Assembly (NCBI GenBank): GCA_947629375.1 | Contig: CANRDN010000016.1 | Coordinates: forward strand, 1 to 42,979 | Length of the DNA: 42,979 nucleotides | Direction of reading: 5' to 3' | Source: an uncultured Bacilli bacterium | Lineage (GTDB): Bacteria > Bacillota_I > Bacilli_A > RF39 > UBA660 | Shown here: in pieces, positions 1 to 42,979 of the stretch | How the letters are laid out: each line of letters starts with the position of its first letter | How positions within the stretch are numbered: position 1 is the first letter of the stretch | Notes under the pieces: generated by a model | Told to the model about the DNA's origin: nothing | Databases searched by the model: none | The model's input: only the letters and a program-made list of their open reading frames with translations | Program-made: the position numbers and the translations under genes

Positions 1-317
1 TCAAACTCCTGCTTTATGTCATGTTCAAAAGACTCCCTCTCATCGTCATATGTTGTTTCATCATCCGTAATCTCATCAATTCTTTCTTCCATACGATCAT
101 ATCGTATTTTCGCCTGTTTAGGTGGTCGGCCTCGTTTTCTCACCGGCATACCAAGTTCGATACAGGTTGCATCCTGATAACCGTAACTTTGGACAAATGC
201 CTTAATGAGAACTCTCAGTGAAAAACCTAAATTCGACTGTTTCTCAATCCAATTATTGACGATACTATCAGCCGAAGGCACAGTAAATCGATGTCTGATA
301 TTTCTATCGTCTCCCAC
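1..317 (-). CDS. ParR-like ribbon-helix-helix segregation protein (C-terminus cut by window edge)
   Basis: The reading frame is open from a GTG at 317 to the window edge. The product begins VGDDRNIRHRFTVPSADS, continues into VNNWIEKQSNLGFSLRVLI, and then has a basic RKRGRPPKQ patch and an acidic tail. A beta-strand, then a helix ending in a short xxWIEKQSN turn, then 'S-x-R-x-LIKAF' is the pattern of ParR/StbB-type ribbon-helix-helix proteins that bind centromeres of plasmids with actin-like ParM filaments. That assignment is from family resemblance only. No parM lies upstream; it could lie beyond the window. GTG 317 was chosen because GAAAGG sits 12 nt upstream; another GTG at 329 abuts it. 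A consensus promoter and an inverted repeat precede it. Confidence 0.55.
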   Translation of the reverse strand, partial: MGDDRNIRHRFTVPSADSIVNNWIEKQSNLGFSLRVLIKAFVQSYGYQDATCIELGMPVRKRGRPPKQAKIRYDRMEERIDEITDDETTYDDERESFEHDIKQEF

Positions 318-340
318 AAATACACACACCCTTTCTTCAA

Positions 341-383
341 TGTTTACATATATATTTACAAACCTTAATCAAGTCTGTAAACA
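341..383. promoter_or_regulatory. Inverted repeat between promoter and ParR-like gene (operator or centromere candidate)
   Basis: Arms TGTTTACA (341-348) and TGTAAACA (376-383) are perfect inverted copies with a 27-nt AT-rich spacer, which contains a further partial copy (TTTACAAA). They sit directly downstream of the -10 box, where ParR-type proteins bind their own promoter/centromere. Confidence 0.45.
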
Positions 384-384
384 T

Positions 385-413
385 ATTATAACACACGCAT
401 TGAAATAAGTCAA
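385..413 (-). promoter_or_regulatory. Sigma-A promoter of the ParR-like gene
   Basis: Read on the minus strand this is TTGACT, a 17-nt spacer, then TATAAT, about 70 nt upstream of the GTG start. Confidence 0.7.
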
Positions 414-502
414 TAAAAAAATAACCCTTTTTTAAATATTTTTATGTCCCCAAGTGGGCGATTTTTTATATCATAGATTCAGCATATAAAAACATCCGAA
501 AA

Positions 503-531
503 TTGACATAAAACCCATTGTGGTATATAAT
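503..531 (+). promoter_or_regulatory. Promoter of the transglutaminase-like lipoprotein gene
   Basis: TTGACA (503-508), 17-nt spacer, TATAAT (526-531). The roughly 140-nt leader that follows has a GC-rich stretch (about 545-640) with GACGTC palindromes, unlike the AT-rich surroundings. Confidence 0.75.
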
Positions 532-681
532 ATAATATCGACGTCGATACTCCATCCGGTAAAAAAGTTTTCCTGATGAGGGCGGAAATGTAATGCGACC
601 GCTTCGGCTGACGTCTTCCGACGTCCGCCTTGCGTTGGGTAGAAAATAAAAACAATAAGAAAGGGGAGAAGCGGGCCAAAA

Positions 682-2229
682 ATGCCTGCGGCACATATGA
701 AAAGAACAAAACACATTTCAGTATTGATCACAACAATAATAATTTCAATCAATATGTGTGGATGCGGCAGTGTTCCGACATCACAAACAACAGATACAAT
801 ACCGGAAACTGTATCTGTTACTGAAACATCTTCAGTTTCAACTGAAAGCTCCGATGAATCAGAAGAAACGAGTGTAGAAGAAAATTCTAAAGAATCGGAA
901 ATAAGTTATAATCCGAACTATGGTTATAGCTCCGATACTGAAAACAGCGGTAAACCCGAAAGTTCATATGAAACTGAAACAAGTGAAACCAGTACATATG
1001 AACAAACACATTATGAAAAAGCGTATGCTCCATGTTATAGTGAAAAATTGAACAAATATAAAAATAATTTTGTTAGATTTTACACTAATGCAAAAAGTGA
1101 ACAAAATTTATTCAAAACTGACGAAAAGAATACTCTTTGGTATTTCTTTAATTTTGCCCAAGAGGGCACTGTTGGTGTTGGTATTTTTAACAAAACCAAT
1201 TCCGATAAATATAACAAAGATTATGTGAATGACACAAATGTTGCTTATACGGAAATGTATTACGGATTTCAAGCCAAAATCATAGACGGAAGAACACTAT
1301 CCGTCAAAAATTATACAAATCTCGACGATGTAGAATACATCGATCTTAAAATTCAGTATGAACGTCCTGATATGACCTATCCTGATTATACTGTGACTTA
1401 TGACAAAACAACGCTGACAGCAGATTTATACAATGAATCATTCATAAACGGCTGTTATGCAATCACAGGAACATATAAATATAAAAACGAAACAAATACT
1501 TGTAATCTATATTTGTATGTAAATTGTAAATCGAACAATCCGTCGGATTATAACTTTTATATATGCCACGGTGAAAGCAACGGTCATCAACTTGGAGAAG
1601 ATGACAGCCCCGCTAAAATTCGTGTAAATACAGATGAACTTTTAACAAAATACAACATAACTCCAGAAGATTCATTGAGTTTAAATATTATGTACCCATA
1701 CAGTGCTACCCAATATCAAAATTCCGTATTTGATACATCTAATTGGATAACCAAATCTAAAAAAATTGTTGCTAATTACGAATCCACATCAAAAGCTTTT
1801 AGGGCAACACTTCTTCATGACTGGATGATTGAAAATATGGCATACGATGATTATCGAACAGACTATCTTGATAATACCCCTCGTTATGCAAATCATTATA
1901 ATACAGATGCATTTTATCCGTCAAATTCTCATATTGGCGTGTGTCTCGATTTTGCAAACATATATATGATAATGTGCCGCACACAAGGAATTCCATGTAT
2001 CACTTGTGAAAACGAAGAAGAAACTCATGTATGGAATATGATTTGTATTAATAAACAATGGGTAGAAGTAGATATAACTTATGACCTAACATATCATGTT
2101 GAAACCGAAGATGTCAACAAATGGAACGAAAATATAAACAACAGACCATATGAGTATTATTTCAACTGCCCCAAACACAACATGCACGATGTGGCGAATA
2201 GTATAAACAAATGCCTACATGAATATTAA
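682..2229 (+). CDS. Secreted lipoprotein with transglutaminase-like (papain-fold) domain
   Basis: A predicted 515-aa protein. The N-terminus has a Lys/Arg start, a hydrophobic segment (SVLITTIIISIN) and a lipobox ending in MCGC, so it is probably anchored outside the cell. A Ser/Thr/Glu-rich linker follows to about residue 110. The C-terminal third carries a transglutaminase-like triad: Cys421 in GVCLDFANIY, His449 in THVWNM and Asp464 in VEVDITYD. Bacterial members of this superfamily are mostly peptidases or cross-linking enzymes; the substrate cannot be read here. AAGGGGAG lies 13 nt before ATG 682; the in-frame ATG 697 would give a more usual signal peptide and cannot be excluded. Followed by a strong terminator. 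Confidence 0.8.
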   Translation: MPAAHMKRTKHISVLITTIIISINMCGCGSVPTSQTTDTIPETVSVTETSSVSTESSDESEETSVEENSKESEISYNPNYGYSSDTENSGKPESSYETETSETSTYEQTHYEKAYAPCYSEKLNKYKNNFVRFYTNAKSEQNLFKTDEKNTLWYFFNFAQEGTVGVGIFNKTNSDKYNKDYVNDTNVAYTEMYYGFQAKIIDGRTLSVKNYTNLDDVEYIDLKIQYERPDMTYPDYTVTYDKTTLTADLYNESFINGCYAITGTYKYKNETNTCNLYLYVNCKSNNPSDYNFYICHGESNGHQLGEDDSPAKIRVNTDELLTKYNITPEDSLSLNIMYPYSATQYQNSVFDTSNWITKSKKIVANYESTSKAFRATLLHDWMIENMAYDDYRTDYLDNTPRYANHYNTDAFYPSNSHIGVCLDFANIYMIMCRTQGIPCITCENEEETHVWNMICINKQWVEVDITYDLTYHVETEDVNKWNENINNRPYEYYFNCPKHNMHDVANSINKCLHEY

Positions 2230-2263
2230 CTTTTCATAAAAACCCCTTATAAAAAATACCGTT

Positions 2264-2297
2264 TCAGTTCATTTACGAATTGAAACGGTATTTTTTT
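2264..2297 (+). terminator. Rho-independent terminator
   Basis: A 17-bp stem (AATACCGTTTCAGTTC and its complement) with a 6-nt loop ends in a run of T, 35 nt after the lipoprotein stop. Confidence 0.9.
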
Positions 2298-2306
2298 CAA
2301 AAAACA

Positions 2307-2335
2307 TTGATAAAAGGATATTATTCTGATATACT
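2307..2335 (+). promoter_or_regulatory. Promoter of the Ser-rich lipoprotein gene
   Basis: TTGATA (2307-2312), 17-nt spacer, TATACT (2330-2335), 36 nt before the ATG; AGAAAGGA is the ribosome binding site. Confidence 0.65.
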
Positions 2336-2371
2336 TATATCATACTCAACAAGAAAGGATCTAACAAAACT

Positions 2372-3355
2372 ATGTTAAAAAAAATAATATTGACAATCAG
2401 TATTGCATCAGCCTTACTGATAACAGCAGCCTGCGGTCAAACAAATACTTCTCCTGTTAAAAACAATGAAAATCAATCTGTATCTTCATCTGAAAATTCT
2501 GAAGAAAAGATTAATGTCAAATCGTCATATTTTGCATACGATAATGATAAAAAACTTGCCTTGAAAATTAAAAATGCAAAACTTGAATTCAATGATATTG
2601 CAAATAATATAAAATATACAGGCAATATTGACAAAAACAGCAGTATAAAATGTACAAGCAATAACGCATCTGAAATTTCCTGTACTGCATCAAACAGTAC
2701 AATTACAATAACTATCGATAAGACAAAACACACACTACCTATTATAGATGAAGATAAGTATATGACCTATATACAACTTATCCCAAAAGAACAGCCGGAA
2801 GAATCGGAAGTTATTCAAACTTTTGAACCAACTGTCAGTAACGATGATGAGTCTAATCCGACACAAAGTTCATCCAAGCCTGATACTTCTGAAGAATCAA
2901 GCTCTTCATCAAATACGGCTGAATCAAATTCTGCACAAAGTTCAATCGAATCAAGTCCCGATGAATCCGAAAACAGCAGTGAGCCTGACGATTATACAAA
3001 ATATGCTCTCGGAAATTATTACAGCATATCCGGCGAAATGAAAAATATCTATAATATATCTATCGCCCGAAACGGAGATAACATACTCGTCACTCTCGGC
3101 ATATCTCCGCAGTTCAGTCATCTTGATAAATTCGACGATACAACACGCTTCTATGCATCAGTACCCGATGACTATTTCGTAAAAAGAAATGCGGGCAAAT
3201 ACTGGTTCAAAATAGATTTAGGCAAAAAACCGAGAGATGAGCAAAAAACAGTTACACTGGGACTCGGTCAAGAAAAGAAAAACGATAAAACTTCAATAAT
3301 CGGACACATAAAATGCGGAGATTACTCTGAAGAAATCGTTTTTGAAAGATTATGA
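2372..3355 (+). CDS. Ser/Glu-rich lipoprotein of unknown function
   Basis: A predicted 327-aa protein. The signal peptide MLKKIILTISIASALLI ends in the lipobox TAAC, so a lipid-anchored surface protein is expected. Residues about 25-140 form a soluble Asn/Lys-rich domain. A low-complexity linker rich in Ser, Glu, Asn and Pro spans about 145-210, and a C-terminal beta-rich domain of about 110 residues follows (YYSISGEM to IVFERL). I do not recognise either folded domain. It has its own promoter and terminator and the same lipoprotein-plus-acidic-linker layout as the gene before it, which suggests both act on the cell surface. Confidence 0.75.
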   Translation: MLKKIILTISIASALLITAACGQTNTSPVKNNENQSVSSSENSEEKINVKSSYFAYDNDKKLALKIKNAKLEFNDIANNIKYTGNIDKNSSIKCTSNNASEISCTASNSTITITIDKTKHTLPIIDEDKYMTYIQLIPKEQPEESEVIQTFEPTVSNDDESNPTQSSSKPDTSEESSSSSNTAESNSAQSSIESSPDESENSSEPDDYTKYALGNYYSISGEMKNIYNISIARNGDNILVTLGISPQFSHLDKFDDTTRFYASVPDDYFVKRNAGKYWFKIDLGKKPRDEQKTVTLGLGQEKKNDKTSIIGHIKCGDYSEEIVFERL

Positions 3356-3362
3356 AAAAAAT

Positions 3363-3398
3363 GGCACAGTCAAGGAATTTCCTTAGACTGTGCCTTTT
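3363..3398. terminator. Bidirectional terminator between convergent genes
   Basis: A stem of GGCACAGTC plus AAGGAA with its complement and a 1-nt loop, flanked by T-rich sequence on the plus side and A-rich sequence on the other. It separates the lipoprotein gene from the convergent acidic-protein gene. Confidence 0.8.
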
Positions 3399-3399
3399 A

Positions 3400-4809
3400 T
3401 CATCCATTGAACGCATACGAAAGACTGTCTTCGCTGTCGTCTTCGGCTTCAATATCTGCTACTAAAGCCGCAGCATCTTTGCTTCGCTGTTCCTGATCCA
3501 AAACGGCAATAGCTTGATTATATTCATCTATTGAACTGCAAATATAACATATAGGCATATCACCGTTCTCCTCAACCAGTTTTGCATTATACTGATCATA
3601 GTCAATCGCTCCGCAGGCATACGCCGGCTCCAAGCCTTGACTCTCTATCGCCTTGTCAACACCTTCCGATTCTACAGTCTTGTTAAATTCTTTAACTGCT
3701 TTATAAGATGCATCAAACGTACTTGCAACATAATGCTTATCATCGCCCATCTCAATCGAATATGATTGTTCCAAACTTTCCAAATCGCCTTTGACAAACT
3801 CAGCAGCTTCAGTCTTTGCATCTGCTTCCGATTTTCCGTCAGCTATCAATTCCTTTTCTTTATCCTGTGCTTTCTTCTCGATTTCAAGCTTTGCGTCAAC
3901 GTATTCTGTCAATGTACTGTATAGCTCCGAATATTTACCCGGATCTACAAGTCCATGACGAGCTTGTCCGAGTCCGAAACGTATAAGCGACAAGTTCATA
4001 GCTTGTGCTATTTCCTCGCCGTAAGTATCTTTAAGCGATTCATCAGGTACGATATTCGTAACAATAGTCTGCTGCGTTTCTGTATCTGCCTCATTAGTCT
4101 GTTCTATAGTACCGCCAACACCTGCTGCCGCCATACCCTGTGCCATAGCTGTCGACAATGAAGGATCTGCTTCTATCTCCGATGCATCAACACCGACAAG
4201 TGCTCTGTCATTTGCTGCAAGATATTTACTGTATGTATCGGCATCTACATCACCGAAAGCATATGCGGCATCTATATTCTGCATACAGAAAGTATTATAA
4301 TCAAAATCTTCTCCCGCATTTTCTACAGTCTGTACATAGTTTGTATATGTATCCAACGCAAATGTATATGCATCTTTGATGCCACTGTCATATTTACTGA
4401 ATACTTCTTCAACTTTTGCATCATAATCGTCCGCATTTACATCGAGCTGAGCAAGTTCTTCCTCACAGTTTGCAAGCTGTGTAATTTTTTCATTTACTTC
4501 GCTTGCATTAAAATGATAATTGTCAAATGCAGAATCATACACAAACTTGAGTGTTGCGAGATTAAATACTTTCTGTTCAGCGGAATCCGATGCATCCGCA
4601 GGAAAAGCTATATTCATATCTCCCGCCTGTACAGTATTTTCCTGTACTTCTTCAGATTCGTCTGTGACTTTCTGCTCAGATGCTTCATCTTGCGAATCAA
4701 GTTTTTTATCAAGTTTCTTTTCTATCCATGATTTCGCACTGTCAATTAACTTTTTACTTGTTTCGGAATTTTTAACTTTATCAAATATAAAACTGGTGAT
4801 AACGCCCAT
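3400..4809 (-). CDS. Acidic, helix-rich protein of unknown function
   Basis: A predicted 469-aa protein that is strongly acidic (Asp/Glu/Ala-rich). The N-terminus is an amphipathic Lys-rich helix (SAKSWIEKKLDKKLDSQ), followed by a Glu/Asp/Gln linker and then long helical segments. There is no signal peptide or membrane segment. Three similar stretches recur: 'QNIDAAYAFGDVDADTYSKY', 'RFGLGQARHGLVDPGKYSEL' and 'EPAYACGAIDYDQYNAKL'. All end in Gly/hydrophobic-x-[DY]-x-x-Tyr-x-x-x-Leu, so the protein probably contains three degenerate repeats. No enzyme motif is recognised. ATG 4809 is preceded by AGGAAAGGA and a consensus promoter. Confidence 0.7.
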   Translation of the reverse strand: MGVITSFIFDKVKNSETSKKLIDSAKSWIEKKLDKKLDSQDEASEQKVTDESEEVQENTVQAGDMNIAFPADASDSAEQKVFNLATLKFVYDSAFDNYHFNASEVNEKITQLANCEEELAQLDVNADDYDAKVEEVFSKYDSGIKDAYTFALDTYTNYVQTVENAGEDFDYNTFCMQNIDAAYAFGDVDADTYSKYLAANDRALVGVDASEIEADPSLSTAMAQGMAAAGVGGTIEQTNEADTETQQTIVTNIVPDESLKDTYGEEIAQAMNLSLIRFGLGQARHGLVDPGKYSELYSTLTEYVDAKLEIEKKAQDKEKELIADGKSEADAKTEAAEFVKGDLESLEQSYSIEMGDDKHYVASTFDASYKAVKEFNKTVESEGVDKAIESQGLEPAYACGAIDYDQYNAKLVEENGDMPICYICSSIDEYNQAIAVLDQEQRSKDAAALVADIEAEDDSEDSLSYAFNG

Positions 4810-4850
4810 ATCTAAGTCATATCCTTTCCTAATTTTTTTTTCTGCTATAT

Positions 4851-4880
4851 ATTATATAATATATAACAGAAAATTGTCAA
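4851..4880 (-). promoter_or_regulatory. Promoter of the acidic-protein gene
   Basis: On the minus strand: TTGACA, 18-nt spacer, TATAAT, inside a very AT-rich stretch about 40 nt upstream of the start. Confidence 0.75.
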
Positions 4881-4903
4881 TATGTTACTTTTATTTTTTC
4901 CAA

Positions 4904-4937
4904 CAAAAAAATCTTCCGATTATCAATCAGAAGATTT
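4904..4937 (-). terminator. Terminator of the small basic protein gene
   Basis: Minus-strand hairpin (AAATCTTCTGAT / ATCGGAAGATTT with a 5-nt loop) ending in a run of seven T. It overlaps the stop codon of the 68-aa gene. Confidence 0.8.
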
Positions 4938-5129
4938 CCTGATGAAATTTTTAATCAAATTTGAATAACGTCTGTCATCCGGTTTCTGAAGCACACGTCT
5001 TATAGAGCCTGTTCTTCCTGCACCGCCGGTAAAATCAGAACTTACAGCCTTAGATGTAATGTTTTTAAACGCTGTCGTAACAGGTGTACCCGCCTTATTT
5101 GGAATGGTATCGAATATATCATCAAACAT
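4923..5129 (-). CDS. Small basic protein, unknown
   Basis: A 68-aa product with an acidic N-terminal turn (MFDDIFDTIPNK) and a basic C-terminal half (RRVLQKPDDRRYSNLIKNF). AGAAAGCGGTG lies 8 nt before the ATG and a terminator overlaps its end, so it is a monocistronic unit. No family recognised; no signal peptide or membrane segment. Confidence 0.6.
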   Translation of the reverse strand: MFDDIFDTIPNKAGTPVTTAFKNITSKAVSSDFTGGAGRTGSIRRVLQKPDDRRYSNLIKNFIRKSSD

Positions 5130-5268
5130 ATGTTTTCACCGCTTTCTGTGTATCTATATTATAAACATAGCTTAACTTATTTTTGTCAAAAAAGCAAGAA
5201 CCAAATCATTTATGTGCATACTGCACAAAAAATACATTGAAAAATTATAACATTCCACGAACCGATAA

Positions 5269-5297
5269 TAGACAAATACGTCATAAAATGTTATAAT
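5269..5297 (+). promoter_or_regulatory. Promoter of the disrupted small gene
   Basis: TAGACA (5269-5274), 17-nt spacer, TATAAT (5292-5297), 37 nt upstream of ATG 5334. Confidence 0.6.
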
Positions 5298-5333
5298 ATA
5301 TTCGTAAACAAAAAGAAAAGGAGAAATGAAAGT

Positions 5334-5513
5334 ATGTTTACAACAGAAATTTTCAGCAAAACAGACTGTGCTATCAAAAGAGGTACAGTGATTGAGCTTC
5401 GAGGTCATGACGCTGTAGTTAAAACTGATGATAACAAAATCATAAATACAAAATACGATAAAGATTCAAAGATGTTTGTTGAAACTAAGCTACCGCAATC
5501 CCACCGGCTTTAA
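5334..5513 (+). pseudogene. Small gene interrupted near its 3' end by an IS200/IS605-type miniature element
   Basis: ATG 5334 follows AAAAGGAGA. As it stands the frame gives 59 aa, but the last residues (LPQSHRL) come from the left end of an inserted element. If the bases between the two ACTAAGC copies (5484-5490 and 5689-5695) are removed with one copy, the frame continues as ETKRQTVH and stops at 5710-5712, six bases before a strong terminator. That places promoter, gene of about 57 codons and terminator in one normal unit. The product starts MFTTEIFSKTDCAIKRG; no family recognised. The current truncated product may still be made. Confidence 0.6.
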
Positions 5514-5695
5514 ACGGTGGGTTAAGGCAGCCAAAAGTGGCGGTTTGTGTTTTAGCAGAAGGATTAAGACAGATAGCGTAAAAGAAAAATATAGGGCAGG
5601 GACTGCTCGAATTAACGCCTGTGGAGATAGTAGGTTACGAGGTCGATGAAGCAGGAAGCCCATTGACTTTAGACAATGGGTAGTTCACACTAAGC
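5484..5695. mobile_element. Miniature IS200/IS605-type element (left and right hairpins, no transposase)
   Basis: About 205 bp. The left end has a subterminal hairpin (AACCCACCG-type arms, about 5499-5523). The right end has CCCATTG / CAATGGG arms followed by GTAGTTCACAC (about 5659-5690). This right end matches the GAAGCCC-hairpin-GGGT(A/G)GTTCACAC pattern of clostridial IS605/TnpB elements, where it is also the 3' part of the omega (guide) RNA. No open frame lies inside. The ACTAAGC copy on both sides may be chance, because this family does not normally duplicate its target. Confidence 0.6.
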
Positions 5696-5717
5696 GTCAG
5701 ACAGTTCACTAAGACGC

Positions 5718-5764
5718 ATACAGAGCTTAAACAAAAAAAATTGTTTAGGCTCTGTATCTTTTTA
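5718..5764 (+). terminator. Terminator after the disrupted small gene
   Basis: Arms ATACAGAGC(T)TAAACAA and TTGTTTAGGCTCTGTAT are nearly perfect complements around an A run, followed by CTTTTTATT. Confidence 0.85.
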
Positions 5765-5793
5765 TTGCAAAAAATACATTCTTATACTATAAT
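5765..5793 (+). promoter_or_regulatory. Promoter of the 5958-7173 gene group
   Basis: TTGCAA (5765-5770), 17-nt spacer, TATAAT (5788-5793). The transcript would begin near 5800 and run through two hairpins before the first ribosome binding site. Confidence 0.6.
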
Positions 5794-5810
5794 ATATATA
5801 AACGTAAATT

Positions 5811-5929
5811 CTTGGCAGTAAACTCCCCCAACATAAGGGTGATGTTGAGACCAAGAGTTTTATTTTTTTACTCTTAAAACATATTACATTTGGCAATGTC
5901 TGCACGCAGACATTGCTTTCATGTAATAT
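5811..5929 (+). promoter_or_regulatory. Structured 5' leader: attenuator-like hairpin plus perfect stem
   Basis: The first hairpin (about 5811-5857) has outer arms CTTGG/CCAAG and inner arms CAACAT/ATGTTG, and is followed by TTTTATTTTTTT, as in a terminator placed only about 10 nt into the transcript. The second (5881-5929) has arms ATATTACAT/ATGTAATAT and GCAATGTCTGC/GCAGACATTGC with a 2-nt loop, and ends 12 nt before AGAAAGGGG. The arrangement fits attenuation or a small RNA. No known riboswitch class is recognised. Confidence 0.5.
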
Positions 5930-5957
5930 TAAAAACAGAAAGGGGATATTAAAATTG

Positions 5958-6188
5958 ATGAAAACAATAAAGACAATAGCGGCTATATCTGCTTTTGTCG
6001 GATTTACAATTATTTATGGCACAGTAGGTGCCATAGACCGAGGTGCAGAAATGAATCAGACCGGTTTGCAAATGCTGCTCGGTTTAATACTGATGGCAGC
6101 AGGTGTAGGCGTAGTGTACCTATGCGAGCGGGATACGCCCGCATATCAACGTAAAAACAAAAAGAAAGGAAGTAGGAAGCATGTGTAA
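5958..6188 (+). CDS. Small two-helix membrane protein
   Basis: A 76-aa product with a hydrophobic segment near residues 5-21 (IAAISAFVGFTIIYG), a short loop, a second segment (LLGLILMAAGVGVVYLC) and a basic tail (RKNKKKGSRKHV). It is probably an inner-membrane hairpin with both ends in the cytoplasm. The start is ATG 5958 after AGAAAGGGG; a TTG one codon earlier is possible. It overlaps the next gene by 8 nt, so the two are probably co-translated. No family recognised. Confidence 0.65.
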   Translation: MKTIKTIAAISAFVGFTIIYGTVGAIDRGAEMNQTGLQMLLGLILMAAGVGVVYLCERDTPAYQRKNKKKGSRKHV

Positions 6189-6711
6189 ACACATAGGTTA
6201 TGTATGGCCCGGCATGTGCCGGATCTCATACGCTGAAGCGAAAGAACTACTTTCGCAGGGTATTCCTGTGTTTCACCTATATGATGACAATTCCGAAGGC
6301 GAAATACGGGAATTGGATGAACTCAATGAAGACGGACAGTACGGCATTGAGTTTGGTAATTCTTTCACGTTTGAAAGATATGTCGAGTCCAATGCTGACA
6401 ATACAGGTTTCACCTGTTTTTGTCACGGAACGGCAAATCCGAAAATCCTCTTAGAGCTGACAGAAGAATTTTTAGATTTATATCAACACTACGCTCCCAA
6501 TGATTCTGTAGAAAAGAATATCCAACAGACTTGGGAGTATATACGTAACACAAAACCTGATACGGACGACGCCGCAACATGTGCCGTGTGGCAGGAAGTT
6601 GTCCGTAGAATAAATACCCTGATTCCGGACGGATGGCAGTTCGGTAATTTTCGGAATAATGGCGTCGACTACGGGTTTATCCGCAATCTGCAAGGTGATG
6701 TGACGCCGTAA
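6181..6711 (+). CDS. Hypothetical protein, soluble, 176 aa
   Basis: The start ATG 6181 lies 7 nt after AAAGGAAGTAGG and overlaps the membrane-protein gene. The product begins MCKHIGYVWPGMCRISYAEA. It contains an 'LYDDNSEGEIRELDELNE' stretch seen in small phage/plasmid proteins that sense or display values (resemblance only), then a Cys/His cluster TCFCHGTANP and helical segments. It has no signal peptide or membrane segment. Family not recognised. Confidence 0.6.
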   Translation: MCKHIGYVWPGMCRISYAEAKELLSQGIPVFHLYDDNSEGEIRELDELNEDGQYGIEFGNSFTFERYVESNADNTGFTCFCHGTANPKILLELTEEFLDLYQHYAPNDSVEKNIQQTWEYIRNTKPDTDDAATCAVWQEVVRRINTLIPDGWQFGNFRNNGVDYGFIRNLQGDVTP

Positions 6712-6801
6712 GTAATTCCGTTACGGGCAGTACCGTGGCAAGAACCGCCTGCAAGCAAACGGTTCTTTACCGAAACCAAAATTGACAAAGGGGTTTTAGT
6801 T

Positions 6802-7173
6802 ATGGAAAGCACATTCAAAGTAGTCGTTGCAGGTGGTAGGGATTTCGGCAACTATATGTTGCTGAAAGAGTCATTGGACGTTCTGTTAGCTCGCAAAGTA
6901 GCTAATGGAACAAAAGTAATTATAATCAGCGGCATGGCTCGTGGGGCAGATAGCCTCGGAGAAAAATACGCCAAGGAAAAAGGGTACGAAGTATCTTATT
7001 TTCCGGCAAAATGGAATACTTATGGTCGGTCTGCCGGTTATAAGAGGAACATAGAGATGGCACAAAACGCAGATGCCGTGGTAGCGTTTTGGGACGGTCA
7101 AAGTCGAGGAACAAAACACATGATCGACACAGCATCTGCATATGAATTACCTGTCAGGGTGATTCATTATTGA
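6802..7173 (+). CDS. DUF2493/YspA-like SLOG-fold protein
   Basis: A predicted 123-aa protein. A Rossmann-like start with VVVAGGRDFGNY, then IIISGMARGADSLGEKYA and KRNIEMAQNADAVVAFWDG, matches the DUF2493 (YspA-like) branch of the SLOG superfamily, related to DprA and lysine decarboxylase-like folds that bind nucleotides or nucleotide sugars. Such small SLOG proteins are common in phages and plasmids, and their ligand is mostly unknown. AAAGGGG lies 9 nt upstream. A hairpin (AAGAACCG / CGGTTCTT, about 6739-6769) precedes it, and a strong terminator follows. Confidence 0.85.
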   Translation: MESTFKVVVAGGRDFGNYMLLKESLDVLLARKVANGTKVIIISGMARGADSLGEKYAKEKGYEVSYFPAKWNTYGRSAGYKRNIEMAQNADAVVAFWDGQSRGTKHMIDTASAYELPVRVIHY

Positions 7174-7186
7174 CAAATAATTATAA

Positions 7187-7233
7187 GCAGTAAAGATAAG
7201 CGATATATACTTGTCTTTACTGCATATTTTTTA
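7187..7233 (+). terminator. Terminator after the SLOG gene
   Basis: Arms GCAGTAAAGATAAG and CTTGTCTTTACTGC around a 9-nt loop, then ATATTTTTTA. Confidence 0.85.
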
Positions 7234-7249
7234 TCCGTTTATCATCAAG

Positions 7250-7278
7250 AATACTCCTACCTCTATAGGTGGGGGAGT
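7250..7278. repeat. IS200/IS605-like left-end hairpin (solo)
   Basis: ACTCCTACC / GGTGGGGGAGT arms around TCTATA. The core CTCC(T/C)ACCTCTATA also occurs at about 16855. No right end follows before the LRR gene, so it may be a relic or part of the leader. Confidence 0.35.
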
Positions 7279-7358
7279 ATGTCACTAAAATATTATATGT
7301 ATTTTTATATTTTCAATGTTTTTCATAACATCACGAATTACAGAAAGGAGATAAAAAA

Positions 7359-8291
7359 ATGAAGATAATAAATGATAGAAATTTTGAATACACAGTCGAT
7401 GACACCGCTATAGTCATCGGCTATATAGGTTATGAAGACAGCGGCAGCTGCACAATACCATCCGAAATCGATGGAAAACCGGTTACATCCATAGGCTATG
7501 GTGCTTTCAATGGATGCAAACTATCAAATATAATTATTCCTGACAGTGTAACATCAATAGGTGAGTATGCGTTTGAAAACTGTAAAAATCTCAAAAGTAT
7601 TAATATTCCCAAGAATGTTACCGAAATAAGAGCCGGTACATTTGAAAATTGTACAAAACTGTCAGATATAACAATACCTGACAGTATAACATCGATAGGT
7701 GATTTTGCGTTTCTGGATTGTCACTCATTAACAAGCATAACTATACCCGGCAGTGTTAAAGAAATAGGCGAGTCCGCTTTCCACACAACAGGGCTGACGA
7801 GTATAACGATACCGGACAGTGTTGAAGAAATAGGCGGCTGGGCATTTTTCGGATGTGATGATCTGGAGAGTGCAACGATATCCGGCAGTGTTAAATCAAT
7901 CGGTGAATTATCGTTTTTCGGATGCAACAATCTGAAAAATGTAACATTATCTGAGGGTATTGAGTCGATAGCCCCTCATGCATTCGCCAACACGGGACTA
8001 ATCGATATCACGATACCAAGCAGTGTTAAATCAATAGGTGATCTTGCATTTTTCGGCTGTAGTGAGCTGAAGAATGTAATATTATCCGACGGTATCGAAG
8101 AAATAGGCGATATTACATTCGCCCACACAAAACTGTCAGACGTAACAATACCCGACAGCGTTACCAAGATAGGTGCGGGTATATTTGACGGTTGCGATAA
8201 CATAACTATTCACGGTTGTTCAAAAAACAGTTATGCCGAAATTTACGCAGAGGAAAACGGCATACCATTTGCTGAAGTAAATACTAACTGA
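7359..8291 (+). CDS. BspA-type leucine-rich-repeat protein (LRR paralogue 1)
   Basis: A predicted 310-aa protein. A short beta cap (FEYTVDDTAIVIGYIGYE) leads to IPSEIDGKPVTSIGYGAF and then about ten LRR_5/BspA repeats of 22-23 residues with the consensus 'LTSITIPDSVTSIGxxAFxxC'. BspA-like repeats mediate binding to host matrix or other cells in several species. Here no signal peptide, anchor or membrane segment is visible, so the protein is either cytoplasmic or exported by an unusual route. The last repeat is degenerate and ends in NGIPFAEVN. The ribosome binding site is AAAGGAG. It is the first of four tandem paralogues. Confidence 0.85.
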   Translation: MKIINDRNFEYTVDDTAIVIGYIGYEDSGSCTIPSEIDGKPVTSIGYGAFNGCKLSNIIIPDSVTSIGEYAFENCKNLKSINIPKNVTEIRAGTFENCTKLSDITIPDSITSIGDFAFLDCHSLTSITIPGSVKEIGESAFHTTGLTSITIPDSVEEIGGWAFFGCDDLESATISGSVKSIGELSFFGCNNLKNVTLSEGIESIAPHAFANTGLIDITIPSSVKSIGDLAFFGCSELKNVILSDGIEEIGDITFAHTKLSDVTIPDSVTKIGAGIFDGCDNITIHGCSKNSYAEIYAEENGIPFAEVNTN

Positions 8292-8330
8292 AAACAGTTA
8301 TGCATCCAATAAAAATAATATGAGTATAAT

Positions 8331-8356
8331 GGCACTGCCCGCACTTGGGCGGTGCC
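8331..8356 (+). promoter_or_regulatory. Conserved 5'-leader hairpin, copy 1
   Basis: GGCACTGCCC / GGGCGGTGCC around GCACTT, 30 nt before the next LRR gene. It belongs to a four-copy family (also 10189, 11841, 12463). It could terminate the upstream gene but lacks a good T run. Confidence 0.5.
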
Positions 8357-8385
8357 ATATTTATTAAAGAAAAGGGGTTAATCTT

Positions 8386-10017
8386 ATGGTAAAATCTATA
8401 AATAACTATAAATACAAGACTGATGATGAAACTGTAACAATCGTGGCTTATGTCGGCGAAAACGAACATATTACTGTTCCGTCTGAAATCGAAGGAAAAC
8501 CTGTTACGAAAATAGATTCTTACGCATTCAGCCTGTGTAAAAATCTAATAAATATAATTATACCGGATAGTGTTAAATCAATAGAAAGTTACGCATTCAA
8601 CAGTTGTGCCAAACTGATGAACGTAACAATATCTGATAATGTCACGGAGATAGAACCGTGGACATTCTCTTATTGTAAAAAATTAATAAACGTAACAATA
8701 GGAAAAAATATTGCATCCATTGCCGGTAATGCGTTTGAGCACTGCAATGAATTAATAAGTATACGTATTGATAAAAATAACAAAAATTATACATCTGAAG
8801 ATGGTGTTTTATTTAACAAAAATAAGTCCATCTTAATCAGGTGTCCTGAAGGCAAAAAGGGTGCTTACATCATACCCGACAGCGTTAAAACAATAGATTG
8901 GAGTGCATTCGAAAACTGCACAGATTTGACAAGCATAACAATGCCCGACAGTGTAACACATATAGAAGCTCATGCGTTTCAAAATTGTACAAAACTGACA
9001 AGTATAAGAATATCTAAAAATATCACAACAATAGGCTGGTCTGTGTTCGAAAACTGTATTGAATTAACAAATATAATCATACCCGACAGCGTTACGAAGA
9101 TAGATCCTTGGGCATTCAGAGATTGTACAAAACTGACAAACGTAATAATACCTGATAGCGTTACAGAAATAAGCATTGGTGCATTCCAAAACTGTACAGA
9201 ATTAACAAATGTAATTATACCCTACAGTGTTGAAGTAATAGATGCTTATGCGTTTGAAGGCTGCAAAAAATTAGAAAAGGTTGTATTACCAGCAACTGCA
9301 AAAGTCGACGAAAGTACATTCACCGGCTGTCCTATGACTTGCCCTGCGAATATGACAGACGGTGACTTCAAGTATGAAATCAATATTTACAATACTGTAC
9401 GGATTACAAAATACATCGGCAAGGGAAACAAGAACGTCATTATTCCATCCAAAATTGACGGAAAAATTGTTACTGAGATCGGTGATTCGGCATTTGAAAA
9501 CTGTACTGACCTGATAAGCATAATAATACCTGACAGTATTAGTTCGATAGAAAATTATACATTTAAAGGCTGTTCAAAACTAACAAACATAAACATACCT
9601 AACAGCGTTACAAAAATAGGTCATTATGCATTCTCCGGTTGTGCGGCACTGGCAAATATAATAATACCTGATAGTATTGCATCAATCGGTCAAAATATAT
9701 TTGACCGTTGTACAGAATTGACAAATGTAATAATAGAAGAGGGTATTACGGAAATAGGCAGCGGTATGTTCAGCGGATGTACAAGACTAAAAAATATAAT
9801 AATACCTGATACTGTTATGTCGATAGACGCTTATGCATTTTATAATTGCACAAAGCTGACAAGCATAACGATACCGAATAGTGTTATTGAGATAGGTGAC
9901 TCTGCATTTCGTGATTGTGCAGAACTAACAGATATAACAATACCGGACAGTGTTACAAAGATAGGTCCGTTTGTATTTCTCGGTTGTACGGGACTATCAG
10001 ATGAAGATGATATATGA
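8386..10017 (+). CDS. BspA-type leucine-rich-repeat protein (LRR paralogue 2)
   Basis: A predicted 543-aa protein with two LRR blocks. Residues about 1-300 hold a cap (VTIVAYVGENEHITVPSEI), repeats, a YTSEDGVLFNKNKSILIR insertion typical of BspA-like proteins, and more repeats. A second cap-like segment near residue 325 (YEINIYNTVRITKYIGKG, then IPSKIDGKIVTEIG) starts a second block of about eight repeats. The protein therefore looks like a tandem fusion of two paralogue-sized units. It has no signal peptide. AAAGGGG lies 8 nt before the ATG. A terminator hairpin follows. Confidence 0.85.
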   Translation: MVKSINNYKYKTDDETVTIVAYVGENEHITVPSEIEGKPVTKIDSYAFSLCKNLINIIIPDSVKSIESYAFNSCAKLMNVTISDNVTEIEPWTFSYCKKLINVTIGKNIASIAGNAFEHCNELISIRIDKNNKNYTSEDGVLFNKNKSILIRCPEGKKGAYIIPDSVKTIDWSAFENCTDLTSITMPDSVTHIEAHAFQNCTKLTSIRISKNITTIGWSVFENCIELTNIIIPDSVTKIDPWAFRDCTKLTNVIIPDSVTEISIGAFQNCTELTNVIIPYSVEVIDAYAFEGCKKLEKVVLPATAKVDESTFTGCPMTCPANMTDGDFKYEINIYNTVRITKYIGKGNKNVIIPSKIDGKIVTEIGDSAFENCTDLISIIIPDSISSIENYTFKGCSKLTNINIPNSVTKIGHYAFSGCAALANIIIPDSIASIGQNIFDRCTELTNVIIEEGITEIGSGMFSGCTRLKNIIIPDTVMSIDAYAFYNCTKLTSITIPNSVIEIGDSAFRDCAELTDITIPDSVTKIGPFVFLGCTGLSDEDDI

Positions 10018-10028
10018 CAGAAATAAAA

Positions 10029-10066
10029 GGGGAACATGGCGAAAGCTGTGTTCCCCTATTTTTTTT
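10029..10066 (+). terminator. Terminator after LRR paralogue 2
   Basis: GGGGAACATGGC / GCTGTGTTCCCC arms with a GAAA tetraloop, then a run of T. Near-identical copies follow at 12297 and 13571. Confidence 0.9.
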
Positions 10067-10136
10067 CTCGGCAAAGTCACTACAAACTTCTAAATTCATG
10101 TTGGGAAAATCTATTTTATAGCAACAGATGAGTTTG

Positions 10137-10182
10137 AGGGGGGGGTGTGAGGTGGGGCGGGGAGAGTGGGGAGAGTGGGGAG
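10137..10182 (+). repeat. G-rich tract in the LRR 2-3 spacer
   Basis: Six or more runs of three to eight G on the plus strand separated by one to four bases, in an AT-rich genome. It is potentially G-quadruplex forming. The matching spacer at 12409 has a different G-rich repeat at the same place. Confidence 0.6.
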
Positions 10183-10188
10183 CAATGC

Positions 10189-10213
10189 GGCACCGTCCAA
10201 CGTGGCCGGTGCC
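10189..10213 (+). promoter_or_regulatory. Conserved 5'-leader hairpin, copy 2
   Basis: GGCACCG / CGGTGCC arms around TCCAACGTGGC, preceded by CAATGC, 40 nt before the next start codon. Confidence 0.5.
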
Positions 10214-10253
10214 TTGTCAATTTAAAAATATATACAATAAAGGGGTTAATATT

Positions 10254-11831
10254 ATGAAGAAAATTATTGATTTTGAATGGGAAATAAACGAGGACAGCAG
10301 TGTAACAATTACAGGTTATACCGGAAACGGCGGAGACGTTGTTATTCCGTCTGAAATTGACGGTAAGCCGGTTACGAAAATCGGCTATGATATGATTGAA
10401 AACGACGAGTATGGTGTGTTTGAAGATTGCACCATACTGACAAGTGTAACGATACCCGACAGTGTTACACACATAGGGTGTGCTGCATTTGCTGGTTGTA
10501 CCGGATTAACAAACATAACAATACCTGACAGTGTTACGGAGATAGATTATGATGCATTTGCCCGTTGTACCGGACTGACAAGCATAACAATACCTAACAA
10601 TGTTACACTCATAGGTGGTGCTGCATTTGCCGGTTGTACCGGACTAACAAGCATAACGATACCTGACAGTGTTACATCAATAAGTGACGGTGCATTTTCC
10701 GGTTGTACCAGACTGACAAGTATTAATGTCAATAAGGGTAACAAAAGTTATACATCAGAGAACGGTGTTCTGTTTAACAAGAACAAGACTGCTTTGATAG
10801 CATATCCCGGAGGTAGGAACGGTGCCTACATCATACCTGACAGTGTTACTGAGATAGGTGATATTGCATTTGAAAATTGTACCGGACTGACAGGTATAAC
10901 AATACCTGACAGCGTTGCCAAAATAGGTGGGTACACATTCAAAGGTTGTACCGGACTGACAAGCGTAACAATACCTGATAGCGTTACGGAGATAAACATT
11001 TATGCGTTTTCCGGTTGTACCGGACTGACAAGCGTAACTATACCTGATAGCGTTACATATATAGCTTATGCAGCATTTTCCGGTTGCACCGGACTGACAA
11101 ACATAACAATACCTAACGGTGTTGAGATGAGTGAATATGTATTTAGTGGTTGTACCGGACTGACAAGCATAACAATACCTGCAAGTGTTACCAAGATAGG
11201 TGCTCATGCGTTTGAAGAATGCACAGGACTGACAAACGTCACGATAAATGACGGCGTCACCGAAATAGGCAATTTTGCCTTTTACGGATGCCGAGGACTG
11301 ACGAACATAACCATACCGAAAACTATCACGGAAGTTGGTTACAGAGCATTCAGAGGCTGCAACAAACTTAAGACTATTAATGTTCATAAAGACAATAAAC
11401 ATTATATGTCTAAAGATGGCGTCTTGTTTGACAAAAACAAGACGCATCTAATACAGTGTCCTGCCAGCAAAGCGGGAGAATACACAGTACCGGACAGTGT
11501 TACCGAGATAGATGATTATGCATTTTCCGGTTGTACACGACTGACAAACGTAACAATACCTGACAGTGTTACATCAATAGGTTATGGTGCATTTTCAGGT
11601 TGCACACGACTGACAAGTGTAACCATACCGGACGGTGTTGCAACAATAAATGATGGCACCTTTTACGGTTGCACGAGACTGGTACGTGTAACCATATCCG
11701 ACAGCATTACGAAGATAGGCGACGATGCATTTGGCGATTGCCCCAGACTGGCATCAGTCGGCAATTTTGAGCCATACATTGAAGTGGATTCGCTCACAGA
11801 TCGTCCCGTAGAACGATACATACTGAAATGA
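10254..11831 (+). CDS. BspA-type leucine-rich-repeat protein (LRR paralogue 3)
   Basis: The start ATG 10254 follows AAAGGGG and aligns with the paralogues' KKIIDFEWEIN cap; an in-frame ATG at 10128 would translate the G-rich tract and is unlikely. The product of 525 aa has about 18 highly regular repeats (consensus 'GLTSITIPDSVTxIGxxAFSGCT') and two VLFNKNK-type insertions (KSYTSENGVLFNKNK and HYMSKDGVLFDKNK). It has no signal peptide and ends ...DRPVERYILK. The repeats are far more uniform in DNA than those of paralogues 1 and 2, pointing to recent internal duplication or gene conversion. Confidence 0.85.
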   Translation: MKKIIDFEWEINEDSSVTITGYTGNGGDVVIPSEIDGKPVTKIGYDMIENDEYGVFEDCTILTSVTIPDSVTHIGCAAFAGCTGLTNITIPDSVTEIDYDAFARCTGLTSITIPNNVTLIGGAAFAGCTGLTSITIPDSVTSISDGAFSGCTRLTSINVNKGNKSYTSENGVLFNKNKTALIAYPGGRNGAYIIPDSVTEIGDIAFENCTGLTGITIPDSVAKIGGYTFKGCTGLTSVTIPDSVTEINIYAFSGCTGLTSVTIPDSVTYIAYAAFSGCTGLTNITIPNGVEMSEYVFSGCTGLTSITIPASVTKIGAHAFEECTGLTNVTINDGVTEIGNFAFYGCRGLTNITIPKTITEVGYRAFRGCNKLKTINVHKDNKHYMSKDGVLFDKNKTHLIQCPASKAGEYTVPDSVTEIDDYAFSGCTRLTNVTIPDSVTSIGYGAFSGCTRLTSVTIPDGVATINDGTFYGCTRLVRVTISDSITKIGDDAFGDCPRLASVGNFEPYIEVDSLTDRPVERYILK

Positions 11832-11840
11832 TGGGCATAT

Positions 11841-11866
11841 GGCACTGCTCAAACATGGGCAGTGCC
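11841..11866 (+). promoter_or_regulatory. Conserved 5'-leader hairpin, copy 3
   Basis: GGCACTGC / GCAGTGCC around TCAAACATGG, upstream of the two small genes rather than an LRR gene. Confidence 0.5.
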
Positions 11867-11931
11867 TCGTTAATATAAAAACGGAAAAGAGGTGGACGCA
11901 ATGACAAAAAAAGAAAGGAGGCGTTCAAACG

Positions 11932-12096
11932 ATGAAAACATACACTGTTACACTCGAAGAAATAACAGTGTACGAAATCCCCATTCGAGCTGAATCAAAA
12001 AACGATGCTTGCAAAACAGCTCTGAAAGAAATTAGCTCAACGGGAGGATCAGACCACATAAAAGACAACGGAATAAAGGTTGTCGAGATTCAATGA
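11932..12096 (+). CDS. Small DpnD/PcfM-like protein
   Basis: A 54-aa product starting MKTYTVTLEEITVYEIPIRA and continuing ESKNDACKTALKEI, ending KDNGIKVVEIQ. A beta-strand pair followed by an 'AESKNDACKTALKE' helix resembles the short DpnD/PcfM-type proteins of mobile elements (resemblance only; function unknown). The ribosome binding site AAAGGAGG lies 9 nt before the ATG. A 14-nt gap separates it from the next small gene, so they are co-transcribed. Confidence 0.55.
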   Translation: MKTYTVTLEEITVYEIPIRAESKNDACKTALKEISSTGGSDHIKDNGIKVVEIQ

Positions 12097-12109
12097 AGGA
12101 GATATAATT

Positions 12110-12238
12110 ATGGAAAACAATAACATAAAGACGGAAATAAAGATCTATCAAATTGTGGATAATTGCGGCAACGTATATCACGTTGCTGCAAAAAGTTATT
12201 ACGAAGCCGTAAAAAAGCTTCGTGAAGAAAATTATTAA
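12110..12238 (+). CDS. Very small protein, 42 aa
   Basis: Starts with ATG after AAGGAGATATA and encodes MENNNIKTEIKIYQIVDN, then a YYEAVKKLREENY helix. The strand-then-'A-x-x-YYEAVKKL' layout repeats that of the preceding 54-aa protein, so the pair may be diverged duplicates. Supported by the good ribosome binding site and spacing; function unknown. Confidence 0.45.
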   Translation: MENNNIKTEIKIYQIVDNCGNVYHVAAKSYYEAVKKLREENY

Positions 12239-12296
12239 ACATGAATATATCCTAAACAGACGGTACAGCAAAAGCTGTATCGCCCTACGGATATAT

Positions 12297-12337
12297 CGGG
12301 GGGACATGGCGAAAGCTGTGTTCCCCCATTTTTTTTC
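12297..12337 (+). terminator. Terminator after the two small genes
   Basis: GGGGACATGGC / GCTGTGTTCCCCC hairpin with a GAAA loop, then TTTTTTTT; a near copy of the one at 10029. The next about 100 nt also repeat the 10067-10136 spacer. Confidence 0.9.
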
Positions 12338-12408
12338 TTGACAAGGTCACTGCAAACTTCCAAATTCATGTTATAAAAATCTATTTTATGGCAACAGATG
12401 AGTTTGAT

Positions 12409-12455
12409 GGGAAGTGGGAAGTGGGAAGTGGGAGGTGGGAGGGGGTAGGGGTGAG
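12409..12455 (+). repeat. G-rich tandem repeat in the spacer before LRR paralogue 4
   Basis: Tandem GGGAAGT units (three to four), then GGGAGGTGGGAGGGGGTAGG. It lies at the position equivalent to 10137-10182 but with different repeat units. Confidence 0.6.
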
Positions 12456-12462
12456 GCAATGC

Positions 12463-12487
12463 GGCACCGACCAACATGGCCGGTGCC
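12463..12487 (+). promoter_or_regulatory. Conserved 5'-leader hairpin, copy 4
   Basis: GGCACCG / CGGTGCC around ACCAACATGGC, almost identical to copy 2, 37 nt before the next ATG. Confidence 0.5.
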
Positions 12488-12524
12488 TCGTTAGTATAAA
12501 AATTATAAAAAAGGGGTTATTGGC

Positions 12525-13550
12525 ATGAGGAAGACTGTAAATTTTGAATACATCGTTGCCGAGATAAATGGTGTAGAGAATGGTATAGAAATCTTAAATT
12601 ATTCCGGAAGCGACAGCGATGTCGTTATCCCATCTAAAATTGACGGGAAACCGGTCACGGTCATAGGACCGTCGGTGTTCGGCGTGGAGGAGGACGGCAG
12701 TCACTACGGCCGTTCACACATGATCAAACACGTAATCATACCGAACAGTGTCATCGAGATAGATAATTCTGCATTCGATGATTGTACCGAACTAACACAT
12801 ATAACAATTCCTGACAGTGTTACGAAAATTGGCGAGCGGGCATTTGCTTGCAGTGGACTAACACACATAACCATACCCGACGGTGTTACGGAGATAGGTG
12901 ATGATGCGTTCGGATATTGCACCAATCTGACCAGTATCGATGTTGGTCAAAATAATAAGAATTATACATCAGAAGATGGAATCTTATTCAATAAGGATAA
13001 GACGGTTTTAATTAAGTACCCGTCTGTGAAAGCAGGTACTTACAGTGTACCAAACACTGTTACGAAAATCGAACACGGTGCATTTTACGAATGTGCTGGT
13101 CTTACAGGTATAACAATACCGAACAGTGTCACAACAATAGGTGCATCTGCGTTTAAAGGATGCACAGGACTGAAATGGGTAACGATACCTGACAGTATTA
13201 CAGAAATAAAGCCAGATACATTCAGTGACTGTACCGCCCTGAACGAAGTACATTTCTTCGGGGAAGTCACAGAAATAGGCGATTATGCTTTTCGGAATTG
13301 TACGTCCCTGACAAGCATAAACGTACCCGATACCGTCAAAAGAATTGGAGAATATGCGTTCTACAACTGTCGCTCGCTGACGACGGTAGACATAGAATTA
13401 CGAAACAATAAAGCAAAGATCGAAAGCTTTGCTTTCAGTTACTGTACGGCACTGTCAAATGTACGCATGCCCAAGCATGTCACAGTCGACGAATCAGCAT
13501 TTTCAGGCTGCTGTGACAGTATGAACATACGTAGTGCAGCTATAATTTGA
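12525..13550 (+). CDS. BspA-type leucine-rich-repeat protein (LRR paralogue 4)
   Basis: A predicted 341-aa protein. The cap is FEYIVAEINGVENGIEIL, then IPSKIDGKPVTVIG and about eleven repeats with one YTSEDGILFNKDK insertion. The C-terminus ends in a degenerate Cys-rich repeat (SGCCDSMNIRSAAII). It has no signal peptide or anchor. The ribosome binding site AAAGGGG lies 9 nt before ATG. It is the most diverged of paralogues 2-4 in its central repeats (KWVTIPDSITEIKPDTFSDC), and closes the LRR array. Confidence 0.85.
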   Translation: MRKTVNFEYIVAEINGVENGIEILNYSGSDSDVVIPSKIDGKPVTVIGPSVFGVEEDGSHYGRSHMIKHVIIPNSVIEIDNSAFDDCTELTHITIPDSVTKIGERAFACSGLTHITIPDGVTEIGDDAFGYCTNLTSIDVGQNNKNYTSEDGILFNKDKTVLIKYPSVKAGTYSVPNTVTKIEHGAFYECAGLTGITIPNSVTTIGASAFKGCTGLKWVTIPDSITEIKPDTFSDCTALNEVHFFGEVTEIGDYAFRNCTSLTSINVPDTVKRIGEYAFYNCRSLTTVDIELRNNKAKIESFAFSYCTALSNVRMPKHVTVDESAFSGCCDSMNIRSAAII

Positions 13551-13570
13551 GAAGTACACACATAATCAGA

Positions 13571-13610
13571 AGGGGGAGCATGGCAAAAGCTATGTTCCCC
13601 ATTTTTTTTA
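13571..13610 (+). terminator. Terminator after LRR paralogue 4
   Basis: GGGGGAGCATGGC / GCTATGTTCCCC with an AAAA loop, then T8; third copy of the LRR-array terminator. Confidence 0.9.
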
Positions 13611-13653
13611 CAGGTAAACTTCTAAGCCTGTACCCAAAAACATATCATAATAT

Positions 13654-14046
13654 TGCCCGTTCTGAGCCGATTTAAGGTTTCAGAATGGGCTATTTTTTTA
13701 ATAATTCGCCCACTTGAGTGTCTGAAAAGGTCTATTTTTGAAAATTAAAAATAAAATTCGACCGCTTTCGACCTCAGAATGGGCTATTTTTTTAAATAAT
13801 TCGCCCATTTTAAACCCGCAAAAAGACCATTTTATTTAATTAGCCCATTTAAAGACCGGAAAAAGTCCATTTTATTAAAAATTCGACCGATTCTGACCTC
13901 TAAATGGGCTATTTTTTTAAATAATTCGCCCAAATAAGTACCCAAAATGGTCTATTTTTTAATAATTCGACCAAATACGTCCCACAAATGGGCTATTTAT
14001 TTTTTAATTCGCCCACTCGGAGACCAAAAAGAGTCCATTTTACATA
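13654..14046. repeat. Array of about nine degenerate 40-52-nt repeats (iteron or centromere candidate)
   Basis: Units begin GCCC(A/G) or GACC(G/A), carry a central ACC/CCC, then (A)TGGGCTATTTTTTT or GTCCATTTTA, and end AATAATTC. Starts lie near 13654, 13707, 13759, 13802, 13842, 13884, 13927, 13968 and 14010. Units alternate between GCCC...GGTC and GACC...GGGC types, so each boundary forms a TGGGC...GCCCA inverted pair. Single diverged units also occur near 445 and 20620-20680. No open frame crosses it. Tandem spacing of about 42 nt is typical of binding arrays for segregation or replication proteins. Confidence 0.65.
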
Positions 14047-14337
14047 TAATATTTTGATAATATACAGCTTCTAATCCGGTACAACAACGGCTGAAGCAGT
14101 TGCAAAACACGCCGCAAAAGCGGATATCGAACAATTTATTCTTATAAGAGGAAATAACACACACGCTTAAACAAGACAGCATAATCGAATAACTTATATT
14201 CCAAAAAACAGATGCAAAAGGTGGCTCAAACCCAAGTGAAAAGCCTAAGACAAATTATTAAATCCCTATTTATTGCATACACCGTTTTGAATGGCATCTG
14301 TGACGCATTGTTTAAGCACAAACCGCAAATTAAATGC

Positions 14338-14959
14338 AAAAGCACTACTGTGCCATGACCTTGAAAAAATAGTGCTTTTCGACCTGAGTATTCATGCGAA
14401 AAAATGATGGTGCAAGCACCTGAGTGATCACAGAAGCACCATATAAACAGGGGCATGGTGACTGAGCTTGAGCTTCTGATATACATAAGCAGAACCTCAT
14501 TTGCTGATGTGTTAGCTGTTTGAAACGCAAATGAGGAACAAAGGGCATAAGGGGGGACGGCACACCCTCGCTCCGCTTCGGTTGTGGTCGGCACAGCCGA
14601 CGTCCTCGGTGCTGACGCACCGACCGCCTGCGGCGGCCCCTTACTGCGTCGCTTCGCTCCTTGCCCTTGTCGGTCGTCGCTGACGCTCCTCCCGCCTGCG
14701 GGTGCCCTGCTGCTGATACAGAAGAGACTGATTGGATATGTGTGTCTGTTTAAGCTTGAACACAATCATCGACACGCAGACATATCGACTAAAATAACGA
14801 TATGCCCGGTGTAACTGATTGGACACAGACACACAAACCGAACTTCTGTATCAGCCTGTCGATTTAATGCTGATTTTTTTAATAAAAAAATAGAGTTTAT
14901 TCCTGCTGAACAAACCCCATCAAAAATATTTCATATTTTTGCAGCCTTTAAATCGACAG
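14338..14959. other. Gene-free, heavily structured locus (nested hairpins and GC-rich palindrome island)
   Basis: No credible coding frame. Successive perfect inverted repeats are AAAAGCACTA 14338/14370, CCTCATTTGC 14495/14527, GCTGATACAGAAG 14712/14843 enclosing TGTGTGTCTG 14739/14826 and CATATCG 14781/14798, and CTGTCGATTTAA 14856/14948. The last two hairpins abut. Between 14555 and 14715 lies a GC-rich island of short palindromes (GTCGGCACAGCCGAC, CGGTGCTGACGCACCG, CCGCCTGCGGCGG). This could be a large structured RNA, a single-strand origin or oriT-like DNA, or a relic. Confidence 0.5.
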
Positions 14960-15121
14960 AAAATTCGATAAAAATCCTTAATCGTATTATTCATAATTAA
15001 CGATTTATTTATACGAATTTGAATCCGTTTAAGCTTGTTTTGAACGAATTTCTAAAAAAGAAATACACGAATACTGACAAAATATATTTTGGTACTGTTA
15101 TCATTTTGACACGAAACACAT

Positions 15122-15222
15122 CGAGAAATCGTCTGTAATGACCTGTACGCCGTCAAACTATTATTTCATATGAAATAATATATTTGAAAAAATCATCGCT
15201 CTGAGGCAATTACAGACGAAAT
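15122..15222. repeat. 101-nt repeat with nested palindromes, copy 1
   Basis: Outer arms ATCGTCTGTAAT / ATTACAGACGA and a perfect central palindrome of 22 bp (15159-15180; core ATTTCATATGAAAT). Repeated at 15310 with about 90% identity. Confidence 0.7.
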
Positions 15223-15309
15223 AAGACAATGTACCAAAACCTGATCGACAAAAAAATACCATTTCAATTTCATCGTATAATCTCTATGCTTCATTGGCAC
15301 CAAATATGC

Positions 15310-15410
15310 CGAGAAATCGTCTGTAATGACCTGTACACTGTCAAACTATTATTTCATATGAAATAATATATTCAAAAAAATCGTCGCTCTGAGACGATTA
15401 CAGACGAAAT
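15310..15410. repeat. 101-nt repeat with nested palindromes, copy 2
   Basis: Same layout as copy 1, 87 nt downstream; central palindrome at 15347-15368 unchanged. Differences from copy 1 lie mainly outside the centre, and one (GAGACGATTACAGACG) improves the outer stem. Confidence 0.7.
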
Positions 15411-15412
15411 TA

Positions 15413-15455
15413 CAAAAAAAGGCAGATACGTAATCGGAGGAAAATCGTATCTGCC
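15413..15455 (-). terminator. Terminator of the minus-strand 337-aa gene
   Basis: On the minus strand GGCAGATACG / CGTATCTGCC with a 15-nt loop, then a run of seven T. Confidence 0.8.
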
Positions 15456-15523
15456 ATGCCCATCTACCCGATTATACCATACCGAGAATAAAAAGGGAAC
15501 TATAACTATCGAATATAAATTTG

Positions 15524-16537
15524 TCAAGAAATAAACATAATTTCATCGCCGGAATTTTCGTACTCCGTACCGGAAATTTCGTAACCCGGAACATTATGCT
15601 GCCTGTTATTATCTCTCGAATCAACAAAAATTTCGTTGATACTCGTATGCGGTTTAACAAATGAAAAGAGCAAAGCCGATTTATCTGTCTTATTTTCGGA
15701 ATTTGCACTGTAAAAAAATCGTGCATACGGTATTCTCTTGCGTACAGAATCCGATACGACTTCTTGAATATCCTCCGATAAATTTATAGCGTGTATATCT
15801 TCAAGAATATCTTTCGGAAGTTTTAGCGTATTATCGCTGTCATCCGTATCGAATCCTTCCGTTTTGGCATTGGTCTCATAAATCTCTTTTATTACAGAAT
15901 CTGCTTCGGAAGGATCGACTGTTATACATTTAACAACATCATCATATGAAAATGATTTCATATAATACTCCTGATTGAGTGCCTGTAATTTAAAAATTGA
16001 CTCACGAGGCGATATATTCTCCGCATTATCAAAATCATCATATTGACGTTCCATACGATTGGCATAACTCTCATAAAGATCATATGCCTTCGATTTACGA
16101 AAATCTACATCAAGTCCGTTAATATCGCACATAGCTTTTTTCTGACTCAAATCTATATATGACTTTAACTGAGAATGAACAGTTTTATCATCACAGCCCT
16201 TAACTGTTAAAAACTTATCGCTGTTTGCATTTATATAATCTGATATGTACGTCTTGTCATCATCGGTCATATTTTCATCAAGAATCAACTGTCGTAAATC
16301 CATTTTATCTGAATTACAGAAAATAGCTTCATCAAGATTTTGGTATATATTCGTAGTGAAATATACTTTATCCCGATCATCACTTACATAAGCGTCCCCC
16401 GACAACCGTATGGCTGAATTTGTTGCCAGTCCGATAATAATTGCACCCACTTTAGGCGGATAACTCCTTTTTGCATCTGAAGAATGACAATCCGGTCTTG
16501 CTTCAGATTTAAAATAACTGACATAATATTTAGACAT
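15524..16537 (-). CDS. Hypothetical protein, 337 aa
   Basis: The product begins MSKYYVSYFKSEARPDCHSS and has an early hydrophobic stretch KVGAIIIGLATNSAIRLSG, then a long soluble Asp/Glu-rich helical body and a beta-rich C-terminus (IPYARFFYSANSENKTDK). There is no clear signal peptide; a YVSYF start with a Gly/Ala/Ile strand looks like a globular fold. No motif recognised. AGAGAGGGGAAAAATAC precedes the ATG, and promoter and terminator frame it as a single-gene unit. Confidence 0.65.
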   Translation of the reverse strand: MSKYYVSYFKSEARPDCHSSDAKRSYPPKVGAIIIGLATNSAIRLSGDAYVSDDRDKVYFTTNIYQNLDEAIFCNSDKMDLRQLILDENMTDDDKTYISDYINANSDKFLTVKGCDDKTVHSQLKSYIDLSQKKAMCDINGLDVDFRKSKAYDLYESYANRMERQYDDFDNAENISPRESIFKLQALNQEYYMKSFSYDDVVKCITVDPSEADSVIKEIYETNAKTEGFDTDDSDNTLKLPKDILEDIHAINLSEDIQEVVSDSVRKRIPYARFFYSANSENKTDKSALLFSFVKPHTSINEIFVDSRDNNRQHNVPGYEISGTEYENSGDEIMFIS

Positions 16538-16584
16538 TGTATTTTTCCCCTCTCTGATTTTTCTGTTGCATAGAAGCTGTAATT

Positions 16585-16614
16585 ATTATAGCACGTATAT
16601 GACAAAGAAAACAA
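16585..16614 (-). promoter_or_regulatory. Promoter of the 337-aa gene
   Basis: Minus strand: TTGTTT, 18-nt spacer, TATAAT, about 45 nt before the ATG. Confidence 0.55.
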
Positions 16615-16663
16615 CAGAATTTATCAAATCTGCAAATTTCGTCATATTATTCAAAAATGAGTA

Positions 16664-16693
16664 TTGACTAAATCATATTATCTATGTTATAAT
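16664..16693 (+). promoter_or_regulatory. Orphan promoter driving a non-coding region
   Basis: TTGACT (16664-16669), 18-nt spacer, TATAAT (16688-16693). No gene follows on this strand; the transcript would run through a hairpin (CACAGATCTCTTCTGTG, about 16722), a miniature IS605-type element and stop at 17112-17139. Confidence 0.6.
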
Positions 16694-16845
16694 TATAGTC
16701 GAGTACAAAAAACTACTCTTTCACAGATCTCTTCTGTGATATACGGAGACTGTTTGAATTACTAACCCCTAAACAAGAACCCACGTACCGATTCAATCAT
16801 TTGATTGCTTTTCTTAATTCCTCCAGTTTTATCAAAAAAAATTAG

Positions 16846-17052
16846 CAGAACACTCCCACCTCTATAATATTTTTTACTGAAACTATTGATTTTGAAAAAA
16901 AGTAATGTTGTGGACTTAACAATCCTATACAGTAGAGGCGAAGTGGATACGCCTGTAAGAATAAGGATTGCCTGAGTAATCAGGTGGAAACTTAAATATC
17001 AAACTTCTTATGAAGCCCCTGCTTCTATAAGCAGCGGGTGGTTCACACAATG
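16846..17052. mobile_element. Miniature IS200/IS605-type element 2, with an omega-RNA-like right end
   Basis: The left end is AACACTCCCACCTCTATAAT, sharing its core with 7250. The right end is GAAGCCCCTGCTT / AAGCAGCGGG then TGGTTCACAC. The length (about 206 bp) and right-end pattern match the element at 5484. No open frame of useful length is inside. Within it AATCCTATAC and GTAAGAATAAGGATT can pair, as in the scaffold of TnpB guide RNAs (inference). A tnpB gene of this type is not in the window. Confidence 0.5.
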
Positions 17053-17111
17053 TTTTTTTCTTCTCTTCAAACAGCCCGTATTTAGTGTCGTTTACGGACA
17101 CACAAAAACTT

Positions 17112-17139
17112 ACCCCCTGTATATTACAGGGGGTTTTTT
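17112..17139. terminator. Bidirectional terminator
   Basis: ACCCCCTGT / ACAGGGGGT with a 5-nt loop, T run on the plus side and A run on the other. It overlaps the end of the CPBP gene. Confidence 0.85.
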
Positions 17140-17909
17140 GTATTTAATAATACGTTTTGGTTATTGACGAAAGTTAATTTGTACAGAATCAATACAACTG
17201 CCACAACTGTTATTAAACACAGCGTTGATATTGCGTCATCGTGGTAAAAATACAGCGACGATGGAGAAAAGACAGATACAAAATTATAATACATATGGCA
17301 AAATATACACATTGATAGCCGTCCGCCCGTAAACTCATAAACCAATACAAGAAATATTCCGAACAATGTTCCGATTATGGAATGTGCCGCTGTCATATGC
17401 GACAAACCAAATACGGCACCTGTTAAAATTACGGAAATACTTACGGGCAATGAATGTTTTGAAAAATTATATATACAAAGCCGATAAATTATTTCTTCCA
17501 TAATCGGTGCAGCTATAATTGAATAAAATACATATGCAAGTACACCGGTCTCATCCATAGCGTTACTGATTGTATCTGACCTTGCGGACATTCCCGTATC
17601 GGATAAATGCGTCGACAGCCATACCGAAAAGGTAAGAGAACAATAAGTAAATATCAATGTGAGAATAAGTATAATGCCGAACATCCTGCCTGTAATACGA
17701 GAATGTCTTACTTTCTTTTTCGGTATCCTGTTGTAAATCGCTATACTCAATATACACATCACGGATCCGGCAAACATCATAGCGTATATCTCAGGCACAC
17801 CGAGAGCATGAAGACCGGCTGACAAAAAACCGTATAATAAAATAAATACAGACGATAACATACCGATACCGATTGTTGTCAAGCCTATTCTTAGAATTTT
17901 TGACATCAT
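17124..17909 (-). CDS. CPBP (Abi/Rce1-like) intramembrane metalloprotease
   Basis: About 261 aa with six to eight hydrophobic helices. The family's catalytic motifs are complete: APIMEEIIYR (EExxxR) in the centre, FGLSHM (FxxxH) about 35 residues on, and FCHMYYN (HxxxN/D) after that. Family members are glutamate intramembrane proteases, some linked to bacteriocin immunity or prenyl-type processing; the substrate is unknown. A GTG-ATG-ATG-ATG run makes the start ambiguous; GAGAGG sits 6-9 nt before the second and third ATG. The start overlaps the stop of the recJ-like gene, so translation is probably coupled. Confidence 0.85.
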   Translation of the reverse strand: MMSKILRIGLTTIGIGMLSSVFILLYGFLSAGLHALGVPEIYAMMFAGSVMCILSIAIYNRIPKKKVRHSRITGRMFGIILILTLIFTYCSLTFSVWLSTHLSDTGMSARSDTISNAMDETGVLAYVFYSIIAAPIMEEIIYRLCIYNFSKHSLPVSISVILTGAVFGLSHMTAAHSIIGTLFGIFLVLVYEFTGGRLSMCIFCHMYYNFVSVFSPSSLYFYHDDAISTLCLITVVAVVLILYKLTFVNNQNVLLNTKNPL

Positions 17910-17911
17910 CA

Positions 17912-19636
17912 TCACCTCTCGACAAGCACACCGTCAAAAATTATAGACGTAACGCCCTTAAACTCGCTATATCGGAGATCGCCTATAATTTCATGTGTAT
18001 AAGACAAATCCTTTTGTTTAATCAAATGCCCTTGATTCCAACAAACTATGTCGAAACCGTGAGATAAATGAATTTTTAAATGTTCGTGTGCTCGTCCCAT
18101 CGTTTCCCATCCTGAATCCTTTCCGTCCGGAATAACGACATCATCGTTATTGAATACAAGTTTACCGACCGGTTTACTGAATCCTCTTCCAAAAGGTCTA
18201 TATGCGTTTATCTCGGTAAGATATTCCGAAAATACGGCTATATCTATACCTACATCACCTGTCCAATCCGGAGAAATTACAAAATCAAAAAACGGTTCTC
18301 TGTCAGATTGCAATTCGGGAATTGCACGCACATCTTCGACTAAGAAATTATAAAAATCTTCAACGTTATCTCGATCTTTAAATCGACAGCCGAAAGCTCC
18401 CTCATGACCTTCGATTATTGCTTTATGCCCTGCCCGTGTGATGCAGGGATACCATGCGGGAGAACGTCCGCTTCCCGTATATTCATAATCTCCGCAAACA
18501 GAATTGGTTGTGATAACAAATGCGGGCTGACCTGTTTTTTCCATAATTTTTTGTGCAAGAAGTCCCAGAATACCCGGTATTGCATCGGAAAAATAAATAT
18601 ACGGAGCATAGGGCTGATCTGACTCCAGCATATTATGAAACGCAACAGCAACCGCTGTTTTACGCTCATTATTCAGAGTGTAAATATAATTAATATTATC
18701 TTCCAAATTTGAAAGACTGCGTGCAAAAAATATTCCGAATACCTTACACATATCACCGTCTAATCTTTTTGCCGAATTAATTGCCGGCGAAAGATAAAAT
18801 GCAAAAAAATCTTCGTTAATATCATCAGAGCTGTGTAACACACCTATTTTTGCATAAAAACAGAGAATACTGTAAAGTCCCCAAAACGCTTGTACATACG
18901 GACTGCGTCCCCTAATTCGCTTCACGATTAAAGAAGAACCGTCACCGTATATATATTTGCATATATTTATAGCATCTCTCACTATCTGTCTGTTTTCATA
19001 GAGCAGGGGCATAGTGTCGGAAACAGTTCCGATACCTGCAAATACCCTCAGCAGTTTTATCTGTTCTACTTCAAAATTGCTGTCATAAAGTTCGGCATAC
19101 CTCAAAAGAACCTGATACGCTACAAACGAACCGCAGATATACGGATGCTCATACGTTTCATCAACACGCATAGGATCTACGATAACATCGGCATTATGAA
19201 CCGTCTTTTGTTTATGATGATCGGTAACAAAAATCTTTATTCCCGCCTGTTTACAATAATCGACCGCATCACCGCCTGTAATTCCCGTATCGCAAGTAAT
19301 AATTGCATATGTATCGGGATAACAGTTAAGCAATTCTTTAACAGTATAAGACGAAATTCCGTAGCCGTCTCTCGGTTTCGGTATATAAAGATTTACATTA
19401 AATCCGAGTTCGGCAAGACCGGCATAAAGACAAGCTCCCGAAGATACACCATCAGTATCAAAATCGGGATATATCGTTATGCTGTGTCCGGAATCATGTA
19501 TCTCTTTTAACTCTGATGCTAACACATCGACATCTTTCAACTGACTGTGTTCGGGATTATTAATGCTCGAAAGATATTCTTCCGTATAGTCTCTATTTTC
19601 AAATATCTTTTTAATAATAACATTTTGATTTGCCAA
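17912..19636 (-). CDS. recJ: RecJ-like single-strand DNA exonuclease (DHH/DHHA1)
   Basis: A predicted 574-aa protein. The DHH-domain metal motifs are intact: motif I YPDFDTDG (Asp58, 60, 62), motif II ITCDTGI (Asp116), motif III VTDHH (139-141) and motif IV GIGTVSD. A SPAINSAKR stretch corresponds to the RecJ 'PxxNAxGR' segment, and GSGRSP...GHEGAFG marks the DHHA1 domain near residues 385-415. RecJ digests single strands 5' to 3' in repair and recombination; a plasmid or phage copy would serve replication-fork processing here. It starts at TTG 19636 with GAAAGGA upstream; no ATG is available nearby in frame. Confidence 0.88.
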   Translation of the reverse strand: MANQNVIIKKIFENRDYTEEYLSSINNPEHSQLKDVDVLASELKEIHDSGHSITIYPDFDTDGVSSGACLYAGLAELGFNVNLYIPKPRDGYGISSYTVKELLNCYPDTYAIITCDTGITGGDAVDYCKQAGIKIFVTDHHKQKTVHNADVIVDPMRVDETYEHPYICGSFVAYQVLLRYAELYDSNFEVEQIKLLRVFAGIGTVSDTMPLLYENRQIVRDAINICKYIYGDGSSLIVKRIRGRSPYVQAFWGLYSILCFYAKIGVLHSSDDINEDFFAFYLSPAINSAKRLDGDMCKVFGIFFARSLSNLEDNINYIYTLNNERKTAVAVAFHNMLESDQPYAPYIYFSDAIPGILGLLAQKIMEKTGQPAFVITTNSVCGDYEYTGSGRSPAWYPCITRAGHKAIIEGHEGAFGCRFKDRDNVEDFYNFLVEDVRAIPELQSDREPFFDFVISPDWTGDVGIDIAVFSEYLTEINAYRPFGRGFSKPVGKLVFNNDDVVIPDGKDSGWETMGRAHEHLKIHLSHGFDIVCWNQGHLIKQKDLSYTHEIIGDLRYSEFKGVTSIIFDGVLVER

Positions 19637-19689
19637 AAATAAATCATCCTTTCATTATGTTTTCAAAAACATAATATTGTTTCGATTAT

Positions 19690-19718
19690 ATTATAACACA
19701 TTTGGTTATCAAAATCAA
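19690..19718 (-). promoter_or_regulatory. Promoter of the recJ-like/CPBP operon
   Basis: Minus strand: TTGATT, 17-nt spacer, TATAAT, about 55 nt before the TTG start. Confidence 0.65.
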
Positions 19719-19783
19719 TTCATTTATCAACAAAAATTAAAAAAATTATATACAGCCTTGTAACAAAAGTTAATCATAGAAAA

Positions 19784-19812
19784 AAGATACCCGTCATTCG
19801 ACGGGTATCTTT
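19784..19812 (+). terminator. Hairpin, terminator-like, before the small membrane gene
   Basis: GATACCCGTC / GACGGGTATC with loop ATTC then TTTAC. Only three T follow, so it may instead be a leader structure; it lies about 25 nt before the ribosome binding site. Confidence 0.45.
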
Positions 19813-19848
19813 ACGTCTTGTGAAAAATAAGAAAGGAGATAATTAATC

Positions 19849-20043
19849 ATGGAAATCATCGTTCTTGTAATTATCATATATCTCATCGTATCAATTAAAC
19901 GAAGCCACGATGAGAAAGTAAAAAGAATGGTAAACTCTGTTCCCGGCAAAATCCCCTATCACATGTACCGGACTAAACGAGGACAGCGAATATACAGACG
20001 AGATACAATCCGGCAGTATAAAGAAAATCTACGCAGGAAATAA
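19849..20043 (+). CDS. Small single-pass membrane protein
   Basis: A 64-aa product: MEIIVLVIIIYLIVSI forms one membrane helix at the N-terminus, followed by a strongly basic cytoplasmic tail (KRSHDEKVKRMV, then RTKRGQRIYRRDTIRQYK). AAAGGAG is 12 nt upstream. It lies directly before the iteron field, so it is a candidate membrane tether or DNA-binding partner of the origin (inference from position and charge only). Confidence 0.6.
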   Translation: MEIIVLVIIIYLIVSIKRSHDEKVKRMVNSVPGKIPYHMYRTKRGQRIYRRDTIRQYKENLRRK

Positions 20044-20054
20044 CTCATGACCAA

Positions 20055-20803
20055 TGTAACGAATTTGAAAAAAATCTAACGCCTCAAAAAAGGATGTAAC
20101 GAATTTGATTTTGAACTCGTTACGCAGAAAATCCAGCTGCAAAGCCATTTTTCGGCAAATGTAACGAATGTAACGGATTTTTTTCAAACCTATATATATA
20201 CACATGTATGTGCGTAATGTGTATATTATAAAAAATATAAAAATAATTACTGTATAATTACGTATATATTTTTAAATGTGTATATATATTACTATAATTT
20301 ATCCCTATATAAGTATTAAAAATTTTCGTTACATTCGTTACAAATGTTCCCTAATGCCGATCGTATCTATATTTTTTATGTAACGAAAATTTTTTGAGTG
20401 CGTTAAACTCGTTACACATTTTTCTAAAATTCGCAATATTACTATGTTTTTTTGTAACGGATTTTTTTAAAATTCGTTACATTTTTCTCTTTTTATTCCT
20501 TAGAAGAATCAAAATCACATGAAATTAATAATAATTATTAATTTCATGTGAATGCGAAATGTGACTAAAAACCGAAATGGGACTTTTTTAAGCAACTTAG
20601 AGGTCAAAATAAGTACCCGAAGTGGGCGATTTTCGTGTCACAAATCACGTTTTACAAATATAGCCCGCAAAAGGGCTATATTTTTCAGTTTATGCATGAT
20701 CACGATAAGGCTCAACTCAATTCGACGCAAACTGTGCAGATTATACAAATACTGCTAATATTCAAAAAATACCGTGTAACGGATTTTAAAAAAATTCGTT
20801 ACA
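20055..20803. repeat. Iteron field: about 13 TGTAACG(A/G)ATTT repeats in both orientations (origin candidate)
   Basis: Copies of TGTAACGAATTTG or TGTAACGGATTT lie at 20055, 20095, 20160, 20169, 20379 (TGTAACGAAAATTT), 20452 and 20774. Inverted copies (AAATTCGTTACA or ACTCGTTAC) lie near 20115, 20333, 20342, 20406, 20469 and 20791. Several form head-to-head pairs. The interval 20185-20330 is extremely AT-rich, as expected for an unwinding region. No gene lies in 20044-21044. The field directly precedes the D5 helicase gene, the usual place of a plasmid or phage origin. Confidence 0.75.
20515..20551. repeat. Perfect 37-bp palindrome
   Basis: An 18-bp arm (TCACATGAAATTAATAAT) and its exact complement around one central base. 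A 16-nt half-site of the right arm (TAATTATTAATTTCAT) recurs at 40593-40608 at the start of another gene. Confidence 0.8.
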
Positions 20804-20924
20804 TCTAAAATTTGATAAAAGTCGTCGTATTTCACCATGATAAAAACAGAGTTCTTTCGTCTTGCAACACCATTTTTATCTCAAAAATTAAAAATTCGCC
20901 CTTTTTTCGCCCCATCATTCGTCG

Positions 20925-20954
20925 TTGACATATATATAATATATGTACTATAAT
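20925..20954 (+). promoter_or_regulatory. Promoter of the replication operon
   Basis: TTGACA (20925-20930), 18-nt spacer, TATAAT (20949-20954), about 90 nt before the D5 helicase start. The leader contains a second possible short frame but no good gene. Confidence 0.8.
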
Positions 20955-21044
20955 ATATTTGGGCGTATCATACCGCAAGCATTGATAATCAATGGACGGA
21001 GGTGAAAAATAAATATCGGACTGTAAAAAATAAAAGAAAGAGAG

Positions 21045-22691
21045 GTGTCAATTAAACTTATGGGTAGGACTAAAAATCAAATTCTTGATGAAGTCACAAA
21101 TACCTACATAAATCAATTAACGCCGGGTAAAACCCCTGAAAATATCAGTATAGAATTGGAGAATTTAATCGAATCTGAATTATCGCTTGAAAATCAGCTT
21201 CGCCCGAAACGCAGCCTGTTCCGAATACCTGACTGTTTATCATTTGACCAGATTGCACAGCTTATGGCAAAATTATATCCCATTGCCCGTATTGCCTGTG
21301 CGGGTACAAATGCTGATCCGGCATATGACTTATTAGCATTATATGTTCCCGATGAAGGTACTTATACCACTGATGAAGATGAACTGTACAAAATAGCAAT
21401 CCGCTTTAACAGACGTTTATCATCAAATGAATTCAGCGAGATTTTGAGACGTCTGCGTATTCTGACGCCGAGAAAACTTCGATGTCAAGATAGAGACCTC
21501 ATTGCCGTCAATAACGGCATATTTCATTATGACACGAAAACACTCGAACCGTTTTCTCCCGATTATGTATTTATGACAAAATGCCATGTAAATTATAATC
21601 CGTCGGCTCAGAATATTACAATTCATAATGATGACGATAATACCGATTGGGATGTAGAGTCATGGATGTCGGAACTGTCTGACGACTCCGAAATTGTTGA
21701 ACTGTTATGGCAGATTTTATCTGCTATAATAAGACCGCATGTTCGCTGGAATAAGTCAGCTTGGTTATATTCCGAAACCGGTAATAACGGTAAGGGAACA
21801 CTTTGCGAACTTATGCGTTCTTTATGCGGTGATACAGCATACGCTGTCATCCCTATTGATGATTTCGGCAAAGACTTTGCACTTGAGCCATTAACACGGG
21901 CAACGGCTATTATCGTTGATGAAAACAACGTAGGTACGTTTATAGACAAAGCGGCTAATATTAAAGCGGTAATAACTAATGACGTCATTTCTATTAACAG
22001 AAAATTCAAAACGCCTATTAGTTATCAGTTTTACGGTTTTATGGTGCAATGCCTTAACGAATTTCCGAGAATAAGAGATAAATCGGATTCTTTCTACCGA
22101 AGACAATTATTCATACCGTTTGATAAGTGTTTTACGGGAATCGAAAGAAAGTATATCAAAGAAGATTATCTGCATCGAACAGAGGTATTGGAATACGTTT
22201 TATACAAAGTTCTTAACACGAACTTTTATAAACTGTCCGAACCGCAGTCTTGCCGCAACATTCTCGCTGAATATAAAGAGTTCAACGATCCTGTGCGTCA
22301 GTTTTTTGCTGAATTCGAAAACATATTTGTATGGGATTTACTCCCATTTCCATTCCTATATGACCTGTATAAAGCATGGTTTCGCAAAAATTCGCCTAAC
22401 GGTTCTATACAGGGTAAAAACAAATTCATATCTGAATTGATTAATGTAATCAAGAATAATCCCACATGGTATTGCGGTGATAAAACAAAAACTATCAGAT
22501 CATCTGGAAAAATGAACGCTCCCGAACCGTTAATTGTTAAATATGATTTACAGGACTGGATGAACCCGAACTATACCGGCGGCGATATAAACCGTATATG
22601 TATACCGGCTCTTGCATCCGCTTACAGAGGTCTCTTGCGTACAAATTCTTCAGTAACATCTGATACAGAAATCGAGGTGACAAATAATTGA
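21045..22691 (+). CDS. D5/P4-family replicative helicase (SF3-type)
   Basis: A predicted 548-aa protein. Residues about 150-215 match the D5_N region (RDLIAVNNGIFHYDTKTLEP, then ILSAIIRPH). An SF3 ATPase follows: Walker A GNNGKGT near 245, Walker B TAIIVDENN near 287, and the QCLNEFPRIRDKSDSFYRR sensor segment near 335-350, as in P4 alpha and phage D5-like helicases. The N-terminal 110 residues are too short for a full archaeo-eukaryotic primase, so priming must come from elsewhere or from a reduced domain. It probably unwinds DNA at the adjacent iteron origin. Start: GTG 21045; ATG 21060 in frame is an alternative. Confidence 0.88.
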   Translation: MSIKLMGRTKNQILDEVTNTYINQLTPGKTPENISIELENLIESELSLENQLRPKRSLFRIPDCLSFDQIAQLMAKLYPIARIACAGTNADPAYDLLALYVPDEGTYTTDEDELYKIAIRFNRRLSSNEFSEILRRLRILTPRKLRCQDRDLIAVNNGIFHYDTKTLEPFSPDYVFMTKCHVNYNPSAQNITIHNDDDNTDWDVESWMSELSDDSEIVELLWQILSAIIRPHVRWNKSAWLYSETGNNGKGTLCELMRSLCGDTAYAVIPIDDFGKDFALEPLTRATAIIVDENNVGTFIDKAANIKAVITNDVISINRKFKTPISYQFYGFMVQCLNEFPRIRDKSDSFYRRQLFIPFDKCFTGIERKYIKEDYLHRTEVLEYVLYKVLNTNFYKLSEPQSCRNILAEYKEFNDPVRQFFAEFENIFVWDLLPFPFLYDLYKAWFRKNSPNGSIQGKNKFISELINVIKNNPTWYCGDKTKTIRSSGKMNAPEPLIVKYDLQDWMNPNYTGGDINRICIPALASAYRGLLRTNSSVTSDTEIEVTNN

Positions 22692-23161
22692 AAATACTAA
22701 TTGACGGCGACGCCTGTCCTGTGATACACATAACTGAAACTATTGCCGCAAAATATGACATTGAGTGTCATATATATTGCGATAATACTCGTCATATTGT
22801 ATCCGATTACTCGTCTTTGCACATTCTGGATAAAGGCTGCGATAATGCTGATTTTGCACTGTTAAATGCCTGCTGCAAAGGAGACATTGTGATTACGAGT
22901 GATTCCGGTCTCGCTGCCATCGCTATTGCCAAAAAGTGTCGTGTTCTGAACCCCAAAGGATTCGCATATACTCAGCGAAACATAATGTCATTTTTAACAC
23001 GACGCTTCTTACGGACAGATGCGAAAAAAAGAACAAGAGGTCGAAACCAGTTACACGGTTTTTATTCAACGTGTAATGCCTCTGTAAAAATTACGGATTA
23101 TAATGTTCTGTTAATCCGCAATATACAAAGTTCTATAAAACAACAAAAAAGGGGTAACTAA
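22688..23161 (+). CDS. YaiI/YqxD family (DUF188) protein
   Basis: A predicted 157-aa protein. The DGDACPV motif at the start, DNADFALLNACCKGDIVITSD in the middle and a basic LTRRFLRTDAKKRTRGRN stretch are hallmarks of the YaiI/YqxD (DUF188) family, a PIN-like fold without proven function. Asp residues of DGD and ITSD could bind metal. The TTG start overlaps the helicase stop (TTGA) with GAGGTGA upstream, so it is translationally coupled to the helicase; a nuclease role in replication is inferred from this. Confidence 0.85.
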   Translation: MKILIDGDACPVIHITETIAAKYDIECHIYCDNTRHIVSDYSSLHILDKGCDNADFALLNACCKGDIVITSDSGLAAIAIAKKCRVLNPKGFAYTQRNIMSFLTRRFLRTDAKKRTRGRNQLHGFYSTCNASVKITDYNVLLIRNIQSSIKQQKRGN

Positions 23162-23189
23162 TCTGTTACGATAAACTTACAAAAATGTA

Positions 23190-23670
23190 CAAAAATTTGC
23201 AAGTTTATTAAAGTTGTCTAAGACAGATGCCCTGCGTATTCCGTAAGGAGTGCGTACCAAGCAGGTTAAATGCAGGTAATAGGTAAAGCCCAGCACCAAA
23301 ACGGAGAGGGAAACCTCAAACGGCAAAGGTACGAAAGTAGAAAAGACGCTGGGATGGCATATGCTGAAATAAAAGCATTATGATAGACAATAATGTGCTA
23401 AGTGCTGATACAATCCTTGTTCATGCAGATAACCCCTAAGTCGAAAGATATGGGGAGAATTTCAACGACTACCCTCTGGCGGAGGGGGACATTAGTCCTT
23501 AATGTAAAACCGTAAGCTAATGACGGAAGAAAAATCCTGCGACCTTTGGTAACAAAGGTATGTCAAATAGTCTGCACACGCCCGTAATTGGGGTGCAAAC
23601 CTATTGTGAAGTAGGTTTGAGGGGTAAGTTGCGATTACCCTGAAACAAAGATAGAAGTTACAAAATTTCC
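23190..23670 (+). ncRNA. Group I intron ribozyme portion
   Basis: The catalytic core pairing P7 is seen as GACTA (23467-23471, in TTCAACGACTA) with TAGTC (23493-23497), enclosing a P8-like hairpin CCCTC/GGAGGG. Upstream lie a P4-P6-like GGAGAGGGAAACCTC hairpin (about 23300) and GATACAATCC, resembling the Q element. Downstream are several P9-type hairpins up to about 23640. A candidate P1 pairs ATAAACTT (23170) with AAGTTTAT (about 23202). The 3' splice site should lie at the far end of the element, near 25440-25480. Confidence 0.75.
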
Positions 23671-23726
23671 ATAAAATTAAATATAAAATTTGTGTTATTT
23701 ATCAAATAGTTTTTCTGTTTTCAGTA

Positions 23727-23755
23727 TTGATTTTTGTCGAAATTTGTATTATAAT
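23727..23755 (+). promoter_or_regulatory. Internal promoter of the IStron HTH/tnpB genes
   Basis: TTGATT (23727-23732), 17-nt spacer, TATAAT (23750-23755), about 30 nt before the HTH start. Confidence 0.7.
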
Positions 23756-23770
23756 TGTAGTATAATACAA
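23744..23770. promoter_or_regulatory. Operator over the IStron promoter
   Basis: Perfect inverted repeat TTGTATTATA / TATAATACAA with a 7-nt spacer. It covers the -10 box and the likely start point, the expected place for autorepression by the HTH protein encoded next. Confidence 0.65.
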
Positions 23771-23784
23771 AGGGAGGCGAAAAT

Positions 23785-24009
23785 ATGAGAAGACCTACAA
23801 AATTAAGCTACTTACGAAAGTATAAGAACTGCTTAACAGTTGCTCAACTTGCAGAAAAAGCCGGTGTCAATATATACACACTTACAAATATTGACTACGG
23901 TCGTACAGACATTAACAAGGTTAGCGTCCGTACAGTAAAGCGAATAGCTGACGCACTTGGTTGTTCTATCGAAGACATTTTGGAAGATGAAATAAACGAA
24001 GCTAATTAG
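23785..24009 (+). CDS. Cro/CI (Xre)-family HTH regulator inside the IStron
   Basis: A 74-aa product. The helix-turn-helix is clear: LTVAQLAEKAGVNIYTLTNI (turn at AGVN), followed by VSVRTVKRIADALGCSIEDI, the usual Xre helix 4-5 pattern. The protein consists of little more than this DNA-binding domain. AAAGGGAGG lies 8 nt before the ATG, the best ribosome binding site in the element. It probably represses its own promoter through the palindrome at 23744 and thereby controls tnpB (inference). I know of no HTH gene as a standard IStron component; a cargo or captured gene is the alternative. Confidence 0.8.
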   Translation: MRRPTKLSYLRKYKNCLTVAQLAEKAGVNIYTLTNIDYGRTDINKVSVRTVKRIADALGCSIEDILEDEINEAN

Positions 24010-24202
24010 AGGGGTAATACAGAGGATAGAGATGTAAACGCATCTTATAACCTAAGAGATTATGCATTAGCACTTTAACAACTTTAGTACCTGTCCGCTA
24101 CGGGGAATTTAAGCCTTATCTAAAATAATCAGAGTACCATTAGAGGGAAATGAAATATTATGAAAGGAAGACAAATTTTACAGATTTGTTTTAGCGGTAA
24201 CA
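24010..24202 (+). other. Spacer between HTH and tnpB with a small hairpin and a short frame
   Basis: Holds GTACCTGTCCGCTACGGGGA-type sequence and an ACAAAT/ATTTGT hairpin (about 24171-24189) after AAAGGAAG. A 27-codon frame starts at ATG 24160 and ends past the tnpB start in another frame. tnpB has no good ribosome binding site of its own, so its translation may depend on this short frame or be kept low. Confidence 0.35.
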
Positions 24203-25354
24203 ATGAAAACAGTAAGGACTGCAATAATATTACTAAAACCTGATAAAATGCAATCTAATAAACTAATGAGAATGAGCGGTTGTGCAAGGGTATGTTACAA
24301 TATGTTACTCGATTATTGGAGTCACATCTATGAAACTCAACAGCGTAAGCCGACTGTACAAGAGATGAGGGAGTACATTAACGAGATAAAATGTACAGAG
24401 GGTTACGAATGGATGTCCGATTTAGAGTATCACATAATGAACAGTATCATAAGCACTGTAATCACAGCGTTCACACGTTTCTTTAAAGGGGTAGCCAGGC
24501 ATCCCAAAAGACATAAAAAGAATCGTAACCACATCAGTTTTCCCATTAGGTGTGACAGATTTAAGTTTTACAATGGAAAGAGGAATATTATTGCAGTACC
24601 CAATGTAGGTAGAATGTCTTATAAGTACCTATCAAAATTCCCTATAACCTCTTTTAAAAAGGCAACAGTAGTTTTCGATGGTAAATGTTGGTATCTAAAG
24701 ATTGCTACTGATGTAGAGTATGATACAGGGGTAAGGGACGGCAGGATAGGTATTGACTTGGGGTATCGAACATTAGCTACAATTTACGATGGTAAGACAA
24801 TTAACATGGTTGACAATATCATGTTTTCTCAAAAGTCTAAAAAGGAACAAAACCTAATAGATAATGTAAACAAACTTGTTTTACGTCTGAAAAACATTGA
24901 CAGATTGATAGCCGAAAAGAAAAAGTCAAACCTCACGTCTAACAATATTGACAGGTTATACAGAAAAAGAGCAAAATTATGTAGACGTGTAGCCAACATT
25001 CAGAACTCTTATCTGCATAAGGTATCTAAAGAGATTGTAAGCAGTCTACCAGAGGAAATTGTCCTCGAAACTCTTGATATTTCAGAGCAAAAAGACCGTC
25101 ATGGAATACTACCTGAGAAGTACAAAACTACTGCATTGTACAAGTTTTATTCTTACATTGTTTACAAGGCACAACAGCATGGTATAGACATAATTCTTGC
25201 AGACAAGTATTACCCGTCCACAAAGATGTGTCACAGGTGTAAGAGACTAAACAACATAGGAGGGGATAAGACATACAGGTGTTCCTGTGGTTTGGTGATA
25301 GATAGAGATATAAACGCATCAATAAATTTATACAATTATGGTGCAAACTATTGA
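24203..25354 (+). CDS. tnpB: TnpB RNA-guided nuclease of the IStron
   Basis: A predicted 383-aa protein, full length for the IS605-type family. The N-terminal domain contains MSGCARVCYNMLLDYW. The RuvC nuclease residues are intact: Asp185 in GIDLGYRTLA, Glu289 in VLETLDIS and DRD (367-369) in VIDRDINASINLY. The zinc ribbon is CHRC...CSCG. TnpB proteins cut DNA next to a short flanking motif using an RNA made from the right end of the element, and so help keep the element in place. With all catalytic residues present it is probably active. The start ATG 24203 lacks a clear ribosome binding site. Confidence 0.93.
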   Translation: MKTVRTAIILLKPDKMQSNKLMRMSGCARVCYNMLLDYWSHIYETQQRKPTVQEMREYINEIKCTEGYEWMSDLEYHIMNSIISTVITAFTRFFKGVARHPKRHKKNRNHISFPIRCDRFKFYNGKRNIIAVPNVGRMSYKYLSKFPITSFKKATVVFDGKCWYLKIATDVEYDTGVRDGRIGIDLGYRTLATIYDGKTINMVDNIMFSQKSKKEQNLIDNVNKLVLRLKNIDRLIAEKKKSNLTSNNIDRLYRKRAKLCRRVANIQNSYLHKVSKEIVSSLPEEIVLETLDISEQKDRHGILPEKYKTTALYKFYSYIVYKAQQHGIDIILADKYYPSTKMCHRCKRLNNIGGDKTYRCSCGLVIDRDINASINLYNYGANY

Positions 25355-25440
25355 TAAATAACAGCCGTCACCGTAACACGGCTGTCTAAAATAGTCCATA
25401 ACATGGATAGGCTACTTTCAAGTAGCGGTAAAGCACAAAT
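25355..25440 (+). ncRNA. Omega RNA scaffold / right end of the IStron
   Basis: Directly after tnpB: hairpin CAGCCGT / ACGGCTG, then ATAGTCC...GGATA, then the terminal hairpin GGCTACTTTCAAGTAGC followed by GGTAAAG. This is the usual position and shape of the TnpB guide RNA scaffold, which overlaps the right end. In IStrons it also adjoins the 3' splice site. The guide would start in the following AT-rich stretch. Confidence 0.6.
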
Positions 25441-25491
25441 TTTATAAGATACTTATAGATTTTTGTAACTTTTATCTTACGGATTGCACGC

Positions 25492-26025
25492 ATGAGACAC
25501 TATTTCTTTGATGCTGACGGTGTACTGTTCCGTTATGAACGACACGCTTATGCAGGATTAAAGCCTCTGTACATACAGCCGAATAAACATTATTTCAGGG
25601 ATTTAAAACCCGATTTGAAAATGCTGAATCTGATACAGAAATTAACTCTGCATAAAAAGTCTTCTGATGAAATATATATACTGACATCCGTTCCGAATAA
25701 TGAACTGACAATCAATGAACATCGTTCCGATAAAAAATTCAGTTTTGCCAAATGGTATCCGTCTGTCAAACCCTGTAATATCATTATATCGGTTATTCCG
25801 AAACCTGATGCTGCACAGCATACCATTGGCACACGTTTATCGTCACATGATATTTTAATCGATGATTATAACAAAAATTTGAATGATTGGCAGTCAGCAG
25901 GCGGAACAGGTATTAAATACTGTAACGGTATTAACACTCCCGCCACATTTTCCGGAACTAAAATTAATAAACAAACCGATTCCGTAAACCACATGCTCAA
26001 TGTACTGTTAAGCATTCCCAATTAG
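25492..26025 (+). CDS. HAD-superfamily 5'(3')-deoxyribonucleotidase-like protein
   Basis: A predicted 177-aa protein. Motif I is FFDADGVLF (Asp7 and Asp9), motif II IYILTSVP, and motif IV HDILIDDYNKNL. This set and the size match small phage 5'-nucleotidases of the NT5C type, which dephosphorylate (deoxy)nucleoside monophosphates and adjust the nucleotide pool during replication. ATG 25492 has no good ribosome binding site. The insertion of the IStron just upstream probably separated the gene from its own site; AAAAAAGGGG ends at 23154 at the end of the previous gene. Confidence 0.8.
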   Translation: MRHYFFDADGVLFRYERHAYAGLKPLYIQPNKHYFRDLKPDLKMLNLIQKLTLHKKSSDEIYILTSVPNNELTINEHRSDKKFSFAKWYPSVKPCNIIISVIPKPDAAQHTIGTRLSSHDILIDDYNKNLNDWQSAGGTGIKYCNGINTPATFSGTKINKQTDSVNHMLNVLLSIPN

Positions 26026-26058
26026 ACCAAAACTATAAAATGAGGTGAAAGATTTTAA

Positions 26059-29000
26059 ATGATAGGCTACTTTTATGATATCGAATCCCTTGAAAATGTT
26101 TTTTCACTTGTCAATTACAAAGATGACACTGATGAATGTCAGATATTTTATCTTGTCGACAATGAAAAATCAATTCTTCCCAATAACATATACTCTGCAC
26201 TTAATGAACGGATACACAAAGTAAACAGAAATTTTACCGGAAAAATCTCATTGTATAATCTCCGTGATGAAAAATCCAATAAACTTCTTGCATCAATTTT
26301 TGGTTTGTCTGATGCAATTTATGCCAACAATCCAAATAGTCTGTCGCATTATCCGACAGAATATCGTCTTAAATGTGATACCGATTTGAATTACAATTCC
26401 GATACAGACTATTATCTTTTCGGATATAATTCATATCACTACGATACGACTATGCTTGCTCTGTATCTGTATGAAGTATTTGATCTCAGTAACAGAAATC
26501 TGGTTATGAAGATAACAACAGCTGAACAAATGCGTCAATACAATGATGAATTATTTAATTCATTCAAAGATCGTATGGAAGATCGTTTATGTTATGATTA
26601 CAAACAAAAGGGACATCCTGTGCATGGTTTTACGTCCCGTGATCTTAAAAATCCGAAAGCTTGTATTCGTAAGAATATGCTTATGTCAGGACGACACATT
26701 GATGTTGCCCGACTAAACGAAAAACAGCAAAAGGTAGGACTCAAACGACTGTTAGGCATGACAGGTTATCAGATTCTTGAATCCGATAAACTCAAAACAG
26801 GTCAATGCTGCATCAATAATTTTGACGAATTTGTCGATTTGATCGCATATAACGTATCCGACTGTGTAAATTTGAAAAAATTATTTTCGCATAAAATATA
26901 TCAGTCATCGTTTATGCTGAAAAAACAACTGCTCAAAGATTATCCCGAATTGGTTTATCAGAAAAGAGCTGACGCCTATGCACCCAATATATCTCCATAC
27001 ACGGTTCGCAACGATCGTCTTACGATTGACAGTTCATCCGCTCAATTCTCGTCAAAATCATTATGTCCGTATGATCATCTTAAAGATTATAAAGTTGTAT
27101 CGTTCATGTATCCTTCTGAAGCAAAGGCTAAAGAAATGGGTATTCAGCGAGTAAATGTCCTTGAAGAATCCCGTAAATTCTTTTATAATGCATTTACTCA
27201 GCCCGAATTGCGTCAACAGTTCGATTATATTTATAATTACTATAAATCAATCGAAGGTAAAAATTTCAATCAGGGACGCAATTATATCGGGGATAACGGC
27301 GGTGATTTGAATAGTCCTTATCCCGAACGTACACTTCCTGAAAAATTACGTCCTATATCTCTATCCGACATTCCTATTCCGAATACATGTCTCCCATATT
27401 TTAACAAAGACGGTACTGCGTCAAGCTGTTTTGTAAACTTTTCATCCGGCGGCATACATGGTGCTGAATATAATCTTGAACTTTATAAATACGATATGCA
27501 CGTTTATGAAGAAAAATTAGCCGAATGGCAGAGTAAAGCTGATTTGCTTGACAGAGTTAAAGAAATATACCCGAATCCTGCCGACGTCAAAGTTGCCCGT
27601 AAAATAACGATTGACGAACAGACCTACAATGCCGGTACATTTGTAACGACCAAAAAAGGTGTGGTTGATTGGAAAACTCCTAAGCGTCCTCAGAAACCTG
27701 AACTTTTCAAAAAGGCAACATCCAACTGGAATATCAACAAGCCATATTGCTATACATCGGCTGATTTCTCCAATCACGAAGACTTTGTATCGTATTATCC
27801 GAATCTCCTTCGTATGTTGGACGCATTCTATAACGAAGGTTTGGGCTATGACCGGTACGGTGAAATTTTCGATAATAAAACCCGCTTTGGTCATCTGATG
27901 AAAGATAAATCTTTGTCTGAATCCGAAAGAGAAATGTATTCGACAATGCGTAACGGAACTAAACTTATTCTCAATTCGGCATCCGGTGCGGCAGATGCTA
28001 CGTTTGAATCGAATATACTGATGAACAATAAGATAATCTCTATGCGAATTATCGGTCAGTTATTCACATGGCGTATCGGACAGGCTCAGACACTTGCCGG
28101 TGCCAAAATCACATCGACAAACACAGACGGTTTGTATTCTGTTTTGGAAGAAACACAGAACAATGCGATTTTGAGCAAAGAATCTGAGATTATCCATATT
28201 GAAATCGAACCCGAACCCGTATATTTGATTTCTAAAGACACCAATAATCGTATGGAAGTCGAATATGATAATAAAACTGACACATTCGGATCTGTAATCA
28301 GTGCATCCGGCGGTACTCTCGCTTGTCGAAGCGGTCCTATGCCTGATAAATCTCTTGCTCATCCTGCTATAATAGACTGGGCATTGTGCGAATATCTCAA
28401 ACTTGCTTCTCAGAATCGGAATGACACGAGTTTATCAAAACCGTTTAATCAGGAAGTCGGTCTTAACATTTTAACATCTGCTCGTAAAGAATTTAACGAT
28501 GATATTCACACACTGACAATGTTTCAAAATATGATAGCTTCGTCAATCGGAACGAACAGATATGTATTTGCTACAACCGATGATGATCCGCAGACGCCCA
28601 TACCGCTTCAGCATTATAACAGATGTTTTATCGTAAAAGACAGCACATTCGGTTCATATCATCTGAAACTTGCCGCTACCAGTGCAATAACGCCCGCCAT
28701 GCAAAAATCCCGCAGTAAAGCCGGTGATGAATGTATGCAGCACAATGATCCTGTTGCTATATCTGTACTAAATGCAAATGGTATTCAAGTCAGCAACTTA
28801 CCCTCTGACAAAGAAGCGGCTGTTGTTAAAATTACAAATATCGAAGAAGCATGGTACATGCGTATTTGTAATCAGGATCTGCATTTTATGACGCCTGAAC
28901 AAATAAATCAACTGTTTGAAAGTTTGGATTATAACAAATATTTATTCATATTGGAAAATACATTTGAAAAAAGTTGGCGTAATACAACTGTTGAAGATAA

Positions 29001-29733
29001 AATAGGTGTAACGAAGTCGGATACAAAAACGAAAACAAATGTGCAACCACTTATAAGCACATTTGATAGCAATATAACATCTGTTCCTGTATCTGAAACA
29101 GATAGTTCTGTATTTGAGTCATCGGGTACTATACCTGAAACAGATGATTCTGTACAAAATATATCTTCAACACAAATATCTGACTTAATAAAACCTATTG
29201 CTGATAATTTCTCAAGTATATCAGATTTGACACAATTTATTACCGATAATTACTCGGAAATACCGGAATTAACACAATTTATTATTAACTATATTTCCGA
29301 AAATTTTCCAAAGAAATCTGTATCTGATCAAACTGCCGAAATATCCGAATTAGCACAAACCTTTGAAACAAATCCTGCTATTTCCGGTGTTATCGAACAC
29401 GCAATACAGATTTTTGAATCACAAATTCAAGAAATGCGTAAAACTTTCCGTGAACAAATACGTTTACTGACAGAGGCGTATCGAACATCATCTTCATCAT
29501 CTGATGACAAAGACACTTCTGTTGAAGAACTTCAAAATTTTTTGGAAAATAAGGAAATTAAATCATGGGAAGGCTATACCCCCGGCATGTATTATCTGAA
29601 GAAAACCATGATAACACAGGAAGATATAATTAACGGTAAGAAACTGTTAAAATATTTTGGCGTTCAGGATAATAAACTCAACACAGCATTTAAACAAATT
29701 TTCAAAACAGTAACAAATACTGATATCAAATAA
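26059..29733 (+). CDS. Family B DNA polymerase with 3'-5' exonuclease and long C-terminal extension
   Basis: A predicted 1224-aa protein. The exonuclease domain has ExoI FYDIES (Asp7, Glu9), ExoII FGYNSYHYDTTML near 120 and ExoIII YNVSDC near 264. The polymerase domain has motif A DFVSYYPNLL near 572, motif B KLILNSASGAAD near 635 and motif C with NTDGLYS near 688, where the usual D-T-D is N-T-D. An SGGIHG segment near 460 resembles a Gly-rich segment of large-phage polymerases. Residues about 985-1160 form a Ser/Thr/Ile-rich repetitive linker (ISDLTQF, IPELTQF) and coiled coil, ending in a small folded tail (EGYTPGMYYLKK). It is probably the replicative polymerase of the element. Confidence 0.9.
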   Translation: MIGYFYDIESLENVFSLVNYKDDTDECQIFYLVDNEKSILPNNIYSALNERIHKVNRNFTGKISLYNLRDEKSNKLLASIFGLSDAIYANNPNSLSHYPTEYRLKCDTDLNYNSDTDYYLFGYNSYHYDTTMLALYLYEVFDLSNRNLVMKITTAEQMRQYNDELFNSFKDRMEDRLCYDYKQKGHPVHGFTSRDLKNPKACIRKNMLMSGRHIDVARLNEKQQKVGLKRLLGMTGYQILESDKLKTGQCCINNFDEFVDLIAYNVSDCVNLKKLFSHKIYQSSFMLKKQLLKDYPELVYQKRADAYAPNISPYTVRNDRLTIDSSSAQFSSKSLCPYDHLKDYKVVSFMYPSEAKAKEMGIQRVNVLEESRKFFYNAFTQPELRQQFDYIYNYYKSIEGKNFNQGRNYIGDNGGDLNSPYPERTLPEKLRPISLSDIPIPNTCLPYFNKDGTASSCFVNFSSGGIHGAEYNLELYKYDMHVYEEKLAEWQSKADLLDRVKEIYPNPADVKVARKITIDEQTYNAGTFVTTKKGVVDWKTPKRPQKPELFKKATSNWNINKPYCYTSADFSNHEDFVSYYPNLLRMLDAFYNEGLGYDRYGEIFDNKTRFGHLMKDKSLSESEREMYSTMRNGTKLILNSASGAADATFESNILMNNKIISMRIIGQLFTWRIGQAQTLAGAKITSTNTDGLYSVLEETQNNAILSKESEIIHIEIEPEPVYLISKDTNNRMEVEYDNKTDTFGSVISASGGTLACRSGPMPDKSLAHPAIIDWALCEYLKLASQNRNDTSLSKPFNQEVGLNILTSARKEFNDDIHTLTMFQNMIASSIGTNRYVFATTDDDPQTPIPLQHYNRCFIVKDSTFGSYHLKLAATSAITPAMQKSRSKAGDECMQHNDPVAISVLNANGIQVSNLPSDKEAAVVKITNIEEAWYMRICNQDLHFMTPEQINQLFESLDYNKYLFILENTFEKSWRNTTVEDKIGVTKSDTKTKTNVQPLISTFDSNITSVPVSETDSSVFESSGTIPETDDSVQNISSTQISDLIKPIADNFSSISDLTQFITDNYSEIPELTQFIINYISENFPKKSVSDQTAEISELAQTFETNPAISGVIEHAIQIFESQIQEMRKTFREQIRLLTEAYRTSSSSSDDKDTSVEELQNFLENKEIKSWEGYTPGMYYLKKTMITQEDIINGKKLLKYFGVQDNKLNTAFKQIFKTVTNTDIK

Positions 29734-29761
29734 TTTACTAATGAAAGGAAAATGATAAAAA

Positions 29762-30571
29762 ATGATATTAACAAATGACAACTATTACAGTCTTGAGGCT
29801 AATAAAGATTATATGTCTGTCAGCCAGTTTAAAGAACTTATAGGAACTTCTGCAAAATCCGCCTGTGAGTACACAGGCGTGAGCAAATTGAACGGTGACA
29901 TCGAATTCGAACTTGAACCCACAACAAGTCTGCTTGTGGGTTCATATGTAGATGCCTATTTCGAAGGTACGCTTGATATATTCAGAAGCGAACACCCGGA
30001 ACTATACAAAAAGACCGGTGACAAAGGCTTAAAAGCCGACTTTGTACAGGCCGAAAATATTATCAACCGTATAGAAAATGATAAACTGTTCAAAGAATAT
30101 ATGTCCGGCGAAAAACAGCGGATAATGACTAATAATCTTTTCGGTATTGACTGGAAAATCAAAATGGATTCATATTTTCCGGGTGATAAAATTGTAGATC
30201 TCAAGGTCATGCGTGACATGAATGCCATATACTCGGAAAAACTCCATCGCAAAACAGACTTTATACATTATTGGGGATACGACATCCAAGGTGCTGTATA
30301 TCAGAAGATAGTAGAACTTACTACCGGCAAGAAACTTCCGTTCTTTATTGCCTGTGCCACAAAAGAATCTCCATCGAATATTGAAATAATCGAAATCACA
30401 CAGCCTCATCTTGATAACGCCCTTCATTTTGTTGAAGAAAATATAGACAAGGCTCTTGCTTTGAAAAACGGTTCTGCTCCTGCCAAAAGATGTAATAACT
30501 GCGTTTATTGCAGGCTGACTAAAATGCTTGTTAGTCCCATAACAATCGATGACATACTTTTGCCGGAATAA
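29762..30571 (+). CDS. PD-(D/E)XK exonuclease-like protein (RecE/Cas4-like)
   Basis: A predicted 269-aa protein. SVSQFKELIGTSAKSACEY at the start, then KMDSYFPGDKIVDLKVM (Asp, then D-x-K) and HYWGYDIQGAVYQKI (Gln-x-x-x-Tyr) form the PDDEXK catalytic core seen in phage exonucleases of the RecE or DUF3799 type. Near the C-terminus CNNCVYC could bind a metal or an iron-sulphur cluster, but only three cysteines are close together. It probably digests double-stranded ends for recombination, and lies 28 nt after the polymerase gene. Confidence 0.8.
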   Translation: MILTNDNYYSLEANKDYMSVSQFKELIGTSAKSACEYTGVSKLNGDIEFELEPTTSLLVGSYVDAYFEGTLDIFRSEHPELYKKTGDKGLKADFVQAENIINRIENDKLFKEYMSGEKQRIMTNNLFGIDWKIKMDSYFPGDKIVDLKVMRDMNAIYSEKLHRKTDFIHYWGYDIQGAVYQKIVELTTGKKLPFFIACATKESPSNIEIIEITQPHLDNALHFVEENIDKALALKNGSAPAKRCNNCVYCRLTKMLVSPITIDDILLPE

Positions 30572-30579
30572 TAACTTGG

Positions 30580-30606
30580 AAGAAGTCCGTAGAATACGGA
30601 CTTCTT
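30580..30606 (+). other. Intergenic hairpin
   Basis: Perfect stem AAGAAGTCCGT / ACGGACTTCTT with loop AGAAT, no T run. It may be a processing or weak termination signal between the exonuclease and helicase genes. Confidence 0.6.
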
Positions 30607-30666
30607 ACCGCCAAAATCAGACCGTTTGTTCAGTAACGGTGATAAAATATGAAAGGAGATTAAACA

Positions 30667-33150
30667 ATGGGGCAGAAAACACACATATATAAATTCCGTT
30701 GTACCGTTGAAAGAATGTACAACGATTGTCCTAAACCGGACGGTTGGTTCGGATGCATTGCCGGTACTGATGAAGGCGGTATACGTTTGACGGGTACATT
30801 TCCGTATAAAGATATTCGTATATCCGAACAAATGGTACTCGACATTGAGGCTTATAAGGATTTATCATCATCCAAATATAAAGATTCTTATAAAGCCGTT
30901 GATATCAAACTTATAATTGACACGCCATCCGGTTTAAGAGCATGCCTCGCATCGCTTCCTTTTCTGACAAGGACCGAAATATCCAAAATTGTCAGAACTA
31001 TCGGCAGATCGGCACCTGATGTATTTTCATCGGACATAACCCGTATTCAGGAGATGAATAAACTGCATGGAATCAATTTGACTGATGAAAAAGTTGAAAA
31101 ATTATACAATGCATTGGTTTCAGTTATTGATGATAAGCAGCGTGTAATCAAACAGATGCTTCCTGAAATTGCAAGCCGACAAAAGACAATCGAGAAAATA
31201 TGCGATGCGTTTCCTGATTTAATGGATATAAAAAAACATCCATATGCGTTATTGCAAATACCTCGATTATCATTTAAAATCGTCGATACAATCGCATTGC
31301 GTTTTGGTATTTCTCCAACATCGGATGAACGATTGGAACATGCTGTTGAATATGAATTATCGAAATTAAACGGCGACCTGTTTGTAAATTTATCAGATAA
31401 TAATGAATTTACGAAATTGTACACTGATACATTGCGTTTGTTATCGATATCGCTTACTTCTTCTGAATTTGCACAGGCAATTTCCCGCATTTCCCAATCG
31501 GACGGATGTTTCGCTATCGACACTTATAATGGGGAAAGTCATCTGTATTTACGACATATACTTGACGCTGTAAATTTAATATCAAAAACCGTTTGCTCAT
31601 ACAAGTATAACGATCCTATTAATGTTGATGACAGTGTTAAGTATAATATTTTAATACAAAATCTCAACACTGACGGACAGGTATTAAATAATATCATAAA
31701 CGAATATGAGGCTCAGCATTTCGCATTGACCGATGAACAGAAAACTGCTATAATAAATGCGGTCAAATACCCCATGAGCATCATAACAGGCGGTCCGGGC
31801 AGAGGAAAGACAACGATTATAGATTGTCTTATCTATACTTATAAGGCTGTTTTCAAATTAATTCAGTCTCCATCGCATATTTTACTTCTTGCTCCCACAG
31901 GCAAAGCAATGAATAAATTGCGTTCATCCATACATGCTGATGATTTTATCGAAACAAAAACAATCGACGCCGTATTGACAGCTATAGAGAAAAACATCAT
32001 ACCGAATCATTTGCCGAATGAATATGATTCTCCAACAATGCTTGTAATCATTGACGAAAGTTCAATGATAGATGTTTGCAAAGCCGCCAGAATATTTCGT
32101 CATCTTAGTCGTTGTCGTTTCTGTTTCGTGGGCGATGCAGATCAGCTTCCGCCTATCAGTCCGGGTGCTTTTTTCCAAGATTTGCTCCGTGCAGACTTGA
32201 GTTATATCCCCGTATCTCATTTAACAACCCCTATGCGTAATACAGGCGTTATACTCAAAAATGCGGAAAAAGTCAACAACAACGATACAGGTTTGACATT
32301 CAACTTTACGGACATGCCGTTTTTTGCTCAAAACGGTGATGATGACAATGCTTTAAATACGATAATCGATACGTATAATGACGAGCGTATGGATTATCCG
32401 GATATATCTAAAATTGCTTTGATATGTCCTGTTCGCAAAGGTGTTATCGGTACTGATAACATCAATATGACTATACAAAACATCGTTTGCCCGGAAAAAG
32501 ACTCTGATAGTATACGCCCCGTATACGACAAACATCGTCAAAGATATATGTTTACCGCAAAAGGATACACAATTCAGTCCACATATTTCGGTAATTCCGC
32601 AAGATTTACAAGACTTCGTGTAGGCGATGTGGTGATGAACACGAAGAACAAAATCGATATTGAAGCATATCGATACAAACACAATGACTATTTTAAAGGA
32701 GATATAATTCCTTATTCAAAATCTCTCGGTATCTACAACGGTGATTGCGGACGCATAATCGCATATGTTCCGCCCGAAGACGTAACAGCTCCTCGCAGCG
32801 ATGAATCATCCCATGAATATCTGATTATTCAACTGTTTGATAATCGCTTTGTCGAACTCGATATAACCGACGGCGATACGGAAGATATATCTCTTGGTTA
32901 TGCCGTAACTGTTCATAAATCACAGGGATCCGAATACGACAGTGTAATCTATGTATCTCCGAAGCAACTAATGTCTTTCAACTCATGGGATAACAGATTT
33001 ATATGCAAAAACCTTGTTTATACGGCATTTACACGAGCAAAACAGAAACTCACTGTAATCGGTTCTAAAGATTCGTTAAATGCTTGCATTTCAACAAATC
33101 TCAAACTGTGCAACGATAATCTGTCCGATCGTCTGATTAACAAAATCTGA
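30667..33150 (+). CDS. RecD2-like SF1B 5'-3' DNA helicase
   Basis: A predicted 827-aa protein. The N-terminal OB-like region (YKFRCTVERMY) and a helix-hairpin-helix zone around 85-260 are as in RecD2. SF1 motifs: I GGPGRGKTT near 377, Ia LLAPTGKA, II VIIDESSM near 463, III FVGDADQLPP, IV/V VTHKSQGSEYD equivalent (VTVHKSQGSEYD) near 750 and VI VYTAFTRAKQKL. RecD2 enzymes unwind DNA in the 5'-3' direction and act in repair or replication restart. AAAGGAG is 6 nt upstream. It is the largest helicase of the operon. Confidence 0.92.
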   Translation: MGQKTHIYKFRCTVERMYNDCPKPDGWFGCIAGTDEGGIRLTGTFPYKDIRISEQMVLDIEAYKDLSSSKYKDSYKAVDIKLIIDTPSGLRACLASLPFLTRTEISKIVRTIGRSAPDVFSSDITRIQEMNKLHGINLTDEKVEKLYNALVSVIDDKQRVIKQMLPEIASRQKTIEKICDAFPDLMDIKKHPYALLQIPRLSFKIVDTIALRFGISPTSDERLEHAVEYELSKLNGDLFVNLSDNNEFTKLYTDTLRLLSISLTSSEFAQAISRISQSDGCFAIDTYNGESHLYLRHILDAVNLISKTVCSYKYNDPINVDDSVKYNILIQNLNTDGQVLNNIINEYEAQHFALTDEQKTAIINAVKYPMSIITGGPGRGKTTIIDCLIYTYKAVFKLIQSPSHILLLAPTGKAMNKLRSSIHADDFIETKTIDAVLTAIEKNIIPNHLPNEYDSPTMLVIIDESSMIDVCKAARIFRHLSRCRFCFVGDADQLPPISPGAFFQDLLRADLSYIPVSHLTTPMRNTGVILKNAEKVNNNDTGLTFNFTDMPFFAQNGDDDNALNTIIDTYNDERMDYPDISKIALICPVRKGVIGTDNINMTIQNIVCPEKDSDSIRPVYDKHRQRYMFTAKGYTIQSTYFGNSARFTRLRVGDVVMNTKNKIDIEAYRYKHNDYFKGDIIPYSKSLGIYNGDCGRIIAYVPPEDVTAPRSDESSHEYLIIQLFDNRFVELDITDGDTEDISLGYAVTVHKSQGSEYDSVIYVSPKQLMSFNSWDNRFICKNLVYTAFTRAKQKLTVIGSKDSLNACISTNLKLCNDNLSDRLINKI

Positions 33151-33172
33151 TATACAGAAAGGGGGTATTAAA

Positions 33173-34588
33173 ACGATACCGTTACATGATTATCAGAAAA
33201 TTGCTAAAGATTTTCTGATAAATACGCCTAAAGCCGGATTATTTCTCGATGTAGGCTTCGGAAAGACCGCAACAACGCTTGCCGCATTAACCGAACTGGC
33301 TCAGTGCGGCAAACTGCATGGTCACATACTTGTTATTGCTCCCAAAGCGATTGCCCGGTCAACATGGATTGACGAAATGGAAAAATGGAGAATCAATGCA
33401 AATGTTGTTTCCCTGATTGTTAATTCAAAAGGAAAACAATTATCAAGACAACAGCGATTAGCTCTGTACGAAGACATATCAACTCATCCGCCTGCTTTTT
33501 ATTTCATTGGCAGAGAAATGATATGCGACTTAGTGGATTGGCATATTAAAAATAAACGACCTTGGCCGTTTCCGACTATGATAATAGATGAACTCCAATC
33601 GTTCAAATCGCACGCTACCCGCCGATTCAAAGCTGTGAAGAGCATTATGCCTTTTGTGCAAAGATTCATAGGTCTGACCGGTACGCCTATACCGAACGGA
33701 CTTATGGATCTGTGGGCTGAAATATATCTTATGGATCAAGGCAAACGTCTTGGTAAAAATATTACAGCATATCGCTCTTCGTTCTTTTATCCGAAACGTG
33801 TTATTAATAACATTACTGTCGAATGGGGAATCAAATCGGGTGCCGATACGGATATATACAATCGTATCAGTGATATCGTAATATCCATTAAGAATCCTTC
33901 AATAAAACTTCCTGCTATAACATACAACGACATAAAATGTCATATGACTCCCGATGAAACTCAAGCCTACAAAATGCTGCTCAAAACAAACGTCCTCGAC
34001 GTTTTAGCGGAAGACGGAAAACAAGTTGCTGTTGAAGCATCTAACGCCGCTGTACTGTCTGCAAAACTGCGTCAAATGGCATCAGGAACATTGTATACCG
34101 ATGAACAGCACAATTATGCTGTTATTCATAAACACAAACTGGAACAGTTATATCATATCATCACGAATACAAACTCACCGATTCTCATTGCTTATCATTT
34201 CAAGAGTGATGAAATTGAAATCAAAAAATATCTTGAATCTCAAAATATAACTGTTACAAAATTTGATGGCTCGCCTGAGATGATACACGCTTGGAATCGT
34301 GGTGAAATACCCGTTTTGCTGTTACAGCCTCAATCCTGCGGACATGGTCTTAATCTCCAAGAGGGCGGACACACTATTGTATGGTATACTGTTCCCGTAT
34401 CGTTGGAATTATATATTCAATTAAACGGACGGTTATATCGTCAAGGTCAAAAATATCCGGTCATGATTCATCATTTAATCACGCAAAATACCATCGACAC
34501 ACGATTACTTAAAAATCTTGAGAATAAAGACCGTTCGGAAAAAGCCCTTATCGATGCTGTTGCCGCATCTCTGTCTGATATCGATTAG
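33173..34588 (+). CDS. SNF2-family (SF2) DNA helicase/translocase with no ATG/GTG/TTG start
   Basis: About 471 aa. Motif I LDVGFGKT near residue 27, Ia LVIAPKAIARSTW, II IIDELQSF near 138, III LTGTPIPN near 168, and VI LNGRLYRQGQ near 417, all as in phage SNF2-like helicases. The helicase fold begins at IPLHDYQKIAKDFL, upstream of the first ATG (33377), and the frame is open only from 33137 and holds no ATG, GTG or TTG before motif I. GAAAGGGGG (33157-33165) is followed after 7 nt by ACG (33173) and after 10 nt by ATA (33176). Starting at 33377 would remove the Walker A motif. I list ACG 33173; ATA or ATT are alternatives. Confidence 0.85.
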   Translation, partial: TIPLHDYQKIAKDFLINTPKAGLFLDVGFGKTATTLAALTELAQCGKLHGHILVIAPKAIARSTWIDEMEKWRINANVVSLIVNSKGKQLSRQQRLALYEDISTHPPAFYFIGREMICDLVDWHIKNKRPWPFPTMIIDELQSFKSHATRRFKAVKSIMPFVQRFIGLTGTPIPNGLMDLWAEIYLMDQGKRLGKNITAYRSSFFYPKRVINNITVEWGIKSGADTDIYNRISDIVISIKNPSIKLPAITYNDIKCHMTPDETQAYKMLLKTNVLDVLAEDGKQVAVEASNAAVLSAKLRQMASGTLYTDEQHNYAVIHKHKLEQLYHIITNTNSPILIAYHFKSDEIEIKKYLESQNITVTKFDGSPEMIHAWNRGEIPVLLLQPQSCGHGLNLQEGGHTIVWYTVPVSLELYIQLNGRLYRQGQKYPVMIHHLITQNTIDTRLLKNLENKDRSEKALIDAVAASLSDID

Positions 34589-34611
34589 AAAAACAAGAAA
34601 GGATGAAAAAA

Positions 34612-34920
34612 ATGGATTACATTATTTTAAAAAATAACGAGAAGTATACAATCTTGCAGCCTAAAGAACATAACCCGTTGGTAATTATAATCAACACCTA
34701 TGAATCCCCGTTTGATTATTTACCGGAAGTTACAAACGATTTACGTGAGTTGGATTATTCCGGAACAATTATCTTCGACCGAAAGTATATCTATGAATTT
34801 CTTTGTATCAACAATGCTGATGAGCGTTTTGTTGTTTCTGTCTTTGAAAACGGAGAATTTCACAAAAGCTCATTTCGATTCTCGTCTGCCAAAAGCTTGG
34901 AAGTGGCATTATCTCTGTAA
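34612..34920 (+). CDS. Hypothetical small protein, 102 aa
   Basis: AAGAAAGGA lies 8 nt before ATG 34612; an ATG at 34603 abuts the site. The product MDYIILKNNEKYTILQPKEH... continues LVIIINTYESPFDYLPEV and TIIFDRKYIYEFLC, an alternating beta-strand pattern with no signal peptide or known motif. Followed by a terminator. It is soluble and may be a phage/plasmid accessory factor. Confidence 0.55.
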   Translation: MDYIILKNNEKYTILQPKEHNPLVIIINTYESPFDYLPEVTNDLRELDYSGTIIFDRKYIYEFLCINNADERFVVSVFENGEFHKSSFRFSSAKSLEVALSL

Positions 34921-34962
34921 CACTTTTGTCTTCTGTTGTTACCCGTTCTGAAACAAAAATAG

Positions 34963-34987
34963 AAACCCGTAAAGTACGGGTTTCTTT
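34963..34987 (+). terminator. Terminator-like hairpin
   Basis: AAACCCGTA / TACGGGTTT with AAG loop, then CTTTG. Confidence 0.6.
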
Positions 34988-35028
34988 GTCGGTTTGAAAA
35001 ACAGAAATTAAAAACAGGGGGTATTAAC

Positions 35029-35454
35029 GTGATTACAATAGGCAATATCAATCGTATCGACTATACTGCGTACGACGAAGTATGGGCAATCGTGCGTAGT
35101 CTGAGAAATTCAAATCAGCATATTAAACAGGTGGCTGATTTGTCGCCGTCTAAAGATTTATTTTACAGATATTTAGGTTGGCGAGACGCAAATCAATGGA
35201 ACAAACAAAAGTTTCAAGAGGAATATGTTCCGCAGTTTTTGCATGAGCTAAAGCAAAATCACGCAGCTTTGGAACTATTATCAAAGCTGTGGGATGCAGA
35301 TAGAGCTGGTAAAAGAATTTGTCTCGTATGTTTTTGTACGGATGAAGAACTCTGTCATCGAAGCATTATTGCAGGAATTTTGCAAGGTGCAGGTTGTCGT
35401 GTAAATGGTGTCAGACACGATTATTCAGATTACTATAAGTCATATATGACATGA
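35029..35454 (+). CDS. DUF488 family protein
   Basis: A predicted 141-aa protein. The C-terminal signature LVCFCTDEELCHRSIIAGIL, with the CxCxxxxxCHR core, is diagnostic of DUF488, a small family of unknown biochemical function common in bacteria and phages. GTG 35029 follows ACAGGGGG by 6 nt, the same spacing as GGGGG to ACG in the SNF2 gene. It begins a run of small accessory genes up to 36744. Confidence 0.85.
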   Translation: MITIGNINRIDYTAYDEVWAIVRSLRNSNQHIKQVADLSPSKDLFYRYLGWRDANQWNKQKFQEEYVPQFLHELKQNHAALELLSKLWDADRAGKRICLVCFCTDEELCHRSIIAGILQGAGCRVNGVRHDYSDYYKSYMT

Positions 35455-35506
35455 AAATGTCATATATGATGTGTCTATCTTGTGTATAAGAAAGGATGTA
35501 GTTTAT

Positions 35507-35755
35507 ATGAAAGTGGATAAGATACTCCGTTGTGTATGTTCGCCCGACGATGAAGATACGGGTGCTATATACTACGGCATGCCGATACTCAAAGTTACTG
35601 CCAACAGCGAGTTTTGGGAAGCAGTTTGTCCCAAATGCGGCCGTGGCGGTTCTTACCAATACAAATCGCCGTATCTTGCTCTCAAGGCATGGAATGCCAT
35701 ACAGACAAGAATACCGACGATTGGGCAAATATTCGAGGGAATAGAGGGGGTGTAA
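35507..35755 (+). CDS. Small Lar-like zinc-ribbon protein
   Basis: Product of 82 aa starting at ATG 35507 after AAGAAAGGATG. It contains VRC-type LRCVCSPDDEDTG and VCPKCGRGG followed by LALKAWNAI. A 'CPKCG...A-x-x-x-WN' ending is typical of the Lar restriction-alleviation-like and related phage zinc-ribbon proteins. That is a resemblance, not proof of anti-restriction activity. It ends 2 nt before the macro-domain gene. Confidence 0.65.
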   Translation: MKVDKILRCVCSPDDEDTGAIYYGMPILKVTANSEFWEAVCPKCGRGGSYQYKSPYLALKAWNAIQTRIPTIGQIFEGIEGV

Positions 35756-35757
35756 TA

Positions 35758-36204
35758 ATGATAAAATTTATAAAAGGCAACATACTTAATGCCGATGCCG
35801 ACGCCATTATACATCAAGTAAACTGCAAAGGCGTCATGGGCGGCGGTTTAGCAAAACAAATACGGATGAAATATCCGAATGTCTATGCCAAGTATCGGGA
35901 GCTGTGCAGCCAACCCGGTATCATCAGTGCCAATTTGCTTGGCAGAGTACAATCCGTACCCATTGATTCAGAAAAAAATATGGTGAACGCATTTGCACAA
36001 AATGCTTATGGTCACGGATATCGGTTTACCGATTACGATGCATTTCGCAAATGCATGAACAAAATAAATCGAATATATAAAAACAAAACCGTTGCTCTGC
36101 CTTATAAAATAGGCTGCGGACTCGGCGGCGGAGATTGGACTGTAATATTCGATATAATAAATCAAGAATTGCTCGATTGTGATGTCTTGATTTACAAGTT
36201 ATGA
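35758..36204 (+). CDS. Macro-domain ADP-ribose-binding/hydrolase protein
   Basis: Product of 148 aa from ATG 35758 (AGAGGGGG 6 nt upstream). The macro fold signatures are present: KGNILNADADAIIHQVNC, GVMGGGLAKQIR and KIGCGLGGGDW. These bind ADP-ribose; many phage and plasmid macro proteins remove ADP-ribose from protein or DNA, or act as Appr-1''-p phosphatases. In this setting it may counter ADP-ribosylating defence or restore ADP-ribosylated substrates, but no partner toxin is visible. It overlaps the VRR-NUC gene by 4 nt. Confidence 0.88.
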   Translation: MIKFIKGNILNADADAIIHQVNCKGVMGGGLAKQIRMKYPNVYAKYRELCSQPGIISANLLGRVQSVPIDSEKNMVNAFAQNAYGHGYRFTDYDAFRKCMNKINRIYKNKTVALPYKIGCGLGGGDWTVIFDIINQELLDCDVLIYKL

Positions 36205-36518
36205 TTATGGGTAAGCCTGAAAATCTCATCGAATCATATCTTCGGAAACAAGCCGGAACACTGGGATTTCTATGCTACAAATTTACAAGTCCGGGAAATA
36301 ACGGTGTTCCTGATAGAGTCCTCATCGGTCATGGTTACACTTTTTTCGTTGAAACTAAAAAAGACAAAACCGAAGCACCAAGACAACTGCAAAAAAAGGT
36401 CATCAATCGTATGATTGATAATGGTGCGTTAGTGTATATCATGGCTGATAAAACAGATATCGACAACCTTTTACAGTCCTTTGTCGATAATACGCCCATA
36501 CAGCCTGTACGCATATAG
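36201..36518 (+). CDS. VRR-NUC nuclease
   Basis: A predicted 105-aa protein. It is a stand-alone VRR-NUC domain: LIESYLRKQAGTLGFLCYKF, then GVPDRVLIGHGYTFFVETK (D...E-x-K). Such small phage VRR-NUC proteins are structure-specific nucleases, often resolving branched DNA as in Holliday junctions. Start ATG 36201 overlaps the macro gene stop; ATG 36207 is also possible. There is no strong ribosome binding site, so translation is likely coupled. Confidence 0.88.
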   Translation: MIMGKPENLIESYLRKQAGTLGFLCYKFTSPGNNGVPDRVLIGHGYTFFVETKKDKTEAPRQLQKKVINRMIDNGALVYIMADKTDIDNLLQSFVDNTPIQPVRI

Positions 36519-36534
36519 AAAGAGGGTGATCCTT

Positions 36535-36744
36535 TTGGAAGTGAAAAAACATAAGATTCTTTACAAAACATATACCGTTGGCTTTGCCGACGGAAATAAG
36601 ACACAATTCGATGTTAAAAATATTTCCGAATTGGGACAGCTTTGGTCTGATTTCTGCGAAGAAAATCATATAGATCCCAATTCTGTAACGTATATCGAAT
36701 TTGCCGGGTACACCGATCATACCGGACAAAACAAGGACAGGTGA
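36535..36744 (+). CDS. Hypothetical small protein, 69 aa
   Basis: Start TTG 36535 with AGAGGGTGA upstream. The product MEVKKHKILYKTYTVGFADG leads into NISELGQLWSDFCEENHI and VTYIEFAGYTDH. It has the size and beta/helix layout of small phage DNA-metabolism accessory proteins; no motif recognised. It ends 9 nt before the lipoprotein gene. Confidence 0.55.
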   Translation: MEVKKHKILYKTYTVGFADGNKTQFDVKNISELGQLWSDFCEENHIDPNSVTYIEFAGYTDHTGQNKDR

Positions 36745-36753
36745 AAAAAAATT

Positions 36754-37902
36754 ATGAGAAAAAAAGTTCTGATATTCTGTGCATTGCTGACACTGACGCT
36801 CAGTGCTTGCAGCAATGAAAACGCAGATAAATTCTACGGAAAATCTTCCTCCGATACATCATCGGTTTCTTCGACCGATGTATCCGCTCCGGACATTACG
36901 AAAAATTATTCCTTGGAGATACCCAAATATGATAATTTTCAGCTGGGTAAATACAAAGACGTCACTTACTACATCGATGACTCTTTGTATGAAGTTACAG
37001 ATGCTTTAATTCTTAATAAAATGGCATCTGAACTTAGTTTATCGCTTCATGATGTAACCGATAGAACAGCTGCCTATGATGATACCGTAACTGTAACATT
37101 CAAAGGCACTATTGACGGAAAAGAGTTCGACGGAAATTCCGCTGACAAATATAGATTCATACTTGGTGCAGGACAATTATTATCCGACTTTGAAAAAACA
37201 TTCGTCGGTATGCGTCCGAATGAAACCAAAACTATAAATTACACGTTTCCGAAGAACTATACCGATGATAAACTTGCCGGTAAAACGGCTGTATTCACAG
37301 TTACGCTTAACGGAATCGAAAACTATTCCGAAAAAGACGTAACAGATAAACTTGTTTCGGAAAAAACCGAGTATAAAACAGCAAAAGAGTATAAAGCCGC
37401 TTGTAAGAAAGAATTGGAACAGCAGGCAAAATCTTCAAAGAAACTCGATGCTTCATCCATTATCATATCCAAAATAATAGACAATTCGACCGTTACAGCT
37501 TATGATGAAGATCAAATAAAGAAATTGATCGAATCTGCCAAAAACGCCACAAAACTATATGCTGTAAACAAAAATATGACAGAAGAAGAATATGTCAAGT
37601 CTCAATATGGCTTTGATTCGTACGCTGATTATGAGAAAAATTTGGAACCTTCCGCAAAAGAATATATGAAGTCCATAATGACTGTTTCGGCAATAGCTTA
37701 TGCTGAAAATCTAAATGTTACTGACGAGGAATATCAAGCACAAATTGATACGTATATAAACAAATATAACATTTCTGAAAATGAACTCGGTAATTATTAT
37801 AAATCGGAAGACATTATTTTCTCCATATTGACAGAGAAAGTCCAAAACTGGCTTATTGACAACTCTGTCAAACTTGATTCCCCCGAAACAGATAATAAAT
37901 AA
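36754..37902 (+). CDS. Trigger-factor-like PPIase lipoprotein
   Basis: A predicted 382-aa protein. A signal peptide (MRKKVLIFCALLTLTL) ends in a lipobox SAC, followed by a Ser-rich linker. Residues about 105-185 are an FKBP-like domain (VTVTFKGTIDGKEFDG; LGAGQLLSDFEKTFVGM; KTAVFTVTLNGI), and the rest is the helical trigger-factor C-terminal type. Such secreted lipoproteins fold exported proteins in Firmicutes. It is unexpected in a replication operon; it may belong to the element's surface proteins. There is no strong ribosome binding site (CAGGTG at about -10). Confidence 0.85.
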   Translation: MRKKVLIFCALLTLTLSACSNENADKFYGKSSSDTSSVSSTDVSAPDITKNYSLEIPKYDNFQLGKYKDVTYYIDDSLYEVTDALILNKMASELSLSLHDVTDRTAAYDDTVTVTFKGTIDGKEFDGNSADKYRFILGAGQLLSDFEKTFVGMRPNETKTINYTFPKNYTDDKLAGKTAVFTVTLNGIENYSEKDVTDKLVSEKTEYKTAKEYKAACKKELEQQAKSSKKLDASSIIISKIIDNSTVTAYDEDQIKKLIESAKNATKLYAVNKNMTEEEYVKSQYGFDSYADYEKNLEPSAKEYMKSIMTVSAIAYAENLNVTDEEYQAQIDTYINKYNISENELGNYYKSEDIIFSILTEKVQNWLIDNSVKLDSPETDNK

Positions 37903-37920
37903 GAAAGGAGTTGTTTTGTC

Positions 37921-38580
37921 ACGGATTGGAACACTATAAACAACGAACAAAAAAATAAAAATTACTTCGTCAAACTCAAAGATTTTGTAGAAAATGAATA
38001 TGCTCTGCATACTTGCTATCCTGCATATGACGACATATTCAAAGCTATACAGATGACACCGTTTGATAAAGTAAAATGCGTTATATTGGGGCAAGATCCT
38101 TACCACGAACCTAATCAAGCGGTAGGTCTTGCGTTTTCGGTCAAACCGAATGCACCGATACCCCGTTCGCTTCAAAACATCTATTCTGAACTGAACAGAG
38201 AACTCAATTTGCCGATTCCAAATAACGGTGATCTTACATCTTGGGCAAAACAGGGTGTTCTTCTGCTTAATTCAATACTCTCTGTAGAGGCACACAAAGC
38301 CGCTTCTCATGCAAACAAGGGCTGGGAAACATATACAGACAGTCTGCTGACAGCTTTAAACAAGAAATCATCTCCTGTCGTATTTATGCTGTGGGGACGA
38401 TACGCTCAGTCAAAACAAAATCTTATAACTAATTCCAATCATCTTATTTTAACAGCGGCTCATCCATCGCCTTTTTCTGCTGACAGAGGCTTCTTTGGCT
38501 GCAATCATTTTATTAAATGCAATAATTTTCTACTCAAAAACGGATTGGCACCGATTGATTGGCGAATACCCAATATTTAA
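37921..38580 (+). CDS. ung: Uracil-DNA glycosylase, no canonical start codon
   Basis: About 219 aa, matching the usual Ung length. Motif A is LGQDPYHEPNQAVGLAFSV (catalytic Asp), LLNSILSV lies mid-protein, and motif B is HPSPFSADRGFFGC. The fold clearly begins before ATG 38053: in-frame residues DWNTINNEQKNKNYFVKL...YPAYDDIFKAIQ match the Ung N-terminus. No ATG, GTG or TTG precedes them. AAAGGAG (37904-37910) leads to GTC (37918, 7 nt away) and ACG (37921, 10 nt away). Ung removes uracil from DNA, so an element-borne copy protects its own DNA. Start assignment is uncertain; function is secure. Confidence 0.9.
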   Translation, partial: TDWNTINNEQKNKNYFVKLKDFVENEYALHTCYPAYDDIFKAIQMTPFDKVKCVILGQDPYHEPNQAVGLAFSVKPNAPIPRSLQNIYSELNRELNLPIPNNGDLTSWAKQGVLLLNSILSVEAHKAASHANKGWETYTDSLLTALNKKSSPVVFMLWGRYAQSKQNLITNSNHLILTAAHPSPFSADRGFFGCNHFIKCNNFLLKNGLAPIDWRIPNI

Positions 38581-38594
38581 ACGGAAGTGATATT

Positions 38595-39848
38595 ATGGAT
38601 TTGCTTCAAGAATTTTTCAGCAAAGCTCGTTGGGAAAAAGCCATCGCTGACGGTGTAGAAAAAGGTATCAATCTCCCGGAATTATGCGAACCCGAACGAA
38701 GACTTGAAATTTACAGACGTATTCGTGACAGAAATTATACTATATCGCCCCCTCATGAAGCTCTTATTCCGAAAGATGACGGAACGTATCGCACTGTTTA
38801 TGTAAACACGGATACAGACCGTATTCTGTTATCGATATATAATGATATGATGTTTGACTTATGTCATGAAATAATACATCCGGCATGTACCAGTTACCAA
38901 AAGGGTATCGGGTGCGGAAAGATTGTTATGCGTATATCAAAAATAATACAAAACATCAATACCGCTGATAACAGAATCGGGGTGAAAGTAGACCTGTCAA
39001 AATATTTCGATTCTGTTCCGATAGAATTTATTGACGAAATATTTGCATACATCGACAATAAATTCGGAAAATCACCTGTAACCGAGATGGTTAAAAATTA
39101 TTATCATACAAATACAGTGTTTGATTTGGACAAAAATCTGATTTCAAAATATTCGTCATTGCGACAAGGCTGTGCGTTTGCCGCATTTCTTGCCGATGCC
39201 GTTCTGTATGATATTGATTGCCGTTTGTCAAAAATGGACGTTCTATACGTCAGATATTCTGATGATATACTCATTATCGGACAGGATTGGCAAAAAGGAT
39301 ACGACTGTCTGCAAGAAATGTTATCAAAGAAAAATCTTATATTAAATCCTAAAAAAGTTGAAATCTTATATAACAACCAATGGTTTAAATTTTTAGGATT
39401 TATGATAAACGGCGATAAAATCAGTCTTTCAAAAAGTCGTTTAAAATCTTTTCAAAAAGAGATTGAAAAACGAACGATAAAGAATAACACATCCGATTTA
39501 CAGAAAATATTAACCCGTGTATATGATTATATGTATCGTGGCAACGGACATTACAGTTGGGCGACTTCGGTACTGCCCGTAATCAATGTAGAGGCTGATA
39601 TAAATACTTTAAACGGATTTATAATGGATTCGATACGTGCAGCCTATACAGGAAAATATCATATCGGCGGTCTTGGTCTTGCAACAAACAAACCCGATTC
39701 CGTTATCATCAGAGGAAAGGGTAAAAATGTAAAAAGCAATCGTCAAAAATTACCGCAAATACCGGGTTACCATACGGTTTTATGTATGAAAAAAATACTG
39801 ACAACATCAAAAGAATTATATGATACTATAGTACGAACAAAAATGTAA
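38595..39848 (+). CDS. Reverse transcriptase (group II-like/unknown group) with YSDD active site
   Basis: About 417 aa from ATG 38595 (ACGGAAGTGA 7 nt upstream). RT blocks are visible: ALIPKDDGTYRTVYV (RT1), VKVDLSKYFDSVPIEF (RT3), SLRQGCAFAAFLADAVLY (RT4) and YVRYSDDILIIG (RT5, YSDD in place of YADD), then NPKKVEILYNNQWFKFLGF (RT6/7). A 'thumb'-like helical end follows. The QG-x-x-F-A-A-F motif differs from the usual QGxxxSP. There is no maturase, HNH or nitrilase domain. It does not fit DGR RTs or retrons clearly. A large structured RNA follows immediately, and RNA and RT may be partners (inference). Confidence 0.8.
   Translation: MDLLQEFFSKARWEKAIADGVEKGINLPELCEPERRLEIYRRIRDRNYTISPPHEALIPKDDGTYRTVYVNTDTDRILLSIYNDMMFDLCHEIIHPACTSYQKGIGCGKIVMRISKIIQNINTADNRIGVKVDLSKYFDSVPIEFIDEIFAYIDNKFGKSPVTEMVKNYYHTNTVFDLDKNLISKYSSLRQGCAFAAFLADAVLYDIDCRLSKMDVLYVRYSDDILIIGQDWQKGYDCLQEMLSKKNLILNPKKVEILYNNQWFKFLGFMINGDKISLSKSRLKSFQKEIEKRTIKNNTSDLQKILTRVYDYMYRGNGHYSWATSVLPVINVEADINTLNGFIMDSIRAAYTGKYHIGGLGLATNKPDSVIIRGKGKNVKSNRQKLPQIPGYHTVLCMKKILTTSKELYDTIVRTKM
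39798..39827 (+). promoter_or_regulatory. Candidate promoter for the large RNA, inside the RT 3' end
   Basis: CTGACA (39798-39803), 18-nt spacer, GATACT (39822-39827). Both boxes differ from consensus by one or two bases; the predicted start near 39834 is about 45 nt before the RNA's closing stem. Confidence 0.4.
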
Positions 39849-39877
39849 TGTACAGTGTACATCTGCAACGCAGCAGA

Positions 39878-40550
39878 ATGATATCATGCGTGCTAATTTC
39901 AATAGCACACTCGGTCTAACGACCTCGTTTGCTATTGAAATGTATAATCGGGCTATCTGTTATGGAAGATGACGAGGAGGATGCTCTTTGATCAACTGGG
40001 ATAAGACGCCTCATGACACAAGTAATTCTGGTACCTGTAAAACCTGAATGTCCCCTACGACGATGACAGAAGGAGAAATGGAATAATCAGCTGAAAGAAT
40101 CTCATACCTGCACAGTCAATAGCGAATGAGTCAAGATGGCTGGATACCTAAAAGTATACCTAAGTGGTTAGTAAGAATACTCAAATGAACAGCTTAATGA
40201 TACGTGCAGCAGAAATGATCAAATGATCAGATGCAACAGAACATTGTAGATGAAGACGAAGTCTGAATGAAGGCGGAAATTAACTTGGGCTAATGGGTTA
40301 CTGAAGAACTAAACAAACAAATAATAATTTACAAGAATTAATCATGAAAGTTCAATGTGCCCATAGAAACTATTCAGGAGTGACATGATAATGATCATGG
40401 AAGCAATCATATAGACTCAAGCAGATGATGCTAAATTTGAAACGTCTACTAAACTTGAAGAACTGATTAACCATTATATCTAATTATACAAGTAATTTAT
40501 ACTAATTGAAACATTTATAGAAATGCGTATACAGCACGCAGAGTATCATT
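39878..40550 (+). ncRNA. Large structured non-coding RNA candidate (673 nt, closed by a terminal stem)
   Basis: No credible coding frame lies between 39849 and 40588. The ends pair: AATGAT (39878-39883) with ATCATT (40545-40550) and GCGTGCT (39889-39895) with AGCACGC (40533-40539), separated by matching 5-nt internal loops. Just inside, TTTCAATAGC (39898-39907) pairs with GCTATTGAAA (39932-39941) around a GGTC/GACC hairpin. Many small stem-loops and GA-rich joints follow. Base composition is more even than the flanks. The size, closed shape and mobile-element setting resemble the ROOL and GOLLD RNA classes of phages and gut/rumen Firmicutes (memory of their features, not a match); a novel RNA or RT partner is possible. 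Confidence 0.65.
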
Positions 40551-40588
40551 AATATTTATGTATCATATACAAATCGAGGTGATAATTT

Positions 40589-41008
40589 ATATTAATTATT
40601 AATTTCATAACACGAACCGTTATAAATCGTTCTGCTAAGTCATCAAAAGACGATATATACCTTATTGAAAACGGAAGACCTGTAAACGGATTTACAATAC
40701 GGCAAACACCTGTAACTTTTGAAGAGTTGGAGATGTTATATACTAAATACAAATACTCATTGCCGACACCCGAAAACCGTTATGATAAATCATACTTTAA
40801 AGCCCTTGAAATACACGATATTCCGCTCGATAAATTGGTCAACGATAAAGATTCCCGGCAAAAAGCAAAGGAAGAACTTGAATTGACCTTTCTCATGGGT
40901 GTATTGAACGGCAGTATTATTTGGCCTGATGATAAAAAATGGTTCATACAATCCGACACTGATAAAGACTTTATCATTTTACGAGAATGGGTAACGGGCA
41001 GCTGCTGA
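40589..41008 (+). CDS. Hypothetical protein, 139 aa, no canonical start codon
   Basis: The frame encodes ILIINFITRTVINRSAKSSK, then DDIYLIENGRPVNGFTIRQ, EIHDIPLDKLVNDKDS and LTFLMGVLNGSIIWPDDKKW. Protein-like sequence runs well upstream of the first in-frame TTG (40727), yet codons 40586-40724 contain no ATG, GTG or TTG. GAGGTG (40576-40581) is 7 nt before ATA 40589, making ATA the best start candidate; ATT at 40595 or 40598 is possible. A 16-nt half of the 20515 palindrome overlaps the start region (40593-40608). No domain recognised. It ends 31 nt before the next gene. Confidence 0.6.
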   Translation: MLIINFITRTVINRSAKSSKDDIYLIENGRPVNGFTIRQTPVTFEELEMLYTKYKYSLPTPENRYDKSYFKALEIHDIPLDKLVNDKDSRQKAKEELELTFLMGVLNGSIIWPDDKKWFIQSDTDKDFIILREWVTGSC

Positions 41009-41039
41009 TATTTACAAAAAAGGATGTGAATTTCGTAAT

Positions 41040-41729
41040 ATGTCTGATTTGGACGGCATTGAACAAATGCTGATTAACGAGTATATCTATAATGACAAAG
41101 TATCCCGCAAATGGCTTACATGCCAAACACTCCGTCATATAAACGATTTCGATGAATATTTCATACAAAACAAACCCTATTACTATACATGGAAAACGGC
41201 TTTGAACGAATACAAATCCGCCACCAAAATATCCGACGGAGAGAAAAAGAATCGATATATGTTCTTTAACAAAGCTGTTATTTTTGAAATGCTCAAAGAT
41301 TACAAAAACAATTTGCAATCTTACTTAAATACCAAATTGAGTAAATGCATTTCTGTTAAAATCAAATATTGTTCTCCTATTACAAAAGATTCAATGCCCG
41401 CACTCATGTCCGGTATTGACGCTGTTAAACATAAACTCAAAACGGCTCGCAATGCTCAGAATTTTCTTAAAATTTTAAAAAATTTTACAGAAAAATTTCC
41501 CATGTATATACCTCTTCCAAAATCTGATGCATGGAAAAAAGCGTTTAAATCACAGGGTGCATATTATACGCTTTTACATCTTGTAAAATTCTACGATTTG
41601 CAAATTGACAGCAAAGATAAAAAGGCATCGCTTGAAATATTAAAACATATTGCTCAAACGACACCTGAACATTTATTCGATATTTTGCAAAAATCAGTAA
41701 AAGAAAGCGAAGTGATCATATCTACATGA
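41040..41729 (+). CDS. Hypothetical helical protein before rarA, 229 aa
   Basis: ATG 41040 lies 13 nt after AAAAAGGATG. The product is Lys-rich and mostly helical (ALNEYKSATKISDGEKKNRY; AVKHKLKTARNAQNFLKIL) with a C-terminal helix bundle (LHLVKFYDLQIDSKDKKA). There is no signal peptide or known motif. The stop overlaps the rarA start (ATGA), so the two are translationally coupled; a partner of RarA or of the replication machinery is a reasonable inference. It could be a diverged clamp-loader-like subunit, but nothing in the sequence proves it. Confidence 0.6.
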   Translation: MSDLDGIEQMLINEYIYNDKVSRKWLTCQTLRHINDFDEYFIQNKPYYYTWKTALNEYKSATKISDGEKKNRYMFFNKAVIFEMLKDYKNNLQSYLNTKLSKCISVKIKYCSPITKDSMPALMSGIDAVKHKLKTARNAQNFLKILKNFTEKFPMYIPLPKSDAWKKAFKSQGAYYTLLHLVKFYDLQIDSKDKKASLEILKHIAQTTPEHLFDILQKSVKESEVIIST

Positions 41730-42979
41730 AAAACAACCAACCCCTTGCTGACAGAATGAGACCTGAAACAATAGATGACGTTGTTGGCCAGCGTCATATC
41801 TTAAGTCCTGATTCCCTTTTATACAAAATGATAACACAGAATGTTGTGAATACTTCAATAATTTTATATGGCCCGCCGGGTACAGGAAAAACAACAATCG
41901 CCAGAACTGTTGCGTTTCATGCAAACGCCGAATTTGTAACAGTCAATGCCGTTGAATCGGGCAAAAAGGATATAGAAACTGTGTGCAAAAACGCTAAAAA
42001 CAATCCTGACAAACGAACAGTATTATTTATCGATGAAATACATCGTTTTAACAAGTCTCAGCAAGATTATTTACTTCCGTTCGTTGAACAGGGAACAGTT
42101 ACTTTAATCGGTGCGACAACCGAAAATCCTTATTTTGAAGTAATACCTGCTTTGGTATCTCGTTCTATGATATTTGAACTCAAACCCATATCATCAGATG
42201 ATATATCGACACTAATCGACAGAGCGTTATCCGACAGCCGAGGTCTTGGTGATTTATCCATGACAATAACACCTGCTGCCAAAGAAATCATAATCGAACA
42301 AGCCGGCGGAGATGCCCGACATGCACTGACACTGTTAGAGTTAGCATCGCTGATGACATCAAAGATTATCTCAAAGGATACTGTGCTTGAAATTGTACAG
42401 CGTCCGCATATGCTGTACGATAAAACCGGCGGCAATCATTATGACGTTATTTCTGCTTTCATAAAATCTATGCGTGGTTCAGATCCTGATGCCGTGCTAT
42501 ATTATCTTGCAAAAATGCTTTTATCGGGTGAAGATCCGAAATTCATTGCAAGAAGAATAACCATAGCCGCATCCGAAGATGTGTCAAATGCCGATCCGAT
42601 GGCACTTGCGGTAGCCGCAAGTGCGTTTACGGCGGTAAACCTCATAGGTATGCCGGAAGCAAGAATAATACTTGCCCAAGCGGCACTGTATGTTGCTATG
42701 GCTCCAAAGAGCAATTCGGCTGTTAAGGGCATTGACGCTGCTATTGATTATATCAAAGCACACCCGTCTGCTGAAATACCGAGTCATCTCCGTGATACAC
42801 ATTATAAATCTGCTGAAAAACTCGGTTACGGTATCGGATATGAATATCCGCATAATTACCCCTCACACTGGTGCGAACAGCAGTATATGCCAAACGGTGT
42901 CGATGCCTGTTTCTACACAAACAGCCACCTTGGCTACGAAAAGAAACAAGCCGATTATCAAAACAACATACAGACATGG
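41726..42979 (+). CDS. rarA: RarA/MgsA-type AAA+ ATPase (reaches the window end)
   Basis: An open frame of 418 codons runs to the last base. The product starts MKNNQPLADRMRPETIDDVV-GQRH, then Walker A YGPPGTGKTT near residue 51, Walker B TVLFIDEIHRFNKSQQDYLLP near 110-128, sensor 1 LIGATTENP, and the RarA-specific C-terminal helical domain (LYYLAKMLLSGEDPKFIARR; GMPEARIILAQAALYVAMAP). Typical RarA is 420-450 aa, and the ending GYEKKQADYQNNIQTW matches its terminal part, so little is missing. RarA acts at stalled replication forks with SSB and polymerase. The gene's start overlaps the previous stop. Confidence 0.93.
   Translation, partial: MKNNQPLADRMRPETIDDVVGQRHILSPDSLLYKMITQNVVNTSIILYGPPGTGKTTIARTVAFHANAEFVTVNAVESGKKDIETVCKNAKNNPDKRTVLFIDEIHRFNKSQQDYLLPFVEQGTVTLIGATTENPYFEVIPALVSRSMIFELKPISSDDISTLIDRALSDSRGLGDLSMTITPAAKEIIIEQAGGDARHALTLLELASLMTSKIISKDTVLEIVQRPHMLYDKTGGNHYDVISAFIKSMRGSDPDAVLYYLAKMLLSGEDPKFIARRITIAASEDVSNADPMALAVAASAFTAVNLIGMPEARIILAQAALYVAMAPKSNSAVKGIDAAIDYIKAHPSAEIPSHLRDTHYKSAEKLGYGIGYEYPHNYPSHWCEQQYMPNGVDACFYTNSHLGYEKKQADYQNNIQTW

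What the first reader, a model, noticed from the sequence alone, without database searches (positions are those of the whole stretch)
23165..25491. IStron with its own HTH regulator and operator
A group I intron core, an intact TnpB and an omega-RNA-like right end form an IStron. Uniquely here, a Cro/CI-type gene lies between ribozyme and tnpB. It has its own TTGATT-17-TATAAT promoter and a perfect inverted repeat (TTGTATTATA/TATAATACAA) over that promoter, suggesting feedback control of the nuclease.
Basis: partly seen in the sequence, partly recalled or inferred. Interest (0 to 1): 0.78.

Follow-up and report, generated by a model that had tools for sequence, protein, structure and literature searches.

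The report
Group B IStron with nested HTH remnant
This phage carries a known kind of mobile element, a self-splicing RNA wrapped around an RNA-guided nuclease gene, and the small regulator gene inside it looks like a one-off passenger left by a second element that landed in front of the nuclease gene, not a dedicated control switch.

Summary
The IStron is real and can be delimited. A covariance model built from 22 other introns, window excluded, hits 23384-23596 (E=4e-10). The element follows the published group B (IS607-type) rules: it sits after ...AGGGG, starts with T (23155), ends ACGG (25482), and an AU-rich inverted-repeat stem (23648-23695/25435-25478) encloses an intact tnpB. Removing 23155-25482 on paper restores an ATGA stop/start overlap between two phage genes.

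The HTH gene, a -35/-10 match and a perfect dyad (23743-23771) are there, but "its own regulatory system" is poorly supported. None of 57 other IStrons collected has such a gene. tnpB now lacks a Shine-Dalgarno; joining 23779 to 24195 would give AAAGGGAGG|TAACAATG, like most IStron tnpBs. Best reading: a degenerate IS607-like fragment carrying the HTH inserted after the GAGG of tnpB's ribosome-binding site, so promoter and dyad were originally tnpB's. Similar dyads precede tnpB in elements without an HTH. Feedback control remains possible but unproven. New member of a known kind; low-to-moderate interest.

The parts
23155..25482 (+). Whole IStron, 2328 bp: follows AGGGG, starts T, ends ACGG; no target duplication
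   Evidence: Group B boundary rules of Tourasse 2014; joining 23154 to 25483 restores ...KRGLHA* with TGA overlapping ATG 25492
23150..23233 (+). 5' exon end and P1: AGGGGU (23150-23155) pairs with internal guide GCCCU (23229-23233); inner pairing AUCUG 23161-23165 / CAGAU 23224-23228
   Evidence: Read from sequence; MFE fold pairs AGGG with CCCU but differs in the inner pairing; group B P1 layout described
23160..23192 (+). Left terminal inverted repeat, partner of right end 25453-25485
   Evidence: 73% complementary over 33 nt; 12 of 1000 shuffles as good
23384..23596 (+). Group I IA2-type catalytic core: P7 5' strand CAACGACTA 23463-23471, P7 3' strand AATAGTCTG at about 23566
   Evidence: CM R1 from 22 other introns, 49.1 bits, E=4.4e-10; blastn matches to Staphylococcus phage loci, best E=7e-6
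23648..23695 (+). 5' arm of AU-rich IR stem closing the ORF loop after the P9.2-like hairpin
   Evidence: Alignment to the reverse complement of the right end scores 42, 0 of 1000 shuffles; duplex -36.5 kcal/mol
25435..25478 (+). 3' arm of the IR stem
23727..23755 (+). Promoter-like TTGATT-17-TATAAT; probably the original tnpB promoter
   Evidence: 10 of 12 consensus
23743..23771 (+). Dyad TTTGTATTATA-7-TATAATACAAA over the -10
   Evidence: Exact and unique in window; local p<0.001, but 1 of 15 shuffles of the element reaches 11
23772..23779 (+). Shine-Dalgarno GGGAGG now serving the HTH gene; proposed original tnpB site, split after GAGG
   Evidence: 31 of 43 scored IStron tnpB leaders carry GAGGT; joining 23779 to 24195 gives AAAGGGAGG|TAACAATG
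23780..24194 (+). Proposed nested 415-bp insertion: HTH gene, tnpB 3' remnant, omega-RNA, right end ending in CGG
   Evidence: Inference; removal gives core-to-tnpB spacing of 222 nt, in the modal range of other IStrons
23785..24009 (+). Cro/CI-type HTH protein, 74 aa
   Evidence: PF13443 E=2.6e-10; best phage relatives 32-41% identity
24016..24194 (+). Remnant of a second TnpB element: C-terminus ...NTEDRDVNASYNLRDYALAL*, omega-RNA GTACCTGTCCGCTACGGGGAATTTAAGCC, right end TTTTAGCGG
   Evidence: Translation and 19/20-nt repeat to the tnpB 3' end; weak but in-register matches to the 3' ends of TnpB elements L105 (E=0.0044), L034, L085, L017, L049
24203..25354 (+). Intact tnpB, 383 aa
   Evidence: PF07282 1.4e-17, PF01385 2e-8, PF12323 2.6e-8; conserved D/E/D and cysteines
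25355..25482 (+). Right end with omega-RNA-like hairpins (25361-25385 and others) running into the IR arm; the guide would be the 3' flank ATTGCACGCATGAGACACTA
   Evidence: Fold; guide position inferred from established TnpB biology

Best explanation
A group B (IS607-type) IStron lies in the last codons of a phage DUF188 gene, directly before a deoxyribonucleotidase-like gene. Its group IA2 ribozyme should splice the element out of mRNA and rejoin the ribosome-binding site and ATGA overlap of the two genes; its TnpB, guided by the 3' flank, should cut empty target sites. No transposase is encoded. The HTH gene is a passenger: a degenerate IS607-like fragment (HTH, tnpB 3' end, omega-RNA, CGG end; 23780-24194) inserted after the GAGG of tnpB's ribosome-binding site, so the HTH now uses tnpB's promoter and ribosome-binding site and tnpB has lost its own. 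Shown: the parts, the ends by sequence rule, the IR stem, the remnant, the rarity. Inferred: splicing, cleavage, insertion history.
For: Independent CM hit; group B ends, IR stem 0/1000 shuffles, duplex -36.5 kcal/mol; restored ATGA junction; remnant of another tnpB/omega-RNA/right end between HTH and tnpB, whose omega-RNA signature recurs in one other genome of the host's family, downstream of a tnpB; 0 of 57 other IStrons with a Cro/CI gene there; predicted pre-insertion junction AAAGGGAGG|TAACAATG matches the leader of most IStron tnpBs, and the reduced spacing of 222 nt is modal; dyads before tnpB in HTH-less L223, L157, L105; GG-ending target and CGG end are the published group B rule.
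Against: No relative with the empty site or the pre-insertion form was found. The proposed insertion has no recognisable left end (764 of 1000 shuffles match as well) and starts with C, not T. Matches of the remnant are weak individually (best E=0.0044). Dyads before tnpB are only modestly enriched (6 of 43 at p<=0.05). The sample of 57 holds no close relative of this TnpB (the best are about 30% identical).
Confidence: 0.62

Rival explanations
1. The HTH is a native IStron gene (ORF A replaced), in an operon with tnpB under an autoregulated promoter; only the 179-bp right-end fragment 24016-24194 was inserted later, between HTH and tnpB, at GAGGGG|T.
For: Fragment starts after GGGG with T and ends CGG; removal would also leave an SD-like TAGAGGGG|TAACAATG. 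Dyad over the -10 suits an autorepressor.
Against: No other IStron of 57 has such a gene; a tnpB 3' fragment without a left end is not a mobile unit; GAGGGG fits the IStron SD consensus less well than GGGAGG.
Confidence: 0.2
2. One reading: a dedicated HTH/operator feedback circuit that limits TnpB expression in this IStron.
For: Gene, promoter match and perfect dyad exist and are adjacent; no forward terminator was found between HTH and tnpB, so tnpB could be co-transcribed.
Against: One-off against 57 others; dyads occur in HTH-less tnpB leaders; remnant between the two genes; tnpB lacks an SD, so control at the nuclease is already disturbed.
Confidence: 0.1
3. An ordinary group IA2 intron next to an unrelated tnpB insertion, not one IStron.
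For: The CM also hits plain IA2 introns, such as L116 with an HNH-like gene in a phage tail gene.
Against: The IR stem joins the ribozyme end to the right end of tnpB, left and right ends match, GG/CGG ends, and excision of the whole restores the host junction.
Confidence: 0.04

Closest known systems
Group B IStrons (BcISt1, CbISt1-4, SrISt1; Tourasse et al. 2014, PMC4227781)
   Same: IA2 ribozyme at the left, IS607-type right end, GG target, T start, CGG end, long AU-rich IR stem, ORF A often lost, tnpB kept
   Different: Contains an extra Cro/CI gene and a second tnpB/omega-RNA remnant in the ORF loop; very divergent TnpB (about 30% identity to the best hits)
IS607-family elements with TnpB
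   Same: GG-targeted ends, TnpB and omega-RNA; the nested remnant ends in the same way
   Different: The remnant has no recognisable left end, no TnpA and only a tnpB 3' end
Group IA2 introns of Twort-like Staphylococcus phages
   Same: Core sequence similarity to several Staphylococcus phage loci
   Different: Not shown to have TnpB or an IR-closed ORF loop; those hits were not examined further
Cro/CI-type phage regulators (PF13443)
   Same: HTH domain, 32-41% identity to small phage regulators
   Different: Sits next to a transposon remnant inside an IStron; binding site and target unknown

Membership tests
Group B IStron | Group I IA2 intron core | tested here: met
   CM R1 49.1 bits, E=4.4e-10; Rfam gave nothing
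Group B IStron | Insertion after a GG-ending site, no target duplication, 5' exon ends in G and element starts with T | tested here: met
   AGGGG|TAACT at 23150-23159, rule; restored junction. No empty-site relative found, so inferred from one copy
Group B IStron | 3' terminus CGG | tested here: met
   TTACGG|ATTG at 25482
Group B IStron | Long AU-rich IR stem after P9.2 enclosing the ORFs | tested here: met
Group B IStron | TnpB (ORF B) in the loop | tested here: met
Group B IStron | IS607-type ORF A (optional: often lost in accepted members) | tested here: not met
   No TnpA in the element; loss of ORF A is common in accepted members, so this is not a defining failure
Group B IStron | Self-splicing in vivo or in vitro | not testable with these tools
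   Needs RT-PCR
HTH-regulated IStron system (as proposed) | HTH at the same place in other IStrons | tested here: not met
   0 of 57
HTH-regulated IStron system (as proposed) | Protein binds the dyad and represses | not testable with these tools
   Needs gel shift and promoter fusion

The most novel reading that the evidence does not exclude
A mobile intron-nuclease element has captured a Cro/CI repressor that binds the dyad over the promoter shared by HTH and tnpB, so TnpB cutting is self-limited inside a phage; the second omega-RNA in the same transcript could also act as a decoy guide for TnpB.
Probability: 0.1. Interest if true: 0.55.

Novelty: new member of a known kind. Interest (0 to 1): 0.33.

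Why it matters
It adds a divergent group B IStron in a phage contig and suggests how nested IS607-like insertions can target the ribosome-binding site of tnpB (GAGG) and so swap the gene under tnpB's promoter. It also shows that IStrons are common in public viral and Firmicute sequences: 57 were collected here with a simple core pattern plus TnpB. If the captured HTH really controls the nuclease it would, to my knowledge, be a first case of dedicated transcriptional control within an IStron, but present evidence favours cargo.

Tried and rejected
Rfam search for the intron found nothing, so a custom model was used. Single-sequence searches with TnpB, HTH and two neighbouring phage genes found no close relative, so no empty site could be compared. 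The plasmid hit to the remnant (H120, 24 nt) was judged a chance match, not next to tnpB. A nested-insertion model with its left end at about 23666 was rejected because 23648-23695 pairs with the IStron's own right end. Treating the HTH-like matches near tnpB in L100, L090, L094, L017 and L024 as HTH cases was rejected: they are IS607 TnpA proteins or fragments (MerR-type HTH). A pattern for the remnant's omega-RNA had no viral hit.

Full report
Setting. The window is a whole contig (C16, 42979 bases) of a 1.87-Mb genome bin. Its genes are those of a large phage: a polymerase with a weak match to crAss-like DNA polymerase B, a D5-like primase-helicase, RecD2, RecJ and SNF2 proteins and a reverse transcriptase. 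The flanking genes are DUF188 (22688-23161) and a deoxyribonucleotidase-like gene (25492-26025).

The ribozyme. Rfam reports no group I intron even at E=10. Blastn finds similarity to Staphylococcus phage loci (best E=7e-6). Many relatives of the TnpB in viral contigs have CAACGACTA and ATATAGTCT motifs upstream. A covariance model built from 22 such loci, with the window left out, finds 23384-23596 at 49.1 bits, E=4.4e-10; the next best hit in the window has E=0.32. The model also finds plain IA2 introns such as L116, so it establishes the core, not IStron status.

Ends and architecture. Tourasse et al. 2014 define group B IStrons by a GG-ending target, a U as first intron base, a CGG end, and a long AU-rich inverted-repeat stem after P9.2. 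The window shows AGGGG|TAACT at 23155 and TTACGG|ATTG at 25482. Arms 23648-23695 and 25435-25478 align with a score no shuffle reached (0 of 1000) and form a duplex of -36.5 kcal/mol. The left end 23160-23192 also matches the right end. Joining 23154 to 25483 on paper turns the DUF188 end into ...KRGLHA* with its TGA overlapping the ATG of the next gene (ATGA), the usual coupled arrangement, with AAAAGGGG nine bases before that ATG. This is strong internal support for the boundaries, but no empty-site relative was found.

TnpB. The 383-aa protein has the expected Pfam domains and keeps the conserved D185, E289, D369 and four cysteines. It is divergent: about 30% identical to the best relatives found, and there is no close relative in the collections searched.

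The HTH gene. It is a real Cro/CI-type protein with generic phage relatives. A promoter match and a perfect dyad precede it. The dyad is significant locally (0 of 1000) but an 11-nt arm turned up in 1 of 15 shuffles of the whole element, and promoter-like matches are frequent in this AT-rich DNA.

What lies between HTH and tnpB. Positions about 24016-24194 encode NTEDRDVNASYNLRDYALAL*, a TnpB C-terminus, with a 19/20-nt repeat of the intact tnpB 3' end. An omega-RNA-like stretch and TTTTAGCGG, a CGG right end, follow. The best matches in the fetched loci, weak one by one (E from 0.0044), nearly all lie in register at tnpB 3' ends. The signature TACCTGTCCGYTACGGGRAAT occurs in the window and in one other of 291 genomes of the host's family, downstream of a tnpB.

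Comparison with other IStrons. Of 57 other distinct loci with the core motifs and tnpB within 2.6 kb, none has a Cro/CI gene in between; five carry a TnpA (one search shows the TnpA of L017, L063 and L085). Spacing from core to tnpB is mostly 80-290 nt; in the window it is 637, and 222 without 23780-24194. Of 43 scored tnpB leaders, 31 carry GAGGT. The window's tnpB has no such site, but AAAGGGAGG (ending 23779) joined to TAACAATG (from 24195) would supply one. Insertion after GAGG and a CGG end is the group B/IS607 rule. Dyads precede tnpB without any HTH in L223 (12-nt arms over the -10), L157 and L105, though enrichment across the set is modest (6 of 43 at p<=0.05).

Reading. The most economical history is an IStron of about 1.9 kb whose tnpB leader (promoter, dyad, ribosome-binding site) was split by a 415-bp degenerate IS607-like fragment carrying the HTH. 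A rival in which HTH is native and only 179 bp were inserted cannot be excluded. The weak point of the favoured model is the missing left end of the insertion. In either case HTH and tnpB may share a transcript, since no forward terminator was seen, so a regulatory effect is possible but undemonstrated.

Known background not retrieved here (own knowledge): IStron splicing and omega-RNA use compete for the same transcript (Sternberg laboratory, 2024).

Noticed in passing
L017, L019, L021, L030-L242 (list): 57 distinct IStron-like loci (IA2 core plus tnpB) were collected from viral contigs, phages, plasmids and bacterial genomes, including L184 labelled Synergistales; Tourasse 2014 had reported only Firmicutes and Fusobacteria.
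   Followed up: partly
window 38559-39845: Reverse transcriptase (PF00078 E=2.6e-24) in the same phage contig; possible diversity-generating element.
   Followed up: no
window 7359-8288 and 12525-13547: Two BspA-type leucine-rich repeat proteins (PF13306) in the phage contig.
   Followed up: no
L002 (G000:C58) and L003 (G000:C15): Two other TnpB gene pieces in the same bin share their C-terminal sequence exactly (DIIVCETLKIKEMIEEGK...), with different sequence upstream of it.
   Followed up: no
L116 (G173:C8): IA2-type intron with an HNH-like gene in a phage tail tape-measure gene, in the same bacterial family as the bin.
   Followed up: partly
L223 tnpB leader: Perfect 24-bp palindrome TTATAATGCGAATTCGCATTATAA over the tnpB promoter of an HTH-less IStron; similar dyads in L157 and L105.
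   Followed up: partly

What the first reader, a model, noticed from the sequence alone, without database searches (positions are those of the whole stretch)
39798..40588. 673-nt closed RNA domain beside a reverse transcriptase
The gene-free block after the RT has ends that pair (AATGAT with ATCATT, GCGTGCT with AGCACGC, both flanking 5-nt loops), a perfect 10-bp inner stem and many smaller hairpins. That is the mark of a large ornate RNA, not of a decayed gene. Size and setting resemble ROOL/GOLLD RNAs. Adjacency to an RT with a YSDD site raises the second option that the RNA is its template or cofactor.
Basis: partly seen in the sequence, partly recalled or inferred. Interest (0 to 1): 0.82.

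Follow-up and report, generated by a model that had tools for sequence, protein, structure and literature searches.

The report
Reverse transcriptase with paired pseudoknot RNA
The gene-free stretch beside this reverse transcriptase holds one member of an undescribed family of small knotted RNAs that gut phages carry in rows next to the same unusual enzyme, so it is most likely the enzyme's RNA partner, here stretched by an unexplained 571-base insert.

Summary
The RT (38595-39848) is UG27 (PADLOC E 9e-176), followed by UG27's accessory genes RTas346 and RTas337. In relatives (mostly Bacteroidota phages and prophages) the same gap, and a second slot after RTas337, hold a row of up to about 8 divergent 105-220-nt RNAs with one shared pseudoknotted fold. 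The fold is strongly supported: all 24 pairs covary, and the pseudoknot, left out of the search model, is 96.6% paired in 86 independent units. Genome-wide, 94 of 95 hits lie beside a UG27 RT. No Rfam family matches. The window's closing stems are this fold's P2a/P2b; P0, the P0-loop pseudoknot, UUCA and the 3' motif are also there. The window scores highest in both strands of the 43 kb and above 400 shuffles. Its two halves are split by 571 nt between ATTGAAA repeats; without that the unit is 118 nt, like those of its nearest RT relatives, and folds with z -7.5. The interior itself folds no better than chance. Most likely the RNA is the RT's bound cofactor and probably its template, by analogy with Class 2 UG systems. 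Template, product and phage defence are untested.

The parts
38595..39848 (+). Reverse transcriptase of family UG27 (YSDD active site, 417 aa)
   Evidence: PADLOC RT_UG27 E 9.4e-176, next best UG26 2e-36 and UG17 1e-27; Pfam RVT_1 2.4e-24
39862..39877 (+). P0 hairpin TCTGC[AACGCA]GCAGA, 5' end of the RNA unit
   Evidence: descriptor scan and fold; P0 covaries in relatives
39867..39872 (+). P0 loop AACGCA, 5' strand of pseudoknot P1
   Evidence: pairs with UGCGU at 40524-40528; the P1 helix covaries in 129 units of relatives
39877..39894 (+).
   Evidence: pair I2; homologous helices covary
39898..39901 (+). UUCA, the UUYA element present in nearly every unit, after P2b
   Evidence: UU in 86/86 and A in 85/86 aligned units
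39896..39941 (+). Hairpin (variable S arm of the unit), 21-nt arms 86% complementary
   Evidence: pair I1; folds as the S arm in the compact unit
39934..39940 (+). Left copy of direct repeat ATTGAAA
   Evidence: sequence
39941..40511 (+). 571-nt insert of unknown nature, splitting the unit; no coding frame, no significant fold, no homologue found
40505..40511 (+). Right copy of direct repeat ATTGAAA, start of the 3' motif
   Evidence: sequence
40505..40523 (+). 3' motif ATTGAAACATTTATAGAAA (family consensus AUAUGAAACAANUAAAGAAA)
40524..40528 (+). UGCGU, 3' strand of pseudoknot P1
40533..40550 (+). 3' strands of P2b (AGCACGC) and P2a (TATCATT); 3' end of the unit
40576..41008 (+). RTas346 accessory gene; GAGGTGA at 40576; frame opens at 40586 without ATG/GTG/TTG before 40727 (ATA 40589 or ATT 40595 possible)
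   Evidence: PADLOC RTas346 E 7.6e-27; translation
41040..41729 (+). RTas337 accessory gene, short form without the N-terminal zinc-ribbon region
   Evidence: PADLOC RTas337 E 4.2e-26; alignment A8

Best explanation
The RNA is the non-coding partner of the UG27 reverse transcriptase. It belongs to an undescribed RNA family whose core is a 5' hairpin (P0) with a roughly 6-nt loop, a pseudoknot (P1) between that loop and a site just 5' of the closing strand, a two-part closing helix (P2a/P2b), a UUYA element, a variable hairpin arm (S) and a 3' motif AUAUGAAAC-N3-4-UAAAG (helices shown by covariation). In other UG27 loci such units stand in a row of up to about eight, in two slots: RT to RTas346, and after RTas337 (shown). 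The window has one unit in slot 1, split by a 571-nt insert (the ends are shown; 'insert' is inferred from the ATTGAAA repeat, the fold of the joined ends and the unit length in the nearest RT clade). Most likely mechanism (inferred): the operon transcript is cut into, or folds as, separate units; the RT binds the pseudoknot core of each; the invariant UUYA next to P2b marks where copying starts or sits in the active site; the RT makes a short or repeated cDNA from the RNA, perhaps primed on its conserved C-terminal Tyr/Ser; RTas346 and RTas337 act on the particle or on its product. Net role: a phage-carried system, most plausibly against rival phages.
For: RT family and accessory genes. Same gene order in about 100 loci. 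Tandem units. Covariation 24/24 pairs, 89% of cells paired against 60% shuffled and 30-41% slid. In 86 units from loci not used for the model, 94% paired; P1, not in the model, 96.6%. 130 of 130 hits lie in the two slots. Genome-wide 94 of 95 hits are by a UG27 RT, the other by an RT relic. Window descriptor 86.4, best of both strands of the window (next 70.2), 400 shuffles at most 75.0. Joined ends fold z -7.47. Nearest RT clade L097/L098/L100 has 119-147-nt units. Next-closest PADLOC RT families after UG27 include DRT10 (UG17) and Drt9, which use a cis ncRNA as template (PMC12632851, PMC13174585).
Against: The covariance model itself does not find the window unit as a whole; its membership rests on a descriptor made after seeing the family. 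No other locus has a giant unit. Telomerase-like A-B-A' repeats are not enriched beside UUYA (40 of 86 against 43.9 shuffled), so the template is not identified. No expression, binding or cDNA data. The window's RTas346 has no ordinary start codon, so this copy may be decaying.
Confidence: 0.72

Rival explanations
1. The whole 689 nt is one functional, enlarged RNA of this family: the interior is a real expansion of the unit in this lineage, for example a long template, not an insert.
For: The ends fit one another perfectly although 640 nt apart, so both are kept; the 8-nt ends TGTATAAT/ATTATACA of the interior can pair; no relative closer than 54% RT identity was found to compare.
Against: Interior folds as shuffles do (z -0.44); ATTGAAA repeat at both edges; units of the other loci are all 105-221 nt; nearest RT clade has the shortest units.
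Confidence: 0.25
2. The interior is a row of decayed units: the first unit's 5' half and the last unit's 3' half remain.
For: 755 nt would hold 4-5 units; weak model traces at 40322-40391 and 40471-40534; CAAG- and GAAAC-like scraps.
Against: Halves of two different old paralogues should not fit in P1, P2a and P2b at once; the best unit inside scores below most shuffles (39.8, 37 of 60 shuffles as high).
Confidence: 0.12
3. The RNA is a structural or regulatory cofactor (scaffold, sensor of phage, or leader controlling RTas346) and is not copied into DNA.
For: No A-B-A' enrichment; units are position-specific old paralogues, as expected for distinct protein-binding or sensing RNAs.
Against: The characterised Class 2 UG RTs reported in the papers read use their cis RNA as template (PMC12632851, PMC13174585); several loci have units after RTas337, not only before RTas346.
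Confidence: 0.3
4. ROOL, GOLLD, OLE or a group II intron RNA.
For: Size and gene-free setting only.
Against: No Rfam hit at threshold in the window or relatives; at E up to 10 only unrelated snoRNA, CRISPR-repeat and lncRNA matches.
Confidence: 0.01

Closest known systems
DRT10 (UG17 RT + 137-nt ncRNA + SLATT protein; PMC12632851)
   Same: RT is among the nearest families after UG27; structured RNA in the operon's intergenic space; conserved Tyr/Ser near the RT C-terminus.
   Different: RT best fits UG27 (583 against 95 bits); no SLATT protein; accessory proteins RTas346/RTas337; many different RNAs per operon rather than one; A-B-A' pattern not enriched.
DRT9 (UG28 RT + one ncRNA, poly-dA product; PMC12483538, PMC12489045)
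   Same: Class 2-like RT with a cis RNA.
   Different: No conserved poly-U tract in UG27 units; two extra genes; row of RNAs.
DRT2 (RT + pseudoknotted ncRNA, rolling-circle template; PMC12039810)
   Same: Pseudoknotted RNA next to the RT.
   Different: One RNA per system; DRT2 score far weaker (1e-10); no evidence of a gene-making template here.
DRT3 (Class 1 + Class 2 RT pair, ncRNA with ACACAC template; PMC13174585)
   Same: Class 2 RT uses a cis ncRNA with a short conserved loop sequence.
   Different: One RT here; different accessory genes; different RNA element (UUYA).
UG27 RT family (PADLOC RT_UG27, RTas346, RTas337)
   Same: All three proteins match.
   Different: No RNA component described in the papers held here; the window's RNA has a 571-nt insert and RTas337 is short.

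Membership tests
UG27 RT system (PADLOC) | RT of profile RT_UG27 | tested here: met
   E 9.4e-176, 582.8 bits; next 123.5
UG27 RT system (PADLOC) | Accessory genes RTas346 and RTas337 in the operon | tested here: met
   E 7.6e-27 and 4.2e-26
UG27-linked RNA unit (family defined here) | P0 hairpin, P1 pseudoknot, P2a/P2b, UUYA, 3' motif, in order | tested here: met
   Score 86.4, best on both strands of the window, 400 shuffles at most 75.0
UG27-linked RNA unit (family defined here) | Position: RT to RTas346 or after RTas337 | tested here: met
   39862-40550 lies between RT and RTas346; 130/130 hits in relatives lie in these slots
UG27-linked RNA unit (family defined here) | Unit length 105-221 nt | tested here: not met
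   689 nt as it stands; 118 nt if 39941-40511 is an insert
UG27-linked RNA unit (family defined here) | Found whole by the covariance model | tested here: not met
   Only part-hits at both ends; the insert prevents a whole match
DRT10 (UG17) | UG17 RT | tested here: not met
   94.6 bits against 582.8 for UG27
DRT10 (UG17) | SLATT-domain partner | tested here: not met
   Neighbours are RTas346/RTas337, with no Pfam hit
DRT10 (UG17) | A-B-A' template pattern | tested here: inconclusive
   Not enriched in the segment after P2b; template position unknown
Class 2 UG/DRT systems | Cis-encoded structured ncRNA linked to the RT | tested here: met
Class 2 UG/DRT systems | RNA-templated cDNA synthesis | not testable with these tools
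   Needs cDNA sequencing
Class 2 UG/DRT systems | Protects against phage | not testable with these tools
   Needs plaque assays
ROOL / GOLLD / OLE / group II intron | Match to the Rfam covariance model | tested here: not met
   0 hits at gathering score; none of these at E up to 10

The most novel reading that the evidence does not exclude
UG27 systems carry a repertoire: a set of up to about eight distinct, position-specific pseudoknot RNAs that share one RT-binding core but differ in their variable arms, so one reverse transcriptase is loaded with several RNAs and makes several different cDNAs, or reads several signals. That would be a multi-RNA reverse-transcription system unlike the one-RNA DRTs and retrons.
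Probability: 0.35. Interest if true: 0.88.

Novelty: new variant of a known kind. Interest (0 to 1): 0.74.

Why it matters
Class 2 UG reverse transcriptases have yielded gene-making, homopolymer and telomerase-like DNA synthesis, each with one RNA. UG27 appears to have a whole set of RNAs per operon, absent from Rfam and from the papers searched, mostly in gut phages. With the unit, its pseudoknot and its borders defined, the question of what UG27 makes becomes directly testable, and a covariance model is in hand to find the RNA elsewhere.

Tried and rejected
Rfam at gathering score and at E up to 10: nothing relevant. tRNA/tmRNA: none. DNA similarity of the region in phages and in related genomes: none beyond trivial 29-34-nt matches. 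Single-sequence RT searches of viral and genome contigs found no relatives; an alignment was needed (against 33, 34). More UG27 RTs among 395 genomes of the class and 392 of the phylum: none. A tandem array inside the window: rejected, no further unit. DRT10-like A-B-A' template: not enriched. Folds of the accessory proteins: confident models (pLDDT 94 and 84) but no Foldseek match at E <= 0.001; second looks gave nothing for RTas346 and only helical-bundle matches (Z up to 6.7) for RTas337, too weak to name a function. Promoter and terminator scans: not clearly above chance. Literature: no UG27 RNA paper found in the held library.

Full report
1. What is in the window. The RT at 38595-39848 matches one PADLOC family far above all others, RT_UG27 (E 9.4e-176; next UG26 2e-36, UG17 1e-27, Drt9 2e-23). 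The two genes downstream match RTas346 (7.6e-27) and RTas337 (4.2e-26), RT-associated (RTas) profiles that PADLOC lists under DRT. Between RT and RTas346 lie 755 bases with no frame longer than 56 codons. The surroundings are phage-like: primase, RecD-like helicase, exonuclease, SNF2 helicase, VRR-type nuclease. The host genome is a 1.87-Mb assembly without a name.

2. Checking the observation. The closing arms (39877-39894 / 40533-40550) and the inner stem are there, and the strand folds better than shuffles (z -4.5; reverse strand -2.5). But the interior 39941-40491 alone has z -0.44, with 30 of 100 shuffles as good, so the 'many smaller hairpins' are what any such sequence gives. The structure is in the ends and the first hairpin.

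3. Relatives. Aligning the window RT with two phage RTs brought in 80 viral and 31 genome loci, the latter all Bacteroidota, with RTs 41-54% identical. Nearly all keep RT, gap, RTas346, RTas337. In a dozen loci RTas346 is fused to the RT. The gap ranges from a few bases to 3 kb, in steps, and 61 distinct gap sequences remained after clustering. A profile of one shared motif showed why: the gap is a row of units about 160-190 nt apart, and more units follow RTas337.

4. The unit and its proof. From 43 units (alignment A2) I wrote a structure with P0, pseudoknot P1, P2a, P2b and arm S. All 24 pairs show changes on both sides; 89.4% of cells pair, against 60.5% with shuffled partners and 30-41% with slid partners; P1 pairs in 96.7%. 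A covariance model without P1 (R1) was run on 56 loci not used to build it, giving 86 units at E <= 0.001. There 94.2% of cells pair, and P1, which the model could not favour, pairs in 96.6% with changes on both sides at all five pairs. A second model (R2) finds 241 units in 72 loci, every one on the operon's strand, and none in the window or 14 loci around other RTs. All 130 hits at E <= 0.01 that I classified lie in the two slots. In 16 whole genomes holding 18 UG27 RTs, 94 of 95 hits lie on a contig with a UG27 RT, up to eight in one contig; the exception lies in a phage-like contig beside a 23-residue RT relic. One genome with an RT had no hit. No Rfam family matches the units.

5. Units are distinct, not copies. 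In eight related loci, all 40 units resemble a unit of another locus (0.37-0.97 identity) more than any unit of their own row (at most 0.50), mostly at the same or a neighbouring place in the row. The row is therefore a set of old, separate RNAs rather than a homogenised repeat. UUYA after P2b is almost invariant (UU in 86/86, A in 85/86); a DRT10-like A-B-A' pattern is not enriched there.

6. The window unit. A descriptor of P0, P1, P2a, P2b and the 3' motif gives 86.4 for 39862-40550. The next best in both strands of the window is 70.2, and 400 dinucleotide shuffles of the gap reach at most 75.0; a structure-only form gave 58.8 against at most 52.6 in 150 shuffles. No other locus has a unit this long, and no further unit lies in the interior. 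The covariance models see only the two ends. ATTGAAA stands at 39934-39940, right after the S hairpin, and again at 40505-40511 inside the 3' motif. Leaving out the 571 nt between gives a 118-nt unit that folds to the canonical form (z -7.47). The RT tree places the window with L097/L098/L100 (support 93/87, long branches), whose units are among the shortest of all, 119-147 nt. I therefore read the interior as an insert. Its nature is unknown: no Rfam hit, no coding frame, no match in 243 genomes of the family. A lineage-specific expansion remains possible.

7. Mechanism. Shown: a conserved pseudoknotted RNA family tied to UG27 RTs. Inferred: the RT binds it and probably copies part of it, as reported for Class 2 UG RTs (PMC12632851, PMC13174585). 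The RT C-terminus keeps a TSRxxY-like stretch that could prime synthesis, as the C-terminal Ser/Tyr does in DRT10. RTas346 and RTas337 give confident models but no known fold by Foldseek, so their task is open. Defence against phage is inferred only from the family's company.

8. Verdict. It is a member, oddly interrupted, of an RNA family absent from Rfam and from the papers I could search. The wider pattern, one RT with a set of different RNAs, is the main result.

Noticed in passing
window 40576-40727: RTas346 has no ATG, GTG or TTG before 40727; the frame opens at 40586 behind GAGGTGA (40576), with ATA (40589) or ATT (40595) as the only near starts. All 57 relatives whose gene I delimited start with ATG. 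Decay, a frameshift or a rare start codon.
   Followed up: partly
window 41040-41729: RTas337 is 229 aa and lacks the N-terminal region that bears a CxxC...CG zinc-ribbon-like motif in many relatives (290-400 aa).
   Followed up: partly
L071, L072, L074, L076, L077, L078, L083, L085, L090, L091, L092, L118: RTas346 is fused to the C-terminus of the RT, which supports a joint function.
   Followed up: partly
L142 about 4900-5440 (G731:C17): RNA units without an RT gene, beside a 23-residue relic of a UG27 RT N-terminus: a decayed system that kept its RNAs.
   Followed up: partly
L033 5757-8729 and L073 5778-7249: The RT to RTas346 gap holds long open frames (416 and 295 codons), so other cargo can sit in this slot.
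   Followed up: no
alignment A2, variable arm of the units: The variable arm often ends in a UAUC-like apical loop and has a UUAACC/GGCAU-like internal loop; possible protein-binding sites.
   Followed up: no
L019 4989-6251 (PQ571274.1): The UG27 RT of Bacteroides phage BS-TP1 is annotated 'tail protein' in the public record.
   Followed up: yes
L062, L124: The accessory genes (L062 both, L124 RTas337) have their best matches upstream of the RT, so gene order is not fixed.
   Followed up: no
window 7359-13550: Four neighbouring genes of BspA-like leucine-rich repeats; a TnpB-like gene lies at 24203-25354.
   Followed up: no
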